Both the position numbers and the translations under genes were made by a program. DNA of 64,000 nt from Polychytrium aggregatum (taxonomy: Eukaryota; Chytridiomycota; Chytridiomycetes; Polychytriales), in NCBI RefSeq assembly GCF_025602895.1, contig NW_026516206.1, forward strand, positions 310,001 through 374,000, read 5' to 3'. This document shows positions 1 through 64,000 of this stretch, in pieces (the first letter of the stretch is position 1; each line of letters begins with the position of its first letter). Below the pieces are notes generated by a model. The model was not told the DNA's origin, ran no database searches, and saw only the letters and a program-made list of their open reading frames with translations.

Positions 1-1085
1 CTGTAAACCTGGAATGCAAGCTGGATCTGAAAACCATCGCCCTACATGCTCGAAACGCCGAGTATAATCCAAAGGTGCCTTTCATTGCCCCCACCCGCTC
101 TGAATTTGCAATTCGGTAGATGGGCAGCTCCCCGGTCTCTGGGCTTTTCTCTGATCTATGGGTTGCTTTGCCTCGTATCGATCTGTGCTTCATCCCTGTA
201 CCTTGCCGCTGCTGCGGACTCTCTGCTGCCGTCTCCTCGCCACCCCATCGCCTTGGTTCTCCAGCGCTTTGCCGCCGTCATCATGAGAATCCGTGAGCCA
301 AAAACCACGGCCTTGATCTTTGCCTCGGGCAAAATGGTCGTCACCGGTGCCAAGAGCGAGGAGTCGTCCAAGCTGGCTGCTCGCAAGTATGCCCGCATTA
401 TCCAGAAGCTGGGCTTTGCGGCCAAGTTTGCCGAGTTCAAGATCCAAAACATCGTGGGCTCCTGCGACGTCAAGTTCCCCATCCGCTTGGAGGGCCTGGC
501 ATATGCACATACATCGTTCTCCAGCGTACGTTGAGTGAGCCACGGCTGTGTGTCTGTGTCTCGCATTGCTCGACGACCTCACCCTCTCCCATAGCAACCT
601 TCTGCGGTTCTGACCCAGACCTTGGCTTCTACCCATAGTACGAACCGGAACTCTTCCCCGGTCTTATTTACAGAATGGTCAAGCCCAAGATTGTCTTGCT
701 GATCTTTGTCTCTGGAAAGATTGTCTTGACGGGCGCCAAGGTGCGAGATTGTTCGTTGCTGCCGTGCAACTACTGAGATTGCTCTGCCGTCGCAACCCGC
801 AACCGCCTCACAGAGCTCAACTCCCTCCGACAGGTCCGCGAGGAAATCTACCAAGCCTTTGAAAACATTTACCCTGTATTAGCCCGTACGTATCTGAGTG
901 CCAGCCCGCACGGCTCTGGGGCTCCTCTGCACTGGTCTCCTCGAGATGCGCTAACCTTGCCTCTCGACCATCTCCATTCCAATCCGGATCGTGATCCCGA
1001 TCTTGTCTTCTCTACGATCGCCCTTTTCTCTGTCCTGCCGCCGCTTGGTCGTCGGTTGGGCTTGACAGAATACCGGAAGCCTTGA
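1..1085 (+). CDS. TBP: TATA-binding protein (TBP), 3' part of gene
   Basis: TBP is the DNA-binding core of TFIID, TFIIIB and SL1-type factors and nucleates pre-initiation complexes at promoters. Five exon pieces rebuild the saddle domain: 3-74 (entered from outside the window), 265-525, 639-740, 834-885 and 1069-1085. The first TBP repeat has the [18 protein letters not shown] signature. The second has the matching [19 protein letters not shown] signature. The last codon pair spans an intron with a GTACGT donor at 886, giving the conserved end YPVLAQYRKP and a TGA at 1083-1085. All junctions are GT-AG and keep phase. The N-terminus lies upstream of the window. The family assignment is essentially certain because both direct repeats are highly conserved; only exact intron ends are inference. 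Confidence 0.95.
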
Positions 1086-1590
1086 TCACTCCATCGATGT
1101 TCCCCTGCTCGGTTTCTCCCATTCCCCGCCCCTTCCGCTCCTCACCTCACCTCACCCCCCCCCCGCCAACCTGCACTCAATAGACCCGATGTCAGCACTC
1201 TTCTTGGTTGATGAAGCGGTCCAAGATTTTTGACGTAATCACAATGTAATACAGCCGCACCTTCTCACACAGCATCTGCAGCTGCCTCTCTCCCACAGTC
1301 TGCTCTGATCGTATCGCATCTGACCATGTCGCATCGTATTGCATTGCATTGCATCGCATCGTATTGCGTCGCATTCAGTCTTGGTGCGGTCTGTGTGGCG
1401 GCACCAACCGGGGCGGATGGCTTGTGTGTGTGTGTGCCTCGTTTTGCCTTTTATGGAATTATTACGGCGGTGGGCTGCTGTCCACTCCAAACCCGCTCCG
1501 GTCCGCTCGGCAACACTTCATCCTCAGGCCTGTTTTGCTCTCCCGACGCCCGCCCCAGATCGCATCGCTCCCGTCTCCATAGAGCCAGCC
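1086..1590. other. TBP-MCM4 intergenic spacer with simple repeats
   Basis: No gene is supported here. The stretch holds a C-run near 1157-1166, a 5-bp-periodic ATTGC/ATCGC tract at about 1337-1375 and a TG run at about 1420-1436. It presumably contains the TBP 3' UTR and the MCM4 promoter, but I see no clear TATA box or MCB-type element. Confidence 0.6.
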
Positions 1591-6454
<4,864 letters not shown>

Positions 6455-6668
6455 CTCTCCTCCTCCTCCTGGCTTGCTTACTCGGTGCTCCTCCTTCGGC
6501 AGCGCTCCGTTGCTGCATCTGTACTGGCACCCAGCACCGGCGCCTTGTGGAATACACTTACTGAGCTGCTGTCCTGGCTTTGGCATATCGGTCGTTCTGG
6601 CCAGCGTTTGGCTCGGCGCCATCGCTTGATACTGAGACATCGCCGAGACACTTTTACAGGCAATCCAA
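6455..6668. other. MCM4 3' flank up to the mobile element
   Basis: This short stretch carries the MCM4 3' UTR. It contains no ORF of note. The mobile element's left repeat begins directly after it. Confidence 0.5.
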
Positions 6669-6669
6669 T

Positions 6670-6682
6670 AAAAAACGGGACA
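6670..6682 (+). repeat. Left terminal inverted repeat
   Basis: AAAAAACGGGACA reads as the exact inverse of the sequence at 10293-10305. The match ends sharply: inside the element the left side continues CCCGGG, which the right side lacks. Confidence 0.65.
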
Positions 6683-6740
6683 CCCGGGATTTTGACCATT
6701 CATCGAATATTTTGTTACCCAATGTTATCGCGCGCTGGCC

Positions 6741-7596
6741 ATGACCATTCGCCACACATCCGACTTTCGCACCGCCGCATTGCGATGCTACGCCCTCATC
6801 CATAGCCTGCGTAAGGTCGCCTCCATATTCAGTGTATCCAAGAGCACCATCCATCGATGGCACCGAGGATGCAAGCTGGATGACCCATCCCGGGTCCCAG
6901 CTCGCAGATCCACTTTCTTCGAGCAGGCATGTCCAGTCATTCGCACCCTGATTGAACAGGACCCGTTCCAGACTGGTCCTGTGTTGCGATGCAAGCTCGA
7001 GTCCATCCTCCAGAGGAAAGTATCACTCTCACTCTGTCACACTGCCATCCACCGAGCAGGTCTCTCACACAAGAGGGCAACACACCTCTACAAGTCCAAG
7101 CGACTGGATGAGCGAGTGGCACAGTTCAGGGACCAGGTCCGCTCCATCGACCCACGACGATTCGTTTTTGTCGACGAGACAGGGTTCAGGAGATCCATTT
7201 TCCCTCTTTACGGATACTCACCGAAGGGTGCTCCGCTTCGCCAGCGCAATCACATGAAACACAAGTCTGTCTCGGTGGCATTTGCCATCAACCACTCTGG
7301 TGTGCTGCATCGCATGTACATCCCCACATCATTCAAGACACACTCGATGGTCGAGTTCTTTGAGCGAGCGAGCTTCCCAGACGACTCTGTGATTGTGATG
7401 GACAATGTCAGCATGCACAAGACAATGGCTGTCCTGGACTGCATCGAGCGCCGAGGATGGTCAGTGATCTTCACCCCACCTGCATCGCCCGACATTCAGG
7501 GTCGGGATGGTGACCCTGTTTGAGTCCGCCGTTCGGAGGGTGCTTCCAGATGTCTTCCCACGGCTGATTGAGCGAGCGATGCGCTTCTGGGGTTGA
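6741..7596 (+). pseudogene. Tc1/mariner-IS630-like transposase, frame lost at the C-terminus
   Basis: The open frame 6741-7523 (260 aa) has an N-terminal helix-turn-helix (residues ~10-40, KVASIFSVSKSTIHRW) and a DDE core. The first Asp is in FVFVDETGF (~residue 145) and the second in VIVMDNVSMHK (~residue 215). The frame then reaches ASPDIQ, where this family normally has SPDLNPIE with the third acidic residue, but reads into GRDGDPV and a stop at 7521-7523. A different frame stays open from 7501 to a TGA at 7594-7596 and encodes a plausible helical tail (TLFESAVRRVL...). A small indel near 7500 is one explanation; a 3' truncation is another. As it stands the third catalytic residue is absent, so the enzyme is probably inactive. 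Superfamily assignment is firm. Exact lineage (mariner, pogo or IS630-like) is not settled. Confidence 0.8.
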
Positions 7597-7847
7597 GTTC
7601 CCTCCAATCAGGCCGCCGTTTTCGCGTTCACATCCCTGGCTTGAACCTCTCGGCGATTTTTGAACAGGGTCACTTCCCCAACCAGCCCGCAAAGACGGGT
7701 TCCTGCTCTCGGGTATAAATGCCACACCTTCGTCCTGCTGCTTTCTTCCCTCATCTCGCCTTGATCTGATCATCGCGCTATTGTACGATAAAAAAAGTCT
7801 CTGCTCTGACCAGTACCACTGGCAGGCATCCAGCATCCTCTGCCCCC
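7597..7847. other. Spacer between transposase and Fanzor (Fanzor promoter region)
   Basis: No additional gene is seen here. The stretch lies inside the mobile element and includes a TATA-like box at 7715-7720, about 130 nt before the Fanzor ATG. It therefore probably contains the Fanzor promoter and 5' UTR. Confidence 0.5.
7715..7720 (+). promoter_or_regulatory. TATA-like box upstream of the Fanzor gene
   Basis: TATAAA within CGGGTATAAATGCC lies about 130 nt upstream of the Fanzor ATG. Position and GC-rich surroundings make a core promoter plausible, but no transcript evidence is available. Confidence 0.4.
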
Positions 7848-10220
7848 ATGCCTCCGAAGCGTAAGGGTACCGGTGATGGCCAGCCTCGGCCACCCAGGCC
7901 CAAGAAAGCCAAGTCACAGTCGGAGCCTGTCTCTGGTTCGTCTTCTGATCCCACGCATGCTTGGTCGTCTGTTGCTCCGTCGCTCACCACCACTGCTTCT
8001 GCAGATCCAATGGATGTCGATCCCACCGAGCCTGGTCCATCTACTTCCTCGAGTACCGGCAAGCGATGTCGCCAGTGCGATGGCACCGATCACGAACGCT
8101 GCAACACTAGCAAATGTCCCAAATACCGGCCCCTCAAGAGTTCTGTCGTCCCACTCGTGGATGGAAGGTCATCCGCCCCTCAGTTCAGCTGCTTCAAGCA
8201 GACGATGGATGGCTGTTGTCTCAATCCCGCTCTCCGCGACAAGATCCAGGCCACCGTCGAGGTCATGACCCAGATCCAGTTCGAGGCATCCAGGCTGCTC
8301 AACCTGCACATCCTCCGGTGCATCGAGCAGGATCTTCCCGTCCCCGTCATCTCCAAGTCCACCCCTGCATTCATCCGCCAATGCTTCACGATTGTCGAGG
8401 CCGATGCCCTCTCGACGGCCAGGGATACCAAGAAATACAACGAGCATCTGGTCGCTTCCTTTCGCGACTACCAGACCACTCGGCACGCAGACCTGCCTCC
8501 GGCCCCTCGTCTGCCTGATGGTGCTCACAGTCAGCTTCTCACACTGGCTGTCAATGCCTATGCCACCAACTGCACCACCCACCTCGACCTGGCATACTGG
8601 AGACTCCTTCGCCGCTTCTGTGCTGCCGTCTTCCCAGCCAACAAGCATAAGCACGAAGCCATCGAGGCCTGTCTCGAGCTCTTCGAGAAACCAGGGCAGA
8701 CTCCACCCAAGGCCGATATCGAGTTCCTCTATCCCGACTTTGGTCACATCCTGGACGAGTTTCGGTACAGCAACGACTAGGACCGCTTCCGGGCCCTCCA
8801 TCGCCTCTCACACCATGTGAGAATCCTCGCCCGAGACAAGATGGTCGACAATGTCCACAAGTGGATCGACTGTGACATGCCCGCCCTCCGAGTCACCGAG
8901 CTGCAGCGCCAGGCCAAGCTGGACGAGCTCACTACCCAAGGCATTCCCTCCGACGACAAGAGGTTCACCACGGCCAAGTCTGAGCTCGGCACCACCAAGT
9001 CCAAGATCAACAAGCTGGCATCCAGGATCAACTGGGCACTCAAGCAGCTCGCTCTGGACACTCCTCCGGCCGTGTGCACGATAGTTCCTCTGTGCACTGC
9101 CACGGCCAAGTATGTCAAGATCGACACCGTCACTCTCTGGGAACTCCTTGGTCCAAAGAAGCGCCTTGACCTCACCTGGGACATGCTCAAGGAAGAAGGT
9201 GATGACGGTGTCAACAACCAGGATCGTCTCTGGCGCAGTTGCTTCAAGCTGCGTAGTTCCCTCTTCCGTGACCGGGATATCAATCACAAACTGTTCAACT
9301 ACGAGATCAGTACCGATGGAATTGGATGCACCATCGGTCTCGTCAAGTTTCTGCCTCGAACCGATCACACCGAGACCATCGAGCCTCCTCCGACTGCCGA
9401 ACAGCGTATCCAGGCCCACATCGGCGACCCAGACCCCGATCGCACCACTTGGATTGGCATCGATCCTGGAGTCGGCTCCATCTTCACGGCGGTCATCCAA
9501 GCACCGGGCCACCAAGACGAGGTGGTCTCATTCTCCAATGGCCACTACCAGCACATGTGTGGCCATACGTCCAACACCAAGTGGCACAATGCCATGAAGT
9601 ATCGACTCAGCATCGAGACCTGGATGTCGACCACCCCCTCGCCCAAGGTGCAGTCCTCGGAGGCTTTCAAGGTCCATCTCACCCATGTCCTGCAACCGGA
9701 GCTGCGAGTGCAGCTCGACTTCCACCTTGGCAAGAAGGCCCGTCACCATCGCTTCACGGGCCACAAGAGGCGCCAAGTGGCCGTCGACAAGATGTGCAAG
9801 GCCGTCCTGAAGCACGCCCCGATACGGACCGATGTGGTGATCGCCTTTGGCAATGCGTCATGGCGACAAGGCAAGGGCTATGCATCCAGCCCTCGGAGGC
9901 AGCGGTTCGCTCGGTACTTTGAGCAATTCGAGCACCACCGACGCCGTCCCAATCACCATCATGGAAGTGTCAAGGTGGCCTCGACGAACGAGTTCAACAC
10001 CTCGCAGGTGTGCTCCAAGTGCCTGGAGCCAGTTCGGTTGGAAGGACTCGATGCGCCCAGTGTTGCGAATTCCCACTTTGTCAGGAGCTGCAAGAATCCC
10101 AGCTGCCGGACAGTGTGGAATCGCGGCGTCAATGCGGCGCGCAACATGATCATAGTGTGCAGGTCGATTGTGGAGATCGGAGAGCGACCGGTGGTCTTCA
10201 CTCGGAGGCTGCCAAAGTGA
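7848..10220 (+). CDS. Fanzor (eukaryotic TnpB-like RNA-guided nuclease), interrupted by one in-frame TAG
   Basis: One reading frame runs from ATG 7848 to TGA 10220 (~790 codons), broken only by TAG at 8778-8780. The N-terminus has basic clusters (MPPKRKG, RPKKAKS) resembling nuclear localisation signals, then a disordered Ser/Pro/Thr stretch and a Cys/His knuckle (CRQC..H...C....CP, ~70-90). The C-terminal half has a RuvC-like nuclease fold: GIDPGVGSIFTA with the RuvC-I Asp (codon 9462-9464), the NEFNTSQVCSKC block (Glu codon 9990-9992, candidate rearranged RuvC-II Glu), a CSKC...C....C zinc ribbon, and WNRGVNAARNM where the family usually has RDxNAAxN. The RuvC-III Asp is therefore Gly (codon 10125-10127). 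Known Fanzors cut DNA guided by an RNA from the element's 3' end. This copy is probably inactive. It has no introns, unlike the neighbouring genes. Confidence 0.85.
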
Positions 10221-10306
10221 TCTGTTTTATTTCTTGTGGCTTTGCTTGACGCAAGCACAGCACATACTACATGTTCATGGAAACGGCTATATTGTCCCGT
10301 TTTTTT
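10221..10306 (+). ncRNA. Candidate Fanzor guide-RNA (omega/fRNA) region at the element's right end
   Basis: In characterised TnpB and Fanzor systems the guide scaffold is transcribed from the 3' end of the ORF to the element boundary, and the guide comes from flanking DNA. Here only 86 nt separate the Fanzor stop from the right inverted repeat. The stretch is less GC-rich than the ORF. I did not identify a confident fold; the call rests on position only. If correct, the guide would start just right of about 10306. Confidence 0.25.
10293..10306 (-). repeat. Right terminal inverted repeat
   Basis: TGTCCCGTTTTTTT is the reverse complement of the left repeat at 6670-6682, with one extra T. It is followed by CTG and an AATAAA at 10310-10315. 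Confidence 0.62.
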
Positions 10307-10531
10307 CTGAATAAAGTGTAGCATTGGTTGGCGCAATGGGAAGATCGGTGTGGAGGGGTGTATCTCGGCCGCACCTGGAGGCCGGCCGATCGATGGGGGC
10401 ACCCCAACTACCGGAAGCAGACAGTCATGTCGTTGGTGTGCTTGCCATCCACAGATCGTCTGCTGTTGTCTGACTTGTCGGCAACTTCCCTGTTTGTCGT
10501 GCTTGATTTTTTTTTTTTTTCCTCTGCCAGA

Positions 10532-13500
10532 ATGCCGTCCTGGACCAAGTCCCCGATCGCCGCTGCCCTCGCCTCGCGATCTGTCCGCTTGGCTGCTTCT
10601 CCCCAGCTTTCGTCTCACCGCCGTTGCCTGGCTGTCGCTGCGACAATGCTCGCCAAAGATCACCGAGGATCGCTCGCTGCAGTCTCGCCGCACGAGTTCC
10701 GTCTCAGCTGCGTCCCTGCTTCGGCGCTCAAGTCCATCTCCAACTCGCCCAGCACCCAGGCCACAGCCGATTATGCCGATGCCATTGTCGACGTGCTTGC
10801 TTCAGCCAACTGCTGTCCGTACTGCATCCTGCGGTATTTCGATGTTCGAGACGTTCAGCGATATCGATCTCATCGAACCCTCGTCCAGCCCTCCGATCGC
10901 ATCGTGGCTGGCGACTACTCATCCCAGAGCCGCTCTGGGCCGACAGCCGCTGCAAAGGACGGGGGCTCGGCGCCTGCAGCTTCCAGCGGCAAGCCTGAAG
11001 TAGCCAAGGCCATCTTCAACGCAGGCGGCAGATGCTCCGTCTGCTTCGATATCCTCCATCTGGACTATGACGCCCTCGCCAAATCCAAGGCTGGCGAGAT
11101 GACGGGCATCGACACTGCTGATAGCCCGGGCTCCTCGTACCAAGGCGCGACGACATTCACCACCTCCCTCAAGGTTCCCGTTGCCCTGAGCCTCCGGCAC
11201 AGATGTATTGATCTATTGATTGCGTCCCTCCATGCCTCCCACAGCCGGTAAGCAGAGCGCATTGCTCCCCGGGCATTAGATCAGCAGAACAGGCCAGAGC
11301 GGTGCGGCCTTGTGGCATGCTATGTTTGAGTCTCACCGTCCCTTTTGGACTTGTGCTGGGCAGTGATTCCCCGGAACTCATCAAGCCCACGTCGTTCTCG
11401 GTCAAGGACCTGGCCAAGAGCTTTCTTGTCGACGCAGTCAAGCGCTCAACTGGATTGAGGTTTGAGCCAAATGTAAGAATATGGCCCATGTCCAGCAGTG
11501 ACGGGGCCATTTGCTGCGAGATCACCTCGAGGCAACAGTGAATCCGCCGGTACCAACGTCTGCTCATGAGAAGGCGACGGCGCTTGAATCCTATTCAATG
11601 CATTTGTGCGGCTGCGTCGCGTAATGCTGATTTGGCCTCCAACCCGCACTCTGCAGAGTCCGTTTATGCTGGAGGTCCAGTTCAGCAACCGAGAGATCGA
11701 GAAGGAGTACATGTGGCTGACCAAAGTTCCTGAAGCCAATTTCAAAGTGAAGATCAGGAGAGCCAAGGTACGACGAGAGGCTGATCCATATTCAAAACTA
11801 GAGAGCTATGGTCGCGGTCCACCAATGTCTCTGGCCGTACTCGTTTGCATTGCTAAAGCCATGGCTATCTGTTCCAGGGCCAAGAGATCGTCGAGGGCCT
11901 GTCCCAGGAGAAGGTTGCCAACTCTGCCAGTTTGCTCGGACTGGACCACTATGTCAGGCAAGCACCATGGCATAGGCGCCGGCTGTGACTGCCACCACAA
12001 TCCTGTTGCGAATGCGCTCTGCTCCTGCTACACTTCTAACCATATCTGTTCACGCCCCCGTAGCCACGATCACTGTCCTCCTCGTCTTGTCAGCCAAGAC
12101 ACTGTCTACGACGAGCCAAGGCTGACCCATGCGCCCATCTTCGTCGCCGGTACGTCGATAGCTGCCTGGCCACATCTGCCACGATACAGCTTCTGTGCTA
12201 AGTGAACCGGATCGACTGGGATGGCATGCCATCGTGGATACGGAGGGATGTTTTTGTCTTCCATGTCAGTTCTCGACGCTGCCTGGTTTGAAACATTGTG
12301 CGAATGCCGTGAAAGGACCGAGCCAACGTCACTTGTTTTCGGATGCGACTGAATCGACATATCCCCACCAGGGCGATATTGTAAGCTCCAGCGCAACATC
12401 AGCCATTCTCCGTGGATTGTGGATGGCAGGAAGAAAACAGAGGACTCTGTGGAGGAGCTGATTGCGGTGCATCTTAAAAAGCTCTTCAACAATGCGAGTA
12501 AGCGCCACCACGACTGACTGACCTGCCGTTGTCCAGCCAACACTCTGTCGCTCCCTCTTGTACTGATATTGGTCCAAACCCTGCACCCTGTAGCCCACCG
12601 GTTTGCATCATCGGGTCGCGAAGATGCAGATGTTCGTATGCTCGGCGATGGCCGTCCGTTCTACTTTGAGCTCATCAACCCTCGAGTGCTGGTGCCGACA
12701 TGTGCTCAGATGGTCGCGCTTGAGGAGAGTATCAACCAAAGCTCCGTGGGCAAGGTCTCGGTTCGCGACTTGCAGGTGGTCTCCAAGGACTCCACCAACA
12801 TCATGAAAGACTCGGTGGACACCAAAAGCAAGTCGTACAGGTACTGCACACATGGGTTGTCGAGCTGTTAGATGCAGCTTGGACCATCAAGCTTCAAATG
12901 CCATCGCCACCATGGCTTTCTCATCACTCTTGAATGCCTCCGTCCATGTCTGTGGTACATCCAGCTGCATTGTAGAGCTTGCCGAGCCCGTCACAAAGCA
13001 AGCCATTCTCGATAAACTCCATGACAAGAGCAACATCGAGGTCCAACAACGCAACCCAACTCGCGTTCCGCGGTAAGCTGGGTGCGGGACGAAGCGTCAT
13101 CTGTGCTGGCAAGACGAGCTCTGCAGCTCGTCGTCGATGCTGACGATCCAGAGTTCTTCCAACCGTGCAGTCGCGCCGATCTGGTCCGAAACAAGTGCGT
13201 CGAGCACCTGAGCGTCGAATTCCTTGATCCCAGTGGCACGGACAGCGTTGACGCTCAAGAGGTCACCAAATTTCGAGCGAACATGAAGACAAGCGCGGGC
13301 ACATACGTCAAGGAGTTTATCAGCGGCGACGACGGACGAACGACGCCATGTGTAGCCACCCTGCTTGGAGTCTCTGCTGCTGTGTGCCAACAGCTTGACG
13401 TAACTCGGATCCATCTGGACTGGCCCCCGAAGCGGTCGGATGCCGCTGAGCAAGCGTCGGATGGGGCTGCTAAGAAGCACACTATCGATGCGCCCACGAC

Positions 13501-13546
13501 AGATGCAAGCGGTGGTGCGGATAAGAAAGCCAAGCTCGGGCTATAA
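10532..13546 (+). CDS. PUS10: tRNA pseudouridine synthase PUS10
   Basis: PUS10 converts uridines in the tRNA T-loop (positions 54/55 in archaea and some eukaryotes) to pseudouridine. The N-terminal exon (10532-about 11247) has the paired-Cys motifs of the family: CPYC in NCCPYCILRYF and CSVC in GGRCSVCFDIL. Later exons give VQFSNREIEKEYMW (THUMP-like region), RYCKLQRNISHSPWIVDG, and the catalytic segment SGREDADVRMLGDGRPFYFEL (about 12615-12680) containing the catalytic Asp. The C-terminal part has MKTSAGTYVKEFISGDDGRTTP and HLDWPP. The lysine-rich tail ends with TAA at 13544-13546. The start at 10532 follows a 14-T run; a second in-frame ATG at 10646 is the alternative. At least seven short introns are needed. 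The gene begins 226 nt downstream of the mobile element's right repeat. Confidence 0.92.
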
Positions 13547-14529
13547 TGCCCAGGAATGCGGACTGGCGCCTCTGCGACTGGTATATAATCCATACTGAGA
13601 TGATGCGTACACTGTCCGAGACAGGTCGCGTTTGCTATCGCAACAACGCAACAACGCAACACGGCTATACTGCGTCGTGGGAATCGAGCGAGTGGGTCTG
13701 GGCATTATGATGGATGAGAGTCGATGTCCTTGCAACCAGGACCAACCGGCCACGAAGCGGAATGTCTTATGGCGCTGTGTGCGGAGTTGCTCTGCGATCA
13801 AATCAGACAAGCATGTCTTCTTCAAGGCACTTGGACTTCCCGCTCACTGCTGCCGCTCACTGCTGCCGCTCACTGCTGCCGCTCACTGCTGCCGCTCGCT
13901 CCTCCCGCCATCTTGCCGATCGCCAACCGCCTTGCACTTGCGGCCCGAGCGGTAGCGTTTCCCGCAGCGCTGTCGGATCGATACTGACTCGACTCTGGCA
14001 TCCGCATCGGCCGCTGAGTTTGCCTGCTTCTCCCCATCGAGATGAACGGTGGTTAGAGTTGACATCCATGCGTCGAGCCGCTCGTTGGAAACATCGCGGA
14101 TGAACACACTCGTCTGTTACAGACAGCGGCTCGATCCCGCCAGTCGCTTTGGATCAAGTCTGCCAAAACAAGCGCTGAGATCTGCGCGCCAGTCTGCGCT
14201 CCAAGTGGCCCGGCCCGCCTTTGGGCAGATGGTGGGGTGTGAGAAAGTCAATTGCCTCAGCAGCCGTCGAATGACCACTTTCTGCTCGCTCGGGCTCGCT
14301 GTCGGCCGTGCTGGCTGCCCGCGCCAATCCCCCGCCGTTTCCTGATTCTGGCCCTCTCGAACACCCCGCTCACTTGCGCCCTCTGAGCGCAACCCTGCCG
14401 CTCTGTACTGGGATGTAGTCTCGTCTGTACGGCCGGCGGCCGACACCTTCTCCGCGAGAAATCAAGCGGCCCGCCTCTCCCTGGCAGCACATCGGGGTCG
14501 GCGCTGCGGTTCCATCGCAGTTTTCCTCC
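13547..14529. other. Spacer after PUS10 with tandem repeats
   Basis: No gene is convincingly supported. The stretch contains the 13-bp tandem array at about 13847-13903. Downstream sequence is GC-rich and open in several frames on both strands, which is compositional. Confidence 0.5.
13847..13903. repeat. 13-bp tandem repeat (CTCACTGCTGCCG)
   Basis: About four near-perfect consecutive copies of CTCACTGCTGCCG are visible. They lie in non-coding DNA between PUS10 and a hypothetical gene. Confidence 0.9.
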
Positions 14530-15786
14530 TTGTGCCAGCCTCTGCCTCGAGCATCGTCTTTGTCCTTCCCAACCTTGTCTGCTCGGCTCTGGCCTGCTGC
14601 CCAACCCCTGTCGCCCGTTTCGCCCGTTTCGCCCGTTTCGCCCGTTTCGCCCTCTCGCACCTCCGCCAGCCGCCTCTGTTCTTTGGCCCTTGGAGCCACC
14701 GTATTTGCCCTCATGCTTGCCCCCACCCGCGGCATTGGTCCTTGGACCCTGGCCGAATCCCACGCCAATGTGGAGCCAAAGAGTCGCGACGCGTCCGCAG
14801 ACCTGCATCGGCCATCGCCATCGCCGTCGCTCTCGCCCTCCAGCGTCGGCCCCGGCGGTGTTGCTATTGCTACTGCTGCTGTTGCTACTGCTGTTGCTGC
14901 TGCTGCCATGTCGTGCTCCATGTCTGACTGCCGGCCACAGTCGCCCCAGGTATCGCTCGCCGGAGCTGCATCTGCTGGCAATTTAGGTCTGCCCCAGTCA
15001 GCTGTTGCGACCGGCCAGACTCTCGCGGAAACCACTTCGCCGCGCGCGGTTCTGTCTCGGCTCCCGTCGCCTCGGCCATCAAGATCGAGCTCGCCCGCTG
15101 GCGCGGATGCTGGCATCTCGGGAATTCCTGGGGCGATAGAGCAGGTGTCTTCTCCTCCGCCTTCGTCGCCTCCTGCGCTGCCGACACTGCACGAATGTCC
15201 GCTCGGTCCGCACAAGCCGCTCACGACCGAGCCCGAGCCAGGAAAGTGCCTCCGCGCGAATCCATTCCAGCAGCATTCAGGAATCGTTCCTGAGTCCATG
15301 GCATCGCTGCGTGGCCCCACGATCACCAAGACGACTCTCAAACCTGGATTGGCTCGATTGAGGCCCTCATCGCCCCCACAATTGCTTGAGCCACCCGAAA
15401 ATCCGTGCAAGGAGGCTCCTCTGCCTGTTGCCCCAAGTGCCGAGGCCGTGGGAGCCGCCTTTAGCTCACCATCGAGCCTGCCACCGACCCAAAAGATTGG
15501 AGGTATCCGAATCGAATATCGAAGGAAGAGAGCCGCACCGCTGGTTGAAGAGTCAGAGAAGAGCGCGAAGGTAAATCTCTGCGACCGAATATTTGCCAGG
15601 GCGATAGTCGCTGAATTCATCCGAGACAGATGTGCAGATCAGGGTTTGGCGCTTCATTCGCGAGAGTTGCGGGCTGTGTTCTTGGCTGACAATGACCACT
15701 CATCAACTTGCTCGTCTCCCGTTCATACACGGTCAGAAAGTACACTTGTTTTCAGCATTCCGGCTCGAGAGTCCGGCGACCACTGA
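14530..15786 (+). CDS. Hypothetical Ser/Pro/Ala-rich protein (low-complexity ORF)
   Basis: A 418-codon frame rich in Ser, Pro and Ala. I recognise no domain. It includes a four-fold SPV repeat (residues ~28-40) encoded by a TTTCGCCCG tandem repeat and an Ala-rich stretch (~110-125). The most ordered-looking part is QKIGGIRIEYRRKRAAPLVE (~320-340). A good splice donor, AAG|GTAAAT at 15571, follows that segment, so the final residues may be intronic and the gene may continue into the ORF starting at 15902. The opposite strand is also open (14370-15620), so coding status and strand are uncertain. Confidence 0.35.
   Translation: MCQPLPRASSLSFPTLSARLWPAAQPLSPVSPVSPVSPVSPSRTSASRLCSLALGATVFALMLAPTRGIGPWTLAESHANVEPKSRDASADLHRPSPSPSLSPSSVGPGGVAIATAAVATAVAAAAMSCSMSDCRPQSPQVSLAGAASAGNLGLPQSAVATGQTLAETTSPRAVLSRLPSPRPSRSSSPAGADAGISGIPGAIEQVSSPPPSSPPALPTLHECPLGPHKPLTTEPEPGKCLRANPFQQHSGIVPESMASLRGPTITKTTLKPGLARLRPSSPPQLLEPPENPCKEAPLPVAPSAEAVGAAFSSPSSLPPTQKIGGIRIEYRRKRAAPLVEESEKSAKVNLCDRIFARAIVAEFIRDRCADQGLALHSRELRAVFLADNDHSSTCSSPVHTRSESTLVFSIPARESGDH
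14605..14652. repeat. 9-bp tandem repeat (TTTCGCCCG)
   Basis: About four consecutive copies of TTTCGCCCG lie inside the hypothetical ORF. In that frame they encode the SPV repeat; on the other strand they encode a Gly/Glu/Thr repeat. Confidence 0.9.
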
Positions 15787-15901
15787 AGGTACGATGTGAT
15801 TGCTGGCAGCACAAACGACCGAGCAAGCCAGGCGAGCTGCAAATCTCGGCGGTATCGGGGCATTGAACATGAGCCGGCGGCATGGCTGAGACTTACCAGA
15901 G

Positions 15902-16849
15902 TTGCATCTCTTGCCGCAATGCTTACCAGGCCCGAATGCCCACCGTCCGCCACCAGACTCCCGCAGCAGTTCGGATGAGCCCATCAGGACTCTATCCCGG
16001 CCCAGGCTCCATCCGTCCCGCCTCGACCAATCTAAGCGTACTATTTCTGTTTATACTATCAAGGGAACAGGCATCCAACGCTCCTCGGCGAGCCCCTCGT
16101 CGCCATCCATCGCAAGTTGCCGCTCTCTGACTCCCCTACAGATCACGAAAGCCGTTGACGGCTCAATCGCGACGATGCGTGCTGAAGCCAGCTCGGTCGG
16201 GCCCACGCCGCATCGTTCGCCGACGCCTATCGCACGAACAGCACTTGGGGTTAAAAGTGAAGGCGATTACGGCAAGACCGGTTCCTCCACTCTCAGCAGT
16301 CAACCCATTTGTCGATCCCCCGAATCCTTCGTATGCGCAACGGGGTGCCGCAGCAACACTGTCATGGCGGACCAGACCAGCAACAGCAGGACACACACCA
16401 GCGACAGCAGGACACACACCATGGATAGCGACAGCCCTATGGCCGAGTCTGAGTGTGCGGCCAAGACTCATGTCCCCAGACGACCACACTACACGTCTGC
16501 CAGCAATATCGCATCATCAGCCAAGATGCAATCTCTGTATATCCGCCCGGAACAAGCTCGCAAGCCGGGCGACACCGATCCGAGATCCGGCGACGATTCC
16601 GACCAAGAGCACCACCTGCGTGATCAAATGAGCATGGTTCGTCAACGATATCCAGCAAGAGTCAACGACGAGTACGGCCGCAGCAGAGACTCTGTTCCGA
16701 TGGGCTGTCTGTGTTGCATGCCGAAAATCACAGAGTACTCCTGCCATCATCAGCACCATAGCCACGGCTGGCTTTCGGCTCGCAAACACCACCGTTTCCA
16801 GCCATACAGACCCAAAGACAAGGCAGTCCTGGAACGGCGCCGCTCGCAC

Positions 16850-16906
<57 letters not shown>

Positions 16907-18118
16907 CGACATCCCGAATGTCCAAATCCTTCAACTCGTCCCTCGCAGCAATCCAGGGAGCCTTCGGAGTATCGCAACTCAAGCCTCGAACGGGAATCTA
17001 GCAGTGCTACCGAGTCATGGATGTGCGAAGATGCATGCTGCAGCCCACAGGCATCCAACCGAGTCGATTGTGGTCCACAACCAACCCAACATCACTGTCT
17101 TTGTTACCGCCCTCAGCCTCCAGCGAGACACGAGCAACATCACCAGCACAGCCATACCAACTATCGCGAATGCTATGTGCCCCCGAGCTCAAGTCCGCAA
17201 AGTGGGTTCAAGCACAACCATGCGTCTCACAGCCCCAGTCGACATGCTCACATGTGCGCACCAAGTGCTCGGCATCAGCAACCGGGCCAGCGCACACAGC
17301 ACCGTCCCCGTCCCGATACACATTCCCACGCATATTCACATATACACACACTGCCACATACCCCGACATCAGCAATCCCGATAGACCAAAGCCCCGGCCC
17401 GGGGTATGTCTCTGAGGACAAGCACTTTTCGTATCGGTGCTTGATGGGTGCAGGCCGCCGCTCTGCAAGTGCCTCTCCAGGCGTCGAAGGGACACACCGC
17501 GATGCTCACAGCAACCCCGTCGAGCGCGGAGCCCCTTTCGATACAATGCGCCCATCTCGGCGCTCGGATGGGCCGGCTTCCGTCGGCCATCGCAATCACA
17601 TTCACAATCTTGCTGCTTGTCCACCGCCACGTTCGTCATGGCACTCGCACCCGCCTCAGCATCTCCACTTGCACAAGGATCCGAAATCAGCCACTCACGC
17701 GCCCTCGATCCCATATCCACATCCGCATCAAGATCCACATCTGCGGTCAGATTCATATCTACCGTCGCATTCACAAGCCCACGTATATACAAATAATGGC
17801 TCGGCACATATTCCTGCACTCGAGGCTTCTCGTTGCAGGACCAGCGACTCTTCCAAACACTCTGACGAATCCCTTTGGGCCTTCGATATGCTCGCCAGTG
17901 TCGCAATCGGATCCGAGCCGCGCCATCGAAACCAACCCAGGAGCTCGAGATCGCGCTCGAGGCAATCTGCGTCGTCAGGCTCCAGAGGATCGAGCACGCG
18001 CTCGGGATCGTGCTCTCGCCGTGAGCACGCATCTCCAACCTCTGACTTGTGCGGGTCTGAGGCACGAGATGCTGTCCTGGAGTCAGCAGAGCGTGGAAGA
18101 CCCAAGTCAAGCGAATAG
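15902..18118 (+). CDS. Hypothetical Ser/His/Gln/Pro-rich protein with polyQ tract
   Basis: A 738-codon uninterrupted frame, too long to be expected by chance even at this GC content. I recognise no family. Composition is dominated by Ser, His, Arg, Pro and Gln. A pure polyglutamine tract coded almost entirely by CAG lies at 16858-16905. His-rich stretches (~280-300, 405-480, 560-640) alternate with Cys-containing segments such as QHHCLCYRP. The C-terminus is an Arg/Ser-rich stretch resembling an RS domain. The protein looks intrinsically disordered. It may be the 3' exon of a larger gene starting near 14530; a true start could also be at a later Met. A transcriptional or RNA-associated role is possible but unproven. 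Confidence 0.55.
16858..16905 (+). repeat. (CAG)n microsatellite encoding polyglutamine
   Basis: About 16 consecutive CAG/AGC units in frame within the 738-codon hypothetical protein. They give roughly 16 Gln residues followed by His-Arg-His. Confidence 0.95.
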
Positions 18119-19147
18119 GCCACGGAGCTCGCGTTCGCTGTTGTGAATATCTCACCACCCCTTTTGGGTAGGGGAAAAGTGAGAGGTGGACGATCGACAT
18201 CACTCAAATCCGATGAGGCAAGGCCGTTACAGGCTATCAACCGAGACCGAGCAGTGCATAGCATAGAAATAGCATAGACATTGAGGGGACGGAGGGCCCT
18301 AGAGGCTTCATGAGCAGGAAGGCGAAACACCCAATGTTTCGCCGACAGCGACCGATAGACAATCAGAGCGTAGAAAGGTAGAGCGAGCATGGAAAGCGCG
18401 GCAGATCTCAGGACACATGGGCAATGTCAAGCCCTTACGATGTACCTCTTGAGAGAACGGACTCGGCTGCCAGCAATAGCACTCGCTACAAACACAACGG
18501 CATGGGTCGCAACACATGAGCATCACCGCCTGGCCGTCGTCGCTAATGCCCCGCACTGATGATGCTGCGGAAAGACGAGGCTCTCCAGAATCAGAGACGG
18601 AGCGTGGCAAGGGCCATGTTGTTTCGGTTGAGCACTGCCTGTATTTACATCCGAGCCAAACTTGCGGAGGCAGGCAATTGCCTCTCAAGGGCAGCCGCAG
18701 GACAGCCGCAGGGCTTGAAGAAGGAAAGCATAATTGCATGCCCCACCGGGTCTGCTCAGACCACAAAATGGTGTCATACTTGATCTTGCCTCTCCTGCAA
18801 CTTCGAATGTGTGTTTCCAGCTGGATATCAGATCCTTTTACTCGCATCTCGGTGCCGGTGAGCACCGACTTATCGAGCGACCGGTTTTAATGTTGAGCCC
18901 ACTGGATGGATTTGATGTCAATACCTTCCTGAACCTATTTTTTGTTTGGGATAGTGGGGGTGGGAGAGTGGAGCGAGATCGACAGAAGCATGTGTGAGTG
19001 TGACGGGACTTGGACAATACCTGACAATCATGGCAACTCAAGACATCCCACACCCGCAAGACTCCGATACGTAGATGGCTGTGGGGCGGATGCGGCCAGT
19101 TCGAGCCTCTCCCAATGCTGTCCCACACCCAAGACGCAAGGCGCCAC
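18119..19147. other. Spacer between hypothetical gene and NFS1 3' end
   Basis: Convergent 3' flanks. Small ORFs occur on both strands (for example 18308-18865 minus), but none shows a recognisable domain or splice-consistent extension. I see no repeats of note. Confidence 0.5.
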
Positions 19148-21633
19148 TCATTTCGGCCCATAATATCTCAACGTCAGCGCATGCTCACGCACCATTTCCC
19201 AAAGAGGGCTCATTTCGCGGAGCTTGTCAACGTGCTGGGTGACACGGTCGATGGTGTAGTCCACTTCTTCCTCAGTAGTGAAGCGGCCGATGCCGAAACG
19301 GATGGACGAATGGGCCATATCCTCTTCAGCACCAAGGGCCCGCAGCACATACGAGGGCTCCAATGACGCGGACGTGCAGGCGCTGCCCGAGGAGAGAGCG
19401 ATTTCCTTCAGAGCCATCAACAGGGACTCGCCCTCGACGTATGCGAAGGAGAGATTGACGCAGCCTGTCCAGAGCAGTAGATAGGTGTCAAAGCGACATG
19501 GGAGTGAGTGGGTGCAGCGAGTGAGTGCAGCAAGGTATGTCAAAGCACAACGGTAGCTGTCCATCGATTGTTGCTCTACCCCAAGAGCCACCACGGATTC
19601 GTCGCTTGGAGGATTCCAATGGCCCTTCGGACGACGTCCCATATGGCAGCCACATAATTAGTCTGGAGGGGGACAAGCAGAGTGCGGATGCATACCTGGA
19701 TACGACTGAACGGGGTCGCCGTTGCGAACAACGTGCTGAACGTTCTTCGTGATGCCGCTGACAAGCTTCTCGGACAACTTTGCGATGTGCTTCGAGTCAT
19801 ACTAGATAAGGGAGGATGTCCAGCGATACCCTCAGTCAGTGCGCAGGCGAATGGCTGCTGCTTGCGTCTCGGGCTACTTACCGCCATCTCTTCTTTGGCA
19901 ACCCGACAGGCTTCGCCAAGGCCCACCACCAAGGGAGTCGGGACTGTTCCGCTGCGCAGACCACGTTCCTGGCCACCGCCAGACTGCAGAGGCTCGATAC
20001 GGACGCGCGGGCGACGACGGACGTAGAGGGCACCGATGCCCTTGGGGCCGTAGAGTTTGTGGCCGGATATCGACATCAAGTCAATGTTCATGGTCTGCAC
20101 ATCCATCGGGATCTTTCCAAGCGCCTGGGCGGCATCGGTCTTGGGGGATGAAGCGACATGTGACGATCGAGTTAGATCAGAAGCCAGGGACACAATGCGA
20201 CACACGCCTGATGTGAGGGAGGGAGGGAGAGAGCGGAGATCCGTTGCAGCTCCGATGAGATGCCTACATGGAAAAAGACTTTCTTTTCACGACAGATTTT
20301 GCCTGGACAACACAGAAAGACAAAAGCCAGGTCAGTTTTGGAGCGAGACAGCGCTGTTGAAAGCGGATACGGGGCATGGGTCTGTAGGACAGCCGATGAT
20401 GGGTCCTGTCTGATTGCACATGGCGTGGTGAAGGTGAAGGTGATGGGGGAGGGAGGAAGACAGCTTTGGCAGGTCAAGGACATACCAATCTCGGCGATGG
20501 GCTGGATAACACCGATTTCGTTGTTCACGGACATGATGGAGACCAGGGCAGTCTCGGGACGGATGGCTTCTTTCAGAGCCTATCATTGGGTGGCCAGATG
20601 CCCAGTGGCAGCGTTTGCAGCGGGTTATTCAGTGCCTCGAACGAACCAGCTGGGGCAACAGAGCCAACATCTGACATCCGAACCTTGACCGTGCCCGACT
20701 TACATTCAGATCGATCAATCCGTTGGTTTGGACGGGCAAATAGGTGACCTCAAAGCCCTCTTCCTGCAGCACACGGCACGAGTCGAGCACGCACTTGTGC
20801 TCGGTCTGGGTGGTGATGATGTGATTCTTCTTGGATTTGTAGAAGCGAGCGACACCTTTGATACTGATGTTGTTGGATTCCGTCGCACCGCTGGTGAAGA
20901 TGATTTCCTTGGGATCGGCGTTGATCAAGGTAGCGACGTGCTGTGGAGTTGCGGGCCACCGGAGCAGCAGATCGCAAGAATAGGGCTGGAGTCAGATAGC
21001 CGAATCTCGAGAAACCGACAGGCGACGTAGGGCCCATAAACCATAGACATATTAGATCGGCTGCATTGGTCGATTGGAAAAAAAAAAAAGAATCCGTCGC
21101 ACAACTGGGGCCGACGAGTCCGAGCCGGGGTCGACGAACCCGAGCGGATGCTCATCGTTCGCCGATAAGGCGTACCTTGCGGGCAGTCTCGACGGCATCC
21201 TCGGACTCCCAGCCATACTGGTGAGTTCTCGAGTGGGGGTTTCCAAACTGCAGGGTCATATACGGCAGCATCGCATCGAGCACACGCGGATCCATGGGCG
21301 AGGTGGCCTGCATGTCCAAGTAAATCGGGCGAGGCTTGTTGTCGGCTGGGTGTGTGCAAGGGAGGCGGAAAGGGCAGATGCCGCGGTTGTCAGTGGGCTG
21401 GGCTACGCAGATGCACCATAGGTCGTGCAGGACGTCGTGGCGGCTGCAGTGGATTGCGCAGACAGGCTGGATCTACCATCTGCTTTGTTCAAGACCGAGA
21501 TCGACGAGGAAAACGAGCGAGCGCCGACGGCCGAGAGGCGTTGGAGCGACGGGGCTACAAATCGCGGCCTCGGCAAGAGATTGAGACGCTTGGCTGCCAG
21601 CGCAGACAAGGATATGTGGTATCGCGAAGCCAT
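19148..21633 (-). CDS. NFS1: Cysteine desulfurase, mitochondrial (NFS1)
   Basis: NFS1 is a PLP enzyme that takes sulfur from cysteine to supply Fe-S cluster assembly on the mitochondrial scaffold, and also tRNA thiolation. The start at 21633 gives an Arg/Ser-rich, acid-poor presequence ([20 protein letters not shown]) typical of mitochondrial import. Downstream exons give [18 protein letters not shown], the PLP-proximal TSGATESNN and TEHK, then [16 protein letters not shown], the PLP lysine in [15 protein letters not shown], and the [14 protein letters not shown] loop. The active-site cysteine lies in [21 protein letters not shown] (about 19340-19400). The C-terminus [11 protein letters not shown] is standard, but the last 11 residues diverge before TGA at 19148-19150. 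At least six short introns split the gene. All catalytic residues are present. Confidence 0.95.
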
Positions 21634-22025
21634 AGCACAAGGTAGACTGCAGGTGTCGGATCCAGCGGTGTGTGTGCAGATGCGATGGCAAGTCAGCGAT
21701 ACGCCAGGCGGAAAGGGTCGGCCAAATCATGATTGCAACGAGCCCGAGCTGGAGGTCAGGCGGGAGCCCCAGCGGGGACGGAGATGCAGGAGACGCATGG
21801 GCAGGGCAGCTGGATGGAGTGGGCCATCGGATGCTGGCGTTTGCATACTGGCATCTGGGATGCGCACTCACCGATGGCGACGATAATGGCGGTGCGAGAT
21901 TGCAGTCAGCGATCGATCAGGCCGCTCGGGTTGGGTCTGGAAGTGTATCGCTGGGATTGGAAATGGGTGCACGTGATGCACGTGACATGGTGCGAGACAG
22001 CGCCGGATGCACCAGCCAATCAGGG

Positions 22026-22090
22026 GATGCGACGAGAGGATGCGAGAGGATGCGAGAGGATGCGAGAGGATGCGAGAGGATGCGAGACCA
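22026..22090. repeat. 10-bp tandem repeat (AGGATGCGAG)
   Basis: About five to six consecutive perfect copies of AGGATGCGAG, non-coding, upstream of NFS1. Confidence 0.92.
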
Positions 22091-22758
22091 TGGTTGAAGA
22101 AGGCCGAATAGCAGCGCTGCTGGCCGCACATCGCGATCTTGCGCTCGCACCAGCAAGAGGAGAAGCACCAACGACAGCGGCGGCCTGGTGGTGGCCTGGT
22201 GGTGGCCTGGTGGTGGTGGCTGCTGCAGTTCTGCCGGCAGGATGGGGGGCGAGGTGCAGTGGAATGCCAACACGCGCCGGGTTTTGCCGTTGCCCAATCG
22301 CGCGGCCCCCTTGTGCACATTTGGGGTGACACGGCACTGTCTGTGTGCAGCGACACAGCGGCGGCGGTGTGACACGGCACGGAGCCGGATCGGGCAGCGC
22401 GATTGGGTGGGGGCGTGTGGGACGCTGGCGGAGCCAGTCGCGGTGGCGCAAGCGGACCCGGCAGCGATTGTGCGCCCGGGGACACAGCCGCCGCTGCACA
22501 GAGGGTGTGGCTGCGCACACAGGCTCTGCGCAGCGCCAAGCCACAAGGGCACCCGAAAAATGCAGGCTAATTTCGGACCTGGCCCGACGCGACAGGGCTT
22601 GCTGGAACGTGAGCGCCACACGGCGCCGACAAGGCGGGCGGGCTGCGCTATTCAGCCGGCGAGTCGCGGAACAACGGGTCGCCCTCGGCTGGGCACAGGT
22701 CTGTTTCGGCTCGACGGGATCAGCAGCAAGACGCACCAAGCAAACAGCACACCGCACC

Positions 22759-22811
22759 GGATGACCGGCGAGACCAGCGAGGCCAGCGAGACCAGCGAGA
22801 CAAGCGAGACC
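22759..22811. repeat. Imperfect 10-bp tandem repeat (CCAGCGAGAC)
   Basis: Roughly five imperfect copies of CCAGCGAGAC (variants GCCAGCGAGA and AAGCGAGACC). It belongs to the same spacer as the AGGATGCGAG array and shares the GCGAG core. Confidence 0.8.
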
Positions 22812-23564
22812 AGGTGCACCGCACCAGCAGCAGCAGCCGATGCGTCGAGCGACCCGCGCAGGGCGGCTAAACACGCCGGGCTGTCCGACGCCGATCACAA
22901 ACACATCTCGGCAGCGACGTCGCTCACGAACACATCCCGACAGGGCAGTCTCAACCGCCGTCTCAACCGCCGTTTCAATCGCCGTTCCAATCGCTTTCCA
23001 ATCGCCTTCCAATCACCATCCCAACAGCGACCCCGCTCGGCACACTGCATCCCTTGCCTCTGCGGCTGTTCTGCTTGCCCGTGGCCACCGCCGCGCTTTG
23101 GCCCGGCCGTCCTTTGTCGCCCCGCCTGTGCGACTCCCGTTTCTCGCCCGCTGGTTGGCTGCCCTTCCGAGGCCTCGCGGTTTGGCCCTTGTGTTTTGCC
23201 GGCCCTCCCCCATCCATCTATCCATCCGTCTCTCGGTTCGTGTGCCTTCCTTGGCTCTGCTTTTCCTCAAAGCACTCGCCCTTCCCTTCCATTCCAGGTC
23301 TTTCCGGCCCTCTGGCTGTTGCCGGTCCCCCCCCGCCTCTCCCCGGCTCCCATCCAATCTCTTGCCATCACTCCCACGTTTGCCGGCCTCATCCGCCGCC
23401 CCGCCGTGCCAGACATTTTATCCGTTGCCGAGTGTCTGCGGCTCCCATTCCCCGTTCAAGCCTGCCTGGCGCTCGCTCCTCCAGCCGACCCTCCTTCGTC
23501 TGGAGTCTATCCTACTTCCGCCAGCTACTCCTCGACCTTCTCTTGCCCGATCTTTCTGCCGTCA

Positions 23565-26500
23565 ATGGACGCCGATCGAGAAAAGAGCATGAAAAAGTAT
23601 GGTCTCGTTCTGCTGCTCACCGCCGCCTCGTTCTGCTGCTCGCCGTCCCATCGCTCTACCACTCGCCATCGCCTCGGCGATCGACACGATCCGCCCCATC
23701 GTGCCTTTGCCGCTTCTGCATCGACCCGCTTCCTGCATCGCGAATAGCTCGGCTCTTATCTGTCGTCGCTGCCTGCCGCACTGGCCCGTCCTCCGGCACG
23801 CCCTCTCTACCGCTTTTCGATTCGCTCTTGTGGTCGGCTCCCACAAGCAGCCATGCTCACCACGACTTTGCTGCTCGCCCCCTCGATCGATCGCCTTGGC
23901 AGATACCTCCAGCTCCTCAGAAAGGCCATTCGAGTCAAGACAAAGGAGCTCAAGAGGCTGCAGACCCAGCACCTCAGTCCTCTTCCTATTTCGCTGTCTG
24001 GCGATGAGGGCTCCGCTTCGGCACACAACCCTGTTGCCAACACCGGCCAGCGGTCGCTGGCGATACGATCGGATAGGGCGCCGACCCGGTCGTCTGCGCT
24101 GGTGACTATCCAGCCCAGACCAGCCGGCGCAGAGTCGCTGCAGAGCAGATCCAGTTTGCAGCCCGAGCCAAGGCCGCCACCCGCCCGCAGCGCCTCGGGC
24201 TCAACGCCCCCGTCGCGAGAAGCATACGACCTGGCTCCAAGCGGCCCCCAGCACGACTGGAAATCGCCCTCGAGCCCGTTCTATCTCCCTCACGAGACCC
24301 GGCGGGTCTACTTTCAATACTTTTTCGAGGTACCCGTCGGTTTTGTTGCTTTCGCGGCTTTGGCGGGTGCAGTTGTCACTTCGTGGCCGGTGCCATAAAT
24401 CGTCCCACGATCTTGGTTTGTGGACAGTTGGCCCATTCCAACGCTCACATATGGCCGGCGACCGATGCCACTAGTCCTCGACCACCCTGCTCCCCTCTCT
24501 CGGCGCCGTCGCTGGCCCGGCTTTGTCCGGTCTATGATGCTTGCCACCCGGCCCTGGACTGACCTTTGTGCTCGCTCCTCACCCTTGCGTATGAAGCAAG
24601 TCACCCCGCGATGTCTGCCCTGCGCGTTGATCCGCCCCAAGGAGCTCGACAGCTTCATCGAAGCCTGTCCCAACCACCTCCAGTGCATGATCGTGTCCCT
24701 GGGCATCTGGTTCAGCCACACACTCCCGCAGGGTCGCACAGCGTTTATCCATCCTTTCGGCCCCCGCCATGAGGGCCTCTGGGAGCGCTTCCAGATCATC
24801 TACAGCGACAAGGCCCGGCGCTATGCCCTCGAGGAGCTGGACCGCCCAAGCTTTCCGCTCCTGCAGTGCTTTCTCCTTCTGGCTCATCATGCCCACTGTG
24901 AGTGATTTGAGAGGAGCGAGAGCGATGGCAACGCCTTGAGCTAATCAACTGCGAGTGCGACCCTGTCTTGCATTTTGGTTATCTATCGCACTGGTCTCTG
25001 TCCCGGTCGGTCGGCCGGCACTGGAGGCTATTTGTCTCTATATCTGCCAGGCATCTTGTTGCGCTCGGTCTTCTTGGCTCCAATCCCGGTGGCGCCGCAC
25101 TGAGTCTGAGACCATGGCTAACCACTTCCTCTATGTGACTAACCCATCATCCAACCATGAATAACCGAACTGGTCCGTCCAATCCGTGACTGGATCGCCA
25201 CCACACCTGCCCAATGCCGCGGGGTGCACAGTAATGGATCAGCGTAAGTCTCATCTGCGACAGCGTAGTTTGGATATCTGCATCGGTTGGGCGCCAGTCC
25301 TTCGCTTTGGATTTGTGTCCGCGTTTTGAAATCCACTCGGCCCTTCCATCACGAGTGTATTCTGCTTGCTTGCATTACCCGTATCACGCATTACCCGTAT
25401 CACGCATTGCACACATCGCACACATCGCGCTCATCGCACTCATACTATCCATACCGCAATTCCCGCTCTACAGGGCGAAAGGCCATCTACTACGTCGATG
25501 TCGCGGCCCGGCTCGTCTGGCAGCTGCACCACATTCACTTTGGCAAGACTGCAGCTTCAGCACAAGCCGATTGCACTGGGTCTTCCCGACCCGGTGCCTC
25601 ATCTCACAGCGGAGAGGAGCTCGAGATTCTGCGCCGGAGCTTCTACCACTGCACTCTTCTGGAGCTCAAGCTCAAAAGCAGCTGCTACGGGCCATATGTC
25701 AGCGTCAACTGGAACGGCTACGGCTCGAGCCTCGGTCAGCTTGAACATCTTGTCACTTCGGCGAGCGAGCGTCGTCTCAGCGAGCCGCCGTCGATATACG
25801 AACACATGGACCAGCTGGTGTTCTTGCAAGAGATATTCTACGAAGCCACTCCGTTCCTCTCTATCTACAACAACGGCCCTCCACAGCTCTGTCCAGACGC
25901 CAACGCGCAGATGGGCTACATCCAAAAGTACCACCGATGGAGAGAGTCGCGCGCCGAGAAGCTCTGGCTTTGGTTCGACGGCTTGCCCGCCTGGGTGCGC
26001 GACCTAGCTGCTGCCGCAAGACAGCGATTGCGCTTACCGGCCCCAAAGGACGTTGGCGGAACTGTGGACAGTTTGAGTCTGTTGATTGCCTTTTACTGCA
26101 CCGTTTTGTGCGTCGAATATCCGCGCATGATCGAAGGTAGGCCATGGCCGTGTCGCATGCATCCCGTGGAGCTCGCATCCGGCCTCTTGGATCTGCTGTT
26201 GCTGCTGCTTGTCGATCCCGAGCCACTCACCCGAGCTACTCACGCCTGCCTTGGGTCACGCAGAACTCTGGACCAGCCCGTACGCGGACGCGGGCTCGCT
26301 GCCAACCTACCGCCGATGTCAAATGTATCGCGAGTCGATCGAGAGCCTGATCCTGGCCTGCGACTCTGTCGATCCGACCCTGGAGGCCGTTAATATTGGA
26401 ACGGTAGTCCCATTCATCACCATCTGGACCACAGTGAGTACCGCCAAGAGATCCAGCGCGGTTGAAAGGCGAGACTGCACGACTTGCGACCCCACACCCC

Positions 26501-27012
26501 GATTCTGCTGTCTTTGCTGCGCGGATGGTCGTTGCTGTCATGCTGCGCCACCTCTATCGTGCCCCAGCTTCGATCTGCGCTGACCCTGATGCTGCTTCGA
26601 ACCCGTACTTCCACAGACGCTCTTTATCCACATGGCAATGGAGCCAGAGAGCAGCTACAGCCATCAAATAAGTCTTGAGGACCTCAAGGCTCTGACGGAT
26701 CCCAAAGACAGCAACGAAATCCAGCCCAGCGATCATCCGTTTGTTCGATACATCAAGCTGCTGCGGTCCGTGCGCCCCATCCAGCGGCTGTCGAGGGCAA
26801 CGTATCGGTGCTGCATCGACGCCAAGATGCGCCGGCTGGTTCGTGTCCGCGACATCAATACCCCCAATCTGCGTACGATGCTCAAGCACTTTGGCTCCTC
26901 CAACAACCCGGCTGGCCCCAACTCGATGCTGACGGCCCTTGGACCGTGGCTGCCCCGGGACTACCTCGAGCTCTGCGGCAGCGATGGCGCTACGAGTCCC
27001 CAGCGATATTAG
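23565..27012 (+). CDS. Fungal-specific transcription factor domain protein lacking a recognisable Zn2Cys6 cluster
   Basis: Exon 1 (23565-23596) encodes MDADREKSMKK and joins in phase to 23903, giving a basic, probably helical segment (YLQLLRKAIRVKTKELKRLQ). A disordered Ser/Pro linker follows. The middle-homology region begins at YFQYFFE (exon end 24329) and joins at 24597 to QVTPRCLPCALIRPKELDSF, with YSDKARRYALEELDRPSFPLLQCFLLLAHHAH to 24897. The domain continues at 25474 with RKAIYYVDVAARLVWQLHH, then exons to about 26136, 26250-26430 and 26620-27012 (TAG at the end). This pattern matches the regulatory domain of fungal Zn-cluster activators. No CX2CX6C cluster is visible upstream, so DNA binding is unproven. 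A 12-nt microexon may lie at about 25232-25243. The last intron ends are uncertain. Confidence 0.72.
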
Positions 27013-28035
27013 GGACCCGCTGCGGGTCCTCCCGTTGCAGTGATTGCATCGCCGAGGTTGCTATTTTTGGGGAGGGGAGGGGATACACCACTTCTGAATC
27101 ATTTCATGGTGCAAAGCGAGCCGGGTCGCACGTTCTGGAATCGATTGCATGCTGCTTTTCTGCTCTTCTGGTACATGAATACATGAATACATGCATGTTC
27201 CTGCGCCCGTTTCTGCGCCGTTGCTGCGCTCTGGCATGTGCTCATCCGGCCTCGGCCTGTGTTCATGTTGCCTTTGGCACCTGAAAGCCTCTCGGGCCGT
27301 AGCCATTGGATCTGCTGTTGCTGCTGCTCCTGCTGCTGCACTCGGTCCTGTCGCTGCCTATCGCCCTCCTCACCAATCCCGCTCCAATCCCTCCAATCCC
27401 CCTCCTGCTCTCGCATCGACGGCAATGCTCGCCAGCCCACCCGCCATCCCACCCACCATCCCGCCATCGGCAAAGCCAACACGCCGCACCCATCCCCAGC
27501 CGGCCCTGGCCTTGTCGGAGCTGGCAATCACGGGCTGACAAATCCCATTGGCTCATCGCCTGCCCGATTTGGCAGGCCATTTGCCGGATCCCAATCGCCT
27601 CTGGGCCAAAGAAAAAGTGCAAAAACGCCCGTCCTTGGGTCACGCCCCGTTCTGGTCACAGATCCGTTTGGTCTGCGCATTTCTCATCAACGACGAGCCG
27701 GCCTGCGATTGCCACCCCGATCCCCCCCTTCTCCTCCCCGCAAGTGAGTGTCTCGGCGCCTGCGCCTCGGATGTATAAATTGTATAAATATATCACTGTG
27801 GGCACCTGTCCGTCCGCAGGATCGTTTCCGACTGCTTCCATTGCTGTCGATCGTCTGGCGCCCCGATCGCTCACTCGCTCACTCCGTTGCTGTATCCGCA
27901 TTGCGCTCTGCAACCTTTGCTCTCCTCTGACCATCGTCCTGGCCATCGTCCTGGCCATCGTCCTGGCCAACCTGCTGTCGCTTGGATATTCCCAGATCCA
28001 TCAATCGCACTCGTCCTCCCCGCTCTCCCGTCCCG
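27013..28035. other. Promoter region of RIB1
   Basis: No gene is supported. The stretch includes the transcription-factor gene's 3' flank, pyrimidine-rich tracts, two TATA-like boxes near 27774-27790 and a 12-bp repeat (CATCGTCCTGGC, three copies) at about 27935-27972. Confidence 0.5.
27774..27790 (+). promoter_or_regulatory. Two TATA-like boxes upstream of RIB1
   Basis: TATAAAT at 27774-27780 and TATAAATA at 27783-27790 stand out in GC-rich DNA, about 250 nt before the first likely RIB1 ATG. Confidence 0.45.
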
Positions 28036-29618
28036 ATGCAAACCATGCCGACCCGATCCGACGTCCAGGTCAAGGTCGACTGTCTCGTCAAGGCCCGGAT
28101 TCCCACCTTTGACCATCGCGGCACCTGCTGGCTCTTCCTCTACTCCAACAACCAAGACTCGGAGGAGCATCTGGCCATCGTCTATGGCGACGACATTGTC
28201 TCGACCTCCCTCGAGGCCGTCCATCCTGGCGAAGACTCGCCGGAGGATCGCATCCGGCGAGGCGCTGCTCCGAATCCACCCACCAGCCTGACCGAACCAA
28301 CACTGAACGGCATCAACGGCACCAACGGCACCAACGGCCACATCCACCACCACGATCATCCTCCAACCCTCACGCGCATTCACTCGGCATGCTTCACAGG
28401 CGAGACCCTGGGATCGGCTCGCTGCGACTGCGGTACGGTTTGTTCCTCTCTGGTCTCCATGTTCGCCGGGACGTTCCGTGGGTTGTTGCAGCACAACCTT
28501 GACGATGGCTCGTCGCTTGCCTGCGCTTTGTCGGTCGGGTCGGTCTCGCCGTCCAGAGCCAAGAAACCGACACATGGACAGCAAGCTCGGCAATCTGACT
28601 CGCCTGTGGCTCCCGTTCTGGCATCTAAACATCATTTCTCATCCCTCTACATGACTCCGCATCGACTTTTGTTGGCATCATGGTTGGCGGTCCTAATGGC
28701 TCTGGCACGACAAATCCAATCGCCACGTTCCAACGCCGTGCCCTCTCTGTTTCTTGCTTCCAATCTTCCCTCCACGACGCACTTGGGTCCCATTCTCTCT
28801 CGGCAATGGCTGGTGGTCTCCAGCTGAACAGCTCGCCGATGCCATGTCGCTGATCAACAAAGAGGGATCGGGCGTGATCATCTATCTCAAGCAGGAAGGC
28901 AGAGGCATTGGCCTGAAGGAAAAGCTCAAGTGAGTGTGTCCGGCTATACCTGGCCATCTGGCTGTTACTTGGCCATCTGACTGTTTCCCGTTTGGTTGCT
29001 GAGTCGTCTACACCCGTCTGCATCCGTTTCTATCTTTCTCCGTATCCCGCTTGCCCCTGCCTCTGGGCTCTCGCTCAGCACCCGCTCTGGCTGACCCGCC
29101 GACATCGACCTTTCGCTTCCTCCGACAGGGCATACAACCTGATTGATCAAGGACACGACACCCTGACGGCCAACGTCCTGCTGGGCCACCCTGTCGATGC
29201 CCGGTCTTACGAGATCGCCGCTGCCATCCTCAAGGATCTCAGCATCACCTCGCTCCGTCTCCTCACCAACAACCCCGACAAGATCTCGCAGCTCGAGAGC
29301 CAGGGCATCCACATCGACGACCGCATCCCGATGGTGCCCAAGAGCTGGCGTGGCTTCCTGAAACACTCGCAGAGCAACGTCAGCAGCGCCTTCCGACCCA
29401 ACATCGATCCTCCCTCGGCCTCGCCCAGCCGCGACGCAAGCCGCAGCCCCGCCGTCTCCGAGGTGGACGAATACATCATCACCAAGGTCGAGAAGATGAA
29501 CCACATGTTGGACGTGCCAAAGGATCTGCTTTCCGTCTTCAACTCGGCTCGGCAGTCGGCCGAGTCGCTGCACAGTCGCCACACCGAGCGGAGCGAGAAC
29601 GAGCACGCAAGTTCGTAA
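28036..29618 (+). CDS. RIB1: GTP cyclohydrolase II (riboflavin biosynthesis)
   Basis: Opens the GTP imidazole ring, the first committed step of riboflavin synthesis. Exon 1 (28036-28432; upstream in-frame ATG at 27982 possible) has [22 protein letters not shown], then an Asn/Gly/His-rich insertion. Next come the zinc-binding cysteines [17 protein letters not shown]. Exon 2 (28824-28930) has [35 protein letters not shown], the GTP-contacting segment with the conserved QEGRGIGL. Exon 3 (29129-29618) has [34 protein letters not shown] and [10 protein letters not shown]. All junctions keep phase. The 100-residue C-terminal extension (Ser-rich, then helical) is typical of fungal rather than bacterial enzymes. 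No DHBP-synthase domain is fused. The key Cys3 site and the Arg/Tyr motifs are intact. Confidence 0.94.
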
Positions 29619-30524
29619 GCTCCGACCCACTCACTCTCCCCTCCTGCTAATGCCACCTGCAAGTTCATAAATCCGTCTCCCACGACCGCGACAGCCGTCA
29701 CCATCAGATCGCATATCACCAGAAGCACAATTACCGTCGTCATCCATCGCCATTTGCTCGCCCCTCCCATTATCGTCGTCATTTCCCCCCCCCTATCCCT
29801 GCGCCTACTTATGCCTTAGCGCACATTGCCTGTACATTCCCTGCTACGGATCGGATCTTTGACTACGACACATTTGTTGATTTGGCCTACACATCCCTGT
29901 GTCCCTCGATCGCAGCGAAGAGACAAAGCCAGCAGAGTCTATCGAATACGGCTCTTCTCCTGCAGCTGGCCGACCAGGGGAGATGACCACTGTTGACGAT
30001 GCTCCAGACGATTCGTCTCAATTTACTTCCACTCCCTGGTTTTTTATTTATCCGCTTTTATCGTTGGCTTCCTCCTCCTCCTCCTTCCTTCCACTCTTTT
30101 TTTTTTTTTTCTCACTTGGCCTCCGCATGCCAATGCTCTTGACCATACATCTCTGGACCTCTGCCTCGCGGCTGTGTTCGTGGGCATTCGTGTCCATAGC
30201 TATAGAGCTTCCGCCTCCATTCCCCGCTTCACACATGTGCTCTGGCAGGCAAATAGAGACGAATTGAAAGAAAAATCGACTTCCGCATAATGGATGTACT
30301 ATCGCGATAGAGACGCCCTCCGCAGGATTAGGAGCACGAACAAATCGCAGTAGTTGATTGAATCCACCCAAGTGCAGCATCCATTCCCCCTGGCGCTTAT
30401 TGATGGACTCTCTCGGGGCAAGCATGCCTCTTGGTTCTATTTTATCAACCATTTCCCAGAGATACTCATCTCCCGATCGCGGGGGGAGGGTTCAGGATGT
30501 GTTCCCAGCGTCGTCAGGTGCCCC
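29619..30524. other. Convergent 3' spacer, RIB1 / PWP2
   Basis: No gene is seen. It contains a 14-T run near 30098-30111 and A/T-richer DNA consistent with 3' UTRs and termination regions for both genes. Confidence 0.5.
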
Positions 30525-33500
30525 TTACAGCCCAATGTCGTCCATGCCGACTTCGTCCAACTCCATCGACTCGAGGGGCGCCAGGTTCTCGTCTCCAGCC
30601 TGGATTGCCTTGGTGGTGAGATATTGTAGCGTGTAGGTGTTGTCGTTGCATCTGATCGTTAAATGGGACCAAATGTGCGGCCCGTTGGTCAGTCACCAGT
30701 AATTCAGTCCGTCACGGATGTGTGAGAAGCCCACCACCGAATGGAGCCGAGATTGCACCTGACCTCCTCCCCCTTCCACTTCTCCTCCTCCTCCTCCTTC
30801 TCCTCCTCCTCCATGCCGCCCTGCAATCACTTACACTTTGCTGAGGTCCTCGGACTCTTTGGATATCACCTTCTGCATCCCTCGCAGTGCGCTCGAAAAT
30901 TCGTTCGAGTGCTCCTTGAGGAACCGTCCGTGGTACTTGAGCAGAGCGACGATCCACGAGAGATGGAACTCGATACGTGGATTCTCCTCCATGTGTCCGA
31001 CCAGGAACTTTACAAACTTTCCGAGGTACTTGCTCGGCAGGTTGCGGCTCACGAGCAGGACATCGCTTGGCGGAATGGTCTCGTACACCTGCCGGACAAT
31101 CTTGGCCTCGCCCAGGCGGAAGGCCATGACCAGCGATCGGAGATAGTCCTGCATTGCAAGCGCCTCCAGCACCGTGGTGGCAGTGATGTCGATCTCGAGA
31201 TCGAACGGATCAAAGATCAGCTGGTCGTCCAACGAATAGACCAGCAGGCCCTCGGTCGAGGCTGCTGCCCAGCTGCGTCCCGTCGGCGAGAAGCGCACAC
31301 ACTTTGTTCGCGCCTCGGGACGCACTGTTCGCAGACTGAGGTCGCCGCGCTTTGCTCCAGGCAGGGTTTGGGCCAGCCGATCCTCGGGGTCGCTCAGATC
31401 GGCCGTGGTGTCGATGAGATCCCTGGGGCCGGCCTCGGTCATGTTCTTGCTGTTGAGCTTCTCGTGCATGCCATCGAGCGAGAGGTTGCTGGAGATCTGG
31501 AAGCGCTTCAGCAGGATCTTGCTGGAGATGTCGTAGATGCAAACGTACTTGGAGTTGCCGCCGGCAATGATTCCCTGGCCGTCCGAGGTGTAGCAGACAG
31601 AGGTGAAGCTCTTGCCCGATGACGAGTTGGCCGCCGTCGTGCGGTCGGCGGTCTTGCGCCCGCCGCTGATGTCCTTGCGACCCTCGATCGTGTACTTGAG
31701 CTTGGCGTTCTCGACCTCCCAGAAGCTGATCTGGCCGTCGAGGGTCGTCGCAGCAACCTCCTTGCCGTCAGGCCGGTACGCGACCGCCAAAACCTCGGAT
31801 TGGTGATCGTAGGACTCGGGGGAAATGTCTCTGCCAAAGACATCCCAGACGCGGACCGTCTTGTCCCAGGATCCGGTGGCGAGAATGCCGTCGGTGGGCG
31901 AGAACGTCATGCACGAAATCGGACCCTTGTGACCAGAGTAAATGTCCAGCAGCTTTCCTGTCTGCACCGACCACACGTAGATCTCAAAGGTGTCGATGCT
32001 GCCGCCGCAGACGATTTCGCCACTGGGATCGACCGTAAGGCAGCCAAACTGAACCGGCGTCGGCGACGTGAACGTCCGGAAGTTGCGGTAGCGCACCAAA
32101 TCAAACGCACGGATGGTTCCGTCGAGTGAGGCCGAGAAAATCACTTGTCCTTGCTTGGCAAACTCGACCGAGTTGACACTGGCGGTGTGCTCCGTGAAGG
32201 TGACGAAGCAGAATCCGGTTTGCACGTTCCACAGCTTGACCTTCCCGTCGTCGCCGCCGGTGACAACGTACTGGCCGTCCTGGGAATAGGCCAGGCAGTT
32301 CATGTCGTACTGGTGGCCCTGCTGCTTCAGGACGTATGACTCGGACTGCCATTCCCACACGAGAAGTTGGCCAAGCTTTGAGGCGCCAAAGGCCAGCCAC
32401 TCTCCGGTAGCGTTGATTGCGACGGTGTCAATCTTCTTTTGCGAAATACTGTAGATCGAGGCAAGTGATAGATGCCCGGTCGTAAGTACGAAAACGCCGT
32501 TGGAGTGAGTGGATGGCAGGCTACACCAATCAAGCAGTCACCAACCTGAGCGTGTGAATGTTGTTAAAGTCAGGGAGCTCCCATATACCAAAGATACCCG
32601 TCGAGAACCCAGCGACCAGCAGGTTGGAGGCTGCATGGAAGGCCACGCCGACGACTTTGGCTTTCATGTCGAAATAGCGCTTGTTTGCAATCTTCCACTT
32701 GGTTTCGGGCTTGGGCGCAGCCTTGTGGCCCTGTCCCTTGGCGGCCTTGACTCGCTTGCGATCGCCAACATTGCCGTCGTCGCTGTCGCTATCTTGATTG
32801 CTCTGGTCGGTGGGTTGGCGTCTCCACTCGATCAAGGCGCCGCCACGATCGACCGAGAAGACGGCGTCCTGGCTTTGACTGAACCAGGCGCCGACGATGA
32901 CATCGCGATGGCTGGCCAGCGAGCACGGCTCAAAGCCCTCGGTCGGGTCGAGAGAGTGGATGCGCACAATCATGTCCTTTCCACCCGAGACAAAGTACAG
33001 CGAGTCGGCACTCCACGAGATCCGCGTCACGTCGTCGTAGTGTCCGCCGTAGGTACGGTGCAGGACAAAGGGAGAGAACTCGAATGTGAACCCAGGGGTC
33101 TTCCACACTTGAACAAGGCGGCCAAAGGTCACGGCGAGGTAGCGGCCGTTCGGGGAGAACTGGATATCACGAACAGGCTCCTTGAAGGTGTGATGATGCA
33201 GAACAATATGTCGCTGGAAGTTGACAAGGAGAGCCCGGCCGTCTGCAGCGACCATATAGGAAAACAAGTTCACAGTGGTATTGATCACCGCAAGGTTAGC
33301 AACAGCACTGCCGCTTTCCGACATCCCATCCGATGCTGGATGCCAGCTGGCCAGCGCGCGTGCATCGTCATGGACAGAGCCTGACCTTCGTCGACTGTGA
33401 TCAAAAGCGACCCGTTCGGAGACAAAGCCATCCGTGCGATGTTTTTGCGGTTCTCGAAAGGGAGGGTAACAGATTTGTTGCTGAGCATGGGACGGTTGAC

Positions 33501-34246
33501 CATGAATATGGCGTTAGTCAAAGTGCGGTGCGCAAACAGGACTCGCTGTACCATTGGGAATACACAAAGAACGAGCTGAATTTCGAATCCAATTCAAACG
33601 GCAGTCGCATTGCGAGCTCAATATCCTGCTTCTCAGAGTGGAGTTATCCCGTGCGGGTCTGGAATTGGGACAAGCTGCATGGAGCCCTTCTCGCGTCGCA
33701 TGTTGTCCTGTACTGGCATCCTCCGTTGGTCTGCCGGACAATCCAAAGCATGTGTCGCCTGTGTCATTCTATACAGATCTATCTCCGCTGATGTTGATCC
33801 AGTCCCTGGCTGGTCCTGTCTTGGTCTTGTTAACTCCGGCTCGATGATTGCTCGCATCTCGCCGGTGCGGCTTATCTGCCCCCATCTTTGATCGTCCGAC
33901 TTGGTGACCACGCAATATCGACGGCAGCGTCGGTTGACATGAGTCCTTACTTGACGAGATCGAATACAGTGACCCTGTTTCCGACAGGGCTCACGATCGA
34001 GTTTCCGTCGGGGGTGAACAGGACATTTCCCTGCTTGTATACGGTTCCGCACAGGTTCGAGAACTGGAAATATTGCAGAAGGCATTGGGCGACGTCACCA
34101 GCGTCAGAGAGGGGAGAGCGAGTGGATGTTTTGCGTTTCCGCAGATCAATAGCCGTGAACAGATTTTCGAATGCAGCCCGCCAGTACGGATGACTCGGGC
34201 GAGTCGACAAGGGGCATCGCCGCTGTACCTTGAAATCCAACTTCAT
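30525..34246 (-). CDS. PWP2: Periodic tryptophan protein 2 (UTP-B subunit of the small-subunit processome)
   Basis: PWP2/UTP1 is a tandem WD40 protein of the UTP-B complex that chaperones early 18S pre-rRNA processing in the nucleolus. Exon 1 (34246-34229) is MKLDFK. Next comes FSNLCGTVYKQGNVLFTPDGNSIVSPVGNRVTVFDLVK (about 34067-33950). The first WD40 array lies in 33554-32530. The second, in 32460-30835, opens with GQLLVWEWQSESYVLKQQGH and carries GGDDGKVKLWNV and GSWDKTVRVWDVF. The C-terminal helical domain (SLDDQLIFDPFDLEIDITATTVLEAL) ends in a small exon after 30650 with NTYTLQYLTTKAIQAG and an acidic tail, TAA at 30525-30527. Every segment aligns in order with human PWP2 from memory. An acidic Asp/Ser insert separates the arrays. 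Confidence 0.95.
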
Positions 34247-34303
34247 CGTCGACGGCGGCGCTCAGTGCGGGGTTGTGCGGGATTGGGTCTGGACGTGCGC
34301 GAC

Positions 34304-34334
<31 letters not shown>

Positions 34335-34600
34335 AGGACCGCGGAGCCCAAAAAAAAATATGGAGCACCTGACCGGGCTGGGATTGTGGCAGGCGATCGC
34401 ACACGTGATCTGCGTGGCTTGTGTGGCTGGCGCATTGTCCACAACCGAGCAGCCGATCGGAATTGCCTCTGGGCTGGGAGGAGCAGCAACGAGGGAGCGC
34501 CGTCGGAACGAAGCATGAGTATATTCATGATACAGAAAGGGAGAACAGGGCGCCTCGGTTCATTCTGGGGGCATTGCCATGCACGGGCACAGGTGGCAAG
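34247..34600. other. PWP2 promoter side, with CAG microsatellite
   Basis: A (CAG/AGC)n run of about 9-10 units lies at about 34302-34330, followed by an eight-A run. No ORF with a recognisable product occurs. The stretch separates PWP2's start from the Sel1/F-box gene's stop. Confidence 0.6.
34302..34330. repeat. (CAG)n microsatellite upstream of PWP2
   Basis: About 9-10 uninterrupted CAG units in non-coding DNA, less than 100 nt upstream of the PWP2 start codon (gene on the opposite strand). Confidence 0.92.
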
Positions 34601-36346
34601 CTACTCCATCGCCGTCATGATATGTCGAATAAACTGGCAACCGCCCTCGCAGTTGCACATCAGCTTGATCGGCCGGAACTTGAGTTGCTGATAGATGTGG
34701 TCCTGTGTCAGGGTGCCGCTCCGCATCGTCAGGGTGTACTCGAGGCTGCCCGACAGCGGTGACTGGCGGATGTTGCTGGGCTCGAATCGGGTCTCGTTGT
34801 GCAGGGTCGCCCGGTTCGTGGCCACCGCCAAGAGCGTCCGGCGCTCCTGCATACTCAGGATGCTTTCTGGAGCAAGGAAGGAGATGATGCGCTCCTGGAT
34901 CTCGGGAGGCAGATCGGCGACCGTCAGCCGTGTCGAAGGCAGTGTTGGATCGCGCTTCGAGCCCAACAGCAGCGCCCGAGCAGCCCGGAGGACAGAGAAG
35001 GCATAATGGGGCTTGAGCCGACGCTTTGCCATGCGGCTATAGGGCCCGTCCTTGTGCGTCGCTGCCTGGAAGTAGCATTGAAATGCCCGATCGATACTCT
35101 TGTCTGTGCCAATGCCGTATTCGAAACAGATGCCAAGCGACAGCACCGACATGAGGTGGTTCTGGCTCGCAGCCTGCTCCAGGCAGCGCACGGTTTCTTG
35201 GTTGTTCTTGCTGACTCCAAACCCGTCGTGGAAGCATCGGGCCAGGTTGTATTGGCCGTGGGGATGGCCGTTCAGCGCCGCCTTGGTGTAGAACGCAGCC
35301 GCCTGGTTGCCATCGACAGCGACGCCAGTGCCCTGCTCGTAGAAGATGCCGAGCACGTTCTGAGCGTTGACGCTGCCGAGGATGGCCGCTCGGAGGTAGT
35401 AATCAAAAGCCCTGCTGAGGCTCTGCTCCACGACCACGCCTCGCTCGTAGAGTGTGCCCATGTTGTAGATGGCCGAGGGCTCGCCCTGCTCGCCCGACCG
35501 CTGGTACCAGTAATAGCCCAGGTTGGAGTCCTGGGAGACACCCGAGCCCTCGATGTACATGTTGCCGAGCAGGTTCTGTGCGCCAGGCTGGCCGCTGTTT
35601 GCTGCGAGCTGAGCCCACTTGAATGCCTTGGAGTTGTTCTCGGGGGTGCCGATGCCGTTGTAGCAGCAGATGGCCAGGCAGAACTGGGCGTGCGCAAGAC
35701 CGGCACGAGCGAGATATCTGAGCCACGCAATCGACTGTCGGTTGGGGCGGTTGGCCTGGGTCTTCCAGTGCATGGCGGCCTGCTGGTCAATCTTGACGTT
35801 GGGGCGTCCGTGGGCTTTGAGGAAAGCCAATCGAGCCTGGGCCATGCTGCAGCCGTGCTGGGCGGCATATTCGTACAGACTAAAGGCGGGCGATGCCGGT
35901 AGAATGGTTGGTGGAAGGTTGGCAGGACGGATCGGTTGAGCGTCGATTCCCACAAAGATGCCGCAGTGGACAGGCACATCCAGAAGGGCAGGTGAAGAGC
36001 GAGGATAGAGTCAGGCACAGGCGAAGGCAGTCAACGTCGAGCTTTGACTTCATGCATGTACTGAGATGTCGACATCCCCACACAACCAGGAAAGCAATCC
36101 AACTGTGTCTACCGGATTCCGGGCAAACAGTCCATACCTGGCGGCGGTTTTGTGGTCGGGAGCGGCAGTCGGGTGTTTATCGGAAGTCAGGCCAAACTCA
36201 AAGAGGAAGCCGAGGGCACCGTAAGCATCGACGCAGCCCAGCCGGGCCGATTTGAGGAACGTCAGAAACGCCTTGGTGCGCTGGTTTCTCGAGAGCGCCA
36301 ATGTGCCGACGGTAAAGAGCACCACCGAGGCAAACTTGGAAGACAT
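34601..36346 (-). CDS. Sel1-repeat protein with a C-terminal F-box-like segment
   Basis: Exon 1 (36346-36138) encodes a short hydrophobic N-terminal stretch (FASVVLFTVGTLAL) followed by the first Sel1-type helix pair. It joins in phase at 35879 after a TTTAG acceptor to SLYEYAAQHGCSMAQARLAFL. Exon 2 carries seven or so Sel1 units, for example AHAQFCLAICCYNGIGTPENNSKA, GAQNLLGNMYIEGSGVSQDS, NAQNVLGIFYEQGTGV and HPHGQYNLARCFHDGFGVSKNN. After the repeats, LTVADLPPEIQERIISFLAPESIL resembles the first helices of an F-box. A short tail ends with a Cys-rich segment (MCNCEGGC) and a stop at 34601. Sel1 arrays are protein-interaction scaffolds. Coupling to an F-box would suggest a substrate adaptor for SCF ubiquitin ligases, which is inference. 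The N-terminal hydrophobic stretch could be a signal or anchor. Confidence 0.85.
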
Positions 36347-37147
36347 GGACAGAGACGGGCTGAGGAGGGGGATGTCCAGATGCCAGTGGGAGAAGGCGGC
36401 GTCGCTGCAGAGGCGGCCGTGGTCCGGAGCTGCGGGGCTGGATGGTCGTGGATGAAGCGAGTCGGGCTCATGGAAAGCGTGCGACCTGCGGGACCGCGAG
36501 GGCCTTTATAGCACGGCGGCATATTTGTCGCAGGAACCACTCACGTCTTGGTCCTTGAGCGAGCCGCGACGGTGGTCTATTTCGGGTCCAGCACCAGCCG
36601 ACACAGCACCGGCAAGGCCATGTTGCTATTTCCAATCCGAGGAAGCCAACGGAGCGAGGGGCAGCTATTTTGGGGAGGGACGTGACGGAATCGTCCTGGC
36701 TCTGGGCCAATCATCGCAGAATCGACCAACAACAGCCAACACTCAAATGAAGCGAATGCGACCACCAGCCGGGACGATGGGATATCCCAGCGACCAATGG
36801 CGAAGCTAATCGCATCCGGAAGCGTTCCGACAACCAGGTACACCGCACTCGCCCACAGCTCACTTGTCCTGGAGCAACGAAATACATTGACACTGCCTCC
36901 CTCAACGAGGGGCGTCGCATTTTTTTGTATTTGGATTGTATATGAAGCACATTGTGGCGAATTCATGAAAGTTTGAAACATTGTTGGAGAGCAAATGGGT
37001 TGAGAGGGCGAGAGAGACGACAATGGCCTGAGCAGGCCGGAAAGGGAGGGGCATATGATTCAATAGATGACAGAGCGACGGGACCAGCAGGAAACGCAAG
37101 AACCAGACGCGATATGAATATATGAACAGCGGCCCGAGAGATACGCT
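36347..37147. other. Spacer between Sel1/F-box gene and P-type ATPase
   Basis: No gene is seen. Contains the Sel1/F-box promoter side and the ATPase 3' flank. Small ORFs lack recognisable domains. Confidence 0.5.
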
Positions 37148-40100
37148 CTACCAGGAGATTCTGGCAATGAGCGACTTGGGACCGTAGGTGCGCACGGCGA
37201 GCTTGCGGAGCTCGTCCATGATGATGATGATCAGGCCAAAGCCCAGGGGCATGAACCAGTACTTGAGAGGGATGGGGCCGCACATGAACAGGTTGTTGAA
37301 GACAGGGGTGTAGACGAAGAGGGCGGCAAAGGCCAGCGAGCAGACCGTGGCCACGAGCAGGTACAGGTTGCGGGTCGGGCCCCAGAAGGGGTTCTGCTGC
37401 AGGATCGAGTTGAAGCGGGTGCGCGAGGCATACATGTTGCCAAACACCTGCATGATCACCAGCGAGACAAAGTACACCGAGTTGCCCGAATTGAGGGCCG
37501 TCTGGAAGTTGGCCTGCGAGATGGTCACGCCGTTGGGGAACACAATCGGATCGTTGACGAGGTTGCCGTACTGCAGAAGGTAGTCCTTGAAGCCGACGCC
37601 AACGGACTCGGTCATGTAGGTCGAGAACATGATGTGGGCAAAGATGGCCTGCATCAAGCCGATAAACAGGTAGACGTGGCCGAACATCTGGACGTTGACG
37701 AGCTTCTCGGTCTTGGGGTTGCGGGGCGGGCGGGTCATGACGTGGCGCTCCGGAGACTCATAGATCAAGGCCACAGAGGGGAAGACGTCGGTGATGCAGC
37801 AGATGACAAGATCGAGGGCAGCGTTGAGGGGAAGGGGGATGCCGAGGAAGATGGCAAAGAGCACGGGCCACAGCTCGGACCAGGTACCGCACGGAATCAG
37901 GTACATGATGACCTTCTTGACGTTGTCGAAGCACAGACGGCCACTCTCGATGCCCGAGATGAGCGAAGAGAAGTTGTTGTCGATCAGGACCAGCGAGGCA
38001 GACTCCATGGCGACTTCGGAGCCGCCGCCCATGGCAACACCGACATTGGCGGCCTTGAGAGCAGGCGAGTCGTTGACACCGTCGCCGGTGACAGCAACAA
38101 TCTCCTCGCGCTTCTTGAACTCCTCGACGATCTGCAGCTTCTGTTCGGGAGAGGTACGGGCAAAGACAAGCTCCTGGTAGCTGCAGATCTTGTCCCAGTC
38201 GCTGTCGGTCAGGCCGCCGAGTTCAGACCCAGAGATGACGATGGCACGGCCGTCCTCTTCGATTTCTTCGATGTTGGGGCGCAGGTAGGTGATCTTCTTC
38301 TCGGCCTTGGTCTTTTCTTCGCCGACGGGAGTGGCAGTAGGCTTGGAGCGCGAGAAGATACTGAAGATGGACTTCTTCTGGGGCTTTTCGACCTTCTTGA
38401 CTCGGTTGACGGCGTTGGGGAGGCTGGCCACGGTGTCGACCTTGAGGGCAGTGATGATGCCAACATCGCGGGCAATGGCAACAGCAGTGGACGAAAAGTC
38501 GCCAGTCACCATGGCCACACGGATGTGTGCCTTGCGGCAGGTCTCGACAGTACCGCGAGTCTCGGGTCTGGGAGGGTCGACGATGCCGAGCAGTCCAACG
38601 AGGGTGAGGTCGTTGATCGAGTCATAGGCAAAGGGCTCGAGGCCGTCCTGGACCTGGGCGGCAGCCTGCAGCTTCTGGGCATCGATGTTCTTGTAGGCGA
38701 CGGCAATGACACGCTTGCCCTGGCTGGCCCAGTCGAGCTGAGCAGACTGGATGAGCTGGCGGACGTCGGCAAAGGGAACGACTTTGCCGTCGGGGGTCAG
38801 GGCCTTGGTGACGTTGGCAAAGAGGATGTCGGGGGCGCCCTTGATGAACAGGGTGGTGCCGGCGAGCTCGGGGATGGGCGACTCTTCAAAGTCCTGGATG
38901 GTCAGCATCCACTTGTTGCGGCTGTTGAAGGGAATGGCAAAGATCTTCTTGAAGGCACCGCGGATGTTGGTAACAGAGCCGAGGCCCTCGGCATACTTGA
39001 GAACAGCAACATCGGTGGCATCGCCCGAGGCCAGGCGCTTGCTCAGCTCAACGGTGTCGGGATCCTGGAACTTGGCATCGCAGCACTGGGCAATAACGTG
39101 GTGCAGGAGGCTGGTGATGTTGTTGGAGGGCTTGGTGGTCGAGTCGCCGCAGATGCTGACGGTGGTGACGGTCATCTTGTTCTGGGTCAGAGTGCCGGTC
39201 TTGTCGGTGCAGATGACGGAGACGGCGCCGAGGGTCTCGATGGTGGTCAGGTGCTTGACGAGGACGTTCTGTGGTGGCCGATTGGGGACAGCGTTAGTTG
39301 TACAATCAGCCAGCGTCTGCATAGAAACACGGCAGCGTGCATGTATACAGAGATGGCATGGCAGAGAGATCGGGCCGAGCCAAGTGCATGGCGAGCACCA
39401 CTTGTGGGAATGCTGGGGAGCGCGTCGCGAAGCCAGAGACATACCTGCTTGGCCATTCTGCGGGCAATGACGCCGAGGGTGACGGACATGCAGATGGGAA
39501 GACCCTCAGGGACGAAGGCGACAATGATACCGCAGAGGTTGCCGAGCATGCCGATCAAATCAAACTGGGGCTGGGGCTGCTTATCCAGCACAAAGGCCCA
39601 GACAAGCATGCAGATGGCACCGCAACTAAAGGCAACCGTGGCGACAAAGGCGACAAAGTACATGACTTCCTTCTGAAGGAGGGTTTTCTCGACCTTCTTC
39701 TTGGCAGTAAGGGTGGCAATCTGGCCCATCATGGTGTTGTCGCCGGTGAAGACAACGACGGCCTTGCCGCTGCCATTGACAACGGAGGTGCCCATGAAAG
39801 CAACGTTGCGGGTTTCGGTGAAGGAAGGGTCAGTGCACGAAGTGTTGCCTCTGACGGCAATGGCCTCGCCGGTGAGGATGGAGCGATCAAAGGACAGATC
39901 GCCCGAGCACTCGATGATACGACAGTCGGCGGGAACCTTGGCGCCGAGCTTGAGCTCGATGATATCGCCGGGAACGACTTGGCCGGAGGGGATGACAACG
40001 GACTTGCCATCACGAATGACAGTGGCGTCCTGGGCGAGGAGGTTGTGGATCTTCTTCATGACCGAGTTGGACGAAAAGTCTTGCCAGGCGTAGAAGACAC

Positions 40101-40653
40101 CTTGGAAAAGGATGACGACCAAGAGAAGGATGACCAGGGCGAGGTTGTAAACACTCGGGGCCTGGTTGTCGAGCTGAGGGAGGGGCCAGTAGGAAAGGAA
40201 GATGATAAAGGCGGCACACCACATGAGGAAGCAAAAGCCACCAAAGAAGAAGCTGAGGAGCTTGAGGACCTGGTTCTCACGGACGGGAGTAATGGTGTTG
40301 GGGCCCTCGAACTTGAGCTTCTGGGCAGCGACGGCGCTCAGGAGGCCGCCGTCCTGGGGAGGACGGGCTCCGAGACGGACATACAAGTCCGGGAGAGGGA
40401 TCGAGTGGCTGTCCTCCTTCTTCCAGTCCTTGCTGCCCTTGGCGGCCTGGGCCTTCTTCTTGGCAGGGTTCTTGATCTCGACGGAGATGGTGCGGAAGAC
40501 AGGGATGATTTCCATGGTGGGCTCGCGGGTAGCAGGCAGCCCGAAGGCACCGCTGGTGCTGGTGCGGCTCTTGGTGGCAATCTGACGCGAGTCAGATGGA
40601 CTGCCAGTGTTATTGGACTCCAAATCGGTGGAAGTAGAAGCAAGCGGGGCCAT
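37148..40653 (-). CDS. P-type cation ATPase, type II (closest to Na+/K+-, H+/K+-type IIC)
   Basis: Two exons (40653-39445 and 39268-37148) give about 1,109 residues. Exon 1 has an Ala/Ser/Thr-rich cytosolic tail, a short Lys-rich motif, M1-M2, the actuator domain with the dephosphorylation loop LTGEA (Glu kept, usual Ser replaced by Ala), and M3-M4 ending in FVPEGLP. Exon 2 opens with the phosphorylation site DKTGTLTQN. It then has KGAPD and the hinge TGDGVNDSPALKAANVGVAMG. M5 reads IPCGTWSELWPVLF and M6 CCITDVFPSVALIYESPE. M7-M10 and a short tail follow. Overall organisation fits IIC pumps. The M5/M6 ion-site sequence differs from animal Na+/K+-ATPases, so the ion cannot be assigned. No beta subunit is in the window. 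A highly charged linker (KKVEKPQKKSIFSIFSRSK) interrupts the P/N region. Confidence 0.9.
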
Positions 40654-42677
40654 GGCTGGGTTGGGTGTTGGGGGCAGCTTGAGGTAGCATACGATTCACC
40701 AGACCAGGCTTCCAGACTATGGAGATGGGGGAGCAGGGACTGGATGGCGGGGAAGTGGTCCATTTATCGTTTTCCGGGTGTGCCGAGCGCGGGAGCCAGA
40801 AGCAAACTTTTTTTTTTCCCAGCGAGCATACACTTGCGGCCTGGCCCGCGCCTTCGCTCTCAATCTGCCGAGTGAGCCGAGTGCGCTGGGCAAGCCGATA
40901 CGAGCGGCATTCCCACACTTCCTTTCCCATCCAGACCGTTCCACCGGCACCTCGGGCGGCGCGAGTTGATTTGCTGGAATTCGGGCGTGTTTGTTGCAGG
41001 ACCCGGCCGGGACAGGACGACCAGGCGGCCTGGAGGGCAGACACGAGGTCGGCCCAAGTGGGATGAAAGGGTTTGGGACGACGACGACCTTGCTTGCGTC
41101 TGGCGGGCCGGCGAACGAGGCAGCCGCCGTGGCTCGCGCCGAATTCCGGCCAATCGGCGACGCCCCTGGATGGCCCAATTCGAGCCAATCCGAAAAATCC
41201 GCCGCGCGTTTGCCGCAGGGTGCCGATGCGATTGGCGGGATATCATCACGGGAGACAGCGACAACGCGTGCGGGTGCAGCCAGAGTGTGGCTGCCAGGGA
41301 ACGCGCCTGTTGGCAATAAGGAGTGGCCGCAATTCCGACCAACCAGCACCGGAGGGGGAGACGCGTCTGCTGGGAACAAGCGATGCACGACAACAGGGGC
41401 GAGCAGCGATAGAGATGGCCGAGGCGATGAAGCGAGGACATGCGCTGCAGCGGAGTGGGCAAGAGTGGGCAAGAGTGAGCCGGGCGGGCATGGGATACCG
41501 AGCCCAACGCGGGCGATTGGGTGAAAAAGGGCGTGCAAAGTGGCGGGGAAGCGCGGCGAACAGGCAGGTGGCGAGAACGAAAGCACATGAGGGGTGAGGG
41601 GACCGCCAGAGTGGCGAGCTCCGCGAGCAAGGGTGTGGGAACGGGACGGGTACTGCTCTCGCGCCGGATTGATCGATGGCGCTTGGCGTCGCTTTGGGGA
41701 CCAGGGTGCTCCGTCATGCCGGCCGATGCAGGACGCGGGAGCGAGGTAGATCCCCAGTTTCATGGACCCTGCGAGTCAGTCGTGCGTGGTCTGGAGCAGC
41801 GCGATGGTAATCCGACATCATTATGCCTCGGCGTGTGCGAAAGCGATCGTATGATTGCTCAGGCAATCATCGGGTCCCACAACTTCAATCAACAAACATA
41901 TTCCCGCATATCGCCGCATCCTCGTCCGCATATGATCTCCACCTGGTTCCGAGTAGAGTCAACAGTCGGAACACGGCGACCGGCGAGTATTGGGATGTCG
42001 AGGAACGAGCAGCAATGGCGAGTCTCGGTACCATGAACCTACCTTGGCGACCCTGGTTGTGCCGCTCTATTCATGCTGGAGTAGTAGATTTGATGGAAAT
42101 GGCATCTTGCCAACAACGCCTCGGCTTGGACCAAGTAACATGCTCATCTGGGTGAGATCCATACGTCTCGGGAGGGGGGACGCTCTGGCGATTTAAAAGA
42201 CATTTCTCAGGGAAGCCGGCGCCGCCGGCCCGGACCACTGCGCCGAAGCAACGTCACTGGAATGGACAGTCAAATAGGTCAGTGGCGTCGCATATCCAAC
42301 TCAAAAGCAAGGGCCGCTACTGTGCATATGTGCTTGCGGATCACAGGACGTCCCCGCCGGGCTGTTGCCAGGGTGCGATGAGGCAAGCGCGGGGCTCGAA
42401 TAGGCTTCAGCCCCCATTGGCCAGTATTCGTCCGGGTCAAACAGCTGGGTCCTTGGGAACTCGCCCGGACGAGCTTGCGGACGAATGCCTGACCCGGAGT
42501 GACGAAGCTGCGATTGAAGGGCGAGGGATTGAACCGGGCCGGACAGAGTCTCCAAACGAACTTGCTTTCGATGAGGTAACACATGCATCGACAGCTAGCC
42601 GCCTCGCACCGACGAACATGGTTCGGATACACGCGATGCATTCCGAACCAAACGGGTTGTCCCATGCTTGTTACAGC
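40654..42677. other. Long GC-rich intergenic region
   Basis: About 2 kb without a supportable gene. Long overlapping frames on the minus strand (for example 40717-41763) run through GC-rich DNA next to the ATPase promoter and show no domain. A nine-T run lies near 40809-40817. Beyond about 41800 the composition becomes less GC-rich. Confidence 0.5.
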
Positions 42678-42689
42678 GTTCCCGTTTTG

Positions 42690-42872
42690 AGCCGAGGTGG
42701 TCATCACCATTAACAATGCGTCATGGCGACAGGGCAAGGGCTATGCATCCAGTCTCAAGAGGCAGCGATTTGCCAAGTACTTTGAGCAGTGCATGTCGAT
42801 TGTGGAGACCGGAGAGCGACCCACATCTTCACTCGGAGGCGATCTGTTTATTGCATATGGCATTGTTGGACG
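42690..42872 (+). pseudogene. Internally deleted Fanzor fragment (second copy)
   Basis: The frame starting at 42697 reads NNASWRQGKGYASSLKRQRF, then AKYFEQ, SIVETGERP and GGDLF. It closely matches two separated blocks of the Fanzor at 7848-10220: the NASWRQGKGYASS block (about 9850-9930) and the SIVEIGERP block (about 10160-10190). The roughly 230 nt between them in the long copy, holding the Glu, zinc ribbon and RuvC-III regions, are missing. Similarity continues a little beyond the ORF end (GATCTGTTTAT, GACGCAAGC). Upstream, GTTCCCGTTTT at 42678-42688 resembles the element's terminal repeat. No other Fanzor sequence was seen around it, so this is a relic or a short non-autonomous derivative. 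Confidence 0.85.
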
Positions 42873-43155
42873 CAAGCCATCGCCCCCACAGAGTGCTTTC
42901 TCGCCTCTGCGGATCGCTCCAGCTGCGGGGCGATATCCGGCAGCACCAGCCCAAGTATTCATCCGTGGATCATGGCGAAACGCGTCAAACTCCGATTGAG
43001 TCTGTGGGGCATGTTGCGGATGCTGGGTCCCCAAGTCGAAACGGAGAAATGATTTGAAATGGCGGCTGTTCGGATTGCACCGCTCCGCAAAAGCATTTCT
43101 GTTCTGGGGTTCTGCTCGATCCTCGCTTCGACTCCATCACCCCATCCATCCTGCC
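42873..43155. other. Short spacer before the DUF427 gene
   Basis: Under 300 nt. No gene; probable DUF427 promoter. Confidence 0.4.
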
Positions 43156-43639
43156 ATGCCAACTGCAACCTGGAACGGCGTCGGTATGCTCCGCACAGCT
43201 TGGTGGCTCGAGTCTCCATGAGTGGTATCTAAATGACCCTATTTCTGGGGGCCAGTCATCGCCCAGTCCGACCAGTTCGAGACTGTCGAGGGAAACATCT
43301 ACTTCCCCGTCGACTCGCTCGACAAGCAATACATCAAGCCGTCGACGACCCAGACCGTCTGCTCCTGGAAGGGAGGTTCGTTGCGCTTGTCTGTGTATGC
43401 ATTTCAGTTGTAGCAATATCCTGTCCGTCTTGTCTGTCTTGTCTGTCTCCGGAATCATTGACGGAAGCGGATGTCTCTGGTGCGTTCTCGGTGCAGTCGC
43501 AAGCTACTATACCCTCGTCGTGAAGGGCAAGGAAAACCCAGACGCCGTCTGGTTCTATGCCGACCCCAAGCCAGCAGCCAAGAACATTGCCGGGCATGTT
43601 GCCTTCTGGAAGGTTGGTAGAGGAGTGGCCCAGGTGTGA
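43156..43639 (+). CDS. DUF427 domain protein
   Basis: Three exons (43156-43183, 43256-43375, 43497-43639) splice in phase to a ~96-residue protein. It starts MPTATWNGVVIAQSDQFETVEG, continues NIYFPVDSLDKQYIKPSTTQTVCSWKG, and then VASYYTLVVKGKENPDAVWFYADPKPAAKNIAGHVAFWK. The TxxxCxWKGxAxYY signature and the DPKPAAxxIxGHVAFW block are hallmarks of DUF427, a small single-domain family of unknown biochemical function found in bacteria and fungi. The reading frame ends a few residues after FWK with an unusual tail (VGRGVAQV). A further small exon cannot be excluded. The length is typical for the family. Confidence 0.9.
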
Positions 43640-44092
43640 GCCTGGGCATTTTCTATTCCTTTGCGTCTACGATAGAGCGGAGCGCCCAGACCATCGACAG
43701 GCGGTGGTGATTTGAATCGCTGTGAAAACCTGGCACGCCGTAGGCTGAAGAAGGTAGCACTGACCTTACCATGTATGTTCTATCGATGCCGCAGGGGGTG
43801 ACTGTGACTCCCTGAACCACTGCGATAGCCAGGGTTTCGGCCAGTCATTTCCCTCCAAATAGCCTTCGCCTCGACCAGAAAGCAGGCGTCGATGCTGTTT
43901 TGCTGGCGGAATAGGTGTCCCGTTTCGATACCTGATCTCCAATACTTGATCTCCAATAAATTCGTCAGAGTTTTAAGCTTGCCATGGCGAGCCGTTTTGC
44001 AGGAGGAAGAGGGCTGGGTGCATCCGTTCGCGGCGCTGCAAGGAGAGCGCCCCTTTGTCTCGCATCTCCCTGCTCGACCAAACCCAACGGCG
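43640..44092. other. Spacer between DUF427 and TEN1-like genes
   Basis: No gene is supported. It contains TGTCCCGTTT at 43916-43925, matching the first ten bases of the mobile element's right terminal repeat. Otherwise it is unremarkable. Confidence 0.45.
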
Positions 44093-44724
44093 ATGAACAC
44101 ACCAAGACAGGCGGCGCAGATCGTCCACATCGACGAGATTGCCCAGCGCCTCGATGAGCTGGCCGGACAGTCCGTCCGAGTCGTTGGAAGGCAAGCCTCG
44201 CTGTGCCTTTCTCTTCGCACCCGCGGCATACTGCGTGTTGTCAAGCCCCATCCGTGGCGAATCGAGCGAAGCGAATGCCTTGGAGTGCTTTGAGCCAACC
44301 CTTCGCCTCTGCCCTCTCCACTGGCTGTGCAGGATCTCCAAGATCGATCCTATGAGCAACCTGCTGGTTCTGGAGCGCCGTACCGCCACGCTGACCGTCC
44401 GAACCGATCTCGTTGGCGATGCGGCCCCCTTGCGCGAGCGGATGCTGATCCAAGTCATTGGCAATCTCGAGATGGTGGGTGTTCGACCAGAGCCCAGCAT
44501 GGCCAAGATGGTGCTGGTAGACGTCAGCGATCTGTCGTTCAAGAGCTCGCACGATCGCACTGGATCTAACCAAGCTCTTCATCGGCCAGGGGACTCACTG
44601 CACCGCTCATGTGGACGCAAAGATCATCCGCAATGTCGACGGACTGGATCTCGATCTTTGGGAGAGTGCCGTCGAAATGCGACGACGGTTTCTCATGCAA
44701 GAAGAGCAGGAACTTGCTGCCTGA
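44093..44724 (+). CDS. TEN1: TEN1-like OB-fold subunit of the CST telomere complex
   Basis: Exons 44093-44190, 44333-44474 and 44590-44724 join in phase to a 124-residue protein, almost the same length as human TEN1. The sequence contains QSVRVVGRISKID, LERRTATLTVRTDL, MLIQVIGNLEM and GTHCTAHVDAKIIRNVDGLDLDLWESAVEMRR. This follows the OB-fold plus C-terminal helix pattern of TEN1, where a residue block like ARVLxxVEGMNLxLLExAI ends the fold. TEN1 binds STN1 and CTC1/CDC13 to protect telomere ends and assist lagging-strand fill-in. The first intron uses a GC donor (AAG|GCAAGC). TEN1 is poorly conserved, so this rests on fold pattern and length rather than strong identity. Confidence 0.7.
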
Positions 44725-45305
44725 GCAGCCTTCCCCCCTCCCAGAACGAAGTCGAGCTCCAATGCCAAACAACTGTACATAGCACAATATCCGACGGTGT
44801 GGGGCCGTCAGCAGCATTTCCATTCTCTGCGAGTTACTTTCGACCGATGCCATGCGATACAATATATTTGCATCGCCAGCGCACATTGTTTCGGGAAGTC
44901 GGAGGGCGCTTCAGGTCCTTGCCCGTGGAGTGCACCGTAACGAACGGCGAGATGAACAGAGCGAACAAACGAATGTGGATCTGGGATGTGCTGACAGAGG
45001 CACATCCACATCCACATCCACATCCACATCCACATCCACATCCACATCCACATCCACATCCACATCCACATCCACATCCACATCCACATCCTCATGCGCT
45101 CTCACATGCACCCGCAGGATCCACCAAATTAAGCGGCTGCGCCACATCCTCCGTGACTGCGCAAGGCTGGCTCCTCGCCGCTGCCTCGTCCTTTTCTTTT
45201 TCGGCCACGGCCTTGCTCTCGCTGTCGGCTGTTGTCGAAGGGTCGTTCGTCCTGCATCCGCCATCGCAACACTCTCGCGCAATAGAGATTTTTGACAGAG
45301 TCGCC
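44725..45305. other. TEN1-SDH1 spacer with hexamer array
   Basis: No gene is supported. The notable content is the (CCACAT)n array at about 45000-45092 and SDH1 promoter sequence after it. Confidence 0.55.
45000..45092. repeat. (CCACAT)n hexanucleotide array
   Basis: About 15 nearly perfect copies of CCACAT in tandem. It would encode a His-Pro repeat on the plus strand or an Asp-Val or Met-Trp repeat on the minus strand, but the surrounding sequence is non-coding. It is the longest short-unit array in the window. Confidence 0.95.
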
Positions 45306-48300
45306 ATGTTCCGCTTTGCTGCCGCCTCCATGGCCAGACCCTTCGTGGTAAGGATATTGTGTGTGCATGCGTCCGGTCCAGGCGTTGTGCCGTATCGCTC
45401 GCCGCATCGGATGCGGCTGGTGCATCATCATCTGCCAATGACGAGCGGACATCCATCTGACACTATGGCGGCATCATTGCTCATGCATCAGGTCCCTCAA
45501 GGTACGAGTCTGACACGCGCGTGGCCGTGATAGCGCCAATGATGTCCAATAGAGGCGATATCTGATCCACATCGCCGTTGCATACCCTGGGCCGAGTGTG
45601 GCTACTACAAGGGCTGGTCTCTGTCCATCCTGGCCCGTGCCATCTCGATCATTTGCGCAGAAGAGTGCGCACACATCGCAGAAATACCACGGATCTGGGT
45701 CTAACCCTCGCGCATCGGTGTCTGCTTGCTGGCCCGTTGCCACCATGCTCCAGTCCAGTTCCGCTCGTTCTCTCAATCTCTGGCTGCCCGACGAATCCTC
45801 TCTAGCCAGCCTCTCCGCAGCTCCACCTCCCAGGTCCGCACATCGAGACTTGCTTTGCTTGTGCTGCATTATCAGCCAGGCCCCCTGTAGATCGAGCGCG
45901 TCGCCACCATTGCTCATTCATCTGCATGACGCCTCGACTATTCACAACCCCATACAGGGCGCCCAGGGCGGCTCCTACCAGTTCATCGATCACACCTACG
46001 ACGCGATCGTCATTGGCGCCGGTGGTGCTGGTCTTCGCGCTGCCTTCGGTCTTGCCAAGGATGGATTCAAGACGGCGTGTATCTCGAAGCTGTTCCCCAC
46101 TCGATCCCACACCGTTGCGGCTCAGGGCGGCATCAACGCCGCTCTCGGCAACATGACCGAGGACGACTGGCGATGGCATATGTACGACACCGTCAAGGGT
46201 TCCGACTGGCTAGGTTAGCACATGCGCATCCCTTCTGGTTGCATCAGTATTGCTGTCCTGGGCGTGTTCGTCCCGACATGATACTCGTCCTCGCCTGTCA
46301 CTCGCTTTCTCCCACATGATCGCACCATGCGGTGCAGATCGGCTGTGGCCATAACTCATCCATTCGTGGAACACTCATATAGGTGACCAGGATGCCATCC
46401 ACTACATGTGTCGCGAGGCTCCCCAGACCGTCATCGAGCTCGAGCACTACGGCGTTCCGTTCTCGCGTACCGAGGAAGGCAAGATCTACCAGCGTGCTTT
46501 CGGTGGTCAGTCCCTCAAGTTCGGCAAAGGCAAGTACATTGGACAGCCCGGGCGGAAATGGTAGCCTCGAGCGTATCGGAGCTGGCAACATTAGCTCTTG
46601 TGTCGCAGAGCATTTGCTGGAAAGTGGCTGTCTTCGAACGTGCCCACCCTCTGCAAGCACGTTCATCAAATCATGTGGCAGATACGGAAGCAAAAGTGGA
46701 GAGTGGTGCGGCTGGTTGAGGACAGCCGCAGGGAGGATCCCGCCTAAGAAGTCGAGCGGAAAACTCAACAGGCCCCGCGTGAGAATCACCTGTGCCTTGG
46801 CGGCCGAGCATTAGTCCTCGCTGACCCTTTCTGGCTCGTTTTCCAGGTGGCCAGGCTTACCGCTGCGCTGCTGTTGCTGACCGCACGGGCCACGCCCTGC
46901 TGCACACCCTCTATGGCCAGTCCCTCCGATACGATACCACCTTCTTTATCGAGTACTTTGCTCTGGATCTGATCATGGAGAACGGTGAGTGCTCAAGCCC
47001 AAACTCACTCGACTCTCTTCTGTCTATGCATGGCTATTACCATGCTGCATACGCGACCGCGAACTGACTGTCGGTCGATTGCCTGCCATCTCCATAGGCG
47101 AGTGCCGCGGTGTCGTCGCCCTCAACATGGAGGACGGTACCCTGCATCGTTTCCGTGCCCACAAGACCGTCCTTGCCACCGGCGGCTACGGACGTGCCTA
47201 CTTCTCGTGCACTTCGGCCCACACCTGCACCGGTGACGGCAACGCCATGGTTGCTCGCGCTGGCTTGCCCCTCCAGGATCTCGAGTTTGTCCAGTTCCAT
47301 CCCACTGGTATCTACGGCGCTGGCTGTCTCATCACCGAGGGTGCCCGTGGTGAGGGTGGCTACCTTCTCAACTCCGAGGGCGAGCCCTTCATGGAGCGCT
47401 ATGCCCCCACCGCCAAGGATCTCGCCTCGCGCGACGTCGTCTCCCGCAGTATGACCATCGAGATCCGCGAGGGCCGTGGTGTCGGACCCAACAAGGACCA
47501 CATCTTCCTGCAGCTCAGCCATCTCGCCCCCTCGGTCCTGCACGAGCGTCTGCCCGGTATTTCCGAGACCGCTGCCATCTTTGCCGGTGTCGACGTCACC
47601 AAGGAGCCCATCCCCGTCCTGCCCACTGTCCACTACAACATGGGCGGTATCCCCACCCGCTACACCGGTGAAGTCATCGACTACCGTAACGGCCAGGACC
47701 ACGTCGTGCCCGGGCTCTATGCTGCCGGTGAGGCCGCCTGTGTCTCTGTGCACGGCGCCAACCGTCTCGGTGCCAACTCGCTTCTCGACATTGTTGTCTT
47801 TGGCCGCGCCTGTGCCAACCACATCAAGGAGACTCTGAAGCCCGACACCCCTCACCGCCCTCTTCCTGCCGATGCCGGCGCTGCCACCGTGGCCAACCTC
47901 GACAAGGTCCGCTACGCCAGCGGCGCTGTTCCCACTGCCGATATCCGCCTCAAGATGCAGCGTGTCATGCAGAACAACGCCGCCGTCTTCCGTGTCGAGG
48001 AGAGCTTGCAGGAGGGTGTCAAGCTGATTGATGAGGTTGCTGCCCTGATGCCCGACGTCAAGACTACCGACCGTGGCATGATCTGGTAAGTGGCGTGCCA
48101 TGCACCCCCAGGTGCTGTTACGGGCAATGCCGGTGCGGATCCGGCTGCTTCTGCCGATTGGATTCTCATTGGCCACCTCAATCCATGACAGGAACACCGA
48201 TCTCGTCGAGACCCTTGAGCTCCAGAACCTGATGACCAACGCCGTGCAGACCATGCACTCCGCTGCCGTCCGCAAGGAATCCCGTGGTGCCCACGCTCGC

Positions 48301-48568
48301 ATGGACTACAGCGTAAGTGGCGCCGTTTACATCTTCTGCTCGCGGCTTGCTTTGGTCGTTATTGTGGTGCCATCCTCATGTTGCTCACATGCTTTCTCGC
48401 AATCCGTCGCTCGTGCAGACCCGTGACGACACCAACTGGATGAAGCACACCATCTCCCGCCACAATGTCGAGACCGGCAAGGTTGACCTGGAATACCGCC
48501 CTGTCATCATGGACACCCTCGACGAAAGCGAGTGCAAGACCGTCGCTCCCGTCGCCCGTGTCTACTAG
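45306..48568 (+). CDS. SDH1: Succinate dehydrogenase flavoprotein subunit, mitochondrial
   Basis: Complex II subunit that oxidises succinate to fumarate in the TCA cycle. Exon 1 (45306-45347) is [15 protein letters not shown] likely second exon (45759-45833) adds an import-type presequence ([17 protein letters not shown]), joining in phase. The mature part starts near 45958 ([33 protein letters not shown], the FAD-binding motif). The covalent-FAD His lies in [16 protein letters not shown]. Later exons carry [43 protein letters not shown] and the active-site [15 protein letters not shown]. They also carry [25 protein letters not shown], then AHARMDYS and the C-terminus [10 protein letters not shown] (TAG at 48566-48568). 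Everything needed for activity is present. Confidence 0.96.
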
Positions 48569-49386
48569 ACGAATGAATCTCATGGCGACTTCCCTCCTCT
48601 CATTTAACCCCTCCCGTTGATCACGGAGCGTGTCGGCCGTCGCTGGTGATGGAGCTGGATATGCGTCGATCCGATAGCCATCTCATGTGAGCGGACAATC
48701 TCACCTCTCCCCTTCTCCCACCTTGTCTCGCCATCTTTTGGACCAATGCCATCGGGTTGCTCGTTGCCGCTCCTTCCTTCGTTTCTCCCCCCCTCACTCT
48801 ATTTCCCAGAGGAGCCAGACACGCTCCTTTTCATTGTTCCCACAACCAATACAACGCAGCGTGTTCATGCAGACAGAAACGGAGTGGCTGATGCTGGAGA
48901 GCTCCAACGACGTTACACCTTGAGCGAGCGCCGCCTGGTAGTCCTGCAGTATCCAAATCGTGCTGTGGCCGGGTGTGCCATGTCGCCGCGGGTCTGTGAT
49001 TGTGGGAGGCTCATGGCCAACCCCGCAGAGTCTGATCCAGAGCCGGATGAGACATGACACCGACAACTGCCGCGGATTGCCGGTCGATGCTCCGTTCCAG
49101 TCCTTGGTTACTCTCTGCGGCCTCCTCTGGCACTGGCACTGGCACTGGCTTGCTCGTGCAAAAATGCGGGGCCAAGAGATGGTGGTGCTGGCGAGTTGCT
49201 CCTCGGCGGATGTTCTCGTCCGTCGCTCTCGCTCTCGCTCTGGCGCTGTCCATTTTTTTCAGCTGCATCAAGGGCGGCGGCTGGGCTGGGCATGCATTCT
49301 GGCCTTCCATCCGCCATCTGCCCCCGCCGTCTGCGAAACTCCCATCCATGCCACCGCTGGAGATTAACTCCAGGCCCCATCGCCCC
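48569..49386. other. Spacer between SDH1 and DnaJ gene
   Basis: No gene is supported. The first half is pyrimidine-rich and likely the SDH1 3' flank; the second half is the DnaJ promoter. Small ORFs on both strands lack domains. Confidence 0.5.
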
Positions 49387-51249
49387 ATGGCGACGGTCTG
49401 TTGTTTCCAATGCAAGACCCTGCTCGAGTTTTCGGTCCCAGCCCCGTCCTCGTCTTCGACTTCGTTCGCCGTTGTCTGCCACAGCTGCCAGGCCAAGACC
49501 ACCGTCCAGGCCTCCACCGTCAAGGTTCTGTATACACCTCTGGCTGAGGACAAGCGCAATTCCACCACAGACCAGAACAGAAAGTCCATGCCGGCAAAGT
49601 TCGGCGGCAAGACAGGCACAGGTTGGTGCTCGCGGACTGGCTGTGACTGTCTGTCGCGACGATCCATACTGCCACTCCATCGCACACCCCGGCTCCCTCG
49701 ATTGCATGAAGAGCAGTGTCCCTCCTTTTGAAATATCGGCATGTGCACCGGCTCCTCAGACACTTGGATGCTTGCGGCGTTCAGAGCCCCGGTCGTGCCC
49801 ATAATTCGTTCTGGTGATCGCTCACGAACGCCGTCCTGACTGATTCGTTCTCGGTCCAACACCCCTGGCGGAATCCAGATGAGAACCCTCTCGAAGCCGA
49901 ATACTACGAGCTGCTGGGAGTGTCCACCCAGGCCACGCCGAACGAAATCAAAAAGGGCTACTACATGATGGCCATGAAGTTCCACCCTGACAAAAACACC
50001 GAGGACCCCGAGGCCGAGGAGAAGTTCAAGCGGATCTCGGAGGCATACCAAGGTAGGAGGCGTCCGGAACCCTCGTGTATTGCCTAGCAGTAGTTGCTGC
50101 ATAGGACTGGCTGCTGGAGTCCTCCAAGACAGCGTCCGGCTACTGTAGCCATCAATTCGCCTCTGGGTTTGCTGGCGGCCTGGAGCTGTCCGCCTCTGGC
50201 CAACCATGTCTCCTCTTTGATCCGGAGCCCGTTGCTCTGTTTTGACGAAACCCTCTCCATTTGTTTCGCTCGCAGTTCTATACGATCCACAAAAGCGCAC
50301 CATCTACAACCAATACGGCAAGTCCATGGGTGGCTCCGAGTCGGCCTTTATGGATCCATCTGAGTTCTTCAAGCAACAGTTCGGCGGCGAGAAGTTTGCG
50401 GACATCATCGGCGAAATCTCGATTGCCCGTGATTTCAAGGATGCCATGGCCAACATGGGTCCCGATGGCTCGGCGGACGCCTCGGTCCCGACCATGTCGA
50501 TGGAGGAGCGGAACGAGATCCGGAGCCAGCGAGTCAAAGCTCTCTCAAACAACCTGGTCAACAAGCTGTCGCTCTACACCGAGGCCTTCCCGGTTATCGA
50601 CTCGAAAGACAACCAGCCGATCGGCACCTCCTTCGAGCAGATCGCCCGCGAGGCCCTCGAGTCCTTCAGGGACCTTGTCAAGATTGAAGCCGATGGGCTC
50701 AAGACCGAATCGTACGGCGTCGAGCTTCTTCACGCCATTGGATTTACCTACTGCCTAAAGGCCCAACAGCATTTGGCCAAGATGGACGTCGAGCACGGCG
50801 ATGTATTTGCCAAGGTCTTTGGCTTTGGCACCCGCATCCATGCCAACTTCAAGGAAAAGGCCCACGTCGTCAGCGAGACGGTCGGGACATTCCAGACGGC
50901 GATGGACCTCCAAAAGAGCTTCCAGAAGCTCCAGGAGATCGAAAAGAAGACGGACGAGAAGCGCAAAGAGAAGGGCGCTGCCGAGACCGACGCACACGTC
51001 TTGACCGAGGAGGAGGCCCAGCTGAAGCTCAAGCTGGAGCGAGAAGCCGCCGACAAGGGAATGCAGGCCCTCTGGAGAGGCAGCAAGCTCGAGGTCGAAG
51101 CGGTCTTGCGCGAAGTCTGCGATCGGGTTCTGGGCGACGAGACCGTGTCGAAGGAGATTCGCCGACGGCGCGCGGAGGCCCTGCGAGTCGTCGGCCAGGT
51201 CTATGAGACTGTTCGATCTGATGATGCGCCGGCGGAGGTCAAGGAATAG
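49387..51249 (+). CDS. DnaJ (class C) co-chaperone with DnaJ-X domain
   Basis: Three exons (49387-49621, 49879-50052, 50276-51249) splice in phase to about 460 residues. The N-terminus has two CxxC pairs ([11 protein letters not shown] and [10 protein letters not shown]), a zinc-ribbon-like segment. The J-domain follows: [38 protein letters not shown] with the HPD motif that stimulates Hsp70 ATPase, then [31 protein letters not shown]. The rest is the helical DnaJ-X region ([21 protein letters not shown], then [22 protein letters not shown]) and a Lys/Glu coiled coil. The closest yeast analogues are CAJ1 and DJP1, the latter involved in peroxisomal and mitochondrial import. The N-terminal zinc ribbon is a distinctive feature of this protein. 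Confidence 0.9.
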
Positions 51250-51704
51250 GTTTGCCGCCACGACCACCTGTGAGGCCGTGCCGACACTCCGTCACTTCTC
51301 TCTCCTGGAATGATCTCGATGGCTTATTCCGCTCGCTCACCCACTCGCGGCATCTTGTTCTTCGTTGCCTTTGCGTTTCTGAGTTGTATGTTATTGTGCG
51401 AGCGCGCCAATCTCATCACCATCGCCCCGGGACACACTGACATGGGTTGAGAAGCGAGCAGGAGAACGGCTGCGAGTAAAAAAGAAATGAACCACGAAGA
51501 GGCAACTGTATGAGAGCTCCCCAGAAATGCCATACACATCCGAGCAGGGGTTGGGGACATGCGATTGGTTGGGTAAGCCGCAGCGATGAATTGTTGGGAG
51601 GGATCTATGTGGTGAAAGGTGAGTGCGGCTGGAGTGGTGATGAACTGATAGTGGGGGGAGTGTAGACTCGGGCGCTGGCGATGTCGGTGCGCTGGTTTCC
51701 GACA
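51250..51704. other. Convergent 3' spacer, DnaJ / phosphatase
   Basis: About 450 nt with no gene; expected 3' flanks of two convergent genes. Confidence 0.5.
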
Positions 51705-53652
51705 TCACTGCTCGGTGCCGGTCAGAGTTCGGACCCAGGTGGTCCGTTGGGTGGGGGTGCTCTCCGAGATCTGGATAATGCGAGAACCCTTGGCCCAGGT
51801 CACCTCATCGTATCCACCAAAGCCCGTGTGCCGGACCTGGCACAGCTCCATGTTCGCGACGCTGTAGGGACAGCACCATCCGCTTCCGTGCGCATGGGCA
51901 GCATAGGTTGCTCGGATGGTTCCGGATGACACCAGCGCTGCGAAGAAGCCTTCTTCTGGCAGGGCTTGAACGGCCATGGGAATCTCGTTATGCATACCGG
52001 CACATCCGCTGGGGAAGGCGGAATCGAGATCCTGGTACTCGGGTGGCGGAATGTGGAAGAAGGCCAGACCAGTGATGTTGCGGCCGTATCTCGCAACAAC
52101 ATTCGCATGCTCATTGATGAACCACTGAGTTTGGTCAGCGCGCCTGAATGTCATCGAGTCCGAGGAATGAATAGAGTCGTATAAGCGCTATACTCGCCAT
52201 AGCAGACGCTGATTTCACCGTCGCCGCTCCGGTAGTAAATACTGCAGTCAACCCGGCCGACAGTACGAAAGAAAGATAAACGCAGCAGCCTTCGCAAGCT
52301 TGGCATTCGGCCCGACTGCACTTACACCTTGTTGTAATTGAGTGGATCCGTAGGCGCCATGCTGGCATTGCCGTTGGAGTCAAAGAACCAAAGAATCATC
52401 GTCGGAACCTCGACTCCATTGAACATGGTGGCGTTGGGAGTGGAGCCATAGACGGGTAGCCAGTAGTTTGTGATGCCCGTGATGTTGGAGAAGCCGCGTT
52501 GAGTGTGGGAAAGCGAGTACATCTGCTCGGTGTTGAGGAGGTCGATGGACGCAAAGTTCGGCCCGGTATCTGCGATACAGAAATAAGAGGGAAATTTGCC
52601 GACGATGGATCGCCGTGCACATGCCAGAATATATGACGGGTTTGATCAGTGCGAGCGTCAACGGGGTGCAGAGCCGACGGCCAGTGAGGGAGGTTGGGTT
52701 CGTTATGACTTGCGTCATGTCTAGCGGATTATGCAAAATACCCAGTACGCTCTCTCCATACCATGGTTTCCATAGACTGCAGCCCAGCGGAAGTTGCTGT
52801 CTCGAAGAGGCTTTGTCAAGATCTGGTAGTAGAGCGATGCGTTCGAGCTGAGGACGAGAAGCCTGTCAGTGCTCTGGTATGGCGAAGCCAAAGATGTCGC
52901 GGGCCGTGTGCGAACAACAGGCAGCCACATGTTGCGGTTCTCCAACAGCCATCCAACTTACAACATGAACTCGCCGGTGATTTGGTCGCCCATGTAGATC
53001 GAAAAATCGGGGTTCTCTGCGAGCAGAACCGCCTCGAGGACGCCGGTCGAAGAGGCGTCTTGCAGCGGGCCCCAGGCTGTCGACGGCGTCTCGCCGTAGT
53101 GGCTGAGCGGCCGCAGTTATCCAATATCCAGTATCCAATCCCGGAGGATGTGCAAACAGGCGGACAGGGGATTGGGTTGGTGGCATGGCCGGCGGACGAT
53201 AGATGCAGCAACGAGACGGCCTCGCATAGCCTCGGGGGGCAGTTTGTCCTGCACACAGCGCGACCCGGCAGCCGCACTTACAGGTCGCCGTAGGTTGCTA
53301 TCTTGAAGCTTCCGTTTTTGTTGAACCGCAGCTTGGCCCGCTTCGGGTTGTAGAGCTCGTAGCCGGTGGGCTGGTCGGCAAACTCGACGACAGTGCTGGT
53401 CGGGCTTGGCGAGGACGGGCTACTGCTGCTGGCACCCTTTGGGCCGCCCCAGACGCCATACCAGAGGCCGATACCGGCCCCAGCAAGCACACAGACGACG
53501 GCCACAACCGAGACAATCCAGACGACGGGCCTGTTTTTCTTCATCGTTCGCGGATGGGGGTGACGAGTGGCGGAAGCCTCGGGTGCGGGGGCGATCAGGT
53601 CGATGCTGCTCGGACTGCTGCGAGCGGCGGGAGATCGTTGGAAACCTGGCAT
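51705..53652 (-). CDS. Membrane-anchored metallophosphatase (calcineurin-like / purple acid phosphatase family)
   Basis: The N-terminus is cytosolic and basic, followed by one membrane segment (VVWIVSVVAVVCVLAGAGIGLWYGVW) about 40 residues in, then a Ser/Pro linker. The phosphatase core starts with GSFKIATYGDLHYGE across the first intron. MGDQITGEFML supplies the second metal motif. AAVYGNHG|D spans an intron, so the conserved GNHD is restored by splicing. Later exons carry GLAFFHIPPPEYQ and CCPYSVANMELCQVRHTGFGGYDEV, like yeast DCR2 and plant PAP28/29-type enzymes. The usual GHDH is here AHAH, keeping both histidines. The C-terminus is WVRTLTGTEQ (TGA at 51705-51707). The start at 53652 is chosen; an upstream in-frame ATG at 53811 is possible. 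Middle exon ends are approximate. Confidence 0.82.
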
Positions 53653-54057
53653 TCGCTGCTTGCGGAGGGAATCGCTGGAAAGGATCGATAGAAGCAAGAG
53701 CCCTCGGACAGGCGGGGGTGGGTGTTGTTTGTGCTGGGGCTGGCGTTGTTGGTGGCGCTGAGCGGCCGGCACTGCCACCAGGACGCGGCGGTGGCGAGGC
53801 AGGGACGCCAAAGACGCCGTTGTGGTCGCGTTCTGAGCGATCTGATGCGACCAGATGTGCTCCCATACGACCAGATGCGACCAGATGCGACCAGATATGA
53901 TCAGATGCGATCGGCCCTCAAACTACACGCTCCCGCTCATCGCCATCGCCTGCCCCGTGAACCCTACTGATATGATCCAGCCACGGCGTGTTGTTGTCCG
54001 AAAGTGACAATGTGTCCCGCTGTAACGGCATAAGCAAGGCGACCCCAATACCGCACT
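53653..54057. other. Phosphatase promoter region with GACCAGATGC repeats
   Basis: Non-coding. An imperfect 10-bp repeat (GACCAGATGC) occurs about four to five times at 53843-53915. It shares the GATGCG core with the array at 22026-22090 upstream of NFS1. Confidence 0.6.
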
Positions 54058-56833
54058 TCAGAGCCGCAGGTTCTCTGCCCGCTCTGTCTTCTTGGACTCG
54101 GTCACGGCCCCGCCCTTCTCGACCAGACGAGCTTGCACGTTCTTCTTGCCCTTTTTCAGCTTCGAGGCGTCGCCAATGATCGTCACATTCTTCTGGCCCA
54201 TGAGCGACTCGACAGCCTTCTCCTTGGCCCGCTTGCCAGTGTCGATCTTCTCGGGATGGCTCTTCTCCATGATCTTGCGGTTGCGCTCTTTCTCGGCCTT
54301 TTCCTTGCGCATGATCGCCTTGCGCTTGTTGCGCTCGCGCTTCCGGTCTTCGCTTGTTTTCTCTTCCTCGCTCTTTCCCACCTGGCCCGCATAGACCTCC
54401 TTGGCTGTCAGGAGGGCCGCGTCCGAGACGGCAGCAGGCGTAACCTCTTCCATCTGGATCGCTGGCACCGACACAGACGGCAGGACCTCGAGGTCGACCG
54501 TCGCTCGCTTCGGTGTGAAGTGCCAGTTGGACAGGATGTCGAGGTTGTGGCAGAGGCTCGAGAACAGCTCATCAATCTCCTCGTGCTGCTTCTGCAGTGC
54601 TTCGTCCTTGGCCGTTACCGTGGCGCCGCCTGAGGCCGCTGCTTGCTTTTGTCGCATGTAATCGTCCTCGTACTCTTCGGCAAGCGACCTGCTGCTCTTT
54701 TGGTCATTGAGCTCGATTCGACGGTTGGGATCAAACTCGCGGGGCTTGGTTGGTATCTTCTTCTCGACGTCATCAAACAGGTTGTCCTTGATGCGTTGCT
54801 TAATCAGGTCCTCCAGGCTCTTGGTCTTCTCTTCCGTGATGGCCGGAACGGGCTTGGCCGCCAATTCGACATCGAGCTCTTCTTCCAGCAGCGAGTTCAT
54901 GGGGCGTGTCTTGGACCCAGCCTCGCCGCGCATCGTCCAGGATTTTTCGGCCAGAGCCTCGGCTTCGACTTCCTTGATCTGCTCCTGCAGCTTCAGCTGC
55001 TGCTTCTCAAATGTCGAAAGCCCCTGATCCTCAGCTTCATCAAAGGCTGCGTCAAACAGATCCTTGACTTTGTCGGCAGTGATCTTGTTGTCGTCGCCGT
55101 CCTCCGCGTCTTCGGTGTTCTCTGCGGCCTTGGCGTCCTCTGCGTCCCCGGGTTGTCTGGGGTTGGCACCGGGGAAGGGCAGGAACCCGGTCGCGGCCGA
55201 GTGGCTGTCGCCATCGCCCTTTGCCGACTTGCGAGTGGCCTCATTCGCCCCAAAATGGACCTTCTTCTTGGTCTCGCGTGGACCAAAGAACTCTTCGTAT
55301 GTGATATCTGGACAGAGGTACGGACATAATACATGGCTCAGAATGTGTGCTCGAAAGAGCCTGTCGATCAGTGACCACCCGCCGCTCAGCCGTGTTGACG
55401 GCATCGCCATACGTACTATTGGAGGCATCGAGATCATCAAGATCGTCATTGTCGTCCTCGCTATCTTCCATCGCGTCCGGGTCTTGCGTTAGGAAATCTG
55501 GTGGACAAGAGCCGAGAGGGCTGTTAATCCGAGTTGCAAGGTCATGGTGTTTGGGATTGTACGATCGTCAGAGTGCACGCATTCAAACCATCGAACAAGG
55601 GAGTGGTTTGAAGCACCATACGCATTGGACAATCAAAAGCTGAAGGCCTGAGGAAAGCATCATCCTGTTGACCGATATGTACCTTTTCCCATATCAAACT
55701 CGTCGTCTTCGTCGTCTTCTTCGTCCGAGCGCTCGGCTTTTCGAATGTCACGAGCCTCGGCGCGTTCAGCAAAATCCTCCATCTCTCTGAGCGAGAAAAA
55801 CTCGTCGTCCACCTCGGTCTGCTCGTACTGCTTCTTTGGACGGACATTGGCAGCTCTGCCCTTGTGCTTTACAGGAAGGTCCAAGTCTTCACCAAGATCT
55901 TCATCATCATCAGCGTCTTCGTTGTCACCTTCTTCATCGAGGTCGATGTCGCCGTCCAGTTCGTCGCCGTCCAGTTCGTCGCCATCATCGCCATCATCGC
56001 CAAAGCCCTCGTCTTCATCTTCGTCTTCATCTTCGAGCCCGTCCAACTCATCGTCGCTGTCCATGGCTTCAGCGTCTTCGAGATCATCGTCCTCCTCCAT
56101 GTGCGGGAGCTCACTGTCGCTCAGCTCGTCGTCTTCGTCGTCGATTGCAACATCGCCATTTTCAATGATGGTCTGAACCTTTTCGCTTAGATACGCAGTC
56201 ATGGGGACATTCTGGAGCTGGATCTGCTCCCACACTTGCTCGGAATCAAATCCATCGATCATGAGCTCGTCGAGTGGGCTCATCTTGGTTGGTTCCGACA
56301 GTTTGGCTGATCGCCGCAAACGAGTGGGGGGAAGGGAGGCCGGACGAGTGGAAGATGTCAGCCAGAGCACACATAGCGATGTGGCAGACTTCTACCAAAC
56401 AAGCTGATGCACCGGATATTCGGTACTTGGCTTGTTGCGTTTGGAATCTCCAGCGCGCCAAGTGCGCTTGGCTTCCGAGGGCATCTCCTTTTGGTGTCGC
56501 CTGGCATCACAGCGATGCGACATGCTCCAAATGTACCAAGAAAGCAGCAGCAGATGCACCGGATCATCCTGTCCCCCGTGCCGCAGCGCTCGTACCAAAA
56601 TCAAAGAGCCATTTGGAGGCCGCCATGATGGCGCCCGAGAACCGCTCGTCCTTCATCAGGAACTTTTCTGGATGCTCGGCCAGGCCCTCGCAAAAGGTGT
56701 CGGAAAGTGGGCATTGCCTCAGAATGCTTGCGGCTCGATCGTCGACGGTCGATGCCTTAGCTTTGGCAGGTCGAGCTGAAATTGGGCTTGCGACGGTGGC
56801 CGCAGACGCTCGTTGCTTCTTGCTCCGCGGCAT
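54058..56833 (-). CDS. MPP10: U3 snoRNP protein MPP10
   Basis: MPP10 bridges U3 snoRNA, IMP3 and IMP4 in the small-subunit processome for 18S rRNA processing. The start at 56833 gives MPRSKKQRASAATV; an upstream in-frame ATG at 56947 is the alternative. Exon 1 has the family's N-terminal helix segment (ASKWLFDFGT). Exon 2 has MSPLDELMIDGFDSEQVWEQIQLQNVPMTAYL, then a very acidic Asp/Glu stretch (55900-56150) and KKQYEQTEVDDEFFSLREMEDFAE. A short acidic exon follows near 55420-55500. The main exon (about 55310-54058) begins YEEFFGPRETKKKVHFG. It contains EKSWTMRGEAGSKTRPMNSLLEE and RIKDNLFDDVEKK, ELFSSLCHNLDILSNWHFTPK and a Lys-rich helical C-terminus. Order and spacing match the family. PWP2, another processome factor, is 20 kb away. 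Confidence 0.92.
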
Positions 56834-57244
56834 AGCGGCTGGCGGAGACGTGGGTTGATGCTTTCGGCGCAGGCTTGCAGCGAAACGCTCGATTTCGTGA
56901 ATCGCCGATCGCCCAAGACGGCCGTTTCGCGAAACAGAAAAAAGCATACACGTGATTCATTTGCTGCGCGCGGACGGGGTGGGTGCTGGTCGTCACTGCG
57001 GCCATCACTGCAACCATCACTTCAGCATCCGTCGCATCCGCAAAGGTCAGATCCGGAACGGCCACATCTGAAACCATCGCATCTGCAACCGTCACATCCA
57101 GAAATCACATCATCAGATGGTCGTGTTGTGTACTTGGCGCATCACCACAAAGTCAGATCATTGGGCTCATCGAGCGTTCCCACAGCCCACAGTCACCTCC
57201 GCACTAGCCAGGATCGTGGCATCGGAGGACTCTGGCCCTCGCCT
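56834..57244. other. Spacer upstream of MPP10 / downstream of HRD3
   Basis: About 400 nt without a gene. A loose CATCTG/CATCGC-type repeat is visible at about 57000-57115. Confidence 0.5.
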
Positions 57245-60200
57245 CTATTGGCCCTGTGGAGGTCTGCGTGCCTGGTCGATAGCACGCAGACCGAGAACCG
57301 CTCGGTAGTAGAACAGGAATGCCGCCACCGCCGACAACGCCATCAAGATCAGCGACTCGGCGTCAACGACAAAGGAAAATCCGGCGTGGCCCTGCTCATT
57401 GTCGTCGACGGCTCCGTCGCCCAGGTCAAAGTCAAAGATCTCGACTTTGGGAGCCACCTCTTGCACCGGCGGGGCCTCGGGCTCGCGAGGACGCTCAACC
57501 ATGGTGGGGTCGAAGAAGGCCGCCCACAGCATCTTGAGCCGGAGCTTCATCAGCGCCAGAGTGGCAGGGAGGTACGCATGCGGGTTGGTATCCATTGCAC
57601 GGTCGTAGTATCGCTTGGCAAGATGATAGTCCTGTGCAAACAGAAGCATGAGTCTCTGCAGCTCGAGCAACTCCATCGCACATGTCTCGATCCGCGCACA
57701 GCGTTTGCAGTCATACAACCGAGTCTTGCATAACTCGAAAAGTGTCGGCCAATGCGAAGCAGGGCGCCGCAACAGCATCTGCGTACCTTCTCAACGCCGA
57801 TGCCGCACTCGTACATCCGGCCCAGATTGAACATCGCGACAGAACTGGCCTCGATGTCGGCGGCCACTTGATAGTACAGCGCCGCTCGTTGGTAGTCGGG
57901 CCGTCCGCGCTTGTTCATCCACATCGGCTTGGTCACCAGGTAGCGATACCACGACGCGAGAAGATCCAGGAACTGCCCCTCGAAGCGATCCAATAGGTCG
58001 ATCTTGGAAGCGGCGTCGCGGGCACGAGGCTTGTTGGAGTCGTCATCTGCCGCGCTGTCCTCGGAGGCTGGCTCAATTTGCTTCTTGGTGGAAGTCTCGT
58101 CGGCAGGGGGCTCTTCATGTGTACTCTTCCGCTGAGGCTGTGGCCTGACGTCGGTGTCGGTGCCGAGGCCCAGGTAGTAGTAATCACCAGCTTTGACACG
58201 AGCTGGGCTATTATACTGAGCCGGATGGTTGGCGGCTCGACTCCACAGCACCAGACCCACTTTCCAGGGATCCGCATCGGCGGGGAAGAGGCCCGAGTCT
58301 TCAAACTCATAGATCCCTGCCATTTCGATTGATTTAACAGCGTCAGTGACAGTCCCGTCGATCAGCATTGCTTTGATCGCGTGCGGCCAAACCGGCAATT
58401 GCGCTGGCGCTGGCCATGACGACGTTGCAGAGCGGACACTCACCTCGGTCAATTATCCACGCAGCATTCACCTGGGCAGCCTCATATCCCAGTTCGGCGG
58501 CAATCAGGTACCGCGATAGAGCACCTTCAATATCGCCCACTTCGTAGCGCTGGTATGCCTCGTAGACAATCGGGGTTTCCCAGTCGGCCCGCTCGGAGAG
58601 CAGCTTGTGGTACTGCAGGGGCCGCACAACCACGGGTTCGTTAGTCATGCCAGAGCAACCACCATGTGCGTGCTCGCAACGGCCTCGGACACATTGCAAT
58701 GCCTACCCCGACTCCGAGCTGGCAGTCTGCGGCGGGGACGCCAAGCCCTCGGTTGTACATCCGACCAAGCTGGAAAAATGCCCGGAGATTCTCCTTCTTA
58801 GCGGACAGGCTTAGGTATGTAAAAGCACTGACATGGTTGTCTTCGGCTGCGGGCAGACGTGGGCAAGTCGCATATTAACAGATGGGCAAGTGCGCTGACG
58901 CCAGAAGGTGGAGTGTGCACACGGAGTGCATTCAGCGTTTGCATATGCGATGACATCGTATCATACCCATGGCAAGCGCTCCGACTTCGTACTGTGCGCC
59001 ACTGTTTTCCTTTGCGGCTTCGGTCAGCAGCTTCTTGGCCTCTTCGAGATCCTGCAAAGATGGTTGGGCATAGATGTAGTGTGGGACCATCGACAACGGG
59101 GTCATTGACGGTCAGTTGACAATGCGCCATTTCACTCAGCGCAAAATACCACCTGCTGACGAGCTGATTGCCTCGTCACTGACAGATACGTGATCAGCCG
59201 CGTCGCATATCAGGCGCAGTTGACTCGGCCCCACTACCTTTTCAAATCCTGCGAGGCCATCGCGCTTCATTAGGCCGAGGGCATAGAGACACAGCGAGGA
59301 CTTGAGCGTGGCCCCCTTCTCGAACCACGCGCGGGCGTTTTTGTCGCTTTGCGGGACACCCTCTCCGCGCCAGTGCATCAACCCGATATATCCGGCGGAT
59401 GCCGCTGCGAATTTGGACAGGTTCGCTTTTTCCTGGTCCTTGGTGGATACGCCGTTCCGCTTGTACGTGTCAATCACGGCCTTGTAATGCTTGATGACCT
59501 TGCTGAAGTAAAGCATTGCGGTGTGGTAGCTTCGAGTAACCACATGACCGTCATAGTAGATCTGACCCAGATGAAACTTGTGATCGAGCATAGGCATTAG
59601 AATCAGTACGCTGCTACCACAGGCAAGCGATACGATCAACACTGCAGCTGCCTTTTCATCGGTGGTCAACGAACCATTGCCTCAATGTTGTCGTTGTCTG
59701 CCTCGTACTTGTAGTATTGAAGAATGACATCGACCTTTTCGCTCGAACTGTGAGAGTTCTTTGCGAAAGTGTCCATGGACCCAACGCCGTAAATGCCCCC
59801 CTCGCCCTCTGGGATAAAGTCCTTATACGGCGGCAGCGTTCGACCGAGTGGCGGGCCGTCCAAAAAGGTCTCGAGGGCTGTGGCCGAGACACGGGTTCGG
59901 TCATGTTAGCAAAATCGCCAGCCAAAGTGCCCGCCCGAGGAGTCGCTGTGCAGCAAAGCGTCGCCCGCTCTGCACCCTCATATCTCGAGCCTATCTGCAC
60001 TCGCTGGCACAACGTACCTCGACCAGCAACACGTTCATAGTACCAGGCTGCCTCGGAGCAGTTCTTTGGAGTTCCAGCGCCGATGAGATGCCAGTAGCCC
60101 AGCACTTGGTCTGCGAGTTTATCGCCTCCAATGGCCGCAAAGCTCATATACAGTTGCGCCTATGTGGATAAGCCGCCGGGGTCAGGAGTGGCAGCGGGCA

Positions 60201-61362
60201 CCTTCCAGCATCGAGGTAATTCCCATGTTGCCGCAGGATCGTATCGCGAGCAGCCTACCTTGGCATAGCGTTCCTTTTCCTTTGCCCATGAAGGTTGGCC
60301 CATGCCCGTGGCGTGCATCAGTCCCAGCATCCTCTGGCCAGTTGCGTTGCCATAGTGATGGCCCAAAAGCGAGTAGTACCGATATGCGATCGTGGAGTTC
60401 GCCTTGATGCCGTATTTTCCATACTACGACCGATGGGGGAGGAGGCCATTGGGTCAGAGTATTCCTCAGGTTGAGAGGCTTAACCAGCCGCGAAGGCTTA
60501 TTAAAGCGCAGCGAGCCTGTCACCTCGAGCCCCGGCGACTCCCTACCAGATAAGTGTCGGCGACGGTGAGACATGCGTCGGCGCTGCCAGACCGAGCAGA
60601 CCACTGAAGCTGGAGGAGGGCCCTCTGTTTGCTGGCCAGGGGCTCTTGAAGCCCCGAAGCGCGAACGAGGTCGTCGATGGACTGCGGATCGGTCAATCCT
60701 TCAGGTAGGAGCAGCCCCAAGCGATCGCTGTGGTAGCCGGGCTTCGTATAGATGCTCGTAAGCAGGCCGTTGGCGGCTTTTGAGTCCTTGTGTGTTCCTG
60801 AGGAAGCGGATGGCGGAGGAGGCTCCAGAGGCCGAAGTGTCTCCAAGGCCGCAAGATACAGGCGAGTGGCGACATCTACTTGAAGCAACGTTCGATGCTT
60901 AGTGAGTGCTGAAAGGCAATGCAGGAGTGGTCGAACACCCGTTCGGCATTCCTGTGAAGGTGCACATACCTTGATCGTGGACGGGACCGACAGCATCGCT
61001 GGGGGGAATGGCATCCTGTGAATGCCGATATATCAGCGGGGGACAATGAGTCAGTCACCGGGGTTTTCGGGCATCAGACCCGCCCATCCATGGCTAAGGA
61101 TTGCATGGGTGACTTATCAGCATTACCTGATCGCTCGCACAGCACAGAGCGACGAGCGCAAGTAACAGTCCGAGGACATCTGGATGTGGGTCGATCAGCG
61201 TCAGCTAGAAGTACCCAACTCAGGGCAATACCGACTGTGGCTTGGCCGTGGCCAGGCGTATATGACGATAGCATTGACACAGATGGATGTCCGCATAGAC
61301 AGATGCGGGCAGGGGCGTCGCCATATCAACTCACATAGCCCGAGAAGCGACAAGCTCTTCAT
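57245..61362 (-). CDS. HRD3: HRD3/SEL1L-like ERAD component (Sel1 repeats, signal peptide, C-terminal membrane anchor)
   Basis: HRD3/SEL1L recruits misfolded ER-lumenal proteins to the HRD1 ubiquitin ligase. Exon 1 (61362-61335) and exon 2 (61179-61127) splice in phase to MKSLSLLGLYVLGLLLALVA, followed by LCCASDQ, a textbook signal peptide. Later exons give ATRLYLAALETL, then a run of Sel1 units: TGQRMLGLMHATGMGQPS, KLADQVLGYWHLIGAGTPKNCSEAAWYYERVAG, YGSMDTFAKN, AGYIGLMHWRGEGVPQSDKNARAWFEKGA, AFFQLGRMYNRGLGVPAAD, GYEAAQVNAAWIIDRGE and SVAMFNLGRMYECGIGVEK. The last exon encodes AKRYYDRAMDTNPHAYLPATLALMKLRLKMLW, then one membrane segment (LILMALSAVAAFLFYYRAVLGL) and a short tail. This is the SEL1L/HRD3 architecture. 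About ten introns are needed and some ends are approximate. Confidence 0.88.
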
Positions 61363-62001
61363 GGCGAGCTCCCTATCCAGCACGTTTGGTTCGATGGGAT
61401 GGCAGAGGCAGGGAGAAAGGTCGATGCGGAGACGGCGCCGGATCTACGTGCAGGCCAAGATCACGGGCGGGTGTGGTCGCCGGCAATATCGAGATTGGAG
61501 ACAAGTGCAATCAGGAGCAGGCAAGCAGAGTCAAGCAGGCAGGCAGGCAGGCAGGAAGGCGTTGCTGCTGGAAAGCCAGGCGGCCACGTGCTCTCTGCTG
61601 GCGGTCGCTGGTTTGCTGGTTTGGATCTGCTTGGGCGATGGACTGCTGCCAGAGATCGATGCTCCCAGAGATCGATGCTGCCAGAGATCGATGCTCAACG
61701 CGCAATGCTTCTGCTGGCACTGCCATGCATGGGGATGCTTGTGGGTGCTTGTGGGCTGCAGCCGGCTGAGTCGATGAATGGCCTCTCTGAACAGCGACAT
61801 GGACCGACCGCAGCTGGAACTATCACGCCGACCGCATCAATCGCACCAATGATGTATTAGGCCGAGATCAGGCACTGGCGGTGAAGACGTTGGTACGGCG
61901 CCGATGGTGGTGGGGATGAAGAAGAAGAACAGAAACATGCAGGAGCTCCGATGATTGAATTGCAGCCGCACCCGGGATGCCTTGCTTGGCTCAACCCGCA
62001 T
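61363..62001. other. Spacer, HRD3 promoter and DUF2358 3' flank
   Basis: No gene. A short CAGG repeat (about 61535-61553) and a repeated AGAGATCGATGCT(C/G)CC motif (three near-copies, about 61650-61693) are visible. Confidence 0.5.
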
Positions 62002-62928
62002 TCAGCTCGTGGGATTCTTGGGGCTCCTGTCGTCGGGAGTACTCTTGCGGACCGGGAGCGGACAGGGCGCTGTCTTGGATTTGATGTCGACAAAGGCGTT
62101 GAGATCCGGCGTAACAAGAGAGGACCTGGTCCGCAGACTGAACCAGCGGTAGGCCGATATAAACGGAGGCACAGGATGGATGCCTTGCAGCTGGTGCAGC
62201 ACAATCCGGCCCTCTCGGTCAAAGCCATACACGAAGACGCCTTCGTAGACCGTCCGCGGGGTGTTGACGTAGTCAAAGGCACTGAGCCAGAGGAGATGCC
62301 GGGGGATGCCCTCAAAGACCCATCGGATGCGCACCAGCATCGAATCGGGCTCGCCCAACTGGCCAGGATCGGCCTGGTCCGGGGCTTCGGAGCTGTCCCG
62401 GCCTGCCAACGTCGGCGAGAGGCTGTCGACCAGGTCGCTCTCGCGGATTTGCTGGATGCGGTGGATATCGAACCGGGGCGAGTCGAAGAGACAGATGGCC
62501 ATGTAGCGGACGATCTGCGCCAGCACCATGTAGTTTCCTTTGCCCTTGATCTTGATGCGGGTGTGGTATGGCTCCGAGAATGCCACATTGCTAGCGTAGA
62601 GCTCGGGATGCTGCAGACCGTGGGCGAAAAACCTGGGCAGGGTGTCTCGCAGGATCCGAATGGCGTCGCCGACATTGAGGATGTACTCCGAGTTGGGCTC
62701 TGGGGGCGACGGCGGCGGGGACTGTGGATCGGGCGAAGACGCTGATGAAGTGGATCGGCGGGGAGTTGCGTTGGCGAAGATGCCGATGCTGCTGGGTCTG
62801 GCGATGCAACCTGCCCGTCCTGCGGGGATGGACAGAAAGTGCAGGGCCAGAGCACCTTGGGGTGGGCTTGGGCCGAGACGGTGGAGCCCGAGGGCTCTGT
62901 TGCCGACGCAGAGCCGGGCAATCGACAT
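62002..62928 (-). CDS. Mitochondrial DUF2358 protein (C6orf136-like)
   Basis: A single uninterrupted frame of 308 residues, unusual beside the intron-rich neighbours. The N-terminal ~60 residues are Arg/Ser/Ala-rich without acidic residues (MSIARLCVGNRALGLHRLGP), consistent with mitochondrial import. The domain starts with YILNVGDAIRILRDTLPRFFAHGLQHPELYASNVAFSEPYHTRIKIKGKGNYM, continues LAQIVRYMAICLFDSPRFDIHRIQQI, and ends RIRWVFEGIPRHLLWLSAFDYVNT...YEGVFVYGFDREGRIVLHQLQGIHPVPP. This is the DUF2358/SnoaL-like pattern known from human C6orf136 and plant proteins; the biochemical function is unknown. It shares a 173-nt divergent promoter with the NUP42-like gene. Confidence 0.8.
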   Translation of the reverse strand: MSIARLCVGNRALGLHRLGPSPPQGALALHFLSIPAGRAGCIARPSSIGIFANATPRRSTSSASSPDPQSPPPSPPEPNSEYILNVGDAIRILRDTLPRFFAHGLQHPELYASNVAFSEPYHTRIKIKGKGNYMVLAQIVRYMAICLFDSPRFDIHRIQQIRESDLVDSLSPTLAGRDSSEAPDQADPGQLGEPDSMLVRIRWVFEGIPRHLLWLSAFDYVNTPRTVYEGVFVYGFDREGRIVLHQLQGIHPVPPFISAYRWFSLRTRSSLVTPDLNAFVDIKSKTAPCPLPVRKSTPDDRSPKNPTS

Positions 62929-63101
62929 GGCAGGCAGACGATCGCAGGGCGATGCCGGGCGATGTAAGGGCGATGCAGGGGCAGGAGGACAGCAAGCCTG
63001 CGAACAGACGGGCGAGCGGCTGGCTCCTCTTGGGGCTGGATGTCGCCAGACCTTCCTGCCAGCGGCCCCGCCTGTCTTGGCCCTGATCTCGCGGAGCCGC
63101 C
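62929..63101. promoter_or_regulatory. Compact divergent promoter, DUF2358 / NUP42-like
   Basis: Only 173 nt separate two divergent start codons. No TATA box is seen. It contains three repeats of GGGCGATG (about 62948-62976), which could be binding sites, but no known motif is recognised. Confidence 0.5.
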
Positions 63102-64000
63102 ATGAGCCAGCAGATCTGCAAGTTCTTCAACTCCCCGGGCGGCTGCCGGTTCGGCTCCCGCTGTCGCAACAAGCACACCAGCCCGGCCCCAAGTAAGTCT
63201 CTGAGGACAGCCATGGCCGAAGAATCGACATGCGGGTGATGGACATGCTTTGTGCCCCAAGCGATCGCATCCGCAGCTATTCCCTCACGCATCCGCAGTC
63301 GCTCGCAATGCCTCGACATGCATACCCTCGGCGCATCTTCTGCCCATCATATCGACTGACGACTCTGGCTGGTGTCGCTGCGGTTTCCAGATTCACAGGG
63401 CTTCGGCGGCGGCTCCTCCAACCGGTTTGGTGCTCTGCAGTCAACGACAACGTATGTGTCGTTTCGTGTCTCTAGCAAATTGCCCCTGTTTCCTTCCACT
63501 TCTCTGGGCTGCTGTCGATCCATCATCCAAGTGCTCTCTGATATATGGACAATCTCGTTGGCTGTACACGGATTGTTGCATAGCGTCGGCAATCATCTGT
63601 ATCGCCGTCGTCGTTTGTGTCGATGCCATCATCTGTAATCTCCAGCACCATCGCTACTCTCCGTCATCGCATGGGAAGCTAACTGCAACACTTTGGTGGA
63701 TATTGGGATCGTTCACCTTGCGTGCCGATGCGTCCTCAGCAGCATCAATGGCGAGACGATTGATTTTGCCAAAGTCAACGATGAGCTTTTCAACAGACAA
63801 ACATCCGACAATCCCTCAAAAACCTGGATCTTCAGCTGCTACGGTCCGCTGAAAGACCAACCCTCACTCCTCTCGGGCACAGACTGGAGTCCCGAAGAAG
63901 CACGCTGGGAATACGAGGCCGAAAGACGAGCGACGGGCGGTCAAGTCTCCCAATACGTGCGTATCGCCATCGGATCTATCCCGCCGCGCTGTGTGGCATG
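63102..64000 (+). CDS. NUP42: CCCH zinc-finger nucleoporin NUP42-like (5' part; runs off window)
   Basis: Exon 1 (63102-63192) encodes MSQQICKFFNSPGGCRFGSRCRNKH, a single CCCH zinc finger at the extreme N-terminus. It joins in phase at 63391 to NSQGFGGGSSNRFGALQS, an FG-type segment. After an intron the sequence continues INGETIDFAKVNDELFNRQTSDNPSKTWIFSCYGPLKDQPSLLSGTDWSPEEARWEYE. This combination (N-terminal CCCH, FG/GGF linker, then W-I-x-S-x-YGP-K-x-x-P and SPEE-R) matches the NUP42/NUPL2 family (fungal amo1-like), which docks mRNA export factors at the cytoplasmic face of nuclear pores. The 3' end is outside the window. Exon boundaries after 63453 are approximate. Confidence 0.72.

Follow-up and report, generated by a model that had tools for sequence, protein, structure and literature searches.

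Bacterial IS200/IS605 elements use an HUH transposase, have no inverted repeats, generate no target duplication, and have a motif adjoining their left end. In eukaryotes, Fanzor1 nucleases are described in PMC10711439 as cargo of DNA transposons, as long proteins with a TDG motif, and as partners of a guide RNA whose right-end scaffold includes the inverted repeat and the target-site duplication (TSD). Some Fanzor2s also reside in such transposons. A chytrid element with a Fanzor, SPu-1, was described by Bao and Jurka in 2013 (PMC3627910) and by Saito et al. in 2023 (PMC10432273). According to the latter, it is unknown what purpose Fanzor cleavage serves biologically, no transposase was found with SPu-1, and a conserved CA ahead of the left repeat in Spizellomyces belongs to the measured motif CATA. 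An earlier note on the DNA analyzed here gave as established that some Fanzors are cargo of mariner-type transposons, which was already known from PGv-1 and PUl-1 (PMC3627910). Our literature search found no paper joining Fanzor with Polychytrium, and Fanzor combined with chytrid gave only PMC10432273.

The window, a stretch of 64,000 nucleotides of Polychytrium aggregatum (contig NW_026516206.1, positions 310,001 to 374,000), contains one such element (Table 1). As the earlier note had stated, it lies between an MCM-family gene (PF00493; MCM4 in the note) and a Pus10 gene (PF21238), and its transposase and Fanzor frames share one strand between inverted repeats. The repeat pair on which the note had based its bounds (6669-10306) is real, but the extent was too short at both ends. 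The outer 13 bp of the ends were overlooked because only 6 of 13 positions agree there, while the inner 13 bp are identical. The sequence AAAAACGGGACA, 12 bases of this 13-bp core, has two occurrences in the window with at most one mismatch, compared to 0.14 expected.

Table 1. Features of the element and its flanks, in window coordinates
Feature	Position	Strand	Remarks
Candidate target-adjacent motif TTTA (family pattern (A/T)TTA)	6653..6656	+	ends in the left duplication TA
TSD TA, left copy	6655..6656		
Whole element	6657..10318	+	3662 bp; longest among 30 retrieved copies about 3740 bp
Left terminal inverted repeat	6657..6682	+	26 bp, imperfect
Transposase frame	6741..7523	+	260 aa, truncated (complete copies, 310 aa); includes an HTH-like and a DDE_3 region
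Deletion junction	7492..7493	+	about 77 bp gone, including catalytic E256
TATA-like GGGTATAAAT	7711..7720	+	lies ahead of the Fanzor frame and may be its promoter
Fanzor frame	7848..10220	+	790 codons; TAG interruption 8778-8780; D760G at 10125-10127
Candidate guide-RNA scaffold (right-end 166 bp)	10153..10318	+	overlaps Fanzor 3' end
Right terminal inverted repeat	10293..10318	-	26 bp, imperfect
TSD TA, right copy	10319..10320		in the predicted right-end stem, partners a UA that lies upstream
Expected guide position	10321..10335	+	host flank directly after TA; by analogy with published Fanzor1 RNAs (PMC10432273, PMC10711439)

DD34E/D-type spacing together with an N-terminal HTH is a Tc1/mariner criterion. 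In a complete copy the catalytic triad consists of D145, D221, and E256, with 34 residues separating the last two (DD34E), and the DDE_3 domain (PF13358) scores 85.2 bits; an HTH_23 match was found there only below the cut-off (18.6 compared to 24.6). TA stands on both sides of 27 of the 30 copies retrieved from the genome, and the other three have one substituted right base. With its TA duplication, terminal inverted repeats, and DDE spacing, the element belongs to the Tc1/mariner (IS630-Tc1-mariner) type. The window copy itself, which had been read as intact, is dead, as both of its genes are defective. Its DDE_3 domain is recognizable (60.9 bits), so the DDE motif reported earlier stands as a domain, but not as a full triad: a deletion that also shifts the frame has removed E256, which is present in the other 29 copies. 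The Fanzor frame has an in-frame TAG and has lost its last catalytic aspartate, D760, which is G in this copy and D in the other 29. An alternative genetic code was ruled out as an explanation of the TAG, because the codon is CAG in the other 29 copies.

The RuvC and zinc-ribbon motifs that had been noticed were borne out by a RuvC1 DPG and by a TNB/zinc-ribbon match (PF07282, 33 bits in the window copy). Two published descriptions apply to the protein. First, the Fanzor fingerprint combines the RuvC1 DPG with an alternative glutamate that precedes the zinc finger by six residues (PMC10711439); D539 of the DPG was found in 30 of 30 copies, and E715, six residues ahead of C722, in 29, the exception being locus L017. 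Second, the pattern D-X(125,275)-[TS][TS]XX-C4 zinc finger-X(5,50)-RD (PMC3627910) is matched by D539, a spacing of 178, TS718-719, C722, and RD759-760, with G at 760 in the window copy. Profile comparison aligned most of the Fanzor length with SpuFz1 (E=0.0023) and GtFz1 (E=0.0045). The length of 790 aa, the residence in a Tc1/mariner element, and the presence of TDG (EISTDG, by eye) suggested a Fanzor1-like nuclease. The full-length protein gave no match at E of 0.001 or below among the 7,999 protein-database candidates richest in shared words that were scored, and its C-terminal part alone gave four matches. In viral contigs, none of 87 pattern matches was a relative.

Searches of the Polychytrium aggregatum genome yielded 376 left ends and 260 right ends with at most two mismatches, compared to none for either reversed-pattern control. 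Thirty copies, ranked by a mostly-Fanzor segment, were retrieved, and all 30 have both ends and both gene regions, some with deletions, at many different sites. Their flanks are unrelated, except that some copies on different contigs pair up at the same site (in one such pair only the right flank is common to both) and that other repeats account for a few short stretches. The multiple copies with common ends that the earlier note had proposed to look for were thus found, and these counts, together with the paired TA, lend strong support to its reading of one mobile unit. Independent insertion of a transposase and a Fanzor between unrelated repeats, which would make the two genes chance neighbors, is refuted by the recurrence of both gene regions between the same ends, and we give it hardly any credence. 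Intact copies elsewhere, which had been raised as a possibility, may exist, as both frames are open in 12 of the 30; the 310-aa transposase frame is present in 5 of 30 loci chosen by left end. Both open frames are shown to be under purifying selection, with pN/pS of 0.21 for the transposase and 0.31 for the Fanzor, pooled over the 30 copies. A seemingly higher frequency of open Fanzor than open transposase frames (23 and 15 of 30) was dropped, because the ranking segment is mostly Fanzor. Collectively, these results indicated that the window contains a degraded copy from a large family of Tc1/mariner-type DNA transposons in Polychytrium aggregatum, a family that was apparently active in recent times.

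The left flanks of the family carry a directional signal. Among 214 exact main-type left ends, pooled whichever Fanzor follows, a T precedes the TA in 204, compared to a background of 12.7%; among distinct left flanks the count is 47 of 49 (loci L016 and L057 are one locus, counted once). The mirror base, an A after the right TA, was found at 13 of 78 distinct sites, which does not exceed the background of 12.7% (p=0.19), and the base bias differs between left and right flanks (Fisher p=5e-20). A target-adjacent motif of a Fanzor would leave just such an oriented (A/T)TTA behind.

A comparison between subfamilies bears on the source of this signal. A sister copy (n=1) encodes a transposase identical at 301 of 310 residues, with DNA 96.9% identical over 1,012 columns; a sister Fanzor (P0001) is 53% identical to that of the window over 224 aligned positions, and the sister right end is different in both copies fetched. 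The comparison shows a sister subfamily whose transposase is almost the same but whose Fanzor and right end are different. At left ends of the CAGCC type, mostly of this sister subfamily, T was found at 5 of 10 distinct sites (p=9e-4 compared to 47 of 49) and, when only the seven sites whose position ties them to the other Fanzor were counted, at 4 of 7 (p=0.011). No motif of their own was obvious at the sister sites. The 5 of 10 exceeds background (p=0.005), so that some of the preference may come from the transposase. The subfamilies differ in the right inverted repeat as well as in the Fanzor, and the site comparison does not separate the two.

The right end may supply the guide RNA. At least 166 bp of it is kept in 13 of 13 examined short derivatives with both ends. 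In both subfamilies, a predicted right-end stem is able to close at the UA of the TSD; the sister 100-nt fold did not close on TA and the 120-nt fold did. Folding of the last 100 nt was modest (z of -2.1 and -1.7), and of five window stretches folded, one reached -2.3 and the others -1.6, -0.8, 0.1, and 2.4. No Rfam match was found in 6500-10500 up to E=1. A guide-RNA constraint was also considered from Fanzor codons 721-760, where four-fold diversity is 0.008 compared to 0.073 for the whole gene, and was dropped, as diversity is comparably low in other stretches of both genes.

These observations are probably best explained by a division of labor in which the transposase moves the element, the Fanzor with a right-end RNA cuts emptied sites, and repair restores the element. 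The DD34E transposase would cut and paste the element at TA. The Fanzor RNA would come from the right end, with a scaffold terminating in TA and the host flank as guide, and the Fanzor would cut a matching empty site where (A/T)TTA precedes the target; homologous repair would then put a copy of the element back in place. Where the motif is absent, insertions would go unrestored and be lost, leaving the motif at surviving copies, and short derivatives retaining the right end would exploit the Fanzor in trans. The oriented motif, its weakening in the sister subfamily, and the derivatives that keep the right end give indirect support to the idea that the Fanzor may help retention at the donor site.

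Alternatively, the TTA bias could reflect an oriented target preference of a transposase acting on unequal ends, with the Fanzor a passenger or otherwise employed. The difference between the outer 13 bp of the two ends and the above-background T at sister-type left ends are in keeping with this, as is the T ahead of TA in 12 of 13 short derivatives without a Fanzor gene; however, these derivatives have the right end in common, and Fanzor action in trans would account for their bias equally well. Moreover, the target TA is palindromic, but the right-flank mirror base is not above background, and T is present at half of the sister-type sites rather than at nearly all, although the transposase there is 97% identical and the left end almost the same. 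We regard this alternative as unlikely. More tentatively, with the balance close to even, the subfamily contrast could be taken as a natural experiment in which the persistence of an insertion depends on the Fanzor and not on the transposase, the Fanzor acting as a donor-restoring drive that short derivatives exploit in trans.

Another Fanzor role, for example, cutting other elements or exchange between dispersed copies, might be read from same-site copies on paired contigs, whose flanks are near-identical and whose bodies are only 96.5-98.9% identical, and from linkage between sites within the family, which is gone beyond about 30 bp. A reverse-transcriptase family without a Fanzor, however, loses linkage similarly (four-gamete fraction 0.76 against 0.82; 12 copies and 25 site pairs, from 20 slices fetched of which 8 from two other reverse-transcriptase families were dropped), which indicates that the shuffling is not Fanzor-specific, and either gene conversion between repeat copies or mixing in the assembly would suffice. 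Fanzor-driven homing or gene conversion was therefore set aside as the cause of the sequence exchange, and a role of this kind appears quite improbable.

If restoration by the Fanzor is true, the family would present the genomic footprint of the natural function of a Fanzor in a eukaryote, as a donor-restoring drive. (A/T)TTA is a concrete predicted target-adjacent motif for a divergent Fanzor, and the swap between transposase and Fanzor makes both contributions to target-site choice separable by sequence and the retention model directly testable.

Compared to the known systems, the family exhibits both shared and distinct features. Like SPu-1/SpuFz1 of Spizellomyces punctatus (PMC3627910 and PMC10432273), it is a chytrid element with a Fanzor1(-like) nuclease and a TA duplication, with conserved bases just outside the left repeat, a right-end RNA (a candidate here), and many short loci, called "ghost" loci in SPu-1, that have the right end and lack the Fanzor. 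The bases differ, being CA within the measured CATA in SPu-1 and the predicted (A/T)TTA here, as does Fanzor length (633-638 aa compared to 790 aa). For SPu-1, 42 loci with a complete or partial Fanzor are counted, plus 134 ghost loci, compared to the 376 left and 260 right ends here, and no transposase is reported between its repeats in the part available, whereas the present element encodes a DDE transposase. As in IS200/IS605 with TnpB (PMC11870625), a guided nuclease at the right end may keep or spread the element at its insertion site, but here with a DDE transposase in a eukaryote. PGv-1 and PUl-1, likened here by description alone, are Mariner elements with transposase and Fanzor1 in one TA-flanked unit, PGv-1 being described as single-copy; in the part of PMC3627910 available, neither comes with a flank motif, a test of selection, or a swap of cargo. 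A Fanzor within a mariner element is thus known, and the scale and the cargo swap are new: the family supplies the missing piece, a DDE transposase and a Fanzor together in a chytrid, with hundreds of ends and open copies.

The transposase and Fanzor element of the window lies between an MCM gene (PF00493) and PUS10 (PF21238), as an earlier note had proposed. That note had also bounded the element at 6669-10306 by 13-bp inverted repeats; the repeats are present, but they are the inner part of longer ends, and the element extends further on both sides. The left end reads CAGGCAATCCAATAAAAAACGGGACA and the right end, in reverse complement, CACTTTATTCAGAAAAAAACGGGACA; their inner 13 bp are identical and their outer 13 match at 6 of 13 positions. 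Compared with another copy (L002, contig C23), the window copy (L001, contig C334) has a right flank 99.87% identical over 1,500 bp and an unrelated left flank, which suggests that sequence was rearranged at the element or misjoined there during assembly.

Extent of the window copy and its flanking dinucleotides
Feature	Position	Length	Remark
Whole element	6657-10318	3662 bp	TA on both sides
Left flanking TA	6655-6656		target duplication
Right flanking TA	10319-10320		target duplication

In complete copies, the left gene encodes a 310-aa transposase (DDE_3, 85.2 bits) with catalytic residues D145, D221, and E256, the last two spaced by 34 residues. The right gene encodes a 790-aa Fanzor with a TNB domain (38 bits), DPG at D539, TDG, TS718-719, RD759-760, and E715 six residues ahead of the zinc finger's first cysteine. 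Judged by its sequence, this gene carries the Fanzor fingerprints published in PMC10711439 and PMC3627910. A Fanzor profile built from four sequences (314 positions) matched SpuFz1 (8gkh; E=0.0023, positions 6-307) and GtFz1 (9cer; E=0.0045, positions 18-285); the lowest E-values belonged to TnpB-type chains, but these covered positions 222-285 only. The window copy itself is dead in both genes: its transposase has lost E256 and is frameshifted, codon 311 of its Fanzor is TAG, and residue 760 has changed from D to G (D760G). None of these defects occurs in any other of the 30 copies.

The family is represented by many copies. The window query returned 91 matching pieces, a lower bound from 39 scored of 1,332 candidates. 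A pattern count allowing up to 2 mismatches found 376 left and 260 right ends in the 64.68-Mb assembly, with no hits for either reversed-pattern control. Loci are fewer than ends, since the left-end count takes in a sister subfamily and certain insertion sites are represented twice, once on a small contig and once on its larger partner. Among the 30 retrieved copies, a sample that includes same-site pairs and is biased toward Fanzor-bearing copies, the Fanzor frame reaches at least 780 residues in 23 and the transposase frame at least 300 in 15 (one with an altered C terminus), with both long frames in 12. Pooled pN/pS was 0.21 for the transposase and 0.31 for the Fanzor. When the first 30 loci were listed by exact left end, 5 had the 310-aa transposase frame, and many of the others bear shared deletions.

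Insertion sites of the main family show a strong preference on one side. At exact left ends, T precedes the TA in 204 of 214 cases, with each member of a same-site pair counted, and it does so in 47 of 49 distinct left flanks, the other two having A; the background is 12.7% of 2,624 TAs in the window's own sequence. The next base outward in the 49 flanks is A in 27, T in 14, G in 6, and C in 2. On the right, 93 flanks were collected, one without sequence was removed, and merging of duplicates left 78, in which TA is followed by C in 31, G in 21, A in 13, and T in 13. Because the mirror base A, expected if the preference were symmetric, was not above background on the right (13/78, p=0.19), the T bias in these flanks is oriented. 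In Spizellomyces, the CA conserved ahead of the left repeat belongs to a measured CATA motif, and (A/T)TTA is therefore predicted by analogy for the main family. The inverted-repeat core CGGGACAC also occurs in host flanks just past the right end of three copies (L018, L102, and L111), suggesting insertion beside ends of related elements.

The sister subfamily combines a nearly identical transposase with another Fanzor, of the type of the Polychytrium aggregatum protein P0001 (100% identical at contig C268). Four of five left ends fetched near such Fanzors align through the TA, reading CAGCC rather than CAGGC; the fifth is divergent in its outer end. The right ends differ from those of the main family, being TGTCCCGTTTCTTTCTGGTTTGACTG in both fetched. 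One sister copy is 96.9% identical to the main family over the left 1 kb of DNA and at 301 of 310 transposase residues; the window and P0001 Fanzors share 53% identity over 224 aligned positions. Exact CAGCC left ends (13 rows, merged by identical six flanking bases) gave 10 distinct sites, with T before TA at 5, A at 2, C at 2, and G at 1. T was thus rarer than at main-type left ends, taken regardless of which Fanzor follows (5/10 vs 47/49, Fisher p=9e-4); where coordinates place a P0001-type Fanzor about 2.8 kb downstream, which holds for 7 distinct sites, it was found at 4 (p=0.011). This difference suggests, on small numbers, that the motif mainly follows the right-hand module. CAGCC-type ends themselves exceed the T background (p=0.005), and the transposase may contribute some of the preference. 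Collectively, the oriented motif and the cargo swap lend indirect but testable support to Fanzor-dependent retention at the donor site.

A search with P0001 (138 scored of 980 candidates) gave about 60 matches spanning nearly all its matched part, many in frames of at least 800 aa, and about 75 whose match begins only near residue 57, most of them in frames of close to 300 aa; the latter may form a third group of Fanzors that are short or contain introns. An annotated P. aggregatum protein, P0002 (BJ171DRAFT_630730), joins an F-box (PF00646) to a Fanzor C-terminal segment with 53% identity to the query and probably reflects a fused gene model that spans an element. At L157 (C2:38270-38510), some tens of bases separate a sister-type right end from the left end of another copy downstream of it, an arrangement that reads as nearly tandem insertions.

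When the terminal 98 bases of the main family are folded together with the TA, the predicted structure has the TA paired to a UA further upstream and takes the inverted repeat into its stem. The sister right end gave a similar outline from different sequence in a 120-nt fold and did not in a 100-nt fold. Measured against shuffled sequence, folds of the last 100 nt had z-scores of -2.1 and -1.7; five window stretches gave -2.3, -0.8, 0.1, 2.4, and -1.6. PMC10711439 describes the inverted repeat and duplication as part of Fanzor1 scaffolds.

Sequence appears shuffled among copies. In same-site pairs found on different contigs, the flanks are mostly more than 99% identical (lowest stretch 95.6%) and the bodies 96.5-98.9% identical; pairs with differing bodies include L013/L026, L014/L030, L018/L028, L022/L025, and L005/L006. 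Shared deletions distinguish some pairs (e.g., C79:188642 vs C9:123060 and C19:126131 vs C35:614613). The pair on C79 and C30 has 11 differences in the body's first 1.5 kb and none in 400 flanking bases; a 380-bp derivative pair has 8 body differences and none in 318 flanking bases, and another derivative pair none in 391 bases. Linkage across 193 sites is gone beyond about 30 bp. Exchange driven by the Fanzor was considered as the cause, but the effect is not Fanzor-specific, because a control reverse-transcriptase family (12 copies and 25 site pairs over 477 bp) gave a similar loss: its four-gamete fraction was 0.76 and its r2 0.12, where subsamples of 12 copies from the element family gave 0.82 and 0.094. 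Repeat-general gene conversion or assembly mixing is the likely source, and mixing by itself may account for it. The control family has more than 100 equal-score matches (150 scored of 1,671 candidates), clustered on contigs such as C11, C115, C173, and C366.

The thirteen short copies with both ends that were examined measure 279, 307-309, 380-381, or 1109-1110 bp. None retains less than 97 bp of the left side or 166 bp of the right, and the right-hand part always takes in the final 68 bases of the Fanzor frame with its stop; since 12 of the 13 were chosen for having both ends listed, information comes only from how far the retained sequence extends past those ends. T precedes the TA in 12, and C in the remaining one. 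At two others among the 30 left-end loci (L049 and L052), the match is limited to some 190-200 bp at the left; no right part appeared in the stretch examined, and these two were left out of this count. These derivatives resemble the ghost loci of Spizellomyces. The family is abundant and new, its Fanzor is most likely a Fanzor1, and the placement of a Fanzor inside a Tc1/mariner element is an arrangement already known.
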